Virus record (IMG/VR): IMGVR_UViG_3300025111_000052
Span: 88,035 to 152,034 of that record
Strand: one strand, 5' to 3'
Length of the DNA: 64,000 bases
From: a virus
Both the position numbers and the translations under genes were made by a program. This document shows positions 1 through 64,000 of the stretch, piece by piece; the first letter of the stretch is position 1; every line of letters starts with the position of its first letter. The notes beneath the pieces are model-generated. The model did not search any database. It worked only from the letters and a program-made list of their open reading frames with translations, and was not told the DNA's origin.

Positions 1-29
1 TATTAATTTTAGACAGGAGGTTTTTTAAC

Positions 30-704
30 ATGACTGGAGAATTAGCGATAGCAAAAGAAGTTTCTACACAGGACCTTGTGGCCAATTTTGAGCGCGGGTT
101 AGAAGGTATGTTTGAATTTTTTGAAAATTATTCAGGGCAAAATGCGCAACGAAGTGATACAAAATTATATAAAGTTTATCAAGCTTGTAGATATATGTAC
201 TTAGCTAAGGGTAAGCGCCGTGTGCATACTGAGGGCACCTCCTCTAAGGCAGACTTAACCTTTAAGCACGTGTTTAACTACGGTGGATTTGTAAGTCAAG
301 ATACAATCACTGTTGATGCCACTTATATGAATAAAGAAGATTACTATAATGATCTTTTAGACATAGCTCCTATCCATGGTTTAGAAATTAGAGCAGCAAC
401 ACAAAGCCTCGCTAAAAATAGTGCAAATATGGCTAGAGATATATTAGGTAGGCATGTACAATATAATAAACTTATGGAATACAGAACAGGTGTGGTCGGA
501 AACTACTTTACTTTTATGGCTTTTCTGGATCTCAATGATCCAGAACACGTGCACTCTAGAGCTAGATATTTGTCGCTGTTAAGTAAAGGTGTAAATGTAG
601 TACTTGTTCCTTATAGACAACTTGACTCTTCTGTTTATATCGATACAACAAGTGTTTACGTGCCCAGATCAGTGTCATTAACTACATATATTGAATCACT
701 TTAA
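30..704 (+). CDS. hypothetical protein, 224 aa
   Basis: I do not recognise this family. The start is well supported by a strong AGGAGG ribosome binding site 9 bases upstream of the ATG. The product is soluble-looking, with no signal peptide or membrane segment. The N-terminal part is acidic and the C-terminal third is rich in beta-branched residues. It ends 5 bases before an N6-adenine methyltransferase gene, so the two are probably co-translated. A role beside the methyltransferase (for example a restriction or specificity partner) is possible from position alone, but no nuclease motif is visible. Confidence 0.6.
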   Translation: MTGELAIAKEVSTQDLVANFERGLEGMFEFFENYSGQNAQRSDTKLYKVYQACRYMYLAKGKRRVHTEGTSSKADLTFKHVFNYGGFVSQDTITVDATYMNKEDYYNDLLDIAPIHGLEIRAATQSLAKNSANMARDILGRHVQYNKLMEYRTGVVGNYFTFMAFLDLNDPEHVHSRARYLSLLSKGVNVVLVPYRQLDSSVYIDTTSVYVPRSVSLTTYIESL

Positions 705-709
705 CTGGT

Positions 710-2131
710 ATGGATTTTTACAAAGATATATTAAGAACTGATGAGTTTAGAAAGTTATCCGGGGCACATTTCACGCCAGAAAATATTGTAGAAGAAATGT
801 GCTCCACCGCTTTGAACTTATTAGACACAAAAAAGTGCCCAAGTATTTTAGACTTGGCGGCAGGCACTGGTGTGTTTGCTTATTATTTTATTGGTATGTT
901 GTCAGCAAAATACGGGATGCCTCTTGATGAAGCAGCTAATTTGGTAACACTTGTTGAGAAGGACACTACTTTTGTTATCGAGGCTAGAAATATTTTTTCA
1001 AATCTATCTATACACCCAACAATACTTGAAAGCGATGCCCTATTTACAAAAAAACTATTAAAAAATACATATGACATTGTAATTGGTAATCCGCCCTATA
1101 TAAGACTACAAAATTTAGATGACTCATATAGGCCTTTACTAAAAAATAATTATACCGTCTGTGCTAATGGCGCAACTGATATATACTATGCTTTTATACA
1201 AAGGGCTTTAGAGTTAGTAAAACCAGGTGGTGTGGTTGCATTAATAACACCATCATCATATCTTAGATCTAAGGCCGGCCGTAATTTAAGAAATAATATA
1301 ACTAATTATGTGTTTTATGTAAAAGACCATGGTTCTACTAAACAGTTTTCATGCGGCGCGTATACTGCCATACTTTATATGGTAAAAAATAAAGATTTGT
1401 TTAGCATAGATAAGACATTTACCTATAATTTATATGGTAATGACTATGCCATAGACAGAAACATGTTTGTAGACAATGGTATAGTAATACAAAACACTAA
1501 AAACGCAGTATTAGGGGATGTATGTAAAATTACAGGCGGTATTGCCACTTTACGAGACAACATATTTGTTTTAAAACCAGATAAAGTAGATAATACTTAT
1601 ATTTATGTAGATAATTTTAAAATTGAAAAAACAGCAGTAAAAAAACTTGTAAAATTATCAGTAGTAAAAACAGAAGCAGACATAATAAACACAGAGTATC
1701 AAATTATATTTCCTTACCTACCTGATTTAACTTGTTTGGATGAGAATAAATTTGCTACAAGATTTCCTGAAACATATAAATATCTTTTATACCATAAGGA
1801 GGAACTTTTAAAAAGGGACAAGGGTAAAAGTAAGGGATATAAATGGTTTGAATTTGGCAGAAAACAAGGCTTGCGCAATTTTGGAGGGCGGTGTATAGTT
1901 ACATCTGCTCTAAACGATAAACCTAACTTTATTCTAACCTCTGAATTAGATAATAGCCTTGTTAGATCAGGTTTAGTTCTTAGTGAGTTTACTGTGGACG
2001 CTGAATTATTACTTAATAAATTAAATAGCACTGATATGTATGAATACATGAAGTATAATGGGCAAGTATACGCCGGTGATTGGCGCGGGTATACAGCAAC
2101 AACATTAAAAAAATTTCCAATAGACCTATAA
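710..2131 (+). CDS. N6-adenine DNA methyltransferase (class I SAM fold, NPPY type)
   Basis: The product transfers a methyl group from S-adenosylmethionine to adenine in DNA. The SAM-binding motif I is seen as LDLAAGTGVFAYY (near residue 46) and the catalytic motif IV as IGNPPY (near residue 125), in the order of gamma-class enzymes. About 250 residues follow the catalytic domain and probably hold the target recognition domain, as in Eco57I/TaqI-like enzymes. It directly follows the 224-residue unknown protein. The ATG at 710 has only a weak Shine-Dalgarno, consistent with translational coupling. It may protect phage DNA from host restriction. No endonuclease motif is fused to it. Confidence 0.85.
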   Translation: MDFYKDILRTDEFRKLSGAHFTPENIVEEMCSTALNLLDTKKCPSILDLAAGTGVFAYYFIGMLSAKYGMPLDEAANLVTLVEKDTTFVIEARNIFSNLSIHPTILESDALFTKKLLKNTYDIVIGNPPYIRLQNLDDSYRPLLKNNYTVCANGATDIYYAFIQRALELVKPGGVVALITPSSYLRSKAGRNLRNNITNYVFYVKDHGSTKQFSCGAYTAILYMVKNKDLFSIDKTFTYNLYGNDYAIDRNMFVDNGIVIQNTKNAVLGDVCKITGGIATLRDNIFVLKPDKVDNTYIYVDNFKIEKTAVKKLVKLSVVKTEADIINTEYQIIFPYLPDLTCLDENKFATRFPETYKYLLYHKEELLKRDKGKSKGYKWFEFGRKQGLRNFGGRCIVTSALNDKPNFILTSELDNSLVRSGLVLSEFTVDAELLLNKLNSTDMYEYMKYNGQVYAGDWRGYTATTLKKFPIDL

Positions 2132-2173
2132 TATAGGAGGACAACTATGATTTGGACGTAGGCCAGAGCACCA

Positions 2174-2247
2174 CCGTGACTTTTAATTTGATATTAAACT
2201 AATTAATTTATTATTAATCAAATTAAAGGAGAATAATTATGTCACGG
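2174..2247 (+). promoter_or_regulatory. nested inverted repeats framing the ribosome binding site of the next gene
   Basis: Two arm pairs can be read directly. The outer arm CCGTGAC (2174-2180) is complementary to GTCACGG (2241-2247), which includes the last base of the start codon at 2239. The inner arm TTTAATTTGAT (2182-2192) is perfectly complementary to ATCAAATTAAA (2217-2227). The GGAG of the ribosome binding site lies in the unpaired stretch between the two 3' arms. This arrangement could control translation of the 2239 gene. Just upstream, an AGGAGG is followed by a four-codon ORF (2147-2161, ending in TAG) that could be a leader peptide. Confidence 0.5.
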
Positions 2248-2547
2248 AAAACAAAACTGCCGCTACTTAAAGCAGAACTTAAACAATTGGCAAGCTCAAT
2301 ACGATCAACCAGGTTAAGCTACAAAGAAGCACAACGTGCTAATATATATAATAAATACACATTAGAGCTGTGCTATTTAAACAAACTTAAAGAAAAGTTT
2401 AGATATAAACATATTGTATATTGCTTATTACATGGTACTCCTATGGAAAAAATAGAGGTACCAGGATCACCTAATTACAATCCGCCGTATAGTAATTTAT
2501 TGGAGGAGGTGATGAAGCAATATGAAAAAGATGTATGTGCTTGTTAG
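2239..2547 (+). CDS. small basic hypothetical protein, 102 aa
   Basis: I do not recognise the family. The N-terminal 60 residues are lysine- and arginine-rich and predicted helical, which would fit nucleic acid binding. The tail is acidic and ends in CAC. An AAAGGAG precedes the ATG and sits inside a nested inverted repeat that spans the start codon. The 3' end overlaps the next gene by 26 bases in another frame. The gene ends in TAG, which matters because an amber-reading tRNA is encoded 0.9 kb downstream; readthrough would add only a few residues. Confidence 0.55.
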   Translation: MSRKTKLPLLKAELKQLASSIRSTRLSYKEAQRANIYNKYTLELCYLNKLKEKFRYKHIVYCLLHGTPMEKIEVPGSPNYNPPYSNLLEEVMKQYEKDVCAC

Positions 2548-2812
2548 AAAAGATTTAACTAAAATACAACAGGCCATACAAGCAGGCCACGCCTTAGCTG
2601 AATATTTACTTAATTATAAAACCTCTTGGACCAACGGCACTTTAATATATCTGCAAGTCAAGAATGAAGATATACTTAAATACTGGGGTGATAAGTTAGA
2701 TTTGATTGGCGTGGCCTGGAAGAGTTTTAGGGAGCCTGATATGAACTATGAATTAACTGCCATAGCAGCAGTAGCCGAAGATAAAGTTTTTAAAAAGTTA
2801 CAACTATTATGA
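2522..2812 (+). CDS. peptidyl-tRNA hydrolase 2 (PTH2)-like protein
   Basis: The N-terminus YVLVRKDL followed by QAIQAGHALAEYL matches the PTH2 pattern of a first strand, then a helix with an alanine/histidine (C/G-HA) motif. The later segment FREPDMNYELTAIA resembles the PTH2 signature in which a Pro-Asp pair is followed by Leu-Thr-Ala-Ile-Ala. The family releases tRNA from stalled peptidyl-tRNA; short phage relatives are known, but their activity is unclear. At 96 residues it is slightly shorter than the usual 115-120. It overlaps its upstream neighbour by 26 bases and its downstream neighbour by 4. Confidence 0.6.
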   Translation: MKKMYVLVRKDLTKIQQAIQAGHALAEYLLNYKTSWTNGTLIYLQVKNEDILKYWGDKLDLIGVAWKSFREPDMNYELTAIAAVAEDKVFKKLQLL

Positions 2813-3405
2813 TTGATCCAAACAACATAACAAACTATAATCAAACTACGGCTCAACTACAAGAGAGCCTACTATTCTGGGTATGTGCTGCTGGAAAGAA
2901 CGGTAAGACAGCAGCACGTTGCCTAGAAACATTGCTCAATAAAATAACACATAATGATGAAACCCCATTTAATGCTATACTTACTTATGCTGCTAACAAT
3001 GTAGGTACCCCGCTCCACGGTATAGATAACCTATTACGATCTTGTGGCATAGGTTGTTATAACAATAAAGCCAAAACTTTTATAGCTCTGGCTTGTTGTG
3101 GGTTGGATTTAAAAAAGTGCGCCGTAGAAGACTTAGAAAAAATACACGGCATAGGAATGAAAACAGCCAGGTGTTTTATTATACATAGTAGAAAGAACGC
3201 AAACTGCGCTGGGTTAGATACCCATATACTTAAATTTATGCGCCTTATGGGGTTTGATGCACCAAAAGCAACACCTACCAAAAGAAAATACTTGCAATTA
3301 GAACAAGAATTTGTTAAACTAGCATATAAATACAATAAAACGGTCGCCGAACTTGATTTAGAAATCTGGAACCATTATAGTGCTATCAAAAATATTACAG
3401 CATAA
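2809..3405 (+). CDS. HhH-GPD DNA glycosylase / AP lyase, endonuclease III-like
   Basis: A helix-hairpin-helix motif, KIHGIGMKTA (near residue 108), is followed by a GLDTH loop. These correspond to the endonuclease III pattern: the lysine in GMKTA matches the catalytic lysine of bifunctional glycosylases, and the aspartate in LDTH matches the conserved catalytic aspartate. The C-terminal four-cysteine iron-sulfur cluster loop of endonuclease III is absent. It probably excises a damaged or modified base. Its start overlaps the PTH2-like gene by ATGA, indicating coupling. The exact substrate cannot be read from the sequence. Confidence 0.75.
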   Translation: MIDPNNITNYNQTTAQLQESLLFWVCAAGKNGKTAARCLETLLNKITHNDETPFNAILTYAANNVGTPLHGIDNLLRSCGIGCYNNKAKTFIALACCGLDLKKCAVEDLEKIHGIGMKTARCFIIHSRKNANCAGLDTHILKFMRLMGFDAPKATPTKRKYLQLEQEFVKLAYKYNKTVAELDLEIWNHYSAIKNITA

Positions 3406-3406
3406 A

Positions 3407-3477
3407 GTCCCGTTGGCAGACAGGCGTTGCGGCGAACTCTAAACTCGCTTAAAGGGGTTCAATTCCTCTACGGGACA
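3407..3477 (+). tRNA. tRNA with CTA anticodon (putative amber suppressor)
   Basis: A full cloverleaf can be drawn. The acceptor GTCCCGT pairs perfectly with ACGGGAC. The D-arm is GCA/TGC with a 9-base loop holding GG. The anticodon arm has loop CTCTAAA, the variable loop is TTAA, the T-stem is AGGGG/CCTCT with loop TTCAATT, and the discriminator is A at 3477. With U33 at 3438 the anticodon is CTA (3439-3441), which reads UAG. The only weak points are a 3-bp D-stem and an A-C mismatch closing the anticodon loop. It starts 1 base after the glycosylase gene. The amino acid identity is unknown. Confidence 0.85.
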
Positions 3478-3498
3478 AAAAATATTGGAGGTAATAAT

Positions 3499-3663
3499 AT
3501 GTCAGATGAGTGTAAATGTAGTGATGAATGTGCTTGTCATATCTCAGGTGAATACGGTGGTATTGAAAACTCAGTAGGAGAAGCTGGCAAAGTACCATAC
3601 ATTAAAGAATGCAAGTGCGACAAAAAATGCAAGTCAGTTATAAAAGTTGTTGACGAAAACTGA
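3499..3663 (+). CDS. small cysteine-rich, probably metal-binding protein, 54 aa
   Basis: The start ATG at 3499 is preceded by GGAGG. A longer upstream frame would run through the tRNA and is rejected. The protein has two cysteine clusters, CKCSDECAC near the N-terminus and CKCDKKC near the C-terminus, separated by a glycine-rich acidic middle. The spacing suggests metal (zinc or other thiophilic metal) binding in a metallothionein-like manner. No family is recognised. A sigma70-type promoter for the following genes overlaps its 3' end. Confidence 0.7.
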   Translation: MSDECKCSDECACHISGEYGGIENSVGEAGKVPYIKECKCDKKCKSVIKVVDEN

Positions 3664-3678
3664 TTAATGTTATATACT
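3650..3678 (+). promoter_or_regulatory. sigma70-type promoter upstream of the Rad52/Clp operon
   Basis: TTGACG (3650-3655) and TATACT (3673-3678) are separated by exactly 17 bases, close to the bacterial consensus. Initiation would fall near 3685, about 40 bases before the Rad52-like start codon. Dependence on the host housekeeping polymerase is inferred. Confidence 0.65.
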
Positions 3679-3727
3679 ATAAGCATGTGAGTAATAAAAG
3701 CAGTTATACGATAAAGGAGATTTTGTA

Positions 3728-4768
3728 ATGGTAGATGATAATGTATTAAAACAATTGTACGAGCGTTTTGAGCTTAGAACACGTAAAGGTGTTGGTAACC
3801 AACAATTTAAATATATACCTAGCACTGATGTCATTGATAGAATGAATAAAGTATTTAAAGGTCGTTGGAGTACTAGGGTTTTATCGAGTGAGATAGTTGA
3901 AGATTCTATTGTTGTGCGTGTTACGGTGGAAGTAGCACCTAATGACAGAGAACGTTTTTGTCATGAAGGTTATGGTAGTTCGGCCGTAGCCAGATTTAGT
4001 AGTGGCCCCAAAGAGGGCAAGATTATTGATATCGGCAACTCATATAAAAGTGCGTTATCCACAGCAATTAGAAACGCCTGCACACGTTATGGTGTAGGGC
4101 TTTATTTAGAAGGTGATCATTGGACAGATGAGGAATATAATTCTGCTGATGATGGAGACGCCACAATTATGCCGCCTAGTTTAGAAAGATATAAAGAAAG
4201 TGGCGATATACCTCCAACTTTTGCGCCACCTAGTTTATCAAGGACAGAGGAAGAAGAAGAGGCACCAGTTACAGAAAGCACTTTTACTATGCCACCCACG
4301 ACAGTTTTTTCTTCTGGGCCAGAGACAGCTCCACCCGTTAAACAAGAAATGGCTCCACCCGTGGTACAATTATCTTTATCAGAACGTAAGAATAAAAAGC
4401 CGACTGCTCCACCTAATACGTTTCCCACGCCGCCGGTTGATTTAAAAGAAGAACAAGTGCCTGATCAAGTTAAAAAAGTTATGGATGTGATGCCTAAGAT
4501 ACCGTCACCCACCAGTGATAGTTCTAATATACCCCAAATGAGCACTAAACCTTCTTATGGTGGTCCGGTAGGGGGCATTACGGATGTTCAGTTAGCCGCT
4601 TTGGATGCGCTTCTAAACTTACGTGGAGTTAAATATGAAGACTTGGCGTTGGCAGCTTTTGAAGCCAACACTATGGATACTAATAATATCCCAGCTATGA
4701 ATCAACTTACTTATAAACAAGCTGTTGCTGTTATAAGTTATGGAAATCATTTATACCGTAAACAGTAA
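3728..4768 (+). CDS. Rad52/Rad22-family single-strand annealing protein
   Basis: Residues 1-135 match the Rad52 annealing core. A helix is followed by YIPSTDVIDRMNKVF and GRWSTRV, then HEGYGS, then the signature IGNSYKSALSTAIRNACTRYGVGLYL. This family anneals complementary single strands during recombination-dependent replication and repair. Residues 140-275 are a long Pro/Thr/Ser-rich disordered linker. The last 60 residues form a small helical domain that may bind a partner such as SSB. It has a good ribosome binding site (AAAGGAG) and its own promoter. The Clp-like gene follows 14 bases later. Confidence 0.88.
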   Translation: MVDDNVLKQLYERFELRTRKGVGNQQFKYIPSTDVIDRMNKVFKGRWSTRVLSSEIVEDSIVVRVTVEVAPNDRERFCHEGYGSSAVARFSSGPKEGKIIDIGNSYKSALSTAIRNACTRYGVGLYLEGDHWTDEEYNSADDGDATIMPPSLERYKESGDIPPTFAPPSLSRTEEEEEAPVTESTFTMPPTTVFSSGPETAPPVKQEMAPPVVQLSLSERKNKKPTAPPNTFPTPPVDLKEEQVPDQVKKVMDVMPKIPSPTSDSSNIPQMSTKPSYGGPVGGITDVQLAALDALLNLRGVKYEDLALAAFEANTMDTNNIPAMNQLTYKQAVAVISYGNHLYRKQ

Positions 4769-4781
4769 AGGAGACAACTAG

Positions 4782-6719
4782 ATGTCTAAAAACGACTACC
4801 AAGTGTTTAGAGTTAAAATCAAAAAGGCAAATGATTTTGAAATTCTTGTGCTTCAACTACCAGAAGGGGAAATTGAAGATAAATTAGCCTATTTAACTAA
4901 GGAGAAAGGCCAGATTTCAAAAGGGATGTATGAAGACTATGTTATTGCTACCTGTGTGGCTAATATAAACCAACTACTATTTCAATTGGCAGGGGATAAC
5001 TTTGAAACAGAAGATCTACTGGTTGTTAGATCAGAGGTTATGTCCGCCATTATAGAGCATAATCCTAAGTTGAACCCAGAAAATTTAGTGATAAATAGAA
5101 ACCATGTCATAAAGCTTAAAATTAAAAACATGCCGGAAGACATTAAGGTACTCACAGATACTAAATTTTGGGATCAACCACCAGTAGTTGACTCTTTTAA
5201 GAGACCGACAACAACAGAAGTAACTAATACTAATAGTACTAAAAACAATACAGATTTAAATAAACTTTCATACGCTATTGTACAAAAATGGTGGAAACGT
5301 ATTGGGCAGTATATCCAGATTAAACGTTTTTCTTCGGAAGATGCTGAGGCTATTTTAAAGAACAGATATTTTCATAATAGGACAAGCTTTTCTACCTTTG
5401 TTGTTTCTTTTTGTGTAGATGGCTTTGAAGAATTGTTCGCATTGTTAGATGACATGGGTATACCAAAACGGGTAGCACCTCCGCTACTGATGCACGAACT
5501 TTATGAGTTATGTAAGTCATGTAATACATTTCTAACTTATGAAAATGCACACGCGCTTTCAGATGAACCAGAAGAAGAGGACGATTCTTGTGGTGGCTCT
5601 TGTGGTAGCAAAAAAAAGACAGCCACCTCTGGTTCCATGGGGCAGTACGCTAATGGTAACAAAAAGAAGAAGAAATCTTTTAGAGATTTACCTAAGGAAG
5701 ACTTATTAAATCTCGCAGATAATATGAAAATCATGCTGGTTGGTCAGGATGAGGCTGTGGATCAATTATCCGAGGCTATTCAACGTGCCAGTGTGGGCCT
5801 TAAAGCGCCAAATAAGCCTATTGGTTCCTTTTTATTTGCTGGTAGAACTGGCGTAGGTAAAACACAGGCCACCAAAGTTTTAGCTGATGAGCTTATTAAA
5901 GGAAGAGATAATTTAATAAACATTGACTGTTCTGAGTATTCCGCAGATCATGAGTATGCTAAACTAATTGGCTCTCCAAGTGGTTACGTTGGACATGAGG
6001 CTGGCGGTTTTCTCACCAATGCTGTTATGAAAAGCCCTTTTAGTGTCATTGTATTTGATGAGGTTGAAAAAGCTTCTAGGAAAGTACATGAACTACTCCT
6101 TCAAATTCTTGAAGAAGGAAGGCTGACTGATGGCAAGGGTAAAACAGTTGATTTTAATCAGACCATTGTTATTATGACCTCTAATGTTGGTGTGGATGAA
6201 GTAGAACGCATCAGAAAAACAATTGGTTTTGGTAGTGTGGCTGAGATTACTGAGAATAAAAAAGAAGCTGCTTTGGACAAAGCTTTAAAGCATAAGTTTA
6301 AACCGGAGTTTCTTAACCGTATTGATGCTATTATACACTTCAAGTCTTTAAATAAGAAAGACTTTATGCGTATCATAGATATTGAGTTGTATAAACTAAA
6401 TGATAATTTACGAGCTAACGACACTGACTATAAAGAACTTTGGCTCGAATTCGACGACAAAGTAAAAGAATTTGTTTACGAAAAAGGCATAGACCCGGAT
6501 TACGGTGCTAGACCTTTAAAACGTACCATAGAACGTGAAGTGGCTACACCGTTAGCTAAAAAATTGTTAGCGGATGATAATATACAAAAGAACGTTACTA
6601 TTAAGGTAAGCAATAAAAAGGGTAAAGTATCCTTTGCTGTGGTTGAAAAAGAGATGGAGCAAATAATCGCTTGTAACGATGGCTGCTCTTGTACTGAACC
6701 ATGTTCTGATGATTGCTAA
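4782..6719 (+). CDS. ClpA/B-type AAA+ unfoldase with a single ATPase module
   Basis: Residues 300-615 form one Clp D2-like module: Walker A GRTGVGKT (354-361), Walker B VIVFDE (422-427), sensor region TSNVG, arginine-finger region FLNRID and the C-terminal small domain with DPDYGARPLKR. An IGF tripeptide (481-483) sits where ClpA carries its IGL loop for ClpP docking, so recruitment of host ClpP is possible. The first 300 residues are not a Clp N-domain and end in a linker with CGGSCG. The C-terminus ends in a cysteine-rich tail. The remodelled substrate is unknown; phage Clp-like ATPases may act in replication, assembly or host takeover. Confidence 0.85.
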   Translation: MSKNDYQVFRVKIKKANDFEILVLQLPEGEIEDKLAYLTKEKGQISKGMYEDYVIATCVANINQLLFQLAGDNFETEDLLVVRSEVMSAIIEHNPKLNPENLVINRNHVIKLKIKNMPEDIKVLTDTKFWDQPPVVDSFKRPTTTEVTNTNSTKNNTDLNKLSYAIVQKWWKRIGQYIQIKRFSSEDAEAILKNRYFHNRTSFSTFVVSFCVDGFEELFALLDDMGIPKRVAPPLLMHELYELCKSCNTFLTYENAHALSDEPEEEDDSCGGSCGSKKKTATSGSMGQYANGNKKKKKSFRDLPKEDLLNLADNMKIMLVGQDEAVDQLSEAIQRASVGLKAPNKPIGSFLFAGRTGVGKTQATKVLADELIKGRDNLINIDCSEYSADHEYAKLIGSPSGYVGHEAGGFLTNAVMKSPFSVIVFDEVEKASRKVHELLLQILEEGRLTDGKGKTVDFNQTIVIMTSNVGVDEVERIRKTIGFGSVAEITENKKEAALDKALKHKFKPEFLNRIDAIIHFKSLNKKDFMRIIDIELYKLNDNLRANDTDYKELWLEFDDKVKEFVYEKGIDPDYGARPLKRTIEREVATPLAKKLLADDNIQKNVTIKVSNKKGKVSFAVVEKEMEQIIACNDGCSCTEPCSDDC

Positions 6720-6736
6720 TAATCTATAAATGGATG

Positions 6737-6753
6737 GGGGCTTTATAAGCCCC
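6737..6753 (+). terminator. short GC hairpin, weak terminator candidate
   Basis: GGGGCTT (6737-6743) and AAGCCCC (6747-6753) pair with a 3-base loop just after the Clp-like gene. A clear U-tract is missing, so it may be only a partial terminator or a processing or stability hairpin. Confidence 0.4.
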
Positions 6754-6775
6754 TATCTAATTGCAGGTAAATTTT

Positions 6776-7270
6776 ATGAATATTGACGCATTAGCCACAG
6801 AAGTTGAAATTATACTAAAAGCACTATTTTTAACATATAGATTAGATTTTACAACAAACAAATCGTCTTTTTACATCGCTATTCCAATGTTTGGTGTAGT
6901 TATTAACGGTATTTATAGTGTAAACTATAAACTAACCGATGATAGTATAGATACTAGATTTAATGGATATCGAATAGTTTATGTAACCACCGAAGATTTA
7001 CTGCATGAGTGGAAAATATCTTTAATATGGGCTCTTATGCGCAGCGGTTACCTCAGATATATTAGAAGTAGATACAGCAATCAATTTAAAACGTTGATTA
7101 TTGAGCAAGATTTCGCTAGACGTATAATTAAAGAACGTCTTAGAATTTGGGCAGATAAACCTAAGTATGTTTGGTTAGCAAACGAAAATAAAGAAGCGCT
7201 GGGTATGTCAGCCGCTTATATATTATCGGTAGATCCAGCATTTTATGATATGATGCCAGAGGAAGAATAA
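6776..7270 (+). CDS. hypothetical protein, 164 aa
   Basis: I do not recognise the family. The ATG at 6776 is preceded by CAGG at a suitable distance and is preferred over a TTG at 6761. The protein is a mix of strands in the first half and basic helices in the second (RYIRSRYSN, RRIIKERLRIW), ending in an acidic tail. The stop codon abuts the ATG of the zinc-ribbon gene at 7271, so the two are translationally coupled. Confidence 0.55.
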   Translation: MNIDALATEVEIILKALFLTYRLDFTTNKSSFYIAIPMFGVVINGIYSVNYKLTDDSIDTRFNGYRIVYVTTEDLLHEWKISLIWALMRSGYLRYIRSRYSNQFKTLIIEQDFARRIIKERLRIWADKPKYVWLANENKEALGMSAAYILSVDPAFYDMMPEEE

Positions 7271-7459
7271 ATGTATAAAGAAAATGGTAGAAAAAAAGCA
7301 GCAGATAAAAAAGAAGTGGCTAATTTAAGATTATTTAATTACGTATGTAAAAATTGTGGCGCAAAAAAAGTACTTGATACAAAAGTTTTTGGCAGCCAAT
7401 TACTCTGCGATTGTGGTGGTGAATTAGCCACAGTAGCATTAGGCCTAGATTTAAACTAA
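7271..7459 (+). CDS. zinc-ribbon protein, 62 aa
   Basis: A lysine-rich N-terminus is followed by CKNCG (near residue 29) and CDCG (near residue 49), giving two knuckles of a treble-clef or ribbon zinc site. Such small phage proteins often bind nucleic acid or RNA polymerase, but the role here is unknown. It starts immediately after the preceding stop codon. Confidence 0.6.
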   Translation: MYKENGRKKAADKKEVANLRLFNYVCKNCGAKKVLDTKVFGSQLLCDCGGELATVALGLDLN

Positions 7460-7472
7460 GGAGATTTTAATT

Positions 7473-8249
7473 ATGAGTATGCAACAAGCACAAGGAAAAG
7501 GAAATAGTTTTGTATTAGTTAACTCAGCATTAGGAATGGAAGCAACCCACAATAAGGTGTACAAAGAACCTAAAAATAATATTAGAATAACCATTAGCAA
7601 TAACCCCCTTAAATTAGCCGTAGCCAGGGTGTGTGCTGAATGGCTGTCTGCCGCTGACAGATCATGGACTTTTAATGGCAGTGTAGATAAAAATTCTGAG
7701 AGGCTTAGAAAGTATATCTCTTCTATGTTCCCAGAATTTACATGGCAGGTTATGCCATCTCAGTGTGCTTTTGATATCGTGTCTTTGGACGCTAAGGTAG
7801 CTATTGAAATTAAGTCGGTTAAAGGCAACAGTAAAAAATTGTTATCAAATGCCTCTATCTATCCTGAGCACGTTAAAGCAGTAGATATACTGCCTCGCAG
7901 AATGAAAGTGGGCGTGGCAGAGGACCTCATTTTAGATGTATTGGTGGTATGCGTAAGACGTACACAAGATGACATTGTTTATGACTATGCCATTGTTGAT
8001 GGTAGCTTTTGGGGTTTTGAAGACAGTGATTTTACGGCCTGTAATGAAATGTTCGCTAATTTAAATAGTGAGGAATTTATGGGGGATCTACTGGCACTGT
8101 ATGTTGAACGCTATCCAGAATCTACACATTTTATTACAAAGCTTCAAAATGGAAGTTACGGCAACTCCTTTTCTTGTAATTTAAGAAAGCTTATTCAGAT
8201 TGCTAATCCGGTAGGCCGCTCTTTGGATATGTCTGGGGTATGGATGTAG
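7473..8249 (+). CDS. putative PD-(D/E)XK-fold nuclease-like protein, 258 aa
   Basis: The segment AFDIVSLDAKVAIEIKSVKG (from about residue 102) has the D...ExK arrangement of the PD-(D/E)XK nuclease core, with the aspartate on one strand and Glu-x-Lys on the next. The rest is not recognisable. A good ribosome binding site (AAGGAG) precedes the ATG. The gene ends in TAG one base before the next gene. A nuclease or recombination role is inferred only from this motif. Confidence 0.5.
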   Translation: MSMQQAQGKGNSFVLVNSALGMEATHNKVYKEPKNNIRITISNNPLKLAVARVCAEWLSAADRSWTFNGSVDKNSERLRKYISSMFPEFTWQVMPSQCAFDIVSLDAKVAIEIKSVKGNSKKLLSNASIYPEHVKAVDILPRRMKVGVAEDLILDVLVVCVRRTQDDIVYDYAIVDGSFWGFEDSDFTACNEMFANLNSEEFMGDLLALYVERYPESTHFITKLQNGSYGNSFSCNLRKLIQIANPVGRSLDMSGVWM

Positions 8250-8250
8250 T

Positions 8251-9825
8251 ATGAAGAAAATTATAGCTATTAGCGGCACGCATGGTTGTTTTGGTAAAGG
8301 CACCTTAGTTAGAATGTATGATGGTACCATAAAACCAGTCGAACTTATAGTAGTTGGTGATGTTTTAATGGGGGATGACTCTACCCCAAGAAGAGTGTTG
8401 GAACTTAAAGACGGTAGGGAAGATCTTTATGAATTTGAATATATTGATGGAATAAAACATATTTATAATGCAAGTCACGAGTTAGTATTACAATACTCAC
8501 AATCTCGTAAAAGTGGGGCTACAAAAAGATCACTAAAAAAGCAACAATTAGGTGATATACGTATAATAACAGTAAAAAATTATTTAAAATTAGGTAAACA
8601 AAAACAAAGAATTCTTTGTAAGTTTAATGCTGTTATTAAAAGAGCAGTAAGTAGTACCTTAGCAATACCGCCATATATACTGGGTGTTTGGCTTGGTGAT
8701 GGGCATTCAGCAGGAACAAGATTAACTAATACAGATGAAATTATATTAAATACATTTAAGTGTTTCGCTGAAAGCAGAAATTTGTTTTTTAAACACGTTG
8801 GTAATACTAAGTATACTTATGGAATAACTAATGTTAGAGGTAAAGGGAATAGTTTTTTAGTTGATTTACAGAAATATAATTTAATTAATAATAAACATAT
8901 ACCCTTAGATTATTTTAATGCAAGTATAGAACAACGTTTATCCATTATAGCCGGTATACTGGATGCCGATGGACACTTAGATCAACGTAGTAAAGGTAGA
9001 TATGAAGTAAAATTAAAGTCTAAACAACTAGCCTATGATTTATTTTATATTTCTAGAAGTTGCGGTATACACACAACAATAAAAAAAGTAAAATGTGTTT
9101 GCACAAATAATGGTAAAGAGGGATATTATTATAGGGTAAATTTAACAAGAGGTATAGATATAATACCATGTAAACTTGCACATAAAAAGGCGGTACAGGT
9201 AAAAAATCCTCAAAGAACAACATCAAGAGTGGGCATACGTAATGTAACCCCTCTTGGTATTGGCACTTATTATGGATTTACTCTTGACGGTAATAATTTA
9301 TTTCTCCATGCAGATGGTACAGTATTAAAAAACTCTGGAAAAAGCACCATAGCGTATAGTCTTTGTACTAAAATGAAGTTGTCTGGTAAAAATGCCATAG
9401 TACTTGATGAGTTAGCTCGGAAATGCCCCTTTATTATAAATAAGGGGGCAGGTTCCCATACTCCAAGATGGTTAACATGTAAACAAATAACTGAGGAATT
9501 AGAATTACAAGATAAGGTTGATTTTGTTATTGCTGATAGGTCTGTAATGGACGCTTATTGTTACGATCTTACTATACATGGCAGCAATTCTACAATGTCG
9601 GCCTATGAAGGTGTAATAAAGGACCATATACTAAATTTATATAAGACTATTTATATACCAAATATGGATATGTTTAACTTTCAGTTAGCTGATGGTGTAC
9701 GTGATTTGGACCCTAAATTTAGAAGTGATGTAAATACTAATATACTAAATACATATAATAAACTAAATATACCTTATAAAATAATTCATAATATAGATGA
9801 TATATACAATGACTTGGGGTTATAA
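8251..9825 (+). CDS. P-loop kinase (NadR-kinase/AAA_28-like) interrupted by an intein
   Basis: The spliced host protein would be about 175 residues, with MKKIIAISGTHG joined to SGKSTIAY, restoring the Walker A motif GTHGSGKST. The extein continues with DELARKCPF and DFVIADRSVMDAYC, which resemble small nucleotide or ribosylnicotinamide kinases of the AAA_28 group. A deoxynucleotide kinase is another possibility. The uninterrupted precursor cannot have a working P-loop, so activity should require splicing. The gene directly follows the 7473 gene and precedes the FnIII secreted protein. Confidence 0.7.
   Translation: MKKIIAISGTHGCFGKGTLVRMYDGTIKPVELIVVGDVLMGDDSTPRRVLELKDGREDLYEFEYIDGIKHIYNASHELVLQYSQSRKSGATKRSLKKQQLGDIRIITVKNYLKLGKQKQRILCKFNAVIKRAVSSTLAIPPYILGVWLGDGHSAGTRLTNTDEIILNTFKCFAESRNLFFKHVGNTKYTYGITNVRGKGNSFLVDLQKYNLINNKHIPLDYFNASIEQRLSIIAGILDADGHLDQRSKGRYEVKLKSKQLAYDLFYISRSCGIHTTIKKVKCVCTNNGKEGYYYRVNLTRGIDIIPCKLAHKKAVQVKNPQRTTSRVGIRNVTPLGIGTYYGFTLDGNNLFLHADGTVLKNSGKSTIAYSLCTKMKLSGKNAIVLDELARKCPFIINKGAGSHTPRWLTCKQITEELELQDKVDFVIADRSVMDAYCYDLTIHGSNSTMSAYEGVIKDHILNLYKTIYIPNMDMFNFQLADGVRDLDPKFRSDVNTNILNTYNKLNIPYKIIHNIDDIYNDLGL
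8287..9333 (+). mobile_element. intein with LAGLIDADG homing endonuclease (residues 13-361 of the precursor)
   Basis: The insertion begins with Cys13 (block A, CFGKGTLVRMYDG) and ends with Asn361, followed by Ser as the +1 nucleophile. Block B is seen as NASHELVL. Two dodecapeptide motifs, LGVWLGDGH and IAGILDADGH, mark a LAGLIDADG endonuclease. The residue before the terminal Asn is Lys rather than the usual His, a tolerated but non-canonical variant. The insertion point inside the Walker A loop is a classic conserved intein niche. Confidence 0.92.
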
Positions 9826-9828
9826 ATA

Positions 9829-10518
9829 ATGCGCCATTTTATTAAAAGCACAATATTAATTTTATTTCTATGTTTACTCAGTATAAGTAATACTTCGTAT
9901 GCGGCAGATCTAACTTTTGCTTGGGCACCGAATACTGAAACTAACTTAAAAGGGTATAAAATTTATTACGGTTCAGCAACCCGTAGTTATACAATGGGCA
10001 TAGATGTCGGATTACCAGCGACCAAAGATGGCAGGGTAACATACACAGTAGTAGGTGTACCAGACGGTGTTACCCTATACTTTGCTGCAACCGCTTATGA
10101 TACCGATGGTTTTGAAAGTGACTATTCCAAAGAAGTCGTTGTGGCAACTGCTCAGGTTGACCCTGTTATAGAGCCACCCGTGCTTGATGGGGCATTAGAC
10201 CCTAATACTATATTAATAAATTATCCTGATGCTCAACTTTTGGGTGGGAACTTATACGTAGGTACCACGGACAAGGATATTGTTGTATCTTGGCCTGTGG
10301 TATCTGGTGCGATTTCTTACACATTCAGGCTATATGATATTAATAAAAAGGTTTACCGTATAATATCTACAATAAATACAAATGTAATAATTATAAAGTT
10401 ACCTGTTACAGGTTTATATAGGGTGGATTTAAAAGCAGACAATATGGTAGCTTGGGTGTCTGCCCCAAAACTAATTTCGGGCTGGGTAGCCGGCGCCGGA
10501 CCAATAATAATACAATAA
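9829..10518 (+). CDS. secreted fibronectin type III domain protein, 229 aa
   Basis: The N-terminus has a basic start, a long hydrophobic core (ILILFLCLLSISN) and a SYAA cleavage site near residue 25, which is a clear signal peptide. The mature protein begins with a fibronectin type III-like domain (LKGYKIYYGS ... YFAATAYDTDGFESDYS) common in exported proteins of Geobacter- and Desulfo-type bacteria. A second beta-sandwich-like stretch follows. Export implies a role at the infected cell surface or periplasm, unusual for phage cargo outside lysis or superinfection exclusion. Confidence 0.75.
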   Translation: MRHFIKSTILILFLCLLSISNTSYAADLTFAWAPNTETNLKGYKIYYGSATRSYTMGIDVGLPATKDGRVTYTVVGVPDGVTLYFAATAYDTDGFESDYSKEVVVATAQVDPVIEPPVLDGALDPNTILINYPDAQLLGGNLYVGTTDKDIVVSWPVVSGAISYTFRLYDINKKVYRIISTINTNVIIIKLPVTGLYRVDLKADNMVAWVSAPKLISGWVAGAGPIIIQ

Positions 10519-10536
10519 ATTTAGGAGGAAATTAAA

Positions 10537-10845
10537 ATGGCAAAAATTGTAAGTAAAACTCTAAGGTTTCCTGGTTCAAGTAGTGCTGATGTGACTGGGT
10601 ATAAGCTTTATTTTGTAGATGCGACAATGGAATTAACCTATGATTCTCCTTCAATTGATCTTGGTATGGCCATGGAAGTAGATTTATCTACAATAGCCAC
10701 AGGAAAAGAGGGTGTTTTTAATTTAGGTGTAACTGCATACGATGGTGGGGGCAATGAAAGTGACATGAGTGTTGCAACTGCGGTCCCTTTAGATTTTATT
10801 GCTCCAAATGCCCCCGGCGTGTTGGAGATAGTACAAGTTGGTTAA
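10537..10845 (+). CDS. fibronectin type III-like domain protein, 102 aa
   Basis: The product is essentially one FnIII-like domain (TGYKLYFV ... FNLGVTAYDGGGNESDMS), related to the preceding protein but with no signal peptide. It has a strong TTAGGAGG ribosome binding site 19 bases after its neighbour. It could be a virion decoration or adhesion domain. The function is not established. Confidence 0.7.
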   Translation: MAKIVSKTLRFPGSSSADVTGYKLYFVDATMELTYDSPSIDLGMAMEVDLSTIATGKEGVFNLGVTAYDGGGNESDMSVATAVPLDFIAPNAPGVLEIVQVG

Positions 10846-10904
10846 ACAAAATGTTGTGTTTATTAAAAAGAGTTTTTAAACTCTGTAAAAATTGATAGCT
10901 ACTT

Positions 10905-10937
10905 AAAGGGCTGATGTTATTAAAGCATCAGCCCTTT
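10905..10937 (+). terminator. intrinsic terminator
   Basis: AAAGGGCTGATG (10905-10916) pairs perfectly with CATCAGCCCTTT (10926-10937) around a 9-base loop, followed by an A/T-rich tail. A smaller hairpin (AGAGTTT/AAACTCT) lies just upstream. It separates the FnIII genes from the sensor kinase. Confidence 0.75.
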
Positions 10938-10954
10938 ATTATAGAGGTGGCAAT

Positions 10955-13900
10955 ATGACCCTAAAAGCAGTATTATTTAGCATCATACTAGTTTTATTAA
11001 CACAAGCTACTTCTGCTAACGATTTAGTAGTAGGTGTGTTTGAAAATAAACCTATAACTTACTATGACGAAGATAAAGCACAAGGCCTGTATGTAGATGT
11101 TTTGGATAATATAGCAGCTATGGAGGGTTGGAATATAACTTACAAAAGCTGTAATTTTTCAGAGTGCTTGGATGAACTAAAAACAGGTAAAATAGACCTA
11201 TTACCAGCTATTGCAAAAACAGATTCTCTTGAAGAAACTCTTAGTTTCTCATCTATACCTTTATTTACTTTTTGGGGTGTTGTTTATACACACACTAACA
11301 CAAGTATAAATACTTTTACGGAGTTGAATAATAAGCGTGTAGGGGTTATAAAAGACACAGTAATTGCAAATTCTTTTTACGACTATTGCAATAGTGTTGG
11401 TATTAAACCTACTTTGTTATATTACCAAAGTTATGCTGAATTATTTAATAGTATAAGTAGTAATGAGACCACATTTATTGTGGCCAACAATATCCATGAT
11501 GCTGCCGCGTTAAAAACATATAATATAAAAAGAACGGGTTTATTTTTTTCTCCCTCCACCGCACTATTTGCTACACGTAAAGATCAACATTTAAACATAC
11601 TATCCACTATTGACAATTATATGAAGGATTGGATAATAGATGAAGGATCACCGTACAGTGTTGCATTGCATAAATGGTTTTCAAAACTACCTATACAACA
11701 AAAATATCCTAAATACGGTGTAAAAGAAGTAATACCTTACTTAGTGTTGTTTGTGGCAATAGTAGCCATATTGTTATTGTTTACAACTAAATTTGGTGGT
11801 AAACTTAATACAACCGCGTATTCCATAGTATTCTTTATTTGGACCGCACTTATAGCCAGCTCCTTAGGTTATAACCACACTAGAATACATAATATTATAG
11901 AACACACAGCTTTGCTTGAAGCACAAAACATTTTTGAAAAGGATTTATTGCTTAGATCCTGGATTACTAACTATGGGGGGCTACCCAACTCTAATATGAC
12001 AACTCATAAAAAAGAAACACATGCAAATGTGAAAGAGTGTCTTAATGGTAGTACTAGTAATCCTTTATTCAATCCCAGCGTCGTAATGAGGTACTCATAT
12101 ACTACGCTAAAAAACTTTGATGAGGCTGGAGTAACATTAGATACCCACAAAGCAGCCAGCTCCGCCCGCATTCTGGGTTTTAATACAAAAGATCAGCCAG
12201 AACTTTGGGAAAACAAATTATTAGAGTCTATAAAAGAAGGTAAAAAAATAGAAAGCTACTATGTGGATGATAACACTTTTAGGTATATACACACTATTTA
12301 CGCAGTGGAGGGCTGTAAAGTATGCCACAAACAATTTAAGGATGGGGAATTAGTAGGCGCACTAAGTGTAAGCCTTCCAATGGATCATATGCATGACTTG
12401 GCAGATTCTAAAATGATAGTAGATTTATATTGCCATGCAGCAGTGTATATAATAGGTTTGTTTGGTATTTTTCTTGCGTTACGATCAAATGAATTACGTC
12501 AACAAGACTTACAAAAAGCCTCAATACGCCTTATAGAAAATGAGAAAAAATATAAAGATTTGTTTATGAACGCACCGTTGGCCTATCAATCCTTAGGCAT
12601 ACACGGTGAATTACTTGATGTTAATAATGCTTGGCTAGAATTATTAGGGTATAAAAAAGAAGAAGTACAAAAACGTAATATATTAGATTTTGTTGATAAA
12701 AGATATCATACCTATATAAATGAGCAACTACCTAAATTAAAAAAAGTTGGTTATCTTTCTGGTATAGAATATATTTTAAATAAAGCTGATGGTACTCCAG
12801 TCTGGGTTAGTGTCAGTGGTAGGGTTGGTTATGATAACAATGGTAATTTTAAACAAACACATTGTGTTATTACAGACATATCTGAGCGCAAACAGGCGGA
12901 GGAAGAAACCAAGTTACTAAGCCAGCGTAAAGAAATACTTTTAGAACTTAGTCAGATGGAAGAAAGAGATGAGGCAAGTATATTTGCTTTTGTGGCCGAA
13001 AGTATTTCAAAACTTTGTGACAGTTCTATAAGCTATGTTAGTCTGGTTAATAGTGATGAAGATAAAATAACCCAAGTAGCGTACAATGGCAAAGCTATGA
13101 GTGAATGCTCTAGGTCAGATAAATTAAATGTTACTTATAACTTAGATAAGTGTGGTGTATGGGCAGATTGTTTGAGAACAAGAGAAGCCATTTTTATAAA
13201 TGATTATCCTAATTATATAAATAAACGTGGTTTACCAGAGGGGCATGTGCCTATAACTAATCATATGAACGTACCCGTATTTGATGGTAACAATATTGTA
13301 GCTATTTTTGGTGTAGGTAATAAAAATCATGGTGACTACAACAATAAAGACGTTGACCACTTGCTCAGCCTTGCCGATAATGTTTGGCGTATAATACAAC
13401 GAAAACGTAATATAATAAAAACATTACGATTAGAAAAACAATTACGTGAAGCACAAAAAATGGAGGCCATAGGCACCTTATCTGGTGGGTTATCACATGA
13501 TTTTAATAACATACTACAAATTATTTTAGGCTACTCTGATTTAATTATGCTGGAAATAAATAATGAGAAAACACCAAAAAAAGAGTATATACAAGCAATA
13601 GTAGAGGCTGCTAATAAAGGAGCCCGCTTAACAGGGCAGCTCAGATACTTTTCTGAAAAGGAAAGAAGTTTTAAAGAACCAATTAGCTTAAACAGATCAG
13701 TAGAAAGTACGGTAGAGCTTATGAAAAGAACTATACCTAAGATGATAAACATTGACTACTCCTTAGAAAAAGACCTATACCCTATTATGGCTGATGTTGG
13801 ACAAATAGAGCAGGTTATAATGAATCTTGCTATAAATGCTGTACATGCTATGCCAGATGGTGGTGATTTAAATATAATAACATGTAATACGCATATAGGT

Positions 13901-14572
13901 GCTGGGCATACAGAATTTAAAGAAGGCACCTATGTAGTACTTACGGTTAGTGATACTGGGTGTGGTATACCACAAGAAAACATAAGCAAGATTTTTAATC
14001 CCTTTTTTACTACGAAAAAACAAACGACAGGTGGTTCAGGTTTAGGTTTATATGTGGTTTATGGTATTGTAAAAAACCATTCAGGTTATATAACGTGTGA
14101 TAGCGTAGTTGATCAAGGAACTACCTTTTGTATTTATTTACCGGCGGATAGAACCGCTGTTATCAAACCGCCCACAGCGGTAATCACAGTAACAGATTAT
14201 ACTGAGGGCAATGAAACCATACTTGTGGTAGATGATGAAGAGTTTTTAACTGATTTAACTGAAAATTACTTGACAACACAAGGCTATAATGTTATATTAG
14301 CTAAAAACGGTGAAGAAGCACTGGATATCTATAAGAAAACCTTTAAAATAGATTTAGTTATATTGGATCTTAATATGCCTGGTATGGGTGGTATAGCTTG
14401 TTTGAAAAAACTATTGGAGTATGATCCTAAAGCCAAGGTAATAATTGCCAGTGGTTACTCAGATGCAGGACCTATTGGGGAAACAAAAACTATGGGGGCT
14501 TTAGGTTATTTAAATAAACCCTTCACATTAACTGATTTAGCGGTATTAATAAGACATGTATTAGATAGGTGA
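10955..14572 (+). CDS. hybrid sensor histidine kinase with periplasmic, heme-motif, PAS, GAF and receiver domains
   Basis: Domains in order: signal peptide (1-21); family-3 solute-binding periplasmic domain (about 22-240); membrane segments near 261-278 and 287-305; an extracytoplasmic DUF3365-like segment with CKVCH (454-458), a c-type heme motif; a membrane segment near 490-510; PAS (about 535-645); GAF (about 660-815); HisKA with GGLSHDFNN (His848); HATPase with N957/N961 and DTGCG (1000-1004); receiver with Asp1138 and Lys1188. All catalytic residues are present. In bacteria such proteins sense ligands or redox state and phosphorylate a partner. No output regulator is adjacent. A kinase this large is very unusual in a phage. 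Confidence 0.88.
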   Translation: MTLKAVLFSIILVLLTQATSANDLVVGVFENKPITYYDEDKAQGLYVDVLDNIAAMEGWNITYKSCNFSECLDELKTGKIDLLPAIAKTDSLEETLSFSSIPLFTFWGVVYTHTNTSINTFTELNNKRVGVIKDTVIANSFYDYCNSVGIKPTLLYYQSYAELFNSISSNETTFIVANNIHDAAALKTYNIKRTGLFFSPSTALFATRKDQHLNILSTIDNYMKDWIIDEGSPYSVALHKWFSKLPIQQKYPKYGVKEVIPYLVLFVAIVAILLLFTTKFGGKLNTTAYSIVFFIWTALIASSLGYNHTRIHNIIEHTALLEAQNIFEKDLLLRSWITNYGGLPNSNMTTHKKETHANVKECLNGSTSNPLFNPSVVMRYSYTTLKNFDEAGVTLDTHKAASSARILGFNTKDQPELWENKLLESIKEGKKIESYYVDDNTFRYIHTIYAVEGCKVCHKQFKDGELVGALSVSLPMDHMHDLADSKMIVDLYCHAAVYIIGLFGIFLALRSNELRQQDLQKASIRLIENEKKYKDLFMNAPLAYQSLGIHGELLDVNNAWLELLGYKKEEVQKRNILDFVDKRYHTYINEQLPKLKKVGYLSGIEYILNKADGTPVWVSVSGRVGYDNNGNFKQTHCVITDISERKQAEEETKLLSQRKEILLELSQMEERDEASIFAFVAESISKLCDSSISYVSLVNSDEDKITQVAYNGKAMSECSRSDKLNVTYNLDKCGVWADCLRTREAIFINDYPNYINKRGLPEGHVPITNHMNVPVFDGNNIVAIFGVGNKNHGDYNNKDVDHLLSLADNVWRIIQRKRNIIKTLRLEKQLREAQKMEAIGTLSGGLSHDFNNILQIILGYSDLIMLEINNEKTPKKEYIQAIVEAANKGARLTGQLRYFSEKERSFKEPISLNRSVESTVELMKRTIPKMINIDYSLEKDLYPIMADVGQIEQVIMNLAINAVHAMPDGGDLNIITCNTHIGAGHTEFKEGTYVVLTVSDTGCGIPQENISKIFNPFFTTKKQTTGGSGLGLYVVYGIVKNHSGYITCDSVVDQGTTFCIYLPADRTAVIKPPTAVITVTDYTEGNETILVVDDEEFLTDLTENYLTTQGYNVILAKNGEEALDIYKKTFKIDLVILDLNMPGMGGIACLKKLLEYDPKAKVIIASGYSDAGPIGETKTMGALGYLNKPFTLTDLAVLIRHVLDR

Positions 14573-14578
14573 TTTATA

Positions 14579-15553
14579 ATGATTTATGATATTTTTGATT
14601 GTAAAGTTAGACCTGAAAAAGGGCGTCCCAGATCCAATATATATACAGGAACAGGATCAAATTTTGAAGTGCGCGCAGGTAAATGTGAAGACTTATTGCA
14701 AGCACTTCAAGACGATTCTATCCATGCTATAATCACAGACCCTCCATATGGGGTTAAAATGGATACTTGGGACAACGATATGCCGTCTGTAGAAGTATGG
14801 AACTTATGCTATGATAAATTAAAACCAGGTGGCCACTTAGCTATTTTTTGTCAGCCGTCAATGCTCCCTATTTTATATGCTAGGATGAGTCAAACACAGT
14901 TTGAATTTAGAGATCAATTAATTTGGGCATTTGCAGGTACACATATTAAAGGTATAAAAACAGAAGACGGTTCATATGGTAGTAAGATACGTAATGTCTA
15001 TAACCCTATACTTATATATAGAAAAAAGCTTGTTGGGTCAGAATTAAATAATTGGTCCTTATACAGAACCAATCTACTTAATTTGGAGGATACTCGTCAA
15101 GTGTATAAAGGAGACCATTCTTCAATAGTCAGAAAATTTGAGGAAACTGGTAAGGGGCATATGCAATCAGAGACTAAAAGTAATACATTTAGTAAATTAA
15201 ATAGGACTGAATGGGTGCCTAATAGTAGGGGGGCACTACCAACCAATATACAGTATTGTCCTAGAGCGGCCAAAGAAGAGAAAACTGTAAACAATACTAT
15301 AAACAACCCACATGTATCTGTTAAGCCCTTAGGTATTCTTTCGTGGCTTGTAAAACTTCTAACTAACTCATCCAATCAACTGGTTGCTGATATCTATTGC
15401 GGTACTGGTAGTTTAGGGGTTGTTTGTAGAAAACTAAATAGGCCTTTTTTAGGTATTGAGATGGATCTAGAAACTGTGGAGATAGCAAAGTATAGAATTA
15501 AACATACATTTGACTTAGATGATAAGTATTTTAATAATATAAAACCTATATAA
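14579..15553 (+). CDS. DNA methyltransferase (beta-class, DPPY type)
   Basis: The catalytic motif TDPPYG (near residue 58) comes before the SAM-binding motif DIYCGTGSLG (near residue 270), the order of beta-class N6-adenine or N4-cytosine enzymes. The segment between them, containing the target recognition region, is about 200 residues. It starts 6 bases after the kinase gene. It probably modifies phage DNA at a specific site. No restriction partner is recognisable. Confidence 0.85.
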   Translation: MIYDIFDCKVRPEKGRPRSNIYTGTGSNFEVRAGKCEDLLQALQDDSIHAIITDPPYGVKMDTWDNDMPSVEVWNLCYDKLKPGGHLAIFCQPSMLPILYARMSQTQFEFRDQLIWAFAGTHIKGIKTEDGSYGSKIRNVYNPILIYRKKLVGSELNNWSLYRTNLLNLEDTRQVYKGDHSSIVRKFEETGKGHMQSETKSNTFSKLNRTEWVPNSRGALPTNIQYCPRAAKEEKTVNNTINNPHVSVKPLGILSWLVKLLTNSSNQLVADIYCGTGSLGVVCRKLNRPFLGIEMDLETVEIAKYRIKHTFDLDDKYFNNIKPI

Positions 15554-15720
15554 TGCAATGTCGCCTAGTAACACTGAAGTAATAAATTCGTTTCATGCTA
15601 CCGGCTATACATTTTAATAACATTATGTATAGGATGTAATACTAGGGCTAATAGTGATAGAGATTGGCACACGGCTTGGTACAGAGCTATTTTAACTAAT
15701 AAATACGGGTATAAATATAG
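15554..15720 (+). pseudogene. possible remnant of a small gene between methyltransferases
   Basis: No complete ORF with a good start is present. An ATG at 15560 opens a 19-codon frame that stops at TAA. In another frame, an open stretch without a start runs to the TGA at 15721 and encodes RDWHTAWYRAILTNKYGYKY at its end, which looks coding rather than random. A frameshifted small gene is the simplest reading, but the evidence is thin. Confidence 0.25.
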
Positions 15721-15729
15721 GTGATTAGT

Positions 15730-16572
15730 ATGGCTAAGTCCCCATTAAGGTGGGCTGGCGGGAAAGGTAAGTTATTAAAAGATTTAACTAGCTATATGCC
15801 CACCGCTTATAATAGATACATAGAGAATTTTGCGGGAGGGGCGTCATTCTTTTTTCACTTACGTCCCAAAAACGCTATACTTATAGATTGCAACAGCGAC
15901 CTAATAAATTTTTATAAGGTGCTTAAAAATAATACTCAGGAACTAATAGAAGCGTTGAAACAACACGTAAATGATGAGGCTTATTATTACACAGTCAGAG
16001 ATCAAAAAGGCATGGATCAGTACAGCGATGAAGTAGATATAGACAAAGCAGCAAGATTTCTATTTCTTAATAAAACATGTTTTAATGGTTTGTTTAGAGT
16101 AAACTCTAAGGGTCTTTTTAATGTCCCCTTTGGTTTTAGAAATAACCCGACCATAGATGATGTGTTTTTATTAGAAGAGTGTGCTGAGAGTCTTGCCGAT
16201 ACCCACATCGAACGTGCGCATTACAGCAAAATACTTGATTATGTCAAGAAAGATGACTTTGTATATAGTGATCCTCCTTACGATATATTAGATGGTAATT
16301 CTTTTACAGGTTATAATAAAGATGATTTTAATCAAAAGGATCAACAGCTTGTAAAAAACTTGTGTGATGAATTAAACAGACGTGGCGTAAAATGGATGCT
16401 GTCTAATGCAAATACCGCATTCATACAAGATTTATATAAAGAGTACGTTATTAATGTAATAGAAGTCCACAGGTATATTAATAGCGATGCTGCTGGAAGA
16501 GGTAAAGTAGAAGAAGTTATAGTAACCAACTACCCAATAAAAAAACTTACTGTGGATTTATTTGGAGGATAA
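15730..16572 (+). CDS. Dam-like (D12 class) N6-adenine DNA methyltransferase
   Basis: The N-terminus SPLRWAGGKGKLL is the signature of the D12/Dam family (SAM binding), and SDPPYD (near residue 180) is the catalytic motif. The 280-residue length matches Dam. I chose the ATG at 15730, with AGGTG upstream, over a GTG nine bases earlier. Dam-like enzymes usually methylate GATC; specificity cannot be read here. It overlaps the following nuclease-like gene by one base, so the pair may act together. Confidence 0.88.
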   Translation: MAKSPLRWAGGKGKLLKDLTSYMPTAYNRYIENFAGGASFFFHLRPKNAILIDCNSDLINFYKVLKNNTQELIEALKQHVNDEAYYYTVRDQKGMDQYSDEVDIDKAARFLFLNKTCFNGLFRVNSKGLFNVPFGFRNNPTIDDVFLLEECAESLADTHIERAHYSKILDYVKKDDFVYSDPPYDILDGNSFTGYNKDDFNQKDQQLVKNLCDELNRRGVKWMLSNANTAFIQDLYKEYVINVIEVHRYINSDAAGRGKVEEVIVTNYPIKKLTVDLFGG

Positions 16573-17057
16573 TGATGTATCAATGGAGTAAACAATTAGA
16601 GGTTGGGAATAAGGGTGAACAGCTTATTAAAGATACGTACCCAAATGATTTCGATTGGTTTGTTAAAAGTCGTGCTTCAGACTTGGTATATATAAAAAAT
16701 AGTACCCCTACCGAAGTTAAAACAGATACATATAGTATAAATAAAACGCCTAATTTTTTTATAGAACGTTATAGTAAAAAACATAATCTATCTCCTGGGG
16801 GACCTTGGCAGGCATGGGAAAAGGGAAGTAGGCTATTTATATATTTTTTTATTAACGATAATAAACTATTTGTTTTTAAAAATTTACAAGCACTCATAGT
16901 ACTTGTAGAAGACTACACCAAAGAAAGGAATATCCCACTAATAGAGGTGCCTAATAACAACTATATAACATTAGGATATAAAATACCAAGAAAGATTTTG
17001 AGTAATTTATATGAAGAGGTAACCTTAGGGGAGCCAATAAAAAGCTTGGAGGTTTAA
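16572..17057 (+). CDS. putative PD-(D/E)XK nuclease, 161 aa, paired with the Dam-like gene
   Basis: The pattern GNKGEQLI (helix), then SDLVYIKNSTPTEVKTD, gives the E...D...ExK core of PD-(D/E)XK nucleases. The later basic stretch would fit DNA contact. The TAATG junction with the Dam-like gene, with GGAGG directly upstream, indicates co-translation. A small restriction-modification pair or a Holliday-type resolvase are both possible. Confidence in the fold is moderate and in the exact role low. Confidence 0.5.
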   Translation: MMYQWSKQLEVGNKGEQLIKDTYPNDFDWFVKSRASDLVYIKNSTPTEVKTDTYSINKTPNFFIERYSKKHNLSPGGPWQAWEKGSRLFIYFFINDNKLFVFKNLQALIVLVEDYTKERNIPLIEVPNNNYITLGYKIPRKILSNLYEEVTLGEPIKSLEV

Positions 17058-17059
17058 TT

Positions 17060-17446
17060 ATGTGCTTATTTTGTAATCAAGAATTTTTTGAAAAGCAGGG
17101 CGTGTTGGAATTAATAACTGCTTACGCTGTGGATGACTCGTATGCTGTAACAAAGGGGCACAAACTAATCATACCTTTTGTGCATAAAAAAACTTATTGG
17201 GATTTAAGTCGTGAGGAGTTGGATGATATATACAGCATTTGTACTATATTAAAAGAAGAAATGGTAAGAGAAGATCCCACTATAACTGGTTTTAATGTTG
17301 GCTGGAATTGCGGTGAGTCTGCTGGACAGACGATAATGCATGCGCATTGTCACCTAATTCCAAGACGTGACGGGGATGTAGAAGATCCTATCGGCGGGGT
17401 TAGGAATGTAATACCAGGTAAAGGTAATTATAAAAAACAACTTTAA
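17060..17446 (+). CDS. HIT-family nucleotide hydrolase
   Basis: The histidine triad is read as MHAHCHLIP near residue 97, preceded by GQTIMH, as in Hint/HIT proteins that hydrolyse nucleoside phosphoramidates or dinucleotides. CLFC at the N-terminus resembles the zinc pair found in some HIT proteins. The length of 128 residues is typical. It has a good GGAGG ribosome binding site. The role in infection is unknown, but nucleotide salvage or detoxification is plausible. Confidence 0.88.
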   Translation: MCLFCNQEFFEKQGVLELITAYAVDDSYAVTKGHKLIIPFVHKKTYWDLSREELDDIYSICTILKEEMVREDPTITGFNVGWNCGESAGQTIMHAHCHLIPRRDGDVEDPIGGVRNVIPGKGNYKKQL

Positions 17447-17456
17447 GGAGATAAAA

Positions 17457-17747
17457 ATGACTACTATTAATAGGATGGACATAAAAGAATTTAGAGAATT
17501 TGGCTTTTTACAGGAAGCCAATAGATTATTTTTTCATCCTTTGGGTTTGGCCTTGGAGATTATGATTGATGATGAAACAGGTGAAGAATGCTTAGGAGGT
17601 ATTTGGGATTACCGAGATGACCCTGAGGGTATGGCCTTTGGAGACGGTACGATACAACAAAATAAAATTGATAATGTAGAAAAACTACGTTTATCTAAGG
17701 TAGCTTCCAGAAAACAACTTTTTGGTAATGATATTCAAGGAGTTTAA
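17457..17747 (+). CDS. small acidic hypothetical protein, 96 aa
   Basis: I do not recognise a named family. The protein contains the stretch HPLGLALEIMIDDETGEE and a WDYRDDPEGM segment typical of short phage-only proteins with conserved aromatic and acidic residues. AAGGAG precedes the ATG. It lies between the HIT and HD-domain genes in one operon. Confidence 0.6.
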   Translation: MTTINRMDIKEFREFGFLQEANRLFFHPLGLALEIMIDDETGEECLGGIWDYRDDPEGMAFGDGTIQQNKIDNVEKLRLSKVASRKQLFGNDIQGV

Positions 17748-17749
17748 TA

Positions 17750-18496
17750 ATGAACGACGAGAGTAGTAATAATACAGCTATCTCAACACAAGAAATAGAA
17801 TTAGCTGAATTACTTGATTCTTCTTACCCTTTGGCTAAATGGTTTAAATCTAAGTGCCCTGGCACATTTAAACATAGCCAATCAGTGGCTTCTATGGCAG
17901 AAGCGGTAAGTGCGGAATTAGGACTTGATATTCAATTTATGAAGGTGTGTGCTGTTTATCATGATATTGGTAAATGTGTTAATCCAAACATGTTTTCAGA
18001 AAACCAATTAGACAATGAAAATCCACATGATAGTTTAGACTCATGGATAAGTACTCAGATTATAACAAGGCATGTTGCTGACTCAGTAAATATACTGCTT
18101 GGTGACCATAAATTTCCAAGAAGTGTTATAGAAGTTATAAGTCAACATCATGGTAACGATATAGCTATTTATTTTTATTCAAGGGCAGGTAAAGATGCTG
18201 ATCCAGATTCTTTTAGATATCCTTGCAGTAAACCTAAGTCAATAGAGGCTGCTGTGTTACTTATATGTGATAGAGTAGAGGCCACTAGTAGGTCCCTAGT
18301 TCAATCTGGTAATTTTGATCCTGCCGCCGTATTAGAACAAACCATAAATGGTTTGCTTGATAACGGACAGTTTGATGATGTAAACACCAAACTAGGTAAC
18401 TTAAAGAAAATAAGGGCCGCTCTGGCCAAAGAACTTGAAGGTGTTTATCAAAAGCGTGTGGATTACGCCTCAGCCATAGAGGAGATTAAAGACTAA
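17750..18496 (+). CDS. HD-domain phosphohydrolase
   Basis: The metal-binding H...HD...D pattern is seen as FKHSQSV, YHDIGK (near residue 74) and a later ISQHHGND, matching the HDIG subgroup related to the soluble domain of 7TM-HD proteins. Such enzymes cleave cyclic dinucleotides or nucleotides; a counter-defence role against cyclic nucleotide signalling is possible but not shown. It starts 2 bases after the previous stop. Confidence 0.8.
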   Translation: MNDESSNNTAISTQEIELAELLDSSYPLAKWFKSKCPGTFKHSQSVASMAEAVSAELGLDIQFMKVCAVYHDIGKCVNPNMFSENQLDNENPHDSLDSWISTQIITRHVADSVNILLGDHKFPRSVIEVISQHHGNDIAIYFYSRAGKDADPDSFRYPCSKPKSIEAAVLLICDRVEATSRSLVQSGNFDPAAVLEQTINGLLDNGQFDDVNTKLGNLKKIRAALAKELEGVYQKRVDYASAIEEIKD

Positions 18497-18497
18497 T

Positions 18498-18896
18498 ATG
18501 CCAGATTTAGCAACAATTATTGTTTGTGTGTTTGTAATTATAGTAAGCTTAAAAAATTTTTTAGACGCCAAAAAAGAAGTAAAAGATTGGCGTAATAAAT
18601 ACGACATCCTATTGGGACAAAAGAAAAGTTCTGAGGTGCGTCTAGGCAAAATAGGAGAAAACTTAGCCCCTTTTACTGATGCTTGGCCATATGCCCCTGA
18701 AGATTTTATTTTTATTGGGAGGGAGATAGATGGTATACTTATTAACGATAATGAAATTGTTTTTATTGAAATCAAAACAGGTAAATCTAAGCTAAGTAAG
18801 TCACAAAAAAATGTAAGGGACTTAGTAAAAGCAGGCAAGGTTTATTTTGAAACATTTAGAGTAGACGATACCGGCTGTGTGCTCACAAGAGTTTAG
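18498..18896 (+). CDS. Holliday junction resolvase-related endonuclease (Endonuc_Holl-like), membrane-anchored
   Basis: An N-terminal hydrophobic segment (LATIIVCVFVIIVSL) is followed by a short coiled region and by SSEVRLGKIGENLAPF, then IDGILINDNEIVFIEIKTGKSKLSK. This matches the bacterial family described as related to archaeal Hjc resolvases, with the catalytic D...ExK pattern in DGIL...EIK. Members often have this membrane anchor. Actual junction cleavage is unproven for the family. It ends in TAG, just before an intrinsic terminator. Confidence 0.78.
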   Translation: MPDLATIIVCVFVIIVSLKNFLDAKKEVKDWRNKYDILLGQKKSSEVRLGKIGENLAPFTDAWPYAPEDFIFIGREIDGILINDNEIVFIEIKTGKSKLSKSQKNVRDLVKAGKVYFETFRVDDTGCVLTRV

Positions 18897-18899
18897 CAT

Positions 18900-18936
18900 A
18901 AACCCTGCTTAATTTAATTATTAAGTGGGGTTTTTT
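18900..18936 (+). terminator. intrinsic terminator
   Basis: AAACCC (18900-18905) pairs with GGGTTT (18928-18933), and an inner CTTAAT pairs with ATTAAG, followed by a run of six T. It closes the methyltransferase-to-resolvase operon. Confidence 0.85.
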
Positions 18937-19119
18937 ATTGCATTAGTAATTAAGTAACCTATCTATATATAGAGTAATAAAGTTAAGTCTAATATTCCTA
19001 CTAATATTAGGTTTATCTTTATTTATCGACATCCGGGCACGATGTCATGGAGTTAATGTTTTTCTAGTTACAAGTTTTTAGTTTTTTAACGCGTTAATAA
19101 TTTAATAAGGAGATTAATA
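18937..19119 (+). promoter_or_regulatory. leader region of the surface-protein operon
   Basis: This 183-base non-coding stretch has two clear hairpins: CTAATATT/AATATTAG (18989-18996/19003-19010) and GACATC/GATGTC (19028-19033/19041-19046). No well-spaced sigma70 promoter is visible, so a phage-specific promoter is possible. A strong AAGGAG ribosome binding site ends the region. Confidence 0.4.
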
Positions 19120-21111
19120 ATGTCACGCAGCCTAATGGAACAGTTTGACAAAATTAGAGGTACTCGTACATTTTATGATGCAATGCTTCAGCAGTACGCT
19201 GAGCAGTGTGGTCGTGATTATGCTACAGCCACCTTTACAGTTACATCAGGTTCGCCTACAATTGCGGATGTATCTTCTTTTACAGGAAATGAGGTAGGTA
19301 ACTACTTGGTTATTGACTCCGGCGATGCGGCCGGTGTTTATGAGATTACTGCGGTATCTGGTACCAACGCCACAGTAAGCCCAACCCCAAGTGCTACGGT
19401 AGCCAGTGTTTCCGGTAGAAGACACAATCATGAAAATTTAGAGGATGACTTGAACTATCTTCGTAGAATGATGAATTTGGTTGTTGGCGAAGATAATTGG
19501 AATGACACTCCTAACACAGACCTTCGGAATATGGCTTTTTTAATTCCCAAGAGGCCTAATTATGTTGGAGAAACCTCACAGTATGCTATAAGACCAGGTA
19601 CAGCTACTTTTACCATAGATGATATAGATCAAACGGCAAAAGTTAGTAGTGGTGCACCTAGTGAAGAGTATACTGATAATACGGCCACAGTAACAGCTGG
19701 AACTACAGTAAGATTTACTGACGATAATACCATGGTTATTAGTATAGCAGGGGGTTTTTACCCAGCAGATACTGGTACCCTTCAAGTAGTTAAAGACGGC
19801 ACTATTGTTGGTACATTGGATCTAGCTGCAGCTTTTGCGGCCGATGGTTGTGTTTTAGAAGAAACCGAAGCAGATGTGGGATCGAATCCTAATCACACAG
19901 CTACAAATGTCGGTACAAATATAATTAACCTTACAAACAGACGTTGTATGAACACTACTGTTGATGGCTACGCTGGTTTTTGGCCTCCCTATCAAATAGC
20001 CAGTATGAGTGCGACACTCACACTAGCCGTTGGTTATGTAGGACAAATAGTAATTCAACACACCGTCGGCGGGTCGGCTTCTTATACTTATGCCAGTTTT
20101 TGGGTTGATACTACTGACCAGGGCATAGCTGCCCCGGCACCAACAGTAACAGAAAATACACCATCAAATAAGTATTTAAGTGGTGTACCCTATTACAATA
20201 CCGGATCAACATTTAATATCAGTGTTACAGATACTGAGGATTTATTTGATAGAGGATATGTTTCAAGTCCTCTTAGACTTAATCTTAGTGAATTTAATGC
20301 GGCAAACCAGACACCCACACTTACCAATTTGGGTTTAACGGAGCCTTTGGCTATAACGGATACAATAGGTACTTATAACTCTTCAATAACGGTAGGAGCA
20401 GGTAATTTTAGAGATTTAGATGCACGTGCTACCGCCACCTATTGGAATGTATTTGCTAGTGCCACATCAGCTAGTTCTGCTGCTGGCACATTTAGAGTAG
20501 ATACTTACGGAGTTACAAGTACAAACACTATCGAGTATTTTGATGATGAAGACAAACGTTATGTTGGTACAGAAGATTTTACTGACATCACTTTGGGCGA
20601 TACTCCATCAACAGACAGTGCTTGGGTAGAAGCCACAGATAGAAGTGCCGGTGGACATTTAGAGACTTATAATGGTACATTAGACTATCCATCCATTAAC
20701 CATTCTCTATTCTTGCCAGCCGGACCTAACTACTCTGCGGTATCTGGTGATTGTTATTATTACAGAATTTTTATTGCTACTGGTGCTTTCAATCAAGGCA
20801 CAATTACATTCTCTGGTTGGTCTAACGCATTGACTACAATCCAGGGAGCTGATGTAGAAGTTCATCTGCGTCTACCCAATTGTTCTGACTATGGTAATGG
20901 AAATACTGCAGTTTGGCAGGATTTAGCTGTTGATCAGCAGACATACGCCGGCAATGGTTGTTTAGGTGCAGGTTCTTCTGGAAGTACTGTGGCCTTTAGC
21001 TTTGGTACCACGAGTTCTTCCAGTTTTGGTAATAGGATCGTTATGCGTATTAAATTTGCTAATGGTAATCCTACGGCATTGACTCAGATTACTTTTAATC
21101 CTACATTATAA
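19120..21111 (+). CDS. putative virion surface or tail structural protein, 663 aa
   Basis: I do not recognise the family. The protein is Thr/Ser/Asn/Gly-rich with many beta-type repeats (TATFTVTSGSPTIADVSSF) and low lysine, typical of phage fibre or adhesin proteins. Its N-terminal 20 residues are helical (LMEQFDKIRGTRTFYDAML). No signal peptide is present. It heads the block containing the S74 chaperone and RCC1 proteins, and its leader and strong ribosome binding site suggest high expression. Confidence 0.6.
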   Translation: MSRSLMEQFDKIRGTRTFYDAMLQQYAEQCGRDYATATFTVTSGSPTIADVSSFTGNEVGNYLVIDSGDAAGVYEITAVSGTNATVSPTPSATVASVSGRRHNHENLEDDLNYLRRMMNLVVGEDNWNDTPNTDLRNMAFLIPKRPNYVGETSQYAIRPGTATFTIDDIDQTAKVSSGAPSEEYTDNTATVTAGTTVRFTDDNTMVISIAGGFYPADTGTLQVVKDGTIVGTLDLAAAFAADGCVLEETEADVGSNPNHTATNVGTNIINLTNRRCMNTTVDGYAGFWPPYQIASMSATLTLAVGYVGQIVIQHTVGGSASYTYASFWVDTTDQGIAAPAPTVTENTPSNKYLSGVPYYNTGSTFNISVTDTEDLFDRGYVSSPLRLNLSEFNAANQTPTLTNLGLTEPLAITDTIGTYNSSITVGAGNFRDLDARATATYWNVFASATSASSAAGTFRVDTYGVTSTNTIEYFDDEDKRYVGTEDFTDITLGDTPSTDSAWVEATDRSAGGHLETYNGTLDYPSINHSLFLPAGPNYSAVSGDCYYYRIFIATGAFNQGTITFSGWSNALTTIQGADVEVHLRLPNCSDYGNGNTAVWQDLAVDQQTYAGNGCLGAGSSGSTVAFSFGTTSSSSFGNRIVMRIKFANGNPTALTQITFNPTL

Positions 21112-21123
21112 AGGAGATTAATT

Positions 21124-22386
21124 ATGGCTTTTTCAGATACTTATAGAGAAAGTATTCAAAGCAAGCATCTGAGTAATGTAGGGTTCACGTCAACCGCCAA
21201 AGGTGCGTCTAACGAATCATTTGCTTTAAAGAACCCTCATCAGATACTCGCTAATCAAATTCCAGCCATAGATGTGGTTGCTACTTACGGTCCGTTGGTA
21301 GCTAGCGGCATCACAGCTGGTTTAGTTGAAAAACACACAATAAAACTTACAGCAGATCCTACTGTAAATGGTAATAAGGCTTGGATAGGTTACGAAAGTG
21401 ACTGTATTGAAACAGGCCATTCAGCAAGAGGCGCTATCCGTATAGATATGTGGATGCGTTACGCGGAAACTCAGTACAAACTTCGCGTGTTTGCTGATAA
21501 TGGTGCTGGTACAGCTCCTAATTATGCCTCTGAAATTTTAGCATCAGAGACTGCTTTTAACTGGGAGTACGATGCGTCAGCTGGTACAGTTTACTTTGAT
21601 GCTGATCCAACTGGTTTAGGTTACACAGGCCCTCTTTGGGGCGAGATTTATAAATACACAGGTGAATTTTTATCGGATAAGATTGACACCACGGTTTCTG
21701 GTGGTGGTAAATCTTTTCTATACATGACTGATGGCGTCAATACCGCTGAAGCATCAAGCTCTGGGGATACATTAACTTTCCAAGCATCTGGTGGTCTTAA
21801 CGTTACAGTTGATAGTGTCGGTAAAATAGTTACAATCAGTGGTGCTGCAAATATTCAGCACGCTAGTGCTGATATGGTTTATAATGGTGGTGTGTGGGAG
21901 TATGATGGTAACTTTACTACTGTACCCGCCGATCTTGAAGTGTACTACAATGGTGTCAAATTTAAAAACTCGGCAGACTATTACACAGCTGCTGTGGCCG
22001 CGGGCGTACTACAAGTTACACCTGCTTTTGATACATACACAGATGATTGGGTCAATATAGAATGGAATTCATCTTATGCCGCATCTGGCGGTCTTAAAGT
22101 TTGGGTTGAAAAACTAGCTAACTATACGGCTTTACCTTATGATAGAATAGTGGTAAATACCCAAGCAGTTTCTGCCTATACCATTTCATTGCCACCAAAC
22201 CCAGTGTTTGGTGTACCTGTATCTATTTTTGATGGAGGCGGTAATTGTGGTACAGTAAATGTAACAATTAGCAGGAATGGTAAATTAATTATGGGGCTTG
22301 ATCAGGATTTAATAATAGATGTAGATGATGCTTCGTTTGAGTTAATTTACTATAATGATACTTACGGTTGGAGAATTATAGAGTAA
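21124..22386 (+). CDS. putative tail fibre or structural protein, 420 aa
   Basis: No named family is recognised. The N-terminus is helical and the remainder is beta-rich with aromatic- and glycine-rich strands (LWGEIYKYTGEF, YMTDGVNTAEASSS). The segment ADMVYNGGVWEYDGNF resembles repeats of phage tail proteins. It follows the 663-residue protein by 12 bases and ends before an intrinsic terminator, so the two form one transcription unit. Confidence 0.55.
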   Translation: MAFSDTYRESIQSKHLSNVGFTSTAKGASNESFALKNPHQILANQIPAIDVVATYGPLVASGITAGLVEKHTIKLTADPTVNGNKAWIGYESDCIETGHSARGAIRIDMWMRYAETQYKLRVFADNGAGTAPNYASEILASETAFNWEYDASAGTVYFDADPTGLGYTGPLWGEIYKYTGEFLSDKIDTTVSGGGKSFLYMTDGVNTAEASSSGDTLTFQASGGLNVTVDSVGKIVTISGAANIQHASADMVYNGGVWEYDGNFTTVPADLEVYYNGVKFKNSADYYTAAVAAGVLQVTPAFDTYTDDWVNIEWNSSYAASGGLKVWVEKLANYTALPYDRIVVNTQAVSAYTISLPPNPVFGVPVSIFDGGGNCGTVNVTISRNGKLIMGLDQDLIIDVDDASFELIYYNDTYGWRIIE

Positions 22387-22409
22387 TACATGATTGAATA
22401 AGCGATGAA

Positions 22410-22440
22410 TAAGGGCAACATTTTGTTGCCCTTATTTTCT
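22410..22440 (+). terminator. intrinsic terminator
   Basis: TAAGGGCAAC (22410-22419) pairs with GTTGCCCTTA (22425-22434) around a 5-base loop, followed by a T-rich tail. It separates the structural pair from the methionine aminopeptidase gene. Confidence 0.85.
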
Positions 22441-22474
22441 ATTTTAGTTCAAATGTATTTAAGGAGATATAACT

Positions 22475-22495
22475 AATGCTTGGCTATTCATCATG
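22475..22495 (+). promoter_or_regulatory. six-codon upstream ORF coupled to the aminopeptidase start
   Basis: The best ribosome binding site here (AAGGAG) is placed for an ATG at 22475 that encodes only MLGYSS before a TGA, and the TGA overlaps the ATG at 22493. Termination-reinitiation of the aminopeptidase is the natural inference. A frameshift that shortened an originally longer N-terminus is the alternative. Confidence 0.4.
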
Positions 22496-23245
22496 ATGAT
22501 ATTAAAAACACCCTCACAGATAGAAAAAATAAAAACCAGCTGTAAAATAGTAGCTACTTTTCTTAGTAATTTGAAAGTTTTAGCCGTTCCTGGTGTAACT
22601 ACTCAATATTTAGAACAAGTAGCCAATGAGTTAGCTGTATCCCATAAAGCCATAGCAGGCTTTAAAAATTATAAAGGTTACCCGTATGCGATATGTGCTT
22701 CCATTAATAATCAAGTAGTACATGGTTTTCCTTCTAATACTACATTACGTGATGGTGATGTACTTAGTATAGATTTTGGTATATGTAAAGATTATTTTTA
22801 TGGTGACGCCGCTATTACACTGCCAATAGGAAATGTAACGAAGCAAAATCAACAGCTAATAGATACAACCAAAGAATGTTTATATAAAGGTATTGAAAAA
22901 GCTGTCAGCGGTAATCGTATAGGGGATATATCAAATGCCATACAAACACACGCCGAAAGCAATGGTTATTCAGTTGTACGCGAATTTGTTGGTCATGCTG
23001 TGGGCAAAGATTTGCATGAAAGACCTCAAATACCAAACTATGGTAAAAAAAATAAGGGTGCTATATTAAAAGCAGGTATGGTATTAGCCATAGAGCCCAT
23101 GCTTATAGAAGGCCCTGATTGTAGGGTGTTTAGAGAAGCCAATGGTTGGACAATATCTACCGCTTCAGGAAAATACTCTGCTCACTTTGAGCATACGATT
23201 GAGGTAACAAGAGATAAACCTAATATCCTAAGTATAGTACAATAA
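22493..23245 (+). CDS. map: methionine aminopeptidase, type I
   Basis: The enzyme removes N-terminal methionine. The five metal ligands of the family can be seen: Asp in SIDFGI, Asp in YGDAAIT, His in FVGHAVGKDLHE, Glu in AIEPML and Glu in HFEHTIEVT. At 250 residues the length is normal for type I. The start at 22493 gives MMILKTPSQIEKIK, matching the family N-terminus. It could process phage proteins needing Met removal, such as the glutamine amidotransferase at 50.4 kb, whose nucleophile is Cys2. That link is inference. Confidence 0.92.
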   Translation: MMILKTPSQIEKIKTSCKIVATFLSNLKVLAVPGVTTQYLEQVANELAVSHKAIAGFKNYKGYPYAICASINNQVVHGFPSNTTLRDGDVLSIDFGICKDYFYGDAAITLPIGNVTKQNQQLIDTTKECLYKGIEKAVSGNRIGDISNAIQTHAESNGYSVVREFVGHAVGKDLHERPQIPNYGKKNKGAILKAGMVLAIEPMLIEGPDCRVFREANGWTISTASGKYSAHFEHTIEVTRDKPNILSIVQ

Positions 23246-23256
23246 GGAGGATGTAA

Positions 23257-23727
23257 ATGTCAAATTATTCTGATTACGTAAGTACAGGTGGTGGAGCTGG
23301 TGGAGAAATATCTGTATCAGACATTACCACTGATGCCGCTTATTATCCAATGTTTACGAGCACAATATCCGGTACTATGAGTGCCGCAGGGGTGTCTTCA
23401 AATAAATTATCTTATAATCCTTACACAGGTAATTTTATTTCCGTAGGTTTTGTAACATCTTCCGATGAAAGACTAAAAACAAACATACAGCCAATATATG
23501 GTGCTTTAGATATGTTAAATAATTTAGAAGGCTGTTCATTTGATTGGATCTCTACCGGTAAAAAATCTTATGGTTTTATAGCACAAGAGGTGGAGATTAC
23601 AATGCCCGAGCTTGTGGTTACCGATAAACATAACATGAAAGCTGTCAACTATATTGCTACAATAGGTATATTGGTAGAGGCCATAAAAGAGCTTAGAGAG
23701 AGGCTAGAAATATTGGAGGATAAATAA
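23257..23727 (+). CDS. tail-spike intramolecular chaperone (peptidase S74-like), 156 aa
   Basis: The C-terminal 100 residues carry the S74 signature SSDERLKTNIQ, then KSYGFIAQEVE, then a terminal heptad helix (ILVEAIKELRERLEIL). In this family the domain trimerises and folds phage fibres, then cleaves itself off at the serine before the DERLK region. Here it sits behind only a short glycine-rich beta segment, so it may act in trans or on a very short fibre. It lies directly upstream of the three RCC1 proteins. Confidence 0.85.
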   Translation: MSNYSDYVSTGGGAGGEISVSDITTDAAYYPMFTSTISGTMSAAGVSSNKLSYNPYTGNFISVGFVTSSDERLKTNIQPIYGALDMLNNLEGCSFDWISTGKKSYGFIAQEVEITMPELVVTDKHNMKAVNYIATIGILVEAIKELRERLEILEDK

Positions 23728-24858
23728 ATGGGATTCAGAACATTAGAAGGTGAGTTAGACAACCTCTTCTTCACTGATTATGAGCTGATAGATAGATTTG
23801 TAGGACATACTTTATTTTCTTGGGGTTACAATAACTTTGGGCAAATGGGTGATTCTTCCACTATTTCTAAATCATCCCCAATTCAGATAGGGGCACTTAC
23901 TAATTGGAAACAAGTAAGTTCTATTGGTAATGTCTCTGCTGGTATCAAAACTGACGGTACGTTATGGATGTGGGGCTACAATAATAACGGACAGCTAGGT
24001 GATGGAACAATTGCGCCTAAATCATCCCCGATACAGGTAGGTAGTTTAACAGATTGGTTGTCTATAAAAGTTGGTTCTATAAATGCACTAGCTATAAAAA
24101 CTGATGGTACCTTATGGTCTTGGGGTGCTAATAGCTACGGTCAGTTGGGCGATGGAACAATTGCCCCTAAATCATCTCCAATACAAGTAGGCAGTTTAAC
24201 AGATTGGAAAGATGTAATTACATACGATTCACACGTTTTGGCTATAAAGACCGACGGTACTTTATGGTCTTGGGGTAGAAATACTTATGGGCAGCTTGGT
24301 GATGATACTGTGGTAGGAAAGTCATCTCCTATACAAATTGGAACTTTAACCGATTGGAAAGAGGTTGCTTGTAGTAGTTTATCTTCCCATGCCATAAAGA
24401 CCGATGGTACTTTGTGGGCTTGGGGATATGCTTATGTAGGTGTATTAGGAGATGGTACTACTACACGTAAATCCTCCCCGGTACAGATAGGAGCACTCAC
24501 GGATTGGAAAAATCTTTCAGCTGGTTGGTTACACGTTTTAGCCATTAAGACAGATGGCACTCTTTGGGGATGGGGGTTAAACTACTACGGTCAAATAGGC
24601 GACGGTACTATTGTTGATAAATCATCCCCTGTTCAGGTAGGGGGTTTAACTGATTGGAAACAGACCTCCGCTTGGTCATCCAATTCTTTTGCTACTAAGA
24701 CCGATGGCACTTTGTGGTCTTGGGGCCCTAATAACTACGGCCAGTTGGGAGATGGCACAATTGTACATAAGTCCTCTCCTATACAAGTAGGCTCATTAAC
24801 AAATTGGAAACAGGTGGCTGGTGGAGCAACACCTCTTGTTGTTACATACGGAAACTAA
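23728..24858 (+). CDS. RCC1-repeat beta-propeller protein A, 376 aa
   Basis: About seven repeats of about 51 residues are seen, each with AIKTDGTLWSWG, then YGQLGDGT, then SSPIQVGSLTDWK, the pattern of RCC1/ATS1 blades forming a seven-bladed propeller. The first 35 residues (FRTLEGELDNLFFTDYELIDRF) differ from the other two paralogues and may be a virion attachment segment. No signal peptide is present. Position beside the S74 chaperone and DUF4376 protein suggests a tail-tip or fibre component that binds the host surface. Confidence 0.88.
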   Translation: MGFRTLEGELDNLFFTDYELIDRFVGHTLFSWGYNNFGQMGDSSTISKSSPIQIGALTNWKQVSSIGNVSAGIKTDGTLWMWGYNNNGQLGDGTIAPKSSPIQVGSLTDWLSIKVGSINALAIKTDGTLWSWGANSYGQLGDGTIAPKSSPIQVGSLTDWKDVITYDSHVLAIKTDGTLWSWGRNTYGQLGDDTVVGKSSPIQIGTLTDWKEVACSSLSSHAIKTDGTLWAWGYAYVGVLGDGTTTRKSSPVQIGALTDWKNLSAGWLHVLAIKTDGTLWGWGLNYYGQIGDGTIVDKSSPVQVGGLTDWKQTSAWSSNSFATKTDGTLWSWGPNNYGQLGDGTIVHKSSPIQVGSLTNWKQVAGGATPLVVTYGN

Positions 24859-24871
24859 ATGGAGGATATAA

Positions 24872-25504
24872 ATGAAAGTATTAGTATCTAATAATAAAGT
24901 GATATTAGGGCCTACCTGGTGGAACCAGAATATGTTTCAATCTGTTTTAACAGATGAGCTAGGTTTAAATTTTACACTTCCAACTATTACGGAAGATTCA
25001 GCAGCATACTCAGTTAGTGATACTGTAAAGATACTTCCTGTTGAATTTACTGCTGTAAATTATGACCACAGGATTCAGCAACTAGCCGGGCCTAATTGGA
25101 CGATACAAGCGGATAAGGCTATCGCCAGCTACACCGTTGTAGATAGACCTATTGAAGCTGTACGTAATGAACTTAAAGCAAAAGTGGCTAATCTTCGTTG
25201 GCAGAAAGAGGTTAGCGGTACAAAAATCACACTTCAAGACCAAGAAATAGGAGTTGCAACTGATAGGGAGACACGCAATATGTACTCACAGGCATTACTA
25301 CTTGGTGTTGCTGGTGTTAATTGGAAGTTTGGTAATACATGGCTTGTATTATCTCTTGCAGATCTACAAGTTCTGGTATCTGCTGTATTAGCACATATAC
25401 AAGCGCAATTTGAATGGGAATCTGGCATAGTTACATCAATAAATAACGCGGTTGATTTAAATACTCTTACTGCAATAGATGATTCTCTTGATGTACTACT
25501 ATAA
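24872..25504 (+). CDS. DUF4376-like phage tail protein, 210 aa
   Basis: The second half, with VRNELKAKVANLRWQKEVSG, a DRETRNMYSQ segment and a final helix around QAQFEWESGI, matches the DUF4376 domain found near tail fibre genes and thought to be a fibre assembly or attachment protein. It lies between two RCC1-propeller genes and has a GGAGG ribosome binding site. Confidence 0.72.
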   Translation: MKVLVSNNKVILGPTWWNQNMFQSVLTDELGLNFTLPTITEDSAAYSVSDTVKILPVEFTAVNYDHRIQQLAGPNWTIQADKAIASYTVVDRPIEAVRNELKAKVANLRWQKEVSGTKITLQDQEIGVATDRETRNMYSQALLLGVAGVNWKFGNTWLVLSLADLQVLVSAVLAHIQAQFEWESGIVTSINNAVDLNTLTAIDDSLDVLL

Positions 25505-25519
25505 TACCGAGGTGTAAAG

Positions 25520-26698
25520 ATGACAATAACGACCAACTATAAAAGAGCAGATGGTTCTGACTGCGGTAACTTTGTCACAAAAGATTATTTGTTACGTGTT
25601 TACCCACAATTAGTACCGTCCTCAAAAAGGGCTAGTATATGGACTTGGGGACAAAATGCTAGTGGGCAATTAGGTGACAGTACTTTAATTGGTAAATCTT
25701 CACCAATACAACTCGGTTCCTTGGTAGATTGGAAAAACATTGCTGGTGGGTGGCAGCAAATGATAGCCACTAAGAATGACAACACTTTGTGGACTTGGGG
25801 CAACAATGTATACGGACAGTTGGGTGATGGTACAACCACAAGATCCATATCTCCGCAACAAATTGGGGCTCTTACGGATTGGGCAAGTGTTGCTTCTGGG
25901 CATATTTTTATGTTAGCTTTAAAAACTGATGGCACCATATGGTCTATCGGCGGATCTAATACTGTCGGACAACTTGCAGATGGTACAACTATTTCTAAAT
26001 CATCCCCAATTCAGATAGGGGCGCTTACTAATTGGATATCGATAGCCAGTGGGGGTGGGCATGGCGCAGCTATAAATTCGAGCGGCGCACTCTGGATGTG
26101 GGGAAGTAATACAGACGGCCAGTTAGCGGATGGGACTTTGGATAGTAAATCCTCTCCAATTCAGGTAGGGAGTTTAACTGATTGGAAGCAAGTTTCTTGT
26201 GGCCAATTATATACCCTTGCTTTAAAATTGGATGGTACCTTATGGTCCTGGGGCTATAATAATGGTGGCCAACTTGGAGATGCTACTAGTGTGGGTAAAT
26301 CATCACCGGTACAGATAGGCTCCTCGACCGACTGGGCTAGCTGTGAGGCGGGGCAATATCATGCAGCAGCCATAAAAACCGATGGTACCTTGTGGACTTG
26401 GGGTGCTAATAACTACGGACAGCTGGGTTTGGGTTCTGTGCTTACAGCAAACTACTCTTCACCAGTACAAGTAGGCTCCCTTAGTAATTGGAAAAAAGTA
26501 TCTTGTGGATATAGTTATACCACAGCTTTAAAAACGGACGGCACTATTTGGACTTGGGGCTTTAATACCGATGGGCAACTTGGGGACAACACAAATGTAC
26601 ATAAGTCATCTCCAATCCAAGTCGGGGGTCTAAATAATTGGAAAAACATTTTCGGATGTAATACCAGCGTAATAGCTATAACAGATTTAAATTATTAG
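25520..26698 (+). CDS. RCC1-repeat beta-propeller protein B, 392 aa
   Basis: Seven RCC1-type repeats are visible (for example IWTWGQNASGQLGD, ALKTDGTIWS, SSPIQIGALTNW). The N-terminal 35 residues (TNYKRADGSDCGNFVTKDYL) differ from those of proteins A and C. Nucleotide-level near-identity with protein A over about 48 bases (25989-26036 versus 23861-23908) suggests recent exchange between repeats. It ends in TAG. A role as a host-binding or decoration propeller is inferred from context. Confidence 0.88.
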   Translation: MTITTNYKRADGSDCGNFVTKDYLLRVYPQLVPSSKRASIWTWGQNASGQLGDSTLIGKSSPIQLGSLVDWKNIAGGWQQMIATKNDNTLWTWGNNVYGQLGDGTTTRSISPQQIGALTDWASVASGHIFMLALKTDGTIWSIGGSNTVGQLADGTTISKSSPIQIGALTNWISIASGGGHGAAINSSGALWMWGSNTDGQLADGTLDSKSSPIQVGSLTDWKQVSCGQLYTLALKLDGTLWSWGYNNGGQLGDATSVGKSSPVQIGSSTDWASCEAGQYHAAAIKTDGTLWTWGANNYGQLGLGSVLTANYSSPVQVGSLSNWKKVSCGYSYTTALKTDGTIWTWGFNTDGQLGDNTNVHKSSPIQVGGLNNWKNIFGCNTSVIAITDLNY

Positions 26699-26706
26699 GA
26701 GATAAA

Positions 26707-27852
26707 ATGTCAAATCCAACAGGCTATAAATTTACTTATAATGATCAGGTAGTAGATTTTAATGACTTGTTCACCCGGAGAGATTTATTTGACTTTGGTA
26801 ATTTATTTACATCCGGTGATAACGAATTCGGCGCCATAGGCGATAGCACACAAGTACACAAATCATCTCCAATTCAAGTGGGTGGTTTTAATAATTGGAA
26901 ACTAATTGCAGGCGGTTACAGACAATTTTCTGCAATTAAAGCTGATGGTACCTTGTGGTCATGGGGTAGAAACCATTACGGTCAATTAGGGGATAGCACT
27001 TTGGTAGATAAATCATCCCCAATACAAGTAGGAAATCTTACTGATTGGCATACACTGGCTAGCGGGCGTGTCCATCTAGCGGCTATAAAAGAAGATAACT
27101 CACTATGGGCTTGGGGTTATAATGGTTATGGCCAACTTGGTAACAATAGCATAGTTAATACATCATCTCCAATACAAGTAGGATCTCTCACTAATTGGCA
27201 GCATATTTCCTGTGGTACATACCATACTGCGGCCCTTAAAACAGATGGAACTATTTGGACTTGGGGTTTTAATGATAGCGGTCAATTAGGTGATGGGACG
27301 GTTGTGTCTAAATCATCCCCAATTCAAGTTGGCTCTGACACAGATTGGGCATTGATAAATTGTGGGTACTACGCTACCATGGCAATTAAAAATGATGGTT
27401 CCCTTTGGCTATGGGGTGATAACGCCTTAGGACAGCTTGGAGATGGTACAACAACACCAACAAGTTCACCTGTGCAACTTGGGTCACTTACTGATTGGAA
27501 ATCGGTATTGGGTGGTTTCAATTTTACGGTTGCAATTAAAACTGATGGTAGCTTGTGGTCTTGGGGACGAAATCTTCGTGGTAATTTAGGTATCGGTACT
27601 TTTGAGGATAAATCATCTCCTATACAAGTGGGCGCTATGACAGACTGGAAAACGGTGGCCTTAGGTTATAGCCATGTATTAGCAATTAGAACTGATGGTA
27701 CACTATGGGGCTGGGGTTATAATACGACTGGAACACTAGCTTTGGGTGACATAGTAGATAAGCCTACTCCCACCCAAATTAGTTCTAGAACAAACTGGAA
27801 GAGCATAGGTTGTGCTAACTTCACATCAGGTTTTATTACATATGCAAATTAA
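26707..27852 (+). CDS. RCC1-repeat beta-propeller protein C, 381 aa
   Basis: This third paralogue has seven RCC1-type repeats (WSWGRNHYGQLGD, SSPIQVGNLTDW and similar) and its own N-terminal segment (TYNDQVVDFNDLFTRRDLFDF). It is the last gene of the rightward block and is followed at once by a bidirectional terminator. Three tandem RCC1 genes in a phage fibre region are unusual and suggest alternative or stacked receptor-binding modules. Confidence 0.88.
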   Translation: MSNPTGYKFTYNDQVVDFNDLFTRRDLFDFGNLFTSGDNEFGAIGDSTQVHKSSPIQVGGFNNWKLIAGGYRQFSAIKADGTLWSWGRNHYGQLGDSTLVDKSSPIQVGNLTDWHTLASGRVHLAAIKEDNSLWAWGYNGYGQLGNNSIVNTSSPIQVGSLTNWQHISCGTYHTAALKTDGTIWTWGFNDSGQLGDGTVVSKSSPIQVGSDTDWALINCGYYATMAIKNDGSLWLWGDNALGQLGDGTTTPTSSPVQLGSLTDWKSVLGGFNFTVAIKTDGSLWSWGRNLRGNLGIGTFEDKSSPIQVGAMTDWKTVALGYSHVLAIRTDGTLWGWGYNTTGTLALGDIVDKPTPTQISSRTNWKSIGCANFTSGFITYAN

Positions 27853-27853
27853 G

Positions 27854-27885
27854 TATAGAGAAGCATCGTTTGATGCTTCTCTATA
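27854..27885. terminator. bidirectional intrinsic terminator
   Basis: TATAGAGAAGCATC (27854-27867) and GATGCTTCTCTATA (27872-27885) pair perfectly over 14 bp around GTTT. The element lies between convergent genes, with T-rich sequence on the right side for the plus strand and A-rich sequence on the left for the minus strand. Confidence 0.88.
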
Positions 27886-27895
27886 TCATTTTATA

Positions 27896-29230
27896 TTATC
27901 CCTTCATTAGCAATTCTTTTAATTTATTCAAAGGCCCATCCCAACTTCTCAACTCATGTTGTCTTAATAAAGTAAGATTATCTCCATACCACTTACTTTT
28001 ATACTCATTAGATGAGCACCAAGTGTAGTAGGCTGTACACGGTATTAAACCATACGTTTTTTTATCCATTGCTGCAGCAGCATGTAGTATAGAAGTGCAT
28101 GACGATATTACAATATCTAAGTTGTTTATTACAGCCAACGTATCCTCAAAGGACACTAACTCGTCTGACAGATTATCCAGATCATAGTGCTCCTGTATTT
28201 GTTCCACGCCTTCGTCGCGTTGTAAAGAATATAAATCAAAATTAAAGGGGAACACTACCTCATACAACTTATCTAAGGGTACACTTCTATGTAAATCGTG
28301 TTCATACTCAGGATTACCACTCCACCTTATACCTACTTTAAGATTATTGGTTTTGTTCATCCAATCCCATTTCTTTTGGTGGGCTACTGATGGATATAAA
28401 TACTTACCTTTCCACAAATCTTTTGGTTGTAGGTCTAAGTAGATTGGTAAAGACATGCTGTAAGTCCATAGAGCGTCCTTAGGGACGTTTTCTAATGAAT
28501 TGATGGTAGTGTACCCATGCCTATTAAAAATGGCTGACAGGTCCTTTCTAGTAGTATACCATAGAGGTACCATACCATAGTCTACAAGCTTGTCACAGAA
28601 ACGTATGTTTATAATTTCGTCTCCTATACCACCTTCAGCCACTATAACTATGGTTCTTCCGGGCTGTATACCACCTTCCCAAAATTCTAGCGGTAGTTTT
28701 ATATTTTTCCAAATATTTAACTTCTTGCCTTCTAATAAGAAGCCTCTTAGCCCTTCTTGAAACTTATCATTATATAGATCATAAGTTCCCAGGTTAAACT
28801 TAACTCTGGTGGCTAACTGCTCATCTAAACCCGGTCTTGTGTTTAACCCTCTAAGTATAGATTCAGATTCTTTTTGTCGGTTCATTAAGAACAAACTAAA
28901 AGCTTTTTCTAAAAGAAGTTCTGGGTCTTCTGGTGTCAGGGCCTCATTAAGCTTCAAATAAAATAAGGCTTTGACTGGCATGTTGGCGTGATTACATACC
29001 TTAGCTAGGTTAGCCCGTACAACGTAAAGCATTTCGTTGCCGGCGGCCACAGAAAGGGCCTTCTCCGCCCACTTAATAGACTCTTTATAACGTTTAATAT
29101 CACAGTAACCTTTTGCTATTGAATCATACTCTTCTACTGAATGAGCATACTTACCAAAGGTCATTAGAAGCTCCGCAGCCACCCTGTTCTCGTTACGTTC
29201 TTTAAGGAATAATATAGTTTCATTTAGCAT
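27896..29230 (-). CDS. TPR-repeat glycosyltransferase (GT9/heptosyltransferase-like)
   Basis: The N-terminal 150 residues are TPR-like helical pairs (EYDSIAKGYCDIKRYKESIKW, ALFYLKLNEALTPEDPELLLEKAFSL). The C-terminal half contains VGIRWSGNPEYEHDLHRSVPL and DIVISSCTSILHAAAAM, matching the donor-sugar site of TPR-linked GT9-like glycosyltransferases. It probably transfers a sugar to a protein or surface glycan, perhaps modifying virion fibres or the host envelope. It overlaps the upstream methyltransferase gene by 7 bases. Confidence 0.78.
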   Translation of the reverse strand: MLNETILFLKERNENRVAAELLMTFGKYAHSVEEYDSIAKGYCDIKRYKESIKWAEKALSVAAGNEMLYVVRANLAKVCNHANMPVKALFYLKLNEALTPEDPELLLEKAFSLFLMNRQKESESILRGLNTRPGLDEQLATRVKFNLGTYDLYNDKFQEGLRGFLLEGKKLNIWKNIKLPLEFWEGGIQPGRTIVIVAEGGIGDEIINIRFCDKLVDYGMVPLWYTTRKDLSAIFNRHGYTTINSLENVPKDALWTYSMSLPIYLDLQPKDLWKGKYLYPSVAHQKKWDWMNKTNNLKVGIRWSGNPEYEHDLHRSVPLDKLYEVVFPFNFDLYSLQRDEGVEQIQEHYDLDNLSDELVSFEDTLAVINNLDIVISSCTSILHAAAAMDKKTYGLIPCTAYYTWCSSNEYKSKWYGDNLTLLRQHELRSWDGPLNKLKELLMKG

Positions 29231-29775
29231 TTTACCACCACCAATTTCATATGAGTTTCAATTACCACATTAACACATTCTCTTGTAAGTCTAACATTTT
29301 GTTCAAATGAATTACTTGCTAATATATCTTTATAGAATAAATCAGGTATAAAGTTATATTGTACTATTTCAAAGTCTACATTAAATCTAATACCTAAACA
29401 AGAAGAGCTACCACCTCGTTCTATTTCCAGCGCATTATATTTTTTACTGAACAGCCTCATGCCTTCAACGGTAATCGGTCTTTTATGTGTTGGATCGTTA
29501 ATAAATACTTCGTGGAAATGGTGTGGTACTTGTATATCTATAATAGCTCCATGCTCACATACTCTATATAATTCTTGTAAACAATGAAAGAAACCATTTC
29601 CAAGATGTTCTAATATGTGATATGCTCTTACCTCACTTACAGTATTTTCTTTAAAAGGTAGTATGTCCCTTTCTAAATCTATGACATAGTCTGGTTTACA
29701 ATTAGGATCTATATCTATGTTTATATAATTATCGTACTCTTTGTAACCGCCACCTAAATTAAGTTTCAAGCCCAT
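29224..29775 (-). CDS. class I SAM-dependent methyltransferase, 183 aa
   Basis: The start MGLKLNLGGGYKEYDNYINI, with GAGG upstream at a proper distance, is preferred over an upstream ATG at 29829. LNLGGG is motif I of the SAM fold, followed by NIDIDP (acidic loop) and AYHILEHL (motif IV region), as in methyltransferases from glycan-modification clusters. Coupling to the glycosyltransferase suggests methylation of the transferred sugar or its acceptor. Confidence 0.8.
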   Translation of the reverse strand: MGLKLNLGGGYKEYDNYINIDIDPNCKPDYVIDLERDILPFKENTVSEVRAYHILEHLGNGFFHCLQELYRVCEHGAIIDIQVPHHFHEVFINDPTHKRPITVEGMRLFSKKYNALEIERGGSSSCLGIRFNVDFEIVQYNFIPDLFYKDILASNSFEQNVRLTRECVNVVIETHMKLVVVKC

Positions 29776-29931
29776 AATAACCTCATTGTTAGAATTTATA
29801 TTTAGTAACTTTGCTAATATAACATGCACACATTACTATGTCAAGTATTTTGGGGTACACTTTTTATCGCGGTTCATAAGATACTTTTGGCGGCGAATAA
29901 AAAAAATTAAAGTAAAAAATTAACTGTCCTC

Positions 29932-29960
29932 ATTATACTATATATGAATAAATACAACAA
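29932..29960 (-). promoter_or_regulatory. sigma70-type promoter for the methyltransferase-glycosyltransferase pair
   Basis: On the minus strand TTGTTG (29960-29955) and TATAAT (29937-29932) are exactly 17 bases apart. The promoter points to the methyltransferase start at 29775 and sits between the two long direct repeats. Confidence 0.55.
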
Positions 29961-30021
29961 TATAAAAGTAGTTAGTGAGGTGGCACCATGAACCATTTTT
30001 AACTCGGTTCATAGACCAGTT

Positions 30022-30050
30022 TTTACGGGCAGATAAAAAAAATTTATAGT
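30022..30050 (+). promoter_or_regulatory. candidate promoter for the small membrane protein gene
   Basis: TTTACG (30022-30027) and TATAGT (30045-30050) are 17 bases apart and overlap repeat copy 2. Start would be about 40 bases before the ATG at 30096. Confidence 0.4.
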
Positions 30051-30095
30051 TACTAATTAAAAAGAATTCATTAAAAAGATAGGGGGACTATTATT

Positions 30096-30320
30096 ATGAA
30101 CTCTGAAAGTGTAGTAAACCTAGTACAAACACAACAAGTTGTTGCCTTTTGGTTAGAAAAAGTTTTAGGGACTAATTGGAAAACTATTACAGGAGGCTTC
30201 TTGATTATCGGAAGTGTAGTCATTGACTTGATGGGTAGCCATACGGCGGCCAAGGCGGTGATGGATGCGGGGCTAGGCTTAGGTGTGGTAGGAATTGGTC
30301 ACAAGCTTCAAAGGCTCTAG
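30096..30320 (+). CDS. small membrane protein, holin-like, 74 aa
   Basis: The protein has a polar N-terminus followed by two hydrophobic stretches (TGGFLIIGSVVIDLMG and AGLGLGVVGIGHKL) and a short basic tail, the size and layout of small class II holins or other phage membrane proteins. It is the only rightward gene to the right of 27.9 kb, with its own promoter and terminator, so it is separately regulated. No lysis enzyme is adjacent, so holin function is only a possibility. Confidence 0.55.
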   Translation: MNSESVVNLVQTQQVVAFWLEKVLGTNWKTITGGFLIIGSVVIDLMGSHTAAKAVMDAGLGLGVVGIGHKLQRL

Positions 30321-30367
30321 TAAGCTAGTGAATGCCCTGCGAAAAACCGGGCGTCTAGGATGGGTGT

Positions 30368-30392
30368 ACTAGGGAGTTTGCGGCTCCCTAGT
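30368..30392 (+). terminator. intrinsic terminator
   Basis: ACTAGGGAG (30368-30376) pairs perfectly with CTCCCTAGT (30384-30392), followed by TATTTT on the plus strand. It separates the small membrane protein gene from convergent leftward genes. Confidence 0.85.
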
Positions 30393-30421
30393 TATTTTCA
30401 GATAGGACAATTATTTTTATT

Positions 30422-30637
30422 TTACTCTTTACAAAGCCAACCGCAGTAACCTTTATTAGTGTCCTTGCGTATAGAAGGCTGTGGTTGCTGTGGCGGGTGT
30501 TTACATGTGTTAGACCGTGACGGGAATTCATATTCATAATATATTTGCCACGCCATGCACTCTTCTGCCACACAAAGCAACGTAACATCTTTACAACATC
30601 GTAACTTTTTTGCCTCTTCGGCTGTCAGCGTTGTCAT
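30422..30637 (-). CDS. small cysteine-rich protein, 71 aa
   Basis: I do not recognise the family. The ATG at 30637 lies 2 bases after the stop of the upstream small gene, so translation is probably coupled. Seven cysteines (RCCKD, LLCVAEEC, NTCKH, GYCGWLC) and a histidine suggest metal binding or disulfides. No signal peptide is present. It is the last gene of the leftward operon before the terminator region. Confidence 0.55.
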   Translation of the reverse strand: MTTLTAEEAKKLRCCKDVTLLCVAEECMAWQIYYEYEFPSRSNTCKHPPQQPQPSIRKDTNKGYCGWLCKE

Positions 30638-30639
30638 AA

Positions 30640-30771
30640 TTAACCACACTTATCCAACATAGCAGTTAATGTTTCAAAAAGTGCAATGTCTACCATGATT
30701 GCACCTATAAATAGGTACTTGTAACCTGTTCTATATTTGGCGTTGATCCAGGCTATTGCTACTGTACACAT
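30640..30771 (-). CDS. small membrane peptide, 43 aa
   Basis: A GGAG ribosome binding site lies 7 bases before the ATG at 30771. The 43-codon ORF encodes a hydrophobic central stretch (YLFIGAIMVDIALF) flanked by polar ends, consistent with one membrane helix. It abuts the cysteine-rich gene downstream. The function is unknown. Confidence 0.5.
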   Translation of the reverse strand: MCTVAIAWINAKYRTGYKYLFIGAIMVDIALFETLTAMLDKCG

Positions 30772-30811
30772 GTTCTAGCTCCTTTCAAGAACCTCTTGAA
30801 TATATTTAACC

Positions 30812-31024
30812 TCAACCTTTCTTTTGTTTTATATCACAGCTTTTATTGGAATAAGAATCACTATACCAACCACCACCTTTAAGATGGAATGATGAAAGTG
30901 ATGGTACCTTTCTTCCAATACCTTGGCATCTTAAACAAACAGCCATAGAGCTGTCTTCTTTTATACCTCTTGTTTTCTCGAATCTTTTGCCACAAGACTC
31001 ACATATATACTCATAAATTGGCAT
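30812..31024 (-). CDS. FmdB-family zinc-ribbon protein
   Basis: The N-terminus MPIYEYICESCGKRFE is the hallmark of the FmdB regulatory protein family, followed by the second knuckle CLRCQG. The glycine- and serine-rich tail is typical. The family's role is poorly known. It overlaps the HAD gene by 14 bases. Confidence 0.85.
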   Translation of the reverse strand: MPIYEYICESCGKRFEKTRGIKEDSSMAVCLRCQGIGRKVPSLSSFHLKGGGWYSDSYSNKSCDIKQKKG

Positions 31025-31670
31025 ACTTCTTTATCTCCTCCAAAGTGTCCGCTACATTATTATGTAAAATACCAATGCCACCTTTTGCACTCCATTGCTT
31101 AATCGTTAACTCATTATCATCTATAAGTATTGTGTTCAACCCGGCATATTTTTGTTTAGAGTCAACTGGGCATATAATAGCCTCCCAACAAAACCTGCTA
31201 CCTAAATTGACATCTATCCAATCAGCTTTTCCTATAATAGCGTCAAGTTGCAATTGAGGTACTGTGGGGTATGCGGTTAATATTTTTGTATGGAACTTTT
31301 TTAATATTGTCCACAGCTTTTCTGCTTCTGGCAACCACTCTAAATTTCTCCAAAAGTTTGGGCCTAGCTTACGTATATCTTCCCAGTATTCATTTCTATT
31401 GGCAGCCCAAACAGCATGTGAGGTAAGTTGTTTACCTGTCGCTATACTGGCACCTTTAAGAAAGTTACATAAAACACCGTCTAAATCAACGTACCAAACG
31501 TACCAAGTATCGTTCATAACGACTCTATCAGACAACGGCCCTACTGTATATTTTCCAGGCCTTTCAAGTATTTCGTATGTAACTTTTCTCTTCGGCTGAT
31601 CTAATGCATCTGGATTACCAGTAAATTTTATACCTAACTTTTCAGCCGGACTTCCTTTTCTTGGCCTCAT
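31011..31670 (-). CDS. HAD-superfamily phosphatase, 5'-nucleotidase-like
   Basis: Motif I is YVDLDGVLCNF (near residue 61), motif II is the threonine in ILTAYP, and motif III/IV is ILIDDNELTIKQW near the C-terminus, the layout of deoxyribonucleotidase-like HAD proteins in phages. It would dephosphorylate nucleotides or another small phosphate. The first 45 residues are basic and may be an extra segment. It lies in a leftward operon with nucleotide-metabolism genes. Confidence 0.75.
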   Translation of the reverse strand: MRPRKGSPAEKLGIKFTGNPDALDQPKRKVTYEILERPGKYTVGPLSDRVVMNDTWYVWYVDLDGVLCNFLKGASIATGKQLTSHAVWAANRNEYWEDIRKLGPNFWRNLEWLPEAEKLWTILKKFHTKILTAYPTVPQLQLDAIIGKADWIDVNLGSRFCWEAIICPVDSKQKYAGLNTILIDDNELTIKQWSAKGGIGILHNNVADTLEEIKKYANL

Positions 31671-31685
31671 ATTAATGTTTCTTTC

Positions 31686-31889
31686 CTATTTTAATAGTTT
31701 ATTTGGTATTACTTCATCAAAACGTTTTTGTAGCGTCGCCGCGGCATGTAGTCGTAGCTTCTGCTCCTCATCAAAAGAGCGGTATACTTCTTCGCTGGGG
31801 CAGTGTTCACCAAGTACACTGAGTGGTACCTCATGTAAGTCACCATATAGTAGTGTGTACACAAACACATTAAGCTTTTTGCTGGACAT
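31686..31889 (-). CDS. hypothetical protein, 67 aa
   Basis: No family is recognised. The protein looks alpha-helical, with an acidic middle and a lysine-rich C-terminus. It lies 12 bases downstream of the RNA ligase gene in the same operon. Confidence 0.5.
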   Translation of the reverse strand: MSSKKLNVFVYTLLYGDLHEVPLSVLGEHCPSEEVYRSFDEEQKLRLHAAATLQKRFDEVIPNKLLK

Positions 31890-31901
31890 GCTAGCAGTGC
31901 C

Positions 31902-32546
31902 TCACAGTTTAAGTTTGTTCTTAACTACTGATTGATTCAACCAGTGTCCGTCGGTCTGTACATGATTTTTCCTTACATACTTAGCAACATGCGTACCAAA
32001 TTCATCATATGGAAAAGAGTCGGCAGTACGTATGACGTAACCTTCATGCTCATTTGCGTAAGGTTTAAATAAATCCTGTAAGAGTGTTTCAAGGTTATCG
32101 TTTACTGTGCCCCTCCAAATAACAGGTACTGTAATTAAACCCATGTGCTTACAAACATCAACGGTTATATCCCAAGGTAAACATATATTTTTATCATTCC
32201 ACACAGAGTATACCTGGAAATAGCTCAATAACGCATTGTAAGGTATGCTGTGGCATGCGTAGAGGTTCTCACCACATACCCTATGGCCATCGGGTATTAA
32301 GCCGCTAATGGCACTATGAAGGGCTTTTAACCAGTGCCTGGATGGATGGTCCTTAGAATCAATAGATCTGGCATGCATGTGATTATTATATAAAGTTGTC
32401 GCCTCCCCGTCCATTTTCAATGACATGACTATTTCTTTTCCAAGAAAATGGGAGGCGTCTTTTAATACTTTGTCATCATTTGTTTTGCCAGGACTCCAAG
32501 GAAGGTGTAGAGTTCTTGGGTACTTGTAATATTTCATGGCGCTCAC
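31902..32546 (-). CDS. RNA ligase, T4 Rnl2-like
   Basis: The five nucleotidyltransferase motifs can be read: motif I KMDGE (adenylated Lys44), RSIDSKDHPSRHW, motif III VCGENLY, motif IV HEGYVIR and motif V VAKYVRK. The 214-residue length fits the catalytic domain of Rnl2-type ligases that seal nicks in RNA duplexes. The listed start is GTG; an ATG three codons later is also possible. In phages this activity repairs host-cleaved tRNAs. Here it could also act on the structured RNAs encoded near the Ro60 gene, which is inference. Confidence 0.85.
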   Translation of the reverse strand: MSAMKYYKYPRTLHLPWSPGKTNDDKVLKDASHFLGKEIVMSLKMDGEATTLYNNHMHARSIDSKDHPSRHWLKALHSAISGLIPDGHRVCGENLYACHSIPYNALLSYFQVYSVWNDKNICLPWDITVDVCKHMGLITVPVIWRGTVNDNLETLLQDLFKPYANEHEGYVIRTADSFPYDEFGTHVAKYVRKNHVQTDGHWLNQSVVKNKLKL

Positions 32547-32702
32547 TTACCTTGTTTTACTTTGATACGTAATACATTTACCATTAACAAGCTTTATACG
32601 ACCATCGCCTTCCCTGTCTTCTGGAGGATCGCAGGCGCCGTGTTTGTTATATTTACAGCTGCGCTTATCACAGTCTATATAGGTGTAGTTAATTCCCAGC
32701 AT
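32547..32702 (-). CDS. small DUF1540-like cysteine-rich protein, 51 aa
   Basis: The ORF encodes IDCDKRSCKYNKHGACDP followed by a basic segment and GKCITYQS. This spacing (C-x4-C-x6-C, then C) resembles DUF1540-type metal-binding peptides. A GGGGG precedes the ATG at 32702, and the stop codon abuts the RNA ligase start region, indicating coupling. It is too short for most gene callers. Confidence 0.55.
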   Translation of the reverse strand: MLGINYTYIDCDKRSCKYNKHGACDPPEDREGDGRIKLVNGKCITYQSKTR

Positions 32703-32714
32703 TGCTTAAGCCCC

Positions 32715-33155
32715 CTATTTCCTAAAACGTCTTCGTACCCTCAACCTGGCGAGTGTGGCACTTCTATATGCCTGTTGTCCCATTAAGAAGCACTCATCCG
32801 TATAGATAAGCTCTTTAAGATCAGCAGGGCACGCATTGTAATTCTTCAACACTGTTATAGCACGTTTTACTTTGGCCGGCAGTGGTATATGATTAAGCAT
32901 TTTCAATTCATATACAAAACTTTCAGGTGTTAAATCTACAAAAGCTCTTTTATCCACCTCGAACCAAGCAAAGTTGTTTACTCTATCATAGTACCAACCG
33001 TCTCTTCCAACCATTGGCCTGATCTCATGGACATAACCGGAATAGTTTTCAACACACTCAGTTAATGTGATTTCTTCCCCCAACAGCCTTCTATAAAAAT
33101 AAAAGAAGCTTGGTAAGGGTAGGACTTTTAGTTTAATATCTTTAAATGTTGTCAT
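32715..33155 (-). CDS. hypothetical protein, 146 aa
   Basis: No family is recognised. The protein is aromatic-rich in its middle (GWYYDRVNNFAWFEV) and strongly basic at the C-terminus (RLRVRRRFRK), which could contact nucleic acid. It lies 12 bases upstream of the DUF1540-like gene. Confidence 0.55.
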   Translation of the reverse strand: MTTFKDIKLKVLPLPSFFYFYRRLLGEEITLTECVENYSGYVHEIRPMVGRDGWYYDRVNNFAWFEVDKRAFVDLTPESFVYELKMLNHIPLPAKVKRAITVLKNYNACPADLKELIYTDECFLMGQQAYRSATLARLRVRRRFRK

Positions 33156-33184
33156 AAATAAACCCCCACCCTTTACAAGTCACA

Positions 33185-33349
33185 TTAATAATCAGCTCCA
33201 TCAATCCACCAGGTATTTTTACAGTCTAAACACCTGTGTTCAAAGTCGCCGCGGTCATTCTCTCTGCACTGTGTTCTGCCGCCCTTACACTTGGGGCACA
33301 CGCAGTCTTTACAATTAGTCCAGTTAGGTTTTTTATTTTTGTCACTCAT
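33185..33349 (-). CDS. small zinc-ribbon protein, 54 aa
   Basis: The ORF encodes CKDCVCPKCKG and CLDCKN motifs with WW near the end, a typical ribbon with two CxxC knuckles. Its ATG overlaps the stop of the 416-residue gene (ATGAGTGA), a classic coupling arrangement, which supports it being real despite its size. Confidence 0.6.
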   Translation of the reverse strand: MSDKNKKPNWTNCKDCVCPKCKGGRTQCRENDRGDFEHRCLDCKNTWWIDGADY

Positions 33350-34592
33350 TTTCTTCTTTTTGCCTCTCCTCTAAAAGTTTAACTGTTTGCCTTGCAAGAC
33401 GCAATGACGCTTCTGTATTACCAGACTGTTCACCATTCATACCAGGAAAGAAGAATCTGTTGGTGGAATACATCTCCCAATAAAAGCTACAATAATTCAT
33501 GAAGTATTCCTTTATACTGTCATCCTTTATTGCCGCGCGATAGACTGGGGCAAAGTACGGCCAATTGTTAAAGAATCTATGAAAATAGTTTTCAGTAACA
33601 ACCGCCTTTATAGGATCTACAAAGAATGGTTGAGATATTTTAAGTGTGCTTCCAGGTTGATTCGGTACAAAGTCTTCCACCTTTTCCAGTATTGCACATA
33701 ACATGTTATGCTCTGTAAGCTGTTTCTCAACAGACGGCACAGTATGTGTAAAGTAGTCCTCCTCACCGTTATCATAGGCTATTATCTTTTGTTGTAATTC
33801 GTCAAAGCTTAGGTTAAACAGCTCTTTTTCACGCCCTGGCATGTTTATCATATAATCCCAGATGTCACTATGTATAAACATACCAGACATACTTTTAAGC
33901 AACTTAACTTTTTCCTGGTCTTCTTTATTAACGTAAATAAAGTAGTCAGTAAGCGCTAAGAATGCTTTGGGTAGGGCCGACTTTGCGTCGTAATGACTGC
34001 CCGTATAAACCACACTTCCAGTATGATCGTATACTTCAAAGCCTATACCCATAATACGATGTCCATTATTAGGGTAAATAGGTCGTTGATCATAGCCAGC
34101 TATGAGTTTAACCAGGTAAGGAAAGTCCTCATAAATATAATCATACCAGGCTTCTCCCGGTATGTCAAGTCGTTTAAAACCCACTTGTTCCAGGTATTTA
34201 CCATCAAAATGAACTCGATAATCTCTAACTACACCACGAGTTCCATTGGTGGCAAAATGTTTAAATAAATCGCCGAAATAATCATGAGGCTCTCTACCAC
34301 AAGTAATGCAATCAACAAAGGATTCTATGGGCATACCCATATATGCTTCAATGGCCTCGGTGTTTGCATCCTTTTCTATGTGTTCTATCGAACCATAATC
34401 ATTATATTTACCAAAGATTGGTAAACAAAAAGGAGTTAATAATGAGTCGGGCTCAATGAGCATCTGGTTGGGTATTGGTAGTTTACCATCTTTGGCTAAA
34501 TGCCGCTTTATTACCAACGGAATAAATGCTATACGTTGGCCAGCATTAATACTTACATTACTAATTGAGCAAGCTACATTGAAAGAGCCCAT
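33342..34592 (-). CDS. hypothetical phage protein, 416 aa
   Basis: I do not recognise a named family. The start MGSFNVACSISNVSINAG and segments such as GQRIAFIPLVI suggest a conserved soluble protein; DCITCGREPHD may bind metal. Helices dominate the C-terminal half. It is the first gene after the NAD operon, 31 bases downstream of NadE, and may share its transcript. Confidence 0.55.
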   Translation of the reverse strand: MGSFNVACSISNVSINAGQRIAFIPLVIKRHLAKDGKLPIPNQMLIEPDSLLTPFCLPIFGKYNDYGSIEHIEKDANTEAIEAYMGMPIESFVDCITCGREPHDYFGDLFKHFATNGTRGVVRDYRVHFDGKYLEQVGFKRLDIPGEAWYDYIYEDFPYLVKLIAGYDQRPIYPNNGHRIMGIGFEVYDHTGSVVYTGSHYDAKSALPKAFLALTDYFIYVNKEDQEKVKLLKSMSGMFIHSDIWDYMINMPGREKELFNLSFDELQQKIIAYDNGEEDYFTHTVPSVEKQLTEHNMLCAILEKVEDFVPNQPGSTLKISQPFFVDPIKAVVTENYFHRFFNNWPYFAPVYRAAIKDDSIKEYFMNYCSFYWEMYSTNRFFFPGMNGEQSGNTEASLRLARQTVKLLEERQKEENE

Positions 34593-34623
34593 AGTAACTC
34601 CTTTTAGTCAGTGTTTTGTCTTA

Positions 34624-35454
34624 TTACATTATTCCCAAAATCTTATTTCGTGTAAGATTTATTGGGTTATTCCTTTTGTAATGCGTATTTTTGTAGCGAA
34701 GCACAACCGGACTATCATCCTCTTCCACACCATCTGTGATGTATTTGAGTAGGACGTTGTCGATGTCTGTGTAGCGACGAAGGCCGAGTTGATCGAAATC
34801 ACTGTCGGTTACACCCAGACCATCAGTCGGTACCGCTGTTATACACGCGTTAAGTGCTTCTGCTTTATCCACGGCGTCGTTCATGGCATACTTTTTACAG
34901 AGCCAAGCCGCCAGCCCGTACACTTCAGTTTTCCACAGATTCTGTATCATGCCATAGTCGCCAACATCACCATGCATTGTCCAAAAGCCAAGCAGCAGCT
35001 CCGTATAATTATCTGTTGACAAAACAAGACCGTTATTAAGATGGGCCAAATCATACAGTAGTATCATGCGAGTTCTTGCTTTTACATTACCACGGCGAAT
35101 CCTCTCTGCTTTTGTAGTGATATCATGCCTGGCCGGATTTGATATGGATTTATACAGATTATTGTAGACATCATCCAAGGATACTGTCTCAAAGTCATCA
35201 CAAAAGCATTTACCAATGGCGGAAGCGCGTGCTATTTCATCCGGTTTATTTGTTACAATAGGCATACTTCTGCCTATAAGGGTAATACCCGTCTCGTCAC
35301 AAATAACGCGTGCCAAGGCAGCCACTAAGGCACTATCTATACCACCTGAAATACCAATCACCAAAGATTCCAGACGGCTCCTTCGCACGTACTCCATACC
35401 CTCGGCCAAAATGTTGTTATACATTTTATTGTACTCTGCACTAATACTAAGCAT
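34624..35454 (-). CDS. nadE: NAD synthetase, ammonia-dependent
   Basis: The enzyme amidates nicotinic acid adenine dinucleotide to NAD. The ATP-pyrophosphatase loop ISGGIDSALVAAL (near residue 34) is present, as are later family segments (LSTDNYTELLLGFWT, NLWKTEVYGLA). At 276 residues it lacks the N-terminal glutaminase domain, so it should use free ammonia. It overlaps the NadD gene by 8 bases and completes the four-step salvage route encoded here. Confidence 0.93.
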   Translation of the reverse strand: MLSISAEYNKMYNNILAEGMEYVRRSRLESLVIGISGGIDSALVAALARVICDETGITLIGRSMPIVTNKPDEIARASAIGKCFCDDFETVSLDDVYNNLYKSISNPARHDITTKAERIRRGNVKARTRMILLYDLAHLNNGLVLSTDNYTELLLGFWTMHGDVGDYGMIQNLWKTEVYGLAAWLCKKYAMNDAVDKAEALNACITAVPTDGLGVTDSDFDQLGLRRYTDIDNVLLKYITDGVEEDDSPVVLRYKNTHYKRNNPINLTRNKILGIM

Positions 35455-36055
35455 TTATTTTCAAAGCCCCCTTATAAAGGTTATTATCTTTAATATATTG
35501 CATTACAGATTGTGTCACATTGTATGATATACCCTCTCTGGCAATTTCCTTACGTACCTCAGTAGAAGACACGTTGCCTATGCCGGAGGTACATTTAACA
35601 AATTTATGTTTTCCGATAGTATACCAACTGCCCTCTACATACGGGCTACCTGGACGCTCCATAACTACAAATGAGTACTGACTTATCAAACGTTCCCACT
35701 CATGCCAAGTTTCAATCTCTGCGGCTTGATCTGTTCCGATACAAAAGAAAAAATCCGCATCGATATATGAGGCCAAGCGATCTAAAACAACAACTGTTGG
35801 TTCTATCAACTTGTTGGCTATCTCGTAGGAACAAACATTTATACGTTTATCAGAAATGTCATTACATGTTAACTTTAACATGTTTAAACGGTGATTGGCG
35901 TCCTGCATATTTTTATCATTCCAGGAATGATAGCTCGGCAAGAACCATATCTTATCAAAATTTGCTACCCCGAGCATCATCTTTGCTACCAATATATGTC
36001 CTAATGTTACAGGATCAAATGCCCCACCAAATAAGGCTACTTGTTTTCTAGCCAT
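35447..36055 (-). CDS. nadD: nicotinate-nucleotide adenylyltransferase
   Basis: FGGAFDPVTLGHI (near residue 9) is the nucleotidyltransferase GxFDPxxxGH motif, and VSSTEVRKEI near the C-terminus is the second signature (SST/S-xxR). In the pathway it adenylylates nicotinate mononucleotide. The length of 202 residues is normal for bacterial NadD. It overlaps PncB by 19 bases and NadE by 8, so the three are strongly coupled. Confidence 0.92.
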   Translation of the reverse strand: MARKQVALFGGAFDPVTLGHILVAKMMLGVANFDKIWFLPSYHSWNDKNMQDANHRLNMLKLTCNDISDKRINVCSYEIANKLIEPTVVVLDRLASYIDADFFFCIGTDQAAEIETWHEWERLISQYSFVVMERPGSPYVEGSWYTIGKHKFVKCTSGIGNVSSTEVRKEIAREGISYNVTQSVMQYIKDNNLYKGALKINA

Positions 36056-37356
36056 TCTTTGTACTCCTTTTCTTTTCGGCTTACAATGTAGCTTATGTAT
36101 TCCTCATACTCTTTACTCTCGCACATCCCTTTTCCAGGAGAGTCACTCACTTTTGCTACCGGGCCGTGGTTAAACTCAACGAGTTTAATTACAATTTGTA
36201 ATGCTTCGACATCTGTATCATTTGTAAGGTTGGTGCCAATAGCAATGGCTACATTTATTTTGTTGTAAAAAGTGGCGTAAAGATTGAGGGCTTTATCCAC
36301 ATCTAAGCCGTCACTAAAAACAGCAGTCTTACTCTTTGCGTCAATATTCCGCTTATTATAAAGCTGCAACAATTTGTCACACCAAATATAAGGGTTACCG
36401 CTGTCATGGCGAACCCCAGAGTATTGATCAGCAAAGTGCCTAAAATCGGATAGGAAGGCTTCAAAGCCAAATATATCACTTAAAGCAATTAATAATTTAT
36501 CCCCATACTCCTCTCGCCAAGCAGTCAGCAAGTCTATCTGGCTATCATAGGCAGAAGTAATTTGTTGATACATTTGAAACATTTGATGTGCCATAGTACC
36601 GATCATAGGCAAACCATATTTCATGGCCAAATAACAGTTAGAGGTACCTTTTAAAACATCAGGTATTTCCTTGTGAAGTGTGGCCACTACCTTCTCATGC
36701 CAATCAAATGCAGCCCTCCTTCTTGTTCCAAAATCAATGATATTGAAACCGGGTAGATTGGTTTTACGTATCTTCTCTATTTTAGCGAGCAACTTTTTCC
36801 TAGCCACATTTAAACTATTTGCATGTCTCTCACTATTTTTTATTGTAAATAAATACGCTGGTTTAAAGTTGGCTTGATTGTCAATATATTTGTCCAGTGT
36901 GATATCATAAAAACGATAATACAGCTCGCTATTTAAAGCAAGCACCGGTGTTTCATACCAGATTACCTGTTCTATTGGGCCTTCTATCTCAATATATAAA
37001 GCACCACCTACAAGTGTAGCTTTTATATGAGATCTATCCAAAGTAAGTGTTCTAAGAAAATCTAAGAAGTACTCTTTAAATTTTCCTGTCCCCCGTAAAA
37101 ATCGAATTTCCGTTTCATTAAATCGTAATTTACAGAAAGAGTCTATTTGACTATTCATCATTGCTACGAATGAGTGTTTTTGATCATAACTAATGTCAGC
37201 AGGAAAACCGTTACCATTACGGCATTTGTATTTATATTTAGCAATGGTACCTTTAAATCTGCTTAGTATGAATTGGCACATATAAAATGTATACGCGTCA
37301 TTATCCAATAAACTGTTTATTAATGGTCTCATGTGAAAGTCTGCCGTTGATTTCAT
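36037..37356 (-). CDS. pncB: nicotinate phosphoribosyltransferase
   Basis: The N-terminus SLLDNDAYTFYMCQFIL is the nicotinate phosphoribosyltransferase signature, with later family segments around FGTRRRAAFDWHE, RHDSGNPYIW and FSDGLDVDKA. It forms nicotinate mononucleotide from nicotinate and PRPP. The length of 439 residues matches PncB rather than the shorter nicotinamide enzymes. It overlaps the upstream radical SAM gene by 4 bases (ATGA). Confidence 0.92.
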   Translation of the reverse strand: MKSTADFHMRPLINSLLDNDAYTFYMCQFILSRFKGTIAKYKYKCRNGNGFPADISYDQKHSFVAMMNSQIDSFCKLRFNETEIRFLRGTGKFKEYFLDFLRTLTLDRSHIKATLVGGALYIEIEGPIEQVIWYETPVLALNSELYYRFYDITLDKYIDNQANFKPAYLFTIKNSERHANSLNVARKKLLAKIEKIRKTNLPGFNIIDFGTRRRAAFDWHEKVVATLHKEIPDVLKGTSNCYLAMKYGLPMIGTMAHQMFQMYQQITSAYDSQIDLLTAWREEYGDKLLIALSDIFGFEAFLSDFRHFADQYSGVRHDSGNPYIWCDKLLQLYNKRNIDAKSKTAVFSDGLDVDKALNLYATFYNKINVAIAIGTNLTNDTDVEALQIVIKLVEFNHGPVAKVSDSPGKGMCESKEYEEYISYIVSRKEKEYKEWLENK

Positions 37357-38213
37357 ATTATTCTAGCTCCCTTATATCTCCAATCATAGGTTATTTTTCC
37401 ATCAGGAAAATAAATTAATTGCCTCAATTCATCCTCGTTTGGGTTTAAAGTTAAACAAGTATTGAAACACACATTTTGTCCGGAGACATCGTATACTTTA
37501 CCACCATGAGTAAGATTCATTAAGAAGGTATTTTTTATTTTACTTAGTGTTTTAGCAACAATGTCTTCCCAATTAGGGCCGATGGTGTGGGATAATGCCC
37601 AGTTTAAAACTTTTTTATTGGCCGTTGCTTCATAAACTACCATAGGTCTTATGGTTAGTTGTGCAACTTTATTATCCTTAGCAAATTTAATCATACGGGC
37701 GATTTCCATCGGTGAATCTATATAATTTTTCAGCGCGATTACACTTAGTCTAACACTAAATCCGTAATTATGCAACTTGTTTATTAACAATTGTAAGTTG
37801 ATATAATCCCTATTACCAGTGTATATTTCCTTATTTCGGGAGTCATTATAATGTACGATGGATAAGGATATTGTTGTAAGGCCAAGACCGTACCAACTTT
37901 TTAAAAACTTATTATATTTATCATCGGGGAGTATCAAACCGTTGGTTTGTAATTCAAGGATTGGAAAGTACTTGGAGAGGTTTGTGAGGTAGAAAGAGAT
38001 GGTATCTGGGTATAAGGTAGGTTCACCTTTACCAGTTATTAGTGCGGTTACAGCGCCGGCTTTTTCCGCCAAGCGACAGGCTATGTCCAAATTACGATAA
38101 TTGATGTTGTTCATAGCACTTTGTTGCGGAGTCATTCTGGCTATACAAAATGGGCATTTTGCATTGCAGCTATTGGTGCCGGTTACAACAGATAAAGTGC
38201 TTATCTTTTTCAT
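37353..38213 (-). CDS. radical SAM protein
   Basis: The CNAKCPFC motif (C-x3-C-x2-C near residue 17) binds the 4Fe-4S cluster of radical SAM enzymes, and TGKGEPTLYPD is the following SAM-contact motif. The ATG at 38213, preceded by GAGGA, is preferred over an upstream frame that would overlap PncA. It lies inside the NAD salvage operon, 4-base overlapped with PncB. Substrate is unknown; a role in cofactor or nucleoside chemistry is possible. Confidence 0.85.
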   Translation of the reverse strand: MKKISTLSVVTGTNSCNAKCPFCIARMTPQQSAMNNINYRNLDIACRLAEKAGAVTALITGKGEPTLYPDTISFYLTNLSKYFPILELQTNGLILPDDKYNKFLKSWYGLGLTTISLSIVHYNDSRNKEIYTGNRDYINLQLLINKLHNYGFSVRLSVIALKNYIDSPMEIARMIKFAKDNKVAQLTIRPMVVYEATANKKVLNWALSHTIGPNWEDIVAKTLSKIKNTFLMNLTHGGKVYDVSGQNVCFNTCLTLNPNEDELRQLIYFPDGKITYDWRYKGARII

Positions 38214-38229
38214 TATGGTCCTCGTAAGA

Positions 38230-38261
38230 GATGGGCAGGGTAGTCTCCCACCCCGCCCATC
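38230..38261 (-). repeat. GC-rich hairpin between PncA and the radical SAM gene
   Basis: GATGGGC and GCCCATC pair at the base and GGGGT/ACCCT continues the stem, giving about 12 bp. It is followed by the ribosome binding site of the radical SAM gene rather than a U-tract, so it is probably an mRNA stability or processing element. Confidence 0.5.
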
Positions 38262-38274
38262 ATTGGAGAAACAA

Positions 38275-38802
38275 CTACGGAACCACGACTGTTCCGTATA
38301 TAGACTGCATACGCAGGAGAGCGGCGTCTGCAGCAGCCTTGTCAAAATCAGCAACAGCTGACTTATCAATAAAAGTAGCTATGTCCCGGTTGGCTAATCC
38401 CCCTACCGTGTCCATCACACAGATGTGGGTACAAACACCAACAACTTCCGCATGTGTTATATTATTTAATTTTAATACCACATTCAAATTGGTATTATAG
38501 AAACCACTATAACGCGTTTTCTTAATAACATACTCGCGGCCTCTTTCCACCGGGGAAAGATCGTTAATTATTTGAGCACCTACTGTATGTATTACAGCGT
38601 GCTTTGGAAAACGTTGAAATTCCTTATCGTACGATTTATGAGCATCGCACAGAAAAATAACCACATCATTATTTTTTCTTGCCAACTCCAATTTATCCTT
38701 TATCCGCGCTACTATATCCGAAGCTGCTTTGCCACAATATAAAGCGCCGTTTTCCATGATGAAGTCATTAAGCATATCTATAATGATCAGTGCTTTATTC
38801 AC
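38275..38802 (-). CDS. pncA: nicotinamidase
   Basis: The enzyme deamidates nicotinamide to nicotinate. The catalytic triad of the isochorismatase-like family can be placed at Asp9 (IIIDMLNDF), Lys94/95 (IKKTRYSGF) and Cys128 (VGVCTHICVMDT). The length of 175 residues is typical. It is the first gene of the leftward NAD operon and has a long structured leader. Confidence 0.9.
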   Translation of the reverse strand: MNKALIIIDMLNDFIMENGALYCGKAASDIVARIKDKLELARKNNDVVIFLCDAHKSYDKEFQRFPKHAVIHTVGAQIINDLSPVERGREYVIKKTRYSGFYNTNLNVVLKLNNITHAEVVGVCTHICVMDTVGGLANRDIATFIDKSAVADFDKAAADAALLRMQSIYGTVVVP

Positions 38803-38841
38803 GTTATTACCTATTGTCTAAGTTTTTGTGGATAAAAAACA

Positions 38842-38939
38842 GTCACCCTTTCAAGCAAAATGATTCATGGCGGTCTCCGCGTTTCGTGTAAACTACTCCA
38901 CTAAGAACAGGCCAACACAGTTTTACATAGAAAGGGTGA
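38842..38939 (-). ncRNA. structured leader RNA upstream of pncA, with a terminator-like closing stem
   Basis: GTCACCCTTTC and GAAAGGGTGAC close a 98-nucleotide element (38929-38939 with 38842-38852) over 11 perfect base pairs. Inside, TGTAAAACT pairs with AGTTTACA (one bulge) and GCGG/CCGC forms a second hairpin, giving a three-way junction. On the minus strand the closing stem is followed by TGTTTTTT, as in an intrinsic terminator. It lies 40 bases before the pncA start, so it may be a riboswitch-like attenuator or a free small RNA. The remaining 186 bases up to 39125 hold a small GCACC/GGTGC hairpin and nothing else recognisable. Confidence 0.5.
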
Positions 38940-39125
38940 CAACCCACCCATCATCCCACTCGTCCTCAGTAAAACAACTCTCTGCCAGTATTTTATGCTC
39001 GAACAACAACTTAACTTTTAGAGCTATTCATATTCTATATTATAAATCGTCACTCTAATCATTAGCTACGAGCAAAAACACTTTATACAGCAAGTCTTTT
39101 ACCAATGTGCACCAAAGGTGCGCAT

Positions 39126-39905
39126 TTACGCACACAGACCGAGTATCTGTGCTTTACTACATTTAGTCAATGCTGTGAAAGCATCAACATATATGTGTTT
39201 ACTGAAGTCAGTAAAACCAGGGGAGGAATTCACCTCAATAAAGTATAACTTTCCCTCAGTATCCACAATAAAATCCACGGCACCAAAAGCCATGGCTCTT
39301 ATTTCAAGAATTTTCAATGCTACTTGTACTGCTTCTCGGAATAGCTTGTACTTTTCTGGCTGCTGTACATTTAAGAAATGTCCACCATTTTTGAAGTTCC
39401 AAGCTATAATGTCTGACTTTCCAATGCGCTTTTGCACCGTACATTTGGTCCAAGTAAACGCATGTACACGCAATTCATACTTCCTGTTTGATACAAACTT
39501 TTGATAATAGTGCCCTGGGTTTTGATTTTTATTCTGGGCATATTTTATCCCGATACCACCAATAGAATGCTGTCTTTTAATTATCCAGTCTGTTAATTTG
39601 TGTTCTTTTGAAAGACTTAGGCGTGTTTCAGGTACAACAATACCTTCTTTCTCTGCGGCCTTAACTGCTGTGTATTTAGCACAGCCTATGCCCTTGTTTA
39701 GCATAGGTACTTTTGCCGCGACTGGATATTTTTTCAGAAAAGTGCTAAGATGATCCCCACATACACCATAATTTATGATGGCTACAACAGAGTTGTTTTT
39801 GTCTCCGGTATACCGGCCTATACCAGTAGCAGCTGTGATATCTTTTCTCGCTTTTGAACCTGGTTTAGCAATCAATCTAAGCATTCTACTGTTATCTTCG
39901 GCCAT
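39126..39905 (-). CDS. ATP-grasp ligase A, 259 aa
   Basis: The C-terminal catalytic half has FGAVDFIVDTEGKLYFIEVN, then SSPGF, the metal-binding D...ExN motif of RimK/D-Ala-D-Ala-like ATP-grasp enzymes. RQHSIGGIGIKY and YELRVHAF match the ATP-binding strands. The family joins a carboxylate to an amine through an acyl phosphate. The gene overlaps the small acidic protein at 39892 by 14 bases. A related ligase is encoded at 47955, among amidoligases. Confidence 0.82.
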   Translation of the reverse strand: MAEDNSRMLRLIAKPGSKARKDITAATGIGRYTGDKNNSVVAIINYGVCGDHLSTFLKKYPVAAKVPMLNKGIGCAKYTAVKAAEKEGIVVPETRLSLSKEHKLTDWIIKRQHSIGGIGIKYAQNKNQNPGHYYQKFVSNRKYELRVHAFTWTKCTVQKRIGKSDIIAWNFKNGGHFLNVQQPEKYKLFREAVQVALKILEIRAMAFGAVDFIVDTEGKLYFIEVNSSPGFTDFSKHIYVDAFTALTKCSKAQILGLCA

Positions 39906-40206
39906 CGTTAAGATCCTGAATGTAATGATCTACAAAAACCTCGAAAGGTTTTCTTCGATCCATTATACTATCTGAAAATCTCACCTTCTCGAACTCTGTT
40001 GATGCACTTGAAACACCTGCTTCCATGTTAGCGGTCATTTCGACGAGATCTTCTATAAGATCTGCTCTATCAGCAGCAGAGATTTCAAGAACATCATCAA
40101 CTTCTGGGTCATAATCAAACGAGTCTCTTCCGTTTTCACCGCAGGAGAGGTCGTAACCAAATCCCAGACCAAACATAAAGTCGTCAATATCGAACTCTTT
40201 ACTCAT
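39892..40206 (-). CDS. small acidic protein, 104 aa
   Basis: No family is recognised. The ATG at 40206 (MSKEFDIDDFMFGLGFGYD) has GGTGGGG upstream and is preferred over an ATG at 40224. The N-terminal half is very acidic with a DCLEISAADRADLIEDL-like helix region (read as DVLEISAADRADLIEDL), the C-terminus mixed. It is coupled by overlap to ATP-grasp ligase A, and could be its protein substrate or carrier. Its leader carries mutually exclusive hairpins. Confidence 0.5.
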   Translation of the reverse strand: MSKEFDIDDFMFGLGFGYDLSCGENGRDSFDYDPEVDDVLEISAADRADLIEDLVEMTANMEAGVSSASTEFEKVRFSDSIMDRRKPFEVFVDHYIQDLNDGRR

Positions 40207-40236
40207 AAATAAATACCCCACCATTATAAATTAAAA

Positions 40237-40333
40237 AGGCGGGGAATTCTATAACGGATACGGCTGAACCCGCCTCCATAAGGCGAAGGATTGTTTTCAT
40301 TCCCGTTGATTGCGAAAAAACCGTGAATTCCCC
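40237..40333 (-). promoter_or_regulatory. attenuator-like leader with mutually exclusive hairpins
   Basis: Three helices compete on the minus strand. A 9-bp stem joins GGGGAATTC (40333-40325) to GAATTCCCC (40249-40241). A 5-bp hairpin CGCCT/AGGCG lies at 40285-40271. A terminator hairpin, AGGCGGG (40275-40269) with CCCGCCT (40243-40237), is followed at once by TTTTAATTT. The first two would prevent the third. It sits 30 bases before the acidic protein gene, as expected for a riboswitch or attenuator. Confidence 0.5.
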
Positions 40334-40545
40334 TATCTGAGCTACAGCTTACGTAGTAATTTGTTGCTATACCATTCATATGTGAAGTAAGGTGTGCTTT
40401 TCATATTAATGATACATGTCAGATATATTTTGTTACTAACAAAAGATCAAACTTATAAACCAGGCAGCGATTATAGTATACAGAGTATTTTTCAAGACAC
40501 TTTCTCTTGCAAAAGACTAGTGTTAACTATAACCACCACCTGGTT

Positions 40546-40595
40546 AAGTACTTAAAGGGAGGCAATTCATTCAATGAAACCACCTTTAAGTACTT
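40546..40595. repeat. 13-bp perfect inverted repeat downstream of the Ro60 gene
   Basis: AAGTACTTAAAGG (40546-40558) is perfectly complementary to CCTTTAAGTACTT (40583-40595), with an inner TTCAT/ATGAA hairpin. No U-tract follows on either strand, so a structured RNA or a protein-binding palindrome fits better than a terminator. The remaining non-coding sequence from 40334 to 40545 shows no further strong structure. Confidence 0.5.
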
Positions 40596-40640
40596 TTACC
40601 GCTATCCCACCGCACCAACCCACTCGTTTGTTTGCTTTTT

Positions 40641-40703
40641 GTTCTCACTATATGAGAAATAAGAAGCGCGATGCCTCTATTTCGTCATATAGTTTATGAG
40701 AAC
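40641..40703 (-). ncRNA. rod-shaped hairpin RNA directly after the Ro60 gene
   Basis: Starting 20 bases after the Ro60 stop codon, GTTCTCA/TGAGAAC, CTATATGA/TCATATAG, GAAATA/TATTTC and GAGGC/GCTTC stack into one long stem with small bulges (about 26 bp in total). There is no U-tract on either side, so it is not a simple terminator. It could be a stable 3' end, a processing site or a Ro60-bound RNA. Confidence 0.5.
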
Positions 40704-40723
40704 TAATAAAGGAACGAAGACCT

Positions 40724-42109
40724 TTATCCTGTTTCTTTGGTGAAGCCGGCCGCCTCGTACTCGCGTAACCATGCCACCACTGCTTCACTCCAACCATCAA
40801 TGTGTACCCATGGCTGGTAACCAACACCATTTACATTGGAGGCTACATTTATCATGTAGCCAACCCCTTGCGGAGCAGGTACTGGGTCATTCGATTGCTC
40901 GTCGGTCAAAATTACAAGCCTGTCCGGATTTAGCCCTTGTCCTGGGAATACTACCTCCGTCATCATATGTTTATTAGACAACGTCACAGCAGATTTGGAA
41001 TAAATCGCATTTATGGCGGTGCCAAGAAACGTGGCTCTCATAACCTGGCTTTTCATTATGGCGTCCCGTAAGGCGAATCCATGCCTTGGTGGAATACGCA
41101 CCAATTGTCTGCTAAAAGTGTAAATAAGCACTTCTTCACAAACTTCACGCATCAATAATGCCAGACCAATTGCTGCGTCACTTCTTGTCAGTTCTGACTT
41201 TGCAGACAGGGGTTGATCCATACTGCCACTGTGGTCCAACAATAAAACCGTTCGACCAGGAATCTTGGGCTGACTTTCAAGACATTTAAACATACTCTGT
41301 TCCAAAACGTCTTCAAGATGTGGTGCATGTCTGGCGGCGGATATGAAACGGAAAGGCAATACCTTATCCGTAGACATCTTTTGAATTGCTGTCCGCATGA
41401 GGCCTTCGTCAACACCACAGTCAGTCATATGACGGAGACTACCCAACAAGGCAATAGCTCCAAGTTTATTTTCCTGAAGCAGGCGTGTCCATTCCGTTTT
41501 CTGATCTCTACCAGAAGACAAAGCAGTCTCCCGTGTATCCGGTGTGGCCAATGTGCCCTCCATCAACCTGCCCCACATGGCCCCCTGTTCCTCATTCAAC
41601 GGTTTTGGATGTATCAACTGAAATACATCACGTAACTTTATTTCAGTTTTCCTGTTCCATTTGGCCATTTGATACTCGTTGAATTTTGTTACCGCTTTTG
41701 CCAAACCGCGTTTTACCTGGGCAGCGATGGGGGTCTTGCCCTTCTTCCAATACAGGGACAGAAACTCACACAGCTCGTCCGGTCGTTGAATTACTTCGTG
41801 CAGCACGTCTGCCACGTAGTTTTTTGTGGCGGTGTATTTGAGCATGCTGTTTGCCACCCACAAGGGGGCATGGCGCAACTTCATATCATTACGAAGGCCC
41901 ACCGCCAATTGTGCCACAAACTTTGGATCACATTTACCGACCAGCTCCGAGATACGGTCAGCGATAGCTTCACCGCTTTCATAAAACTCTCTTTCCCATA
42001 GAAGGCAGCACATGGTTGATCTGCGTAGGGCCTGCTCCGGTGTTATGTGTTTTGCCTTGGCCCCTTCATGTGTAAATAAGGGCTGAGGTTTTTTGTTTAC
42101 TCTGGCCAT
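40724..42109 (-). CDS. rsr: Ro60/TROVE-domain protein (bacterial Rsr-like)
   Basis: The N-terminal 280 residues are helical TROVE repeats, with recognisable family segments (LRNDMKLRHAPLWVANSML, KLRDVFQLIHPKP, AIALLGSLRHM). The C-terminal von Willebrand A domain has an intact metal site: DHSGS (292-296), Thr364 and Asp403 (LTDEQS). Ro60 is a ring that binds Y RNAs on its outside and ends of misfolded or structured RNAs in its central hole. The length of 461 residues is normal. It follows a small coiled-coil gene and a non-coding block rich in structured RNAs, one with a YrlA-like tRNA-mimic fold. Confidence 0.93.
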   Translation of the reverse strand: MARVNKKPQPLFTHEGAKAKHITPEQALRRSTMCCLLWEREFYESGEAIADRISELVGKCDPKFVAQLAVGLRNDMKLRHAPLWVANSMLKYTATKNYVADVLHEVIQRPDELCEFLSLYWKKGKTPIAAQVKRGLAKAVTKFNEYQMAKWNRKTEIKLRDVFQLIHPKPLNEEQGAMWGRLMEGTLATPDTRETALSSGRDQKTEWTRLLQENKLGAIALLGSLRHMTDCGVDEGLMRTAIQKMSTDKVLPFRFISAARHAPHLEDVLEQSMFKCLESQPKIPGRTVLLLDHSGSMDQPLSAKSELTRSDAAIGLALLMREVCEEVLIYTFSRQLVRIPPRHGFALRDAIMKSQVMRATFLGTAINAIYSKSAVTLSNKHMMTEVVFPGQGLNPDRLVILTDEQSNDPVPAPQGVGYMINVASNVNGVGYQPWVHIDGWSEAVVAWLREYEAAGFTKETG

Positions 42110-42129
42110 CTTAAAAGCCTCCGTTGCTG

Positions 42130-42393
42130 TTAAAGGGAATTACCACTTTCACCCATGAGTTTTTCGATGTTTGTTTTCGTGACCATCGCTTTTTCCATGT
42201 CTTTGGTCGCATGGTGTTTTTCGCCGGCCAGCTGGGCAAGCTCTTTGTCAAGTCTGGAAATGTGGCCTGTTTTTTCTTCAACAAAGGAGGCGAGATCCAT
42301 TTTCATTTGATTGAAGGCATCCAAAATGGAGCCCAATTGCTTACGATCTTTGTTTCTATTGTTCTTGCCGAACAACCCTAAGCCATCTGCCAT
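42130..42393 (-). CDS. coiled-coil protein, 87 aa
   Basis: From about residue 25 the sequence is a continuous heptad-patterned helix (DAFNQMKMDLASFVEEKTGHI ... LDKELAQLAGEKH). It has a GGAG ribosome binding site and sits 20 bases upstream of the Ro60 gene, immediately downstream of the non-coding RNA block, so it is probably an accessory subunit or unrelated operon partner of Ro60. No family is recognised. Confidence 0.6.
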   Translation of the reverse strand: MADGLGLFGKNNRNKDRKQLGSILDAFNQMKMDLASFVEEKTGHISRLDKELAQLAGEKHHATKDMEKAMVTKTNIEKLMGESGNSL

Positions 42394-42428
42394 AGTATAT
42401 CTCCAACACTTATAAGTTAAAAGTAAGA

Positions 42429-42507
42429 ATGTCCGGAAGGAAAAACATAGTCAGTAGTTTGGTTTCATAAGCGTGAAGTAACTGAACTATTACACCATTC
42501 CAGACAT
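42429..42507 (-). ncRNA. candidate Y-like RNA 3 (79 nt)
   Basis: ATGTCTGGAA and TTCCGGACAT form a 10-bp closing stem (one G-U). It is followed on the 5' side by TGGTGTA and on the 3' side by TTTTTCC, and then an inner helix, ATAGT(T)CAGT with ACTGACTAT. The segment TACTTCAC follows the inner helix. The same order of elements is seen in candidates 1 and 2. It ends 36 bases before the coiled-coil gene on the same strand. Confidence 0.6.
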
Positions 42508-42520
42508 AGGGTTAACAAAA

Positions 42521-42602
42521 TAAAGCCATAAAGGAAAACCGTACTCAGCATTTTTTCCATTTTCGAGTGAAGTAACTGAGAACTACACCATTTACAGCTT
42601 TA
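42521..42602 (-). ncRNA. candidate Y-like RNA 2 (82 nt)
   Basis: TAAAGCTGTAAA pairs with TTTATGGCTTTA over 12 bp (two G-U). The asymmetric internal loop again has TGGTGTA on the 5' side and TTTTCC on the 3' side. The inner helix is CTCAG/CTGAG, followed by TTACTTCAC, and the remaining loop is A-rich. It is homologous in layout to candidates 1 and 3. Confidence 0.6.
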
Positions 42603-42615
42603 AGCTTAAAAAGAA

Positions 42616-49106: not shown

Positions 49107-50420
49107 TTAAAGTTTAATTGAAAATTCTTCACCGTCCAGCCAACCTGCTTTAATATCTGTATTGATATTTTGCAGCTCTTTTAGAGGACGAGAAAGCAGT
49201 GTTTTTAAATCATCTATATATCTTCGATATTTTTCGTAAGAAGATAGGCCTCGCATGGTAGTATACCAGTCGGTAACAAATGCTTTGTCAACAATTTTTG
49301 CGTCTGATTTATTGATTAAATCAAACATTACTTTGGAGGTTCTTACACAGCCAATATCCTTGGCTAAGGGGATACCATCCCATGAATCAAAGTCTGCTTT
49401 TAATACATTTACCCCTTTAAATTTGTTAGGGCACATATACGACATTGCAAACTGATTTTCATAAACCTTGTAATATACGTCATCAATTATTGCTTTGGCC
49501 ACGCCCATGACTATTTTTGTAAGCGTTGGGTGGGCCAACCATAAACCGGAAAGAGTTCGATACTCCAACCGACCATCATGTACTCGATAGGCCCCAAAGT
49601 AGCCGTAGTTACCCATTTGGCATTTGGTTCTGCGTTGGGTTCCAGCCTCCCCATCAAGGCGCATCATCGGCAACGACAACAACTCATCAAGAATTTTATT
49701 CAATACTCTGAAAAACAACTCTCTTTCGTCTGCAGAAATTCTTGCAACCTTTGCGGGATTGCCAATATGGATGTGTCCACCTATTGGGTAATCGCGGTTT
49801 TTGTCCTTATGATAAACGCCACTTTTCCAATCAAAGTCCATGATGGGTTTGGTGTATGCATCATTATGGAATATGCTACTTATACTCTTTACCAAACCCT
49901 CTGGTGTTACAGCAGGATCAGGGCGTATTTCTGCCATTGCCCCATCAAATCCTATTAAACCATCTTTTTTGAGATGGGCTATACTGTTGGCATGTCTTAC
50001 AAGCCCTTCTTTGGTAAACAACAAAAACTCTGGGTCGGCACCTATTACGGTGTCAGCAACACCATCGGTAACCCATATGTTCTTGTCATTTTTGTGGTCA
50101 GCCATTATACGTTGATATGTTCTTGTGGTAACAAAGGCTACGTTATAAATGGCCTCTTTGTCAAGTTCCCCCTTCTCTACAAGAGCTTTCGCTGCCGCTA
50201 TATCGGCGGAGAAAGCTTTAAAGATAGATAACACAGTTGAGGACTTTATTCTCGTAAGATCTGACTCTCCATTCCAGAGCTCAACAGTATCTTCCTTGAA
50301 TCCCATCAACGCTCGTGTTTTTGCAGTCATTCTTACAAGGCCGTGCTCGTTACGGTCTTCCTTCTTGTTGTTATCCATTTGGGGCGACACCATGAGTACT
50401 AGGCTACTTTTATTTACCAT
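49107..50420 (-). CDS. phage COOH-NH2 ligase (amidoligase) 1, 437 aa
   Basis: The glutamine synthetase-like amidoligase motifs can be read in order: IGADPEFLLF (near residue 126), GFDGAMAEIRPDPA, GGHIHIGNP and LEYRTLSGLW. These carry the Glu, Glu, His and Glu/Arg residues that bind metal and ATP in this fold. The family (named for phage phiEco32-like proteins) is predicted to form amide bonds between a carboxylate and an amine. It lies between ATP-grasp ligase B and a glutamine amidotransferase. Confidence 0.85.
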   Translation of the reverse strand: MVNKSSLVLMVSPQMDNNKKEDRNEHGLVRMTAKTRALMGFKEDTVELWNGESDLTRIKSSTVLSIFKAFSADIAAAKALVEKGELDKEAIYNVAFVTTRTYQRIMADHKNDKNIWVTDGVADTVIGADPEFLLFTKEGLVRHANSIAHLKKDGLIGFDGAMAEIRPDPAVTPEGLVKSISSIFHNDAYTKPIMDFDWKSGVYHKDKNRDYPIGGHIHIGNPAKVARISADERELFFRVLNKILDELLSLPMMRLDGEAGTQRRTKCQMGNYGYFGAYRVHDGRLEYRTLSGLWLAHPTLTKIVMGVAKAIIDDVYYKVYENQFAMSYMCPNKFKGVNVLKADFDSWDGIPLAKDIGCVRTSKVMFDLINKSDAKIVDKAFVTDWYTTMRGLSSYEKYRRYIDDLKTLLSRPLKELQNINTDIKAGWLDGEEFSIKL

Positions 50421-50425
50421 TCGAC

Positions 50426-52282
50426 CTACTCCTCCTCATCGCCAATGGCATTTTTCAATGCTATAAGATTATCGTTGCTTCGTAAATCTCCCTGCGTAAA
50501 CAATTTGTCAAACCCTTCCTGAGTAAGCCCTTGTTTCGCTGCTACGAGGCCTAATTTGTTCGTTGCTTGTGTCATACGCATAAACATAGTGCCGGTGGTA
50601 TTCTTTTTCAAAGAGTCTACCAGTTTTGAAAACAAATGGATTACTACTTTTAAAAGTCTTATCTGCTTCTGCGCTTTTAAAAGCTTTTGTTCCATTTTAT
50701 CTTTAGTATGCTCTTCCACCGGGTTTACAGGTGCAGTATAGACCTCCAACAACTCATATGCTTTTAACATGCCATCATAGTAGCCCTTTTTAAAGGCACT
50801 CCTTCGTACCCTGTTGCATAATGCCGGAAGCGGTAAGGCTTGTAAAGACCTTAAATCAGCTATTTCCAAGGCTGCGCCAACATCCTCATCACTTTCCAGA
50901 GTTGGTAGGTTTTTACTCGCCTCGTTTGCCTCTTCTAATGCCGTGGGATCTACTGTCATATCAACAGTTTTGGTATTTTTGTCCTTATCGGCGGCTTTTC
51001 CGGCAGCTGCGGGAGACAAATCCTGTACTTTCACTGGATTACTTACCAGATTCTCCACGTTGTCAGTTTCCTTCAATTTGCCGGTAAACGCTACATTTCC
51101 ACCAAGCACTGGCGATGGCTCTACTGTAATAGTAGCCTTAGAAGTCTCAATCTCTACATCCAGATCGAATGTTTTTTTATCCTCTTCGACAGTCGGATCA
51201 CTGCTACCAAATTCGGTAGCGCACCTGTATTCTTTTAAAGACTTTATCCAGATAAAGCCTGCTTTACCCTTCAAGCTGATTGCCGGCTTTGCCTTTTGTT
51301 CTGTATGTCCACTGTGATGATGTGTCTGTTTAACCGCATCGTTATATTTGGTCGTTAAATTGCCGCTACTTACGTTATGTTCCGGCGGTTTTGTACCTAC
51401 CTTCCATATTTTTGCTACCGGCAAATTTTCCAGTTCACATAAGTCAAAGATTTTTGTCTTGTCTGTTACTTCCCGCGTAAGATCAAAAATGGCCTGGCCA
51501 TTATGTCTTAACATCTCAAATTCTACATCAGAGGCGATTATTGGTTTAAACTCTTTGAATGAGTACAACCGGGCCATATTATTATATTCCATCAAGACTC
51601 TCTTGAGGAACTTTTGCTCCGAAGCAACCAGCAGCATATTCAATGGCTTGATTAAAGCATACTCCATTGGTCTACCATCTCTAAAAGTAACCAATTGGAA
51701 CGGATTATTACCGTTAAATGCCAGCACCGCAAAGGTACCATCCAGTCTTCTGGTTACTTCATCAATCATTTTTGTGGTAAATGGCTCTGCCCCATTCTGG
51801 GAATAATGCCCAAGAAGACGAATGATTGCTTCACTGTCCACCGTACCGTCTCTTCCAGACTGTAATTGTTGAAAAATTTGATTATGGTTTTTCAGTGTAC
51901 CATTATGCACACCTATTGTGTCTCGCACACGTATGGGATGATTGTTTTTATTATCCCAATTACCACCTACGGACGATTTACGGCAATGTCCAAGGCACAT
52001 TACTGCTGGATTGGCGTTTAATTGCCATCTGCGAAGGTAGCCTTCGTAGTTTTCCTCCCCGTTGCCATACCGTGTCGTAAATACTTCAGAATCTACTCCC
52101 ATTTTCAAGCCGGTATAGAGGCCATTTCTGAATAATGTGGCGATGCCAGTTGCGTCCTCACCACGTACTTTGGTTTCTTGCAGCAATTGAGTTACCAGAT
52201 AGATCATTGATTTCTGTCTGGCTGTTTCCTCATTTTTATCTGCTTTAGGGCCGAAAATGGCCGCACCTATAATACCGCACAT
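50426..52282 (-). CDS. class II glutamine amidotransferase, 618 aa
   Basis: I take the start as the ATG giving MCGIIGAAIF, so that Cys2 becomes the N-terminal nucleophile after Met removal; an ATG six codons upstream would abolish this. VRGEDATG, GHCRKSSVGG and GVHNGTL are the Ntn-type glutaminase motifs. Residues 1-280 form this domain. The rest is a long Thr/Lys-rich linker and a C-terminal helical part with no known domain. It would release ammonia from glutamine for the neighbouring amidoligases. This last step is inference. Confidence 0.85.
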   Translation of the reverse strand: MCGIIGAAIFGPKADKNEETARQKSMIYLVTQLLQETKVRGEDATGIATLFRNGLYTGLKMGVDSEVFTTRYGNGEENYEGYLRRWQLNANPAVMCLGHCRKSSVGGNWDNKNNHPIRVRDTIGVHNGTLKNHNQIFQQLQSGRDGTVDSEAIIRLLGHYSQNGAEPFTTKMIDEVTRRLDGTFAVLAFNGNNPFQLVTFRDGRPMEYALIKPLNMLLVASEQKFLKRVLMEYNNMARLYSFKEFKPIIASDVEFEMLRHNGQAIFDLTREVTDKTKIFDLCELENLPVAKIWKVGTKPPEHNVSSGNLTTKYNDAVKQTHHHSGHTEQKAKPAISLKGKAGFIWIKSLKEYRCATEFGSSDPTVEEDKKTFDLDVEIETSKATITVEPSPVLGGNVAFTGKLKETDNVENLVSNPVKVQDLSPAAAGKAADKDKNTKTVDMTVDPTALEEANEASKNLPTLESDEDVGAALEIADLRSLQALPLPALCNRVRRSAFKKGYYDGMLKAYELLEVYTAPVNPVEEHTKDKMEQKLLKAQKQIRLLKVVIHLFSKLVDSLKKNTTGTMFMRMTQATNKLGLVAAKQGLTQEGFDKLFTQGDLRSNDNLIALKNAIGDEEE

Positions 52283-52332
52283 AAATATATTATCCTCCAC
52301 ATTAGTGGTTAATCTTGAAGTACCCTTTATTC

Positions 52333-53694
52333 TTAAATATCTAAGTCATTTACAACCTTTGGCGGTGGTACCGCCACAGTGTAAGTCTCTTTTTTCCCTT
52401 TTACTTTTGGTTTTTTCAGTGATGGGCTGGTGGGGTAGGCGCTATCATCATCACCATCGAAAAAATTAGCCACCTCTTCTACGGCACTTTTGGAGGTGGG
52501 CAAAGAAAACGCTTCCATAGCCCAACGAGTACTTTTTTTTCTGATGTACTCCCAGTCCATGTCCATTTCAGGTGCCGGCGCGTCTACGACATCCTTATAG
52601 TAAGTAATGCCTGTAGCATCTCTACTGCCTTTTACCTCATCTTTAAATTGCGAATAAGCTGGTTTATGTGTATTATCCACTGATTCAGCGTTGATGTTTG
52701 TATCAATTCCTGCTGCGGCAAATGAAGTATTCAAGGTATCCAATGAGGCGCCAGACGTGCTGACAGTGAAAACAGACTTTTTACCACTTAGAGAATGCAC
52801 GTCGGCGGCATCTATTGTGCCTGTTTTAGTTAGGTTAGGTGTTCTTGACACACCTATCCTATCAGCAAGCGCATCCATAGCTCGCCGTTTTTCGGCAATT
52901 GGAGTTTGCTTTTTTATTGGTTTGGCCGCACTTACCATAGAAGAACCACAGTCATTTACAAACTTATGGTAATAATTGCAAATGAGTGGGGTGATCGAGG
53001 TTATTTTTGTACCATCAAGAGACACTATATTGTCGAGGTAATTACTTATAAACAACGACATATACATAGGCCGTATGACTGCATTTTTTGCTGCCGATAT
53101 TTCTGGCATTATCATGGATATGCTCATTATTACACCATCCACTTTATCTGTGTAGTATATTGCACAACAGTGTTTAGGATGAAAGTACTGTACCATAAGC
53201 ACTGTTTTTTCTGTTTTTTCGGAAGAGGATAAAGCGTTTGTTCTAAGCATACCATTATATTTAAACTTCACGGCGAATTCTGGTATTAAATTACACAAAA
53301 CCTTGTTAGCGGCTGGAACATCTTTGAAAAATACAGTCGCCGCGCCTCCAGCTAAGGCGTGATTAAAGGCCTCAGTAAAATCCTCCGTTACACTGGCGTC
53401 GCTAGACACTTTTGTATAGTGTAGATGCAGAAAAGACGGCTCTGAGGTTACCGTCACTGCCTCTGCTGCTACCTCTGCAAGAGTATTGCATCGATAGTCT
53501 TGCCCCACTGGACAAGGATTCATGATTATAATGCCATAATCCCTTTCTGCTGTTGTTACTGCCAAATCTGAGTTTCTCATTATAAACGGCGTACCCACAG
53601 GCAATCCGTTACAATTAATCTTAGTAATTACTCTGCTAAAATCTTCTTGATCAGACAGCTGATTCAATTCATATATCTGTCTTGTGGTTAACAT
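52333..53694 (-). CDS. hypothetical protein, 453 aa, in the amidoligase cluster
   Basis: No family is recognised. The N-terminal 250 residues are alpha/beta with a cysteine- and histidine-containing stretch (QYFHPKHCCAIYYTDKVDG). The C-terminal 200 residues are low-complexity with acidic and basic patches, probably disordered. Its position between the two glutamine amidotransferase-like genes suggests it belongs to the same pathway. Confidence 0.5.
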   Translation of the reverse strand: MLTTRQIYELNQLSDQEDFSRVITKINCNGLPVGTPFIMRNSDLAVTTAERDYGIIIMNPCPVGQDYRCNTLAEVAAEAVTVTSEPSFLHLHYTKVSSDASVTEDFTEAFNHALAGGAATVFFKDVPAANKVLCNLIPEFAVKFKYNGMLRTNALSSSEKTEKTVLMVQYFHPKHCCAIYYTDKVDGVIMSISMIMPEISAAKNAVIRPMYMSLFISNYLDNIVSLDGTKITSITPLICNYYHKFVNDCGSSMVSAAKPIKKQTPIAEKRRAMDALADRIGVSRTPNLTKTGTIDAADVHSLSGKKSVFTVSTSGASLDTLNTSFAAAGIDTNINAESVDNTHKPAYSQFKDEVKGSRDATGITYYKDVVDAPAPEMDMDWEYIRKKSTRWAMEAFSLPTSKSAVEEVANFFDGDDDSAYPTSPSLKKPKVKGKKETYTVAVPPPKVVNDLDI

Positions 53695-53708
53695 GGACTC
53701 TCCTTATA

Positions 53709-54500
53709 CTAGATGATTCTGGCATTCACTTTTTTTCTAACTACGGCATTGTAGAACAAATCAATACCTAAAATTGAGTCAGGTACAAAAGGAATTATTT
53801 CATAGGCACCTAAACTCCATGCCACAGTCGCGCTGGTCAAGTAAAGATCTGATTCAGCAAATAATATCATACCAGTTTCATAGTAATTTCTTACCGATAT
53901 GGATAAATTTGTTTTTGCAAGCCACAACATGTGTGGGTTGTCAGTACACATACAGGCTGCAGCTAAGGGGCCTACCGCTGTCTCAGCTGCTTCTTCCATG
54001 GCCATGGTAAATGGTGATTTTACAGTGGGCTTATATTTTTTATATAAACTGGATATTAAACTGAAAAATAATTCACCTGAATACGTGCCGTTACGTTTTA
54101 TACTGAATGGTCGTGTAATTTCGTCCGGATTAAAAATATACCCGGAATAAGCTCCCACAACACGATCTCGATGTACGGGATGTATATCTTCCAATTCAAT
54201 AGATTCATTTCCTTTACCTGTGTGGCAATGCCCCAACACGGAAAGTAATTTTTTTGAAGAAGCGTCTACACACAACGACTCATCGATAATCTTTGAAATT
54301 GAAGGATCGTCAAAAAAAGCCTTTGCGTCACAAGCTTTTCTTATCAAAGTTACACCAGTGTCTGTTGTCAAAGCCAAACCGACTGATTCCGCCTTAGCCT
54401 GTTTGGCTGACAACATTAGCGAGTAAAGAATACTTCTTACGAGTGTTTTATTCCTTACGTGATTATTTTTTGTTAGTGCCAGTCCGAAAATTGAACCCAT
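53709..54500 (-). CDS. diverged class II amidotransferase-like protein lacking the catalytic cysteine, 263 aa
   Basis: The sequence aligns by eye with the active paralogue 1.4 kb downstream: MGSIFGLAL corresponds to MCGIIGAAI, LGHCHTGKG to LGHCRKSSVGG, and VVGAYSGYIF to VHNGTL. The nucleophilic Cys2 is replaced by Gly, and the asparagine/glycine oxyanion motif is changed. It therefore cannot hydrolyse glutamine in the usual way. It may be a structural partner or regulator of the active enzyme. Confidence 0.7.
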   Translation of the reverse strand: MGSIFGLALTKNNHVRNKTLVRSILYSLMLSAKQAKAESVGLALTTDTGVTLIRKACDAKAFFDDPSISKIIDESLCVDASSKKLLSVLGHCHTGKGNESIELEDIHPVHRDRVVGAYSGYIFNPDEITRPFSIKRNGTYSGELFFSLISSLYKKYKPTVKSPFTMAMEEAAETAVGPLAAACMCTDNPHMLWLAKTNLSISVRNYYETGMILFAESDLYLTSATVAWSLGAYEIIPFVPDSILGIDLFYNAVVRKKVNARII

Positions 54501-54512
54501 CGTCTCACTCCT

Positions 54513-56189
54513 TTATGATATCCGCACAACAGCGCCCAAAGAATCGGACCATAGTACTTCACCGTTCTTCAACTTATTGTCTATGTAGCCTTTAATAAAG
54601 GCGGTTATATTCTCTGGTAATTCCACCGGCTCGTTACCAAGTGTTTTACTCACCTCAGTAACCCACTCCTCTATGGTTTTGGCTCCATTCACGAGGCGTA
54701 AATCAATATACATACTGAGAGCCCCTTCTATGGCGGATTCATCCGGTACTGCAACAACCAAACTTTGTTCTATATCTTCCCATGTTTCGCCTTTACTTAG
54801 TCTCAGAGCTGCTGGACGTTCTGCCAGTTGCTCCAGAATACCGTATGCCGGCCCAATGTCCAGCAATATATGTTTAAGCTGACGTACAAGCTCCAACGAC
54901 TCTTTGATTAAGACATCATAATACTTGTGTAGCTTGGATGTGTTACAGAACCTGTCACCATCCTTCCAACCTTTCTTGTTATTCAAGAGTGTTTCTTTAA
55001 TTCTGTTGGCATTAACCAACCACTCGTCGCTGCCTACTTCCAATACGCCGTATCTGGAGATCTCTACCGCTTTTATCATCAAGGCGTAAAACATACAGGC
55101 TATTGCTGATACAGCGCTTGGTGATAATAGGCCGTCACACACGCGCATTTCAAGATGTAATTGCCTTACATCTCCGGAATTGTTAAACCTGGTATAATTA
55201 TAATTAACCCAGCCATACTTATTGCCACCCGCATTTTCAGAGACCATTCTCTGAACAGTGTACATGCTGTGGGGAACGGCACTGATGTCTAAAATAGACA
55301 CTCTGTACTTCTCCCATCTGGTTAATCTGTCTTTTTCCGTAAGGCCCATAGTCATCCAGGTAATTGCATTTTGGTATCTTCTGCATAATTGATGAAAATT
55401 GGCCAGTATCACTTGCGGAAGTGGTCGTTCCAGTTCACTTACTGCGTTTGGTATACCCATGGAGCCGCTTTTATCAGTAACCAAGTTTGCATAGTATGCT
55501 GCAAGAATATGCATATGAATACTGCATCTTTCATTTACATATGCGCCCTTTTTGACTGCTGATACTATTATATCGTTGGTCATTTTATAAAACTCGAAAT
55601 AATCCACCCTCCGGCCAATTGTTATTACCTCCATGCCTTTGTTACCGAGTAAACTACCGTCAGTGGTTATGCTATGGACACCAGATTTACTTATTGAACC
55701 ATAACTATGTGATGGTTTTAATTCCTGATCAACGATGGACCTTATATGATCAGGATTGTGTTTCGGATCGAACTTGTATTCACAAGTGCCACATGTTTTT
55801 GTAAAGCCGCCGCAGTTTGTACAAGCGCTTACAAAACCAGAACAGAACTCTTTTGGGCAATGGAATTTGTAATCACCACAATTTGTGCAGGTCTTAATTC
55901 CTTTGTCGCACGTGCCTTCAACATTATATTCACAACGAGAAATATCTGGTTTATCTGAACATTTCTCGTAGTTCATACACCAGTTCCAACATGTGCTGTT
56001 CTGTAATTTGGAGCAGGGACAGAGCTTATTATCCCCACGGCAGTCCCCTTTACTCTCCGGTAAGTTAAACTCAAATTCCGTGCCCACTTTGATAATCTTG
56101 CCGAGCATAGATTTCCAGTACCGCACATCTTGTGCTGACAGTGCTGGTTTACTACCATTGTTAAAGAACAGCCACTTATTGTTATTCAT
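54513..56189 (-). CDS. amidoligase 2 with zinc-ribbon insertions, 558 aa
   Basis: GTEFEFNLPE (near residue 37), ERCSIHMHI (near residue 222) and LHLEMRVCDG (near residue 342) are the amidoligase metal/ATP-binding motifs. Between the first and second lies an insertion of about 95 residues with many CxxC pairs (CTNCGD, CTNCGG, CGTCEY), probably several zinc ribbons that could bind a nucleic acid or protein substrate. This composite is unlike the two other amidoligases. It is coupled (12 bases) to the diverged amidotransferase. Confidence 0.8.
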   Translation of the reverse strand: MNNNKWLFFNNGSKPALSAQDVRYWKSMLGKIIKVGTEFEFNLPESKGDCRGDNKLCPCSKLQNSTCWNWCMNYEKCSDKPDISRCEYNVEGTCDKGIKTCTNCGDYKFHCPKEFCSGFVSACTNCGGFTKTCGTCEYKFDPKHNPDHIRSIVDQELKPSHSYGSISKSGVHSITTDGSLLGNKGMEVITIGRRVDYFEFYKMTNDIIVSAVKKGAYVNERCSIHMHILAAYYANLVTDKSGSMGIPNAVSELERPLPQVILANFHQLCRRYQNAITWMTMGLTEKDRLTRWEKYRVSILDISAVPHSMYTVQRMVSENAGGNKYGWVNYNYTRFNNSGDVRQLHLEMRVCDGLLSPSAVSAIACMFYALMIKAVEISRYGVLEVGSDEWLVNANRIKETLLNNKKGWKDGDRFCNTSKLHKYYDVLIKESLELVRQLKHILLDIGPAYGILEQLAERPAALRLSKGETWEDIEQSLVVAVPDESAIEGALSMYIDLRLVNGAKTIEEWVTEVSKTLGNEPVELPENITAFIKGYIDNKLKNGEVLWSDSLGAVVRIS

Positions 56190-56225
56190 TAATTCCTCCG
56201 TAACACATGATCATATAACTAAATA

Positions 56226-57380
56226 TTATAGCCCATTATAGTATAATTTATTACTGTTAAGTAACCAATTATCATCTATACTGTGACTAAACTTATTTTG
56301 TAGGTTTATTAAAAATTGCTCAATTGCCGCACTTCTTTTATGAAAACCCACCATCTTACCCACGTCGGTAACTATTTTATCTATGTGTCTGGTGACCCCT
56401 TCTGTACCAGGAACACCTACCAACTCAATTAACTCGTGGTTTGATGGTACGTTTGGATATAATTTATTTAAATTTAAATCATTATTGATGAAAGAAAAGT
56501 TTGCAAAATCGTCAGTACATAATTTTATTCTGCTTACTATGTCTTCTATAACAACGGCACCCAAAGATAATAAACCAGTTGTTAATATTGGATGTTTCAA
56601 CATAGCACCGCCAACAACTCTATATTCCAAAGTTCTGTAATCTAAACGGTAATCACCTGCTTTACCATAGGGCACAAACGTGGCACACCTTCTTTGACTA
56701 TCTTCTATACCTTCTTGTAAAACACAAGGCATACCTACATAGTAATCAAGTACCCTAACTATTTGTTCAATAACAGGTTTTTTTATATCAGTATTTCCTA
56801 ATAAACTGTTTGGTAAACCAAAATGTAAATGAAACCCAGCAGTTAAACCGCCATAACCTGAGGCTGCATATAGTTTTATATGCTCATGTCCTCTTTTGTT
56901 TATATGTGATCTGGCTTCTATCAATTGCTTTCTTATGTTGTTTACAACCACATGTTCATCTATACTTGGGGCAGGTCTTATCTCTGCTAACATGCCGTCA
57001 CTACCAACAGGATTATGCTTATTGAAGTATCTATTAGCTGGTACCACTTTTTTATCTGAAAGTAGAAAAAATTCTGGGTCACAGCCTAATGTAATGTCGT
57101 CTACAACTTTTAAATCATATTCATGTTGATTGCCAACATTTAAAACGTTAAATAGTGCTGATGTTACATAGGCGCTGTTTTCATCTTGTTCTACATCCTC
57201 TTTGAACGCCTGCATAACTTGTAGACTTAAAATGTCATTATCAACAGTTTTTAGTCCAATAAATTGTCCTATATCACAGCCTAAAAGTTCTCTATACTTT
57301 TGAGGCATTCTTATGGTACGGTCTTCGAGAAATGTAGCTTTGAGATCCATAACATAAGAACATTTCAAATTTAATTTCAT
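56226..57380 (-). CDS. phage COOH-NH2 ligase (amidoligase) 3, 384 aa
   Basis: The motifs are LGCDPEFFLL (near residue 97), GSDGMLAEIRPAPS, GFHLHFGLP and LDYRTLEYRVVGG, closely parallel to amidoligase 1. The first 60 residues resemble an AbrB- or VapB-like N-terminal segment, also present in amidoligase 1 (VRMTAKTRALMGF and RMPQKYRELLGCD). It is first in the leftward amidoligase block. The two type-2 ligases may add different units or form a heteromer. Confidence 0.84.
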   Translation of the reverse strand: MKLNLKCSYVMDLKATFLEDRTIRMPQKYRELLGCDIGQFIGLKTVDNDILSLQVMQAFKEDVEQDENSAYVTSALFNVLNVGNQHEYDLKVVDDITLGCDPEFFLLSDKKVVPANRYFNKHNPVGSDGMLAEIRPAPSIDEHVVVNNIRKQLIEARSHINKRGHEHIKLYAASGYGGLTAGFHLHFGLPNSLLGNTDIKKPVIEQIVRVLDYYVGMPCVLQEGIEDSQRRCATFVPYGKAGDYRLDYRTLEYRVVGGAMLKHPILTTGLLSLGAVVIEDIVSRIKLCTDDFANFSFINNDLNLNKLYPNVPSNHELIELVGVPGTEGVTRHIDKIVTDVGKMVGFHKRSAAIEQFLINLQNKFSHSIDDNWLLNSNKLYYNGL

Positions 57381-57423
57381 GTTTGTCCTTTACCTATTTT
57401 ACACACCTTACTTCACTACCCCA

Positions 57424-58833
57424 TCAAGCTACTCGTATGCGACATCCCAACTTAATGTATATATTATGTCTGCATCCATAACTACCATTATTTTTGAATT
57501 GGTGCTCTAATAAAGAATGCTTATCTATATAATCATAAATGATGGCATCATCTTTATCTTTTGCACTACGCTGTATTCTGCCTATTACTTGTTCTGTTTT
57601 AACCATATTTCTAAAAGGTAGGCAAATAAATCCCCTGTTTATTGGGGCATGATCAAAACCTTCTCCCAATAAGGCAGAAGTAGTTACTAAGACAGATATC
57701 TTAGCATCACGTAGTAGTTCCAAAGTTGTTTTGTTGTCTTTTGATGAGTAACTTCCTGTGGCTATCCCTGTTTTTGGCCATTGTTTACTAATTTTATTAA
57801 ATAATATATCCGCGTGATTTCTTCGTTCTGTAATTACTACACAGATGTTTCCTTGTGTTGCTTCGTTTACTATATCTTTTACAATAAGGTTGTTTCTACA
57901 CTCATCATTTGCTAATTCGGTTAAGATGTTACCAAAGTCGGGGGCGTGGATACTTACACAGTTTATATGACGACAGTGTATTTGTGGTACTATAATATTA
58001 CCACCCTTTTTAACATCTGCTAATGGCACAGTGTGTAGAATAGGCCCCATAGTTTGAAACATCAACTTATGCATCCCGTCTCTTCTTAGATGGGTAGCAG
58101 TTAAACCATACAAATAATATGGATTTAAAGATCCTACCACCTGTGTAAATGTAGTGCAAGGCAAATGGTGGCATTCATCCAATACAACTATACCAAATTG
58201 GTTCTTTAATTTATACGTTTCTATTGGATTACGAACCAATGTTTGAACCATTGCAGCAGTAAATACTTTTCCTACATCCCATTTACCACTACCTATTGTA
58301 CCTATATCTTCTTTGCCTAAACAAGGTAAGAAGCTCTGGACACGTTCAATGACTTGGTTCATTAGAGGTTTTGTATGGGTAAGCCACAGCATTTGCTGAC
58401 CTAACATAGGTATCAGGCTTACCCCCATAACTGTCTTTCCACTACCTGCTGGCGCTAACAATAGCCCCTCAGTGCCATTTGAAATTAAGTTAGTTATAGC
58501 CTTCATTTGATAGTCTCGTAACTTTATGTTAGAGGAGTCTATATCAAAATTAAACGGGCCCATGAACCGCTCATCTTCAATGGTGTAATCTTTTATATTA
58601 AAGTCTACAAGTAGCTGCTGTAATCGTTTAAGGTACCCCCTTGGTACACTCAGACTATCATCAGGAAGTATTGAAAAATTAAATAAGGTTGGAGGAATTT
58701 TAAAGGTACTGCGTCCATTACTGACGGCACTTTCGTACTTAGGATTCTCCATCCTTAACTCATTCATTATGACCTCTTTCAACACCCCAGGGTCTCTAAC
58801 CCTGATTCTATTTGCTATTGTTATCTTCATCAA
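57424..58833 (-). CDS. superfamily II DNA helicase, UvsW-like
   Basis: Motif I LAPAGSGKTVMG (near residue 120), motif II DECHHLP, motif III TATHLRRDG and motif VI QVIGRIQRS are all present. The N-terminal 100 residues resemble the substrate-binding domain of T4 UvsW. Such helicases process branched replication intermediates. It lies beside a cysteine-rich protein and overlaps it by 26 bases. Confidence 0.85.
   Translation of the reverse strand: MMKITIANRIRVRDPGVLKEVIMNELRMENPKYESAVSNGRSTFKIPPTLFNFSILPDDSLSVPRGYLKRLQQLLVDFNIKDYTIEDERFMGPFNFDIDSSNIKLRDYQMKAITNLISNGTEGLLLAPAGSGKTVMGVSLIPMLGQQMLWLTHTKPLMNQVIERVQSFLPCLGKEDIGTIGSGKWDVGKVFTAAMVQTLVRNPIETYKLKNQFGIVVLDECHHLPCTTFTQVVGSLNPYYLYGLTATHLRRDGMHKLMFQTMGPILHTVPLADVKKGGNIIVPQIHCRHINCVSIHAPDFGNILTELANDECRNNLIVKDIVNEATQGNICVVITERRNHADILFNKISKQWPKTGIATGSYSSKDNKTTLELLRDAKISVLVTTSALLGEGFDHAPINRGFICLPFRNMVKTEQVIGRIQRSAKDKDDAIIYDYIDKHSLLEHQFKNNGSYGCRHNIYIKLGCRIRVA

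Positions 58834-64000: not shown

Follow-up and report, generated by a model that had tools for sequence, protein, structure and literature searches.

Members of the sCache_heme family are Cache domains carrying a covalent heme c, with CXXCH conserved in 99% of them; the one sensor-type relative characterised so far is a tight NO binder that forms no stable complex with oxygen, and phages and viruses go unmentioned in that account (PMC12889525, 2026 preprint). Bacterial kinases of the family (PF11845, mostly Desulfobacterota) share a layout of two helices flanking a periplasmic CxxCH domain, followed by PAS and GAF domains, an HPK4-like kinase and a receiver; examples are a 1,207-aa protein and a 948-aa protein that aligns to residues 279–1203 of the phage protein described here. 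A second bacterial group, the SBP_bac_3 histidine kinases, begins with a secreted N-terminal solute-binding domain followed by a helix.

The window analysed here is a 64,000-nucleotide stretch, bases 88035–152034 of a 152,034-bp virus record that is itself incomplete. By PHROGs, the record encodes a family-A-type DNA polymerase, a DnaB-like helicase, a ribonucleotide reductase and tail-fibre-like proteins, and most of its structural genes have no PHROG match. Within the window lies a gene combining elements of both bacterial groups, whose orthologue in a diverged 234-kb phage is used for comparison throughout:

10955–14572, + strand: hybrid sensor histidine kinase of 1,205 aa, whole gene including stop (ORF, Pfam, orthologue alignment, dN/dS)
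10955–11017, + strand: predicted signal peptide, about residues 1–21 (...TQATSA-N; residues 1–19 hydrophobic, cleavage site placed by eye)
11024–11722, + strand: SBP_bac_3-type periplasmic solute-binding domain, residues 24–256 (Pfam, 43.9 bits over 24–207)
11729–11869, + strand: two predicted membrane helices, about residues 259–277 and 287–305, with the loop KFGGKLN between them
11879–12412, + strand: DUF3365/Tll0287-like (sCache_heme) domain, residues 309–486 (bacterial-only profile; shared invariant residues)
12314–12328, + strand: CKVCH c-type heme attachment motif, residues 454–458 (translation; CKNCH in the orthologue)
12425–12481, + strand: third predicted membrane helix, about residues 491–509 (hydropathy)
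12602–12886, + strand: PAS domain, residues 550–644 (Pfam PAS_9, 47.8 bits)
12965–13399, + strand: GAF domain, residues 671–815 (Pfam GAF_2, 80.9 bits)
13475–14149, + strand: histidine kinase core, residues 841–1065 (HisKA 841–903, HATPase_c 947–1065), with H848 in LSHDFNN (Pfam, motifs)
14219–14548, + strand: receiver domain, residues 1089–1198, with phospho-acceptor D1138 and K1188 (Pfam Response_reg, 84.9 bits; motifs)
14579–15553, + strand: N6/N4 DNA methyltransferase, 6 bp downstream of the kinase (PF01555, phrog_67)

The kinase ORF runs uninterrupted from an ATG to a TGA with its catalytic motifs complete, in agreement with a sequence-only reading that had taken it for a full-length, intact sensor kinase. 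The domains listed in that reading (periplasmic binding domain, DUF3365-like CxxCH segment, PAS, GAF, kinase core and receiver) were all recovered, in this order, by Pfam and the bacterial-only profile. The predicted topology is a secreted solute-binding domain, a helix, a short loop, a second helix, a periplasmic heme domain, a third helix and a cytoplasmic PAS–GAF–kinase–receiver portion. Helix 259–277 was assigned from hydropathy, and helix 287–305 by aligning the protein with bacterial sCache_heme sensors, whose N-terminal helix is conserved; the heme domain's predicted periplasmic placement between helices agrees with both helix positions and that alignment. The order of helices and domains thus places CKVCH in the periplasm, the compartment in which c-type heme attachment takes place. 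The nearest solved relatives of the solute-binding domain are amino-acid-binding proteins.

HisKA scores 26.6 bits against a cut-off of 26.9 (0.3 bits under) and HATPase_c 84 bits against 26.4. The phospho-acceptor H848 lies in an H-box, LSHDFNNIL, that is invariant in both phages, and the ATP-binding boxes are present (N, NLAINA; G1, DTGCGIP; F, FNPFFTT; G2, GGSGLGL), as are the receiver's aspartate pair D1093/D1094, acceptor D1138 and lysine K1188. Judged by its H-box, ATP-binding domain and receiver, the phage gene is a hybrid histidine kinase, for which autophosphorylation and phosphotransfer are predicted.

The Pfam model for the heme domain (Tll0287-like, PF11845) matches residues 401–475 at 23.0 bits, 1.1 under the gathering cut-off of 24.1, and a search of the orthologue protein with PF11845 did not report the domain. 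As the score fell just short, the domain was tested independently with a profile of 25 bacterial sCache_heme domains that left out the phage sequences. This gave 103 bits for the window protein and 91 bits for the orthologue, with none of 400 shuffled control sequences reported. Used as a tblastn query, the phage domain hit 127 of 395 genomes (best E 2e-18), a set confined to one phylum of Desulfobacterota type, that of a deltaproteobacterial MAG and including Geobacteraceae. Two long bacterial relatives pass PF11845 at ~73 bits. Identity between the phage domain and bacterial sCache_heme is 22–30%, and the residues invariant from phage to bacteria are, in order, W, KD, R, W, G, N, R, W, E, CxxCH, G, G and P. 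In 15 of the 15 best bacterial loci, CxxCH (C454, C457 and H458 in the phage) falls in the same alignment column, and both phage versions, CKVCH and CKNCH, align with the bacterial motif. This position, together with the profile score, rules out a chance CxxCH and upholds the c-type heme motif read from the sequence alone. Since the PF11845 cut-off is a curation threshold and not a biological feature, we call the domain a diverged homologue: on profile and alignment evidence it is a real sCache_heme domain, predicted to load heme.

Cys362, a possible counterpart of the sixth-ligand cysteine of Tll0287, is kept in both phages and absent in the bacterial sensors. A profile made from phage and bacterial domains matches exactly three PDB structures, Tll0287 (5B82), GSU0582 (3B47) and GSU0935 (3B42), a result that adds no independent support for the phage copy, bacterial rows being part of that profile; the phage heme sequence alone found none of the three in the PDB. 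An AlphaFold2 model from a two-sequence alignment had a mean pLDDT of 33 and was left unused.

The closest kinase cores found were those of Desulfobacterota-type hybrid kinases (46–50% identity, best 358 bits), against 33–42% and a best of 312 bits for Bacteroidota hybrid kinases. In a tree of kinase cores, the two phage sequences group together with full support, on a long branch nested in the Desulfobacterota-type clade and apart from the kinase of a 735-kb phage, which was the one further phage hybrid kinase in the tree; as the search was limited to Desulfobacterota-type and Bacteroidota sequences, the tree shows direction and not a donor. Of two early contig scans, one found no relative and the other PAS/GAF relatives only. 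The gene matches its surroundings in base composition (34% G+C), which indicates that its acquisition is old.

Residues 1–512, searched against the 395 genomes, gave two disjoint sets of matches. Those to the solute-binding domain end at residues 240–283, those to the heme domain start at 276–294, and no match among these genomes of one phylum spans both modules; nor did any single ORF among the fetched loci contain both. The bacterial matches break at the two-helix region (11729–11869), the junction of the SBP-type and heme-type halves. The phage protein therefore looks like an SBP-plus-helix front set before a complete helix–heme–helix kinase, with what looks like the joint in the loop KFGGKLN. 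Few candidates were scored per genome and one phylum was sampled, so the pairing may exist elsewhere.

We regard it as probable that the gene encodes a membrane-spanning hybrid kinase, an SBP–helix front on a heme-type kinase, with which the phage senses the periplasm and steers host physiology. Early in the phage lineage, the SBP-plus-helix front of one bacterial kinase would have been joined to a complete Desulfobacterota-type sCache_heme kinase. During infection the protein would be expressed and inserted in the host inner membrane, where the host's own cytochrome c maturation system would attach heme at CKVCH on the periplasmic side. The periplasmic domains may then read a small amino-acid-like solute and a heme ligand or redox state, NO being the likeliest ligand by analogy. 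Autophosphorylation on H848 would be followed by transfer to D1138, and the phosphate could pass on, directly or via host proteins, to response regulators, whose output would adapt host physiology to the phage's needs. The rewiring of host redox signalling that the sequence-only reading proposed would be one form of this, although the sole characterised relative of sensor type binds NO.

No other receiver was found in the incomplete 152-kb record, and no HPt protein in either the 152-kb or the 234-kb record, which tells against such a relay. The 234-kb relative encodes a 358-aa receiver-HD-GYP response regulator (190494–191570, − strand), adjoined by a weak-receiver membrane protein (the pair spanning 189629–191570, − strand). 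The named family nearest to the regulator is that of the NosR c-di-GMP phosphodiesterase, which it matches at 207 bits where the cut-off is 400, a resemblance only. In the relative, a heme signal could thus act on cyclic-di-GMP, by a route that is putative.

Could the gene be without a role in the phage, either a passenger acquired from a host or a product of chimeric assembly? In favour of this, its kinase core is of bacterial type. Two further IMG/VR contigs, with other metagenome numbers, hold the kinase within 23.6 kb identical to the window, and the 234-kb contig IMGVR_UViG_3300037692_000137 is colinear with the 152-kb record over ~128 kb, with proteins mostly 70–97% identical. There, the kinase orthologue occupies the same place at full length, with 69.5% identity. 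The related phages in which the sequence-only reading had advised looking for the gene thus do carry it, and a host-contig chimera is ruled out by the identical DNA in three contigs and the colinear diverged relative; the conservation of the gene borders in diverged genomes answers the objection of assembly breakpoints. Relatives found through a neighbouring 663-aa gene also carry the kinase in three of three cases, and it is single-copy in each phage record, with one HATPase domain in each. With the gene besides intact at a dS of ~1.4, where synonymous sites are saturated, a passenger or chimera is very improbable. Between the two phages, the kinase has a dN of 0.207, a dS of 1.45 and a dN/dS of 0.14, above the genome median of 0.078 (rank 74 of 86) and far from neutrality. 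At this dS, such a ratio indicates that selection keeps the gene, and together with the intact motifs it rules out decay.

Selection is uneven along the protein, with dN/dS of 0.058 for GAF, 0.066 for the kinase core, 0.087 for the receiver, 0.111 for PAS, 0.187 for the heme domain and 0.287 for the solute-binding domain, so that the sensing parts evolve faster than the output parts. By analogy, this may resemble the tuning of bacterial sensor kinases to new inputs. It would also suit a heme motif that is a relic, the phage using a solute-binding-domain kinase in which the heme domain is merely a spacer: the divergence of that domain exceeds that of the kinase, and several bacterial motifs (of GGVYV and NPAYMTRQ type) are missing from it. 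Yet both phages retain CxxCH, with its H458, and the GD..G and P that flank it, though 38% of the domain's residues differ, and we consider a relic unlikely. A kinase acting as a decoy or phosphate sink, which drains or scrambles a host phosphorelay and reports no signal, would fit a hybrid that ends in a receiver and for which the 152-kb record yielded no cognate partner. Such a decoy would have no need of the two periplasmic domains, however, and purifying selection maintains both of them in the two phages; we rate it as distinctly unlikely. The reading as a periplasm-sensing kinase that steers the host fits this retention. In a bolder form, which we offer as a tentative and rather doubtful proposal, a jumbo phage would sense NO or periplasmic redox together with a solute through its own dual-input covalent-heme kinase in the host membrane, and so decide the course of infection, in the relative perhaps through the receiver-HD-GYP cyclic-di-GMP phosphodiesterase.

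The methyltransferase at 14579–15553 is probably co-transcribed with the kinase, and a second DNA methyltransferase gene (15721–16572) also lies downstream. The context first described, with the kinase between methyltransferases and FnIII export proteins, holds in part: the methyltransferases are there but both are downstream, and the upstream 229-aa protein looks secreted and FnIII-like by eye, with no Pfam, PHROG or NCBIfam support for FnIII. Further on (17750–18496, + strand) is a soluble 248-aa HD protein, 87% conserved in the related phage, with a near-full-length match (3.9e-38) to the cyclic-di-AMP phosphodiesterase domain of PgpH (Lmo1466, 4S1B); it may be an enzyme that counters nucleotide signalling or defence. 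Three adjoining, mutually similar RCC1-repeat proteins follow at 23728–27852 (+ strand).

To the left of the kinase, an intein with a LAGLIDADG homing endonuclease sits inside a P-loop kinase gene (8251–9825, + strand). It is 99.2% identical to that of the related phage, and its dS of 0.026 against ~0.8 in the flanking genes marks it, on divergence, as a recent homing event with co-conversion. A second intein, in a transglutaminase-like protein, lies just left of the window (86184–87971 of the virus record). A tRNA at 3407–3477 (+ strand), confirmed by Rfam, has the anticodon CUA and is amber suppressor-like (Pyl by ARAGORN); TAG is still the stop codon of ~22 of 153 ORFs in the 152-kb record. 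On the − strand are a TROVE/Ro60-like RNA-binding protein (40724–42109), near which Rfam found no Y RNA at gathering cut-offs, and a 1,138-aa protein (60235–63651) with weak matches to RNA polymerase Rpb2 domain 6 and Rpb1 domain 2, which may be a two-barrel RNA polymerase in a single chain. The 234-kb relative has a single 7,715-aa ORF (119994–143141, − strand), whose homologue is cut by the left end of the 152-kb record.

Examples of phages that listen to peptides or autoinducers, and of phages that carry metabolic genes, are known. The retention of this kinase under selection in two diverged viruses suggests sensing, by the virus itself, of the chemistry outside the host in the course of infection. 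If so, a transmembrane c-type-heme sensor kinase kept in two diverged phages would be a case of phage monitoring of that chemistry and a concrete test of whether viruses install environmental sensors of their own, and solute binding with heme would be a new domain combination for two-component signalling.

Among viruses, the heme module appears confined to this lineage. The heme/sensor domain found nothing in 50,697 phage records (INPHARED), even at E 0.1, and kinase-core matches there were mostly to contaminant-looking or unannotated records. Motif scans of 2.9 million viral contigs for other sCache_heme genes returned this lineage only; three further matches were chance hits lacking the heme domain, and as such scans need exact short motifs, diverged copies would be missed. 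A search of open-licence papers gave no account of a phage heme-type kinase. The statement that no other phage carries one holds, then, within the collections searched, partly by exact-pattern scans. The broader one, that phages rarely carry sensor kinases, has to be qualified, since phage hybrid kinases are not unknown. The 735-kb uncultured phage LR756501 encodes one of 737 aa. It resembles the window kinase in carrying a receiver, but its sensor is of a soluble PAS–PAS type, it lacks both membrane helix and heme motif, and in the kinase tree it branches apart. The SBP_bac_3 histidine kinases, whose matches in the 395 genomes run as far as residues 245–283, share the front of the phage protein and, in those found, lack a heme domain in the same ORF. 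Set against the bacterial sCache_heme kinases, the window kinase differs in its phage location, in the added solute-binding domain and helix at its front and in the absence of some family motifs. On sequence comparison it thus belongs to a known bacterial sensor class carried, unexpectedly, by a phage, and its domain pairing was unseen in the sampled genomes.
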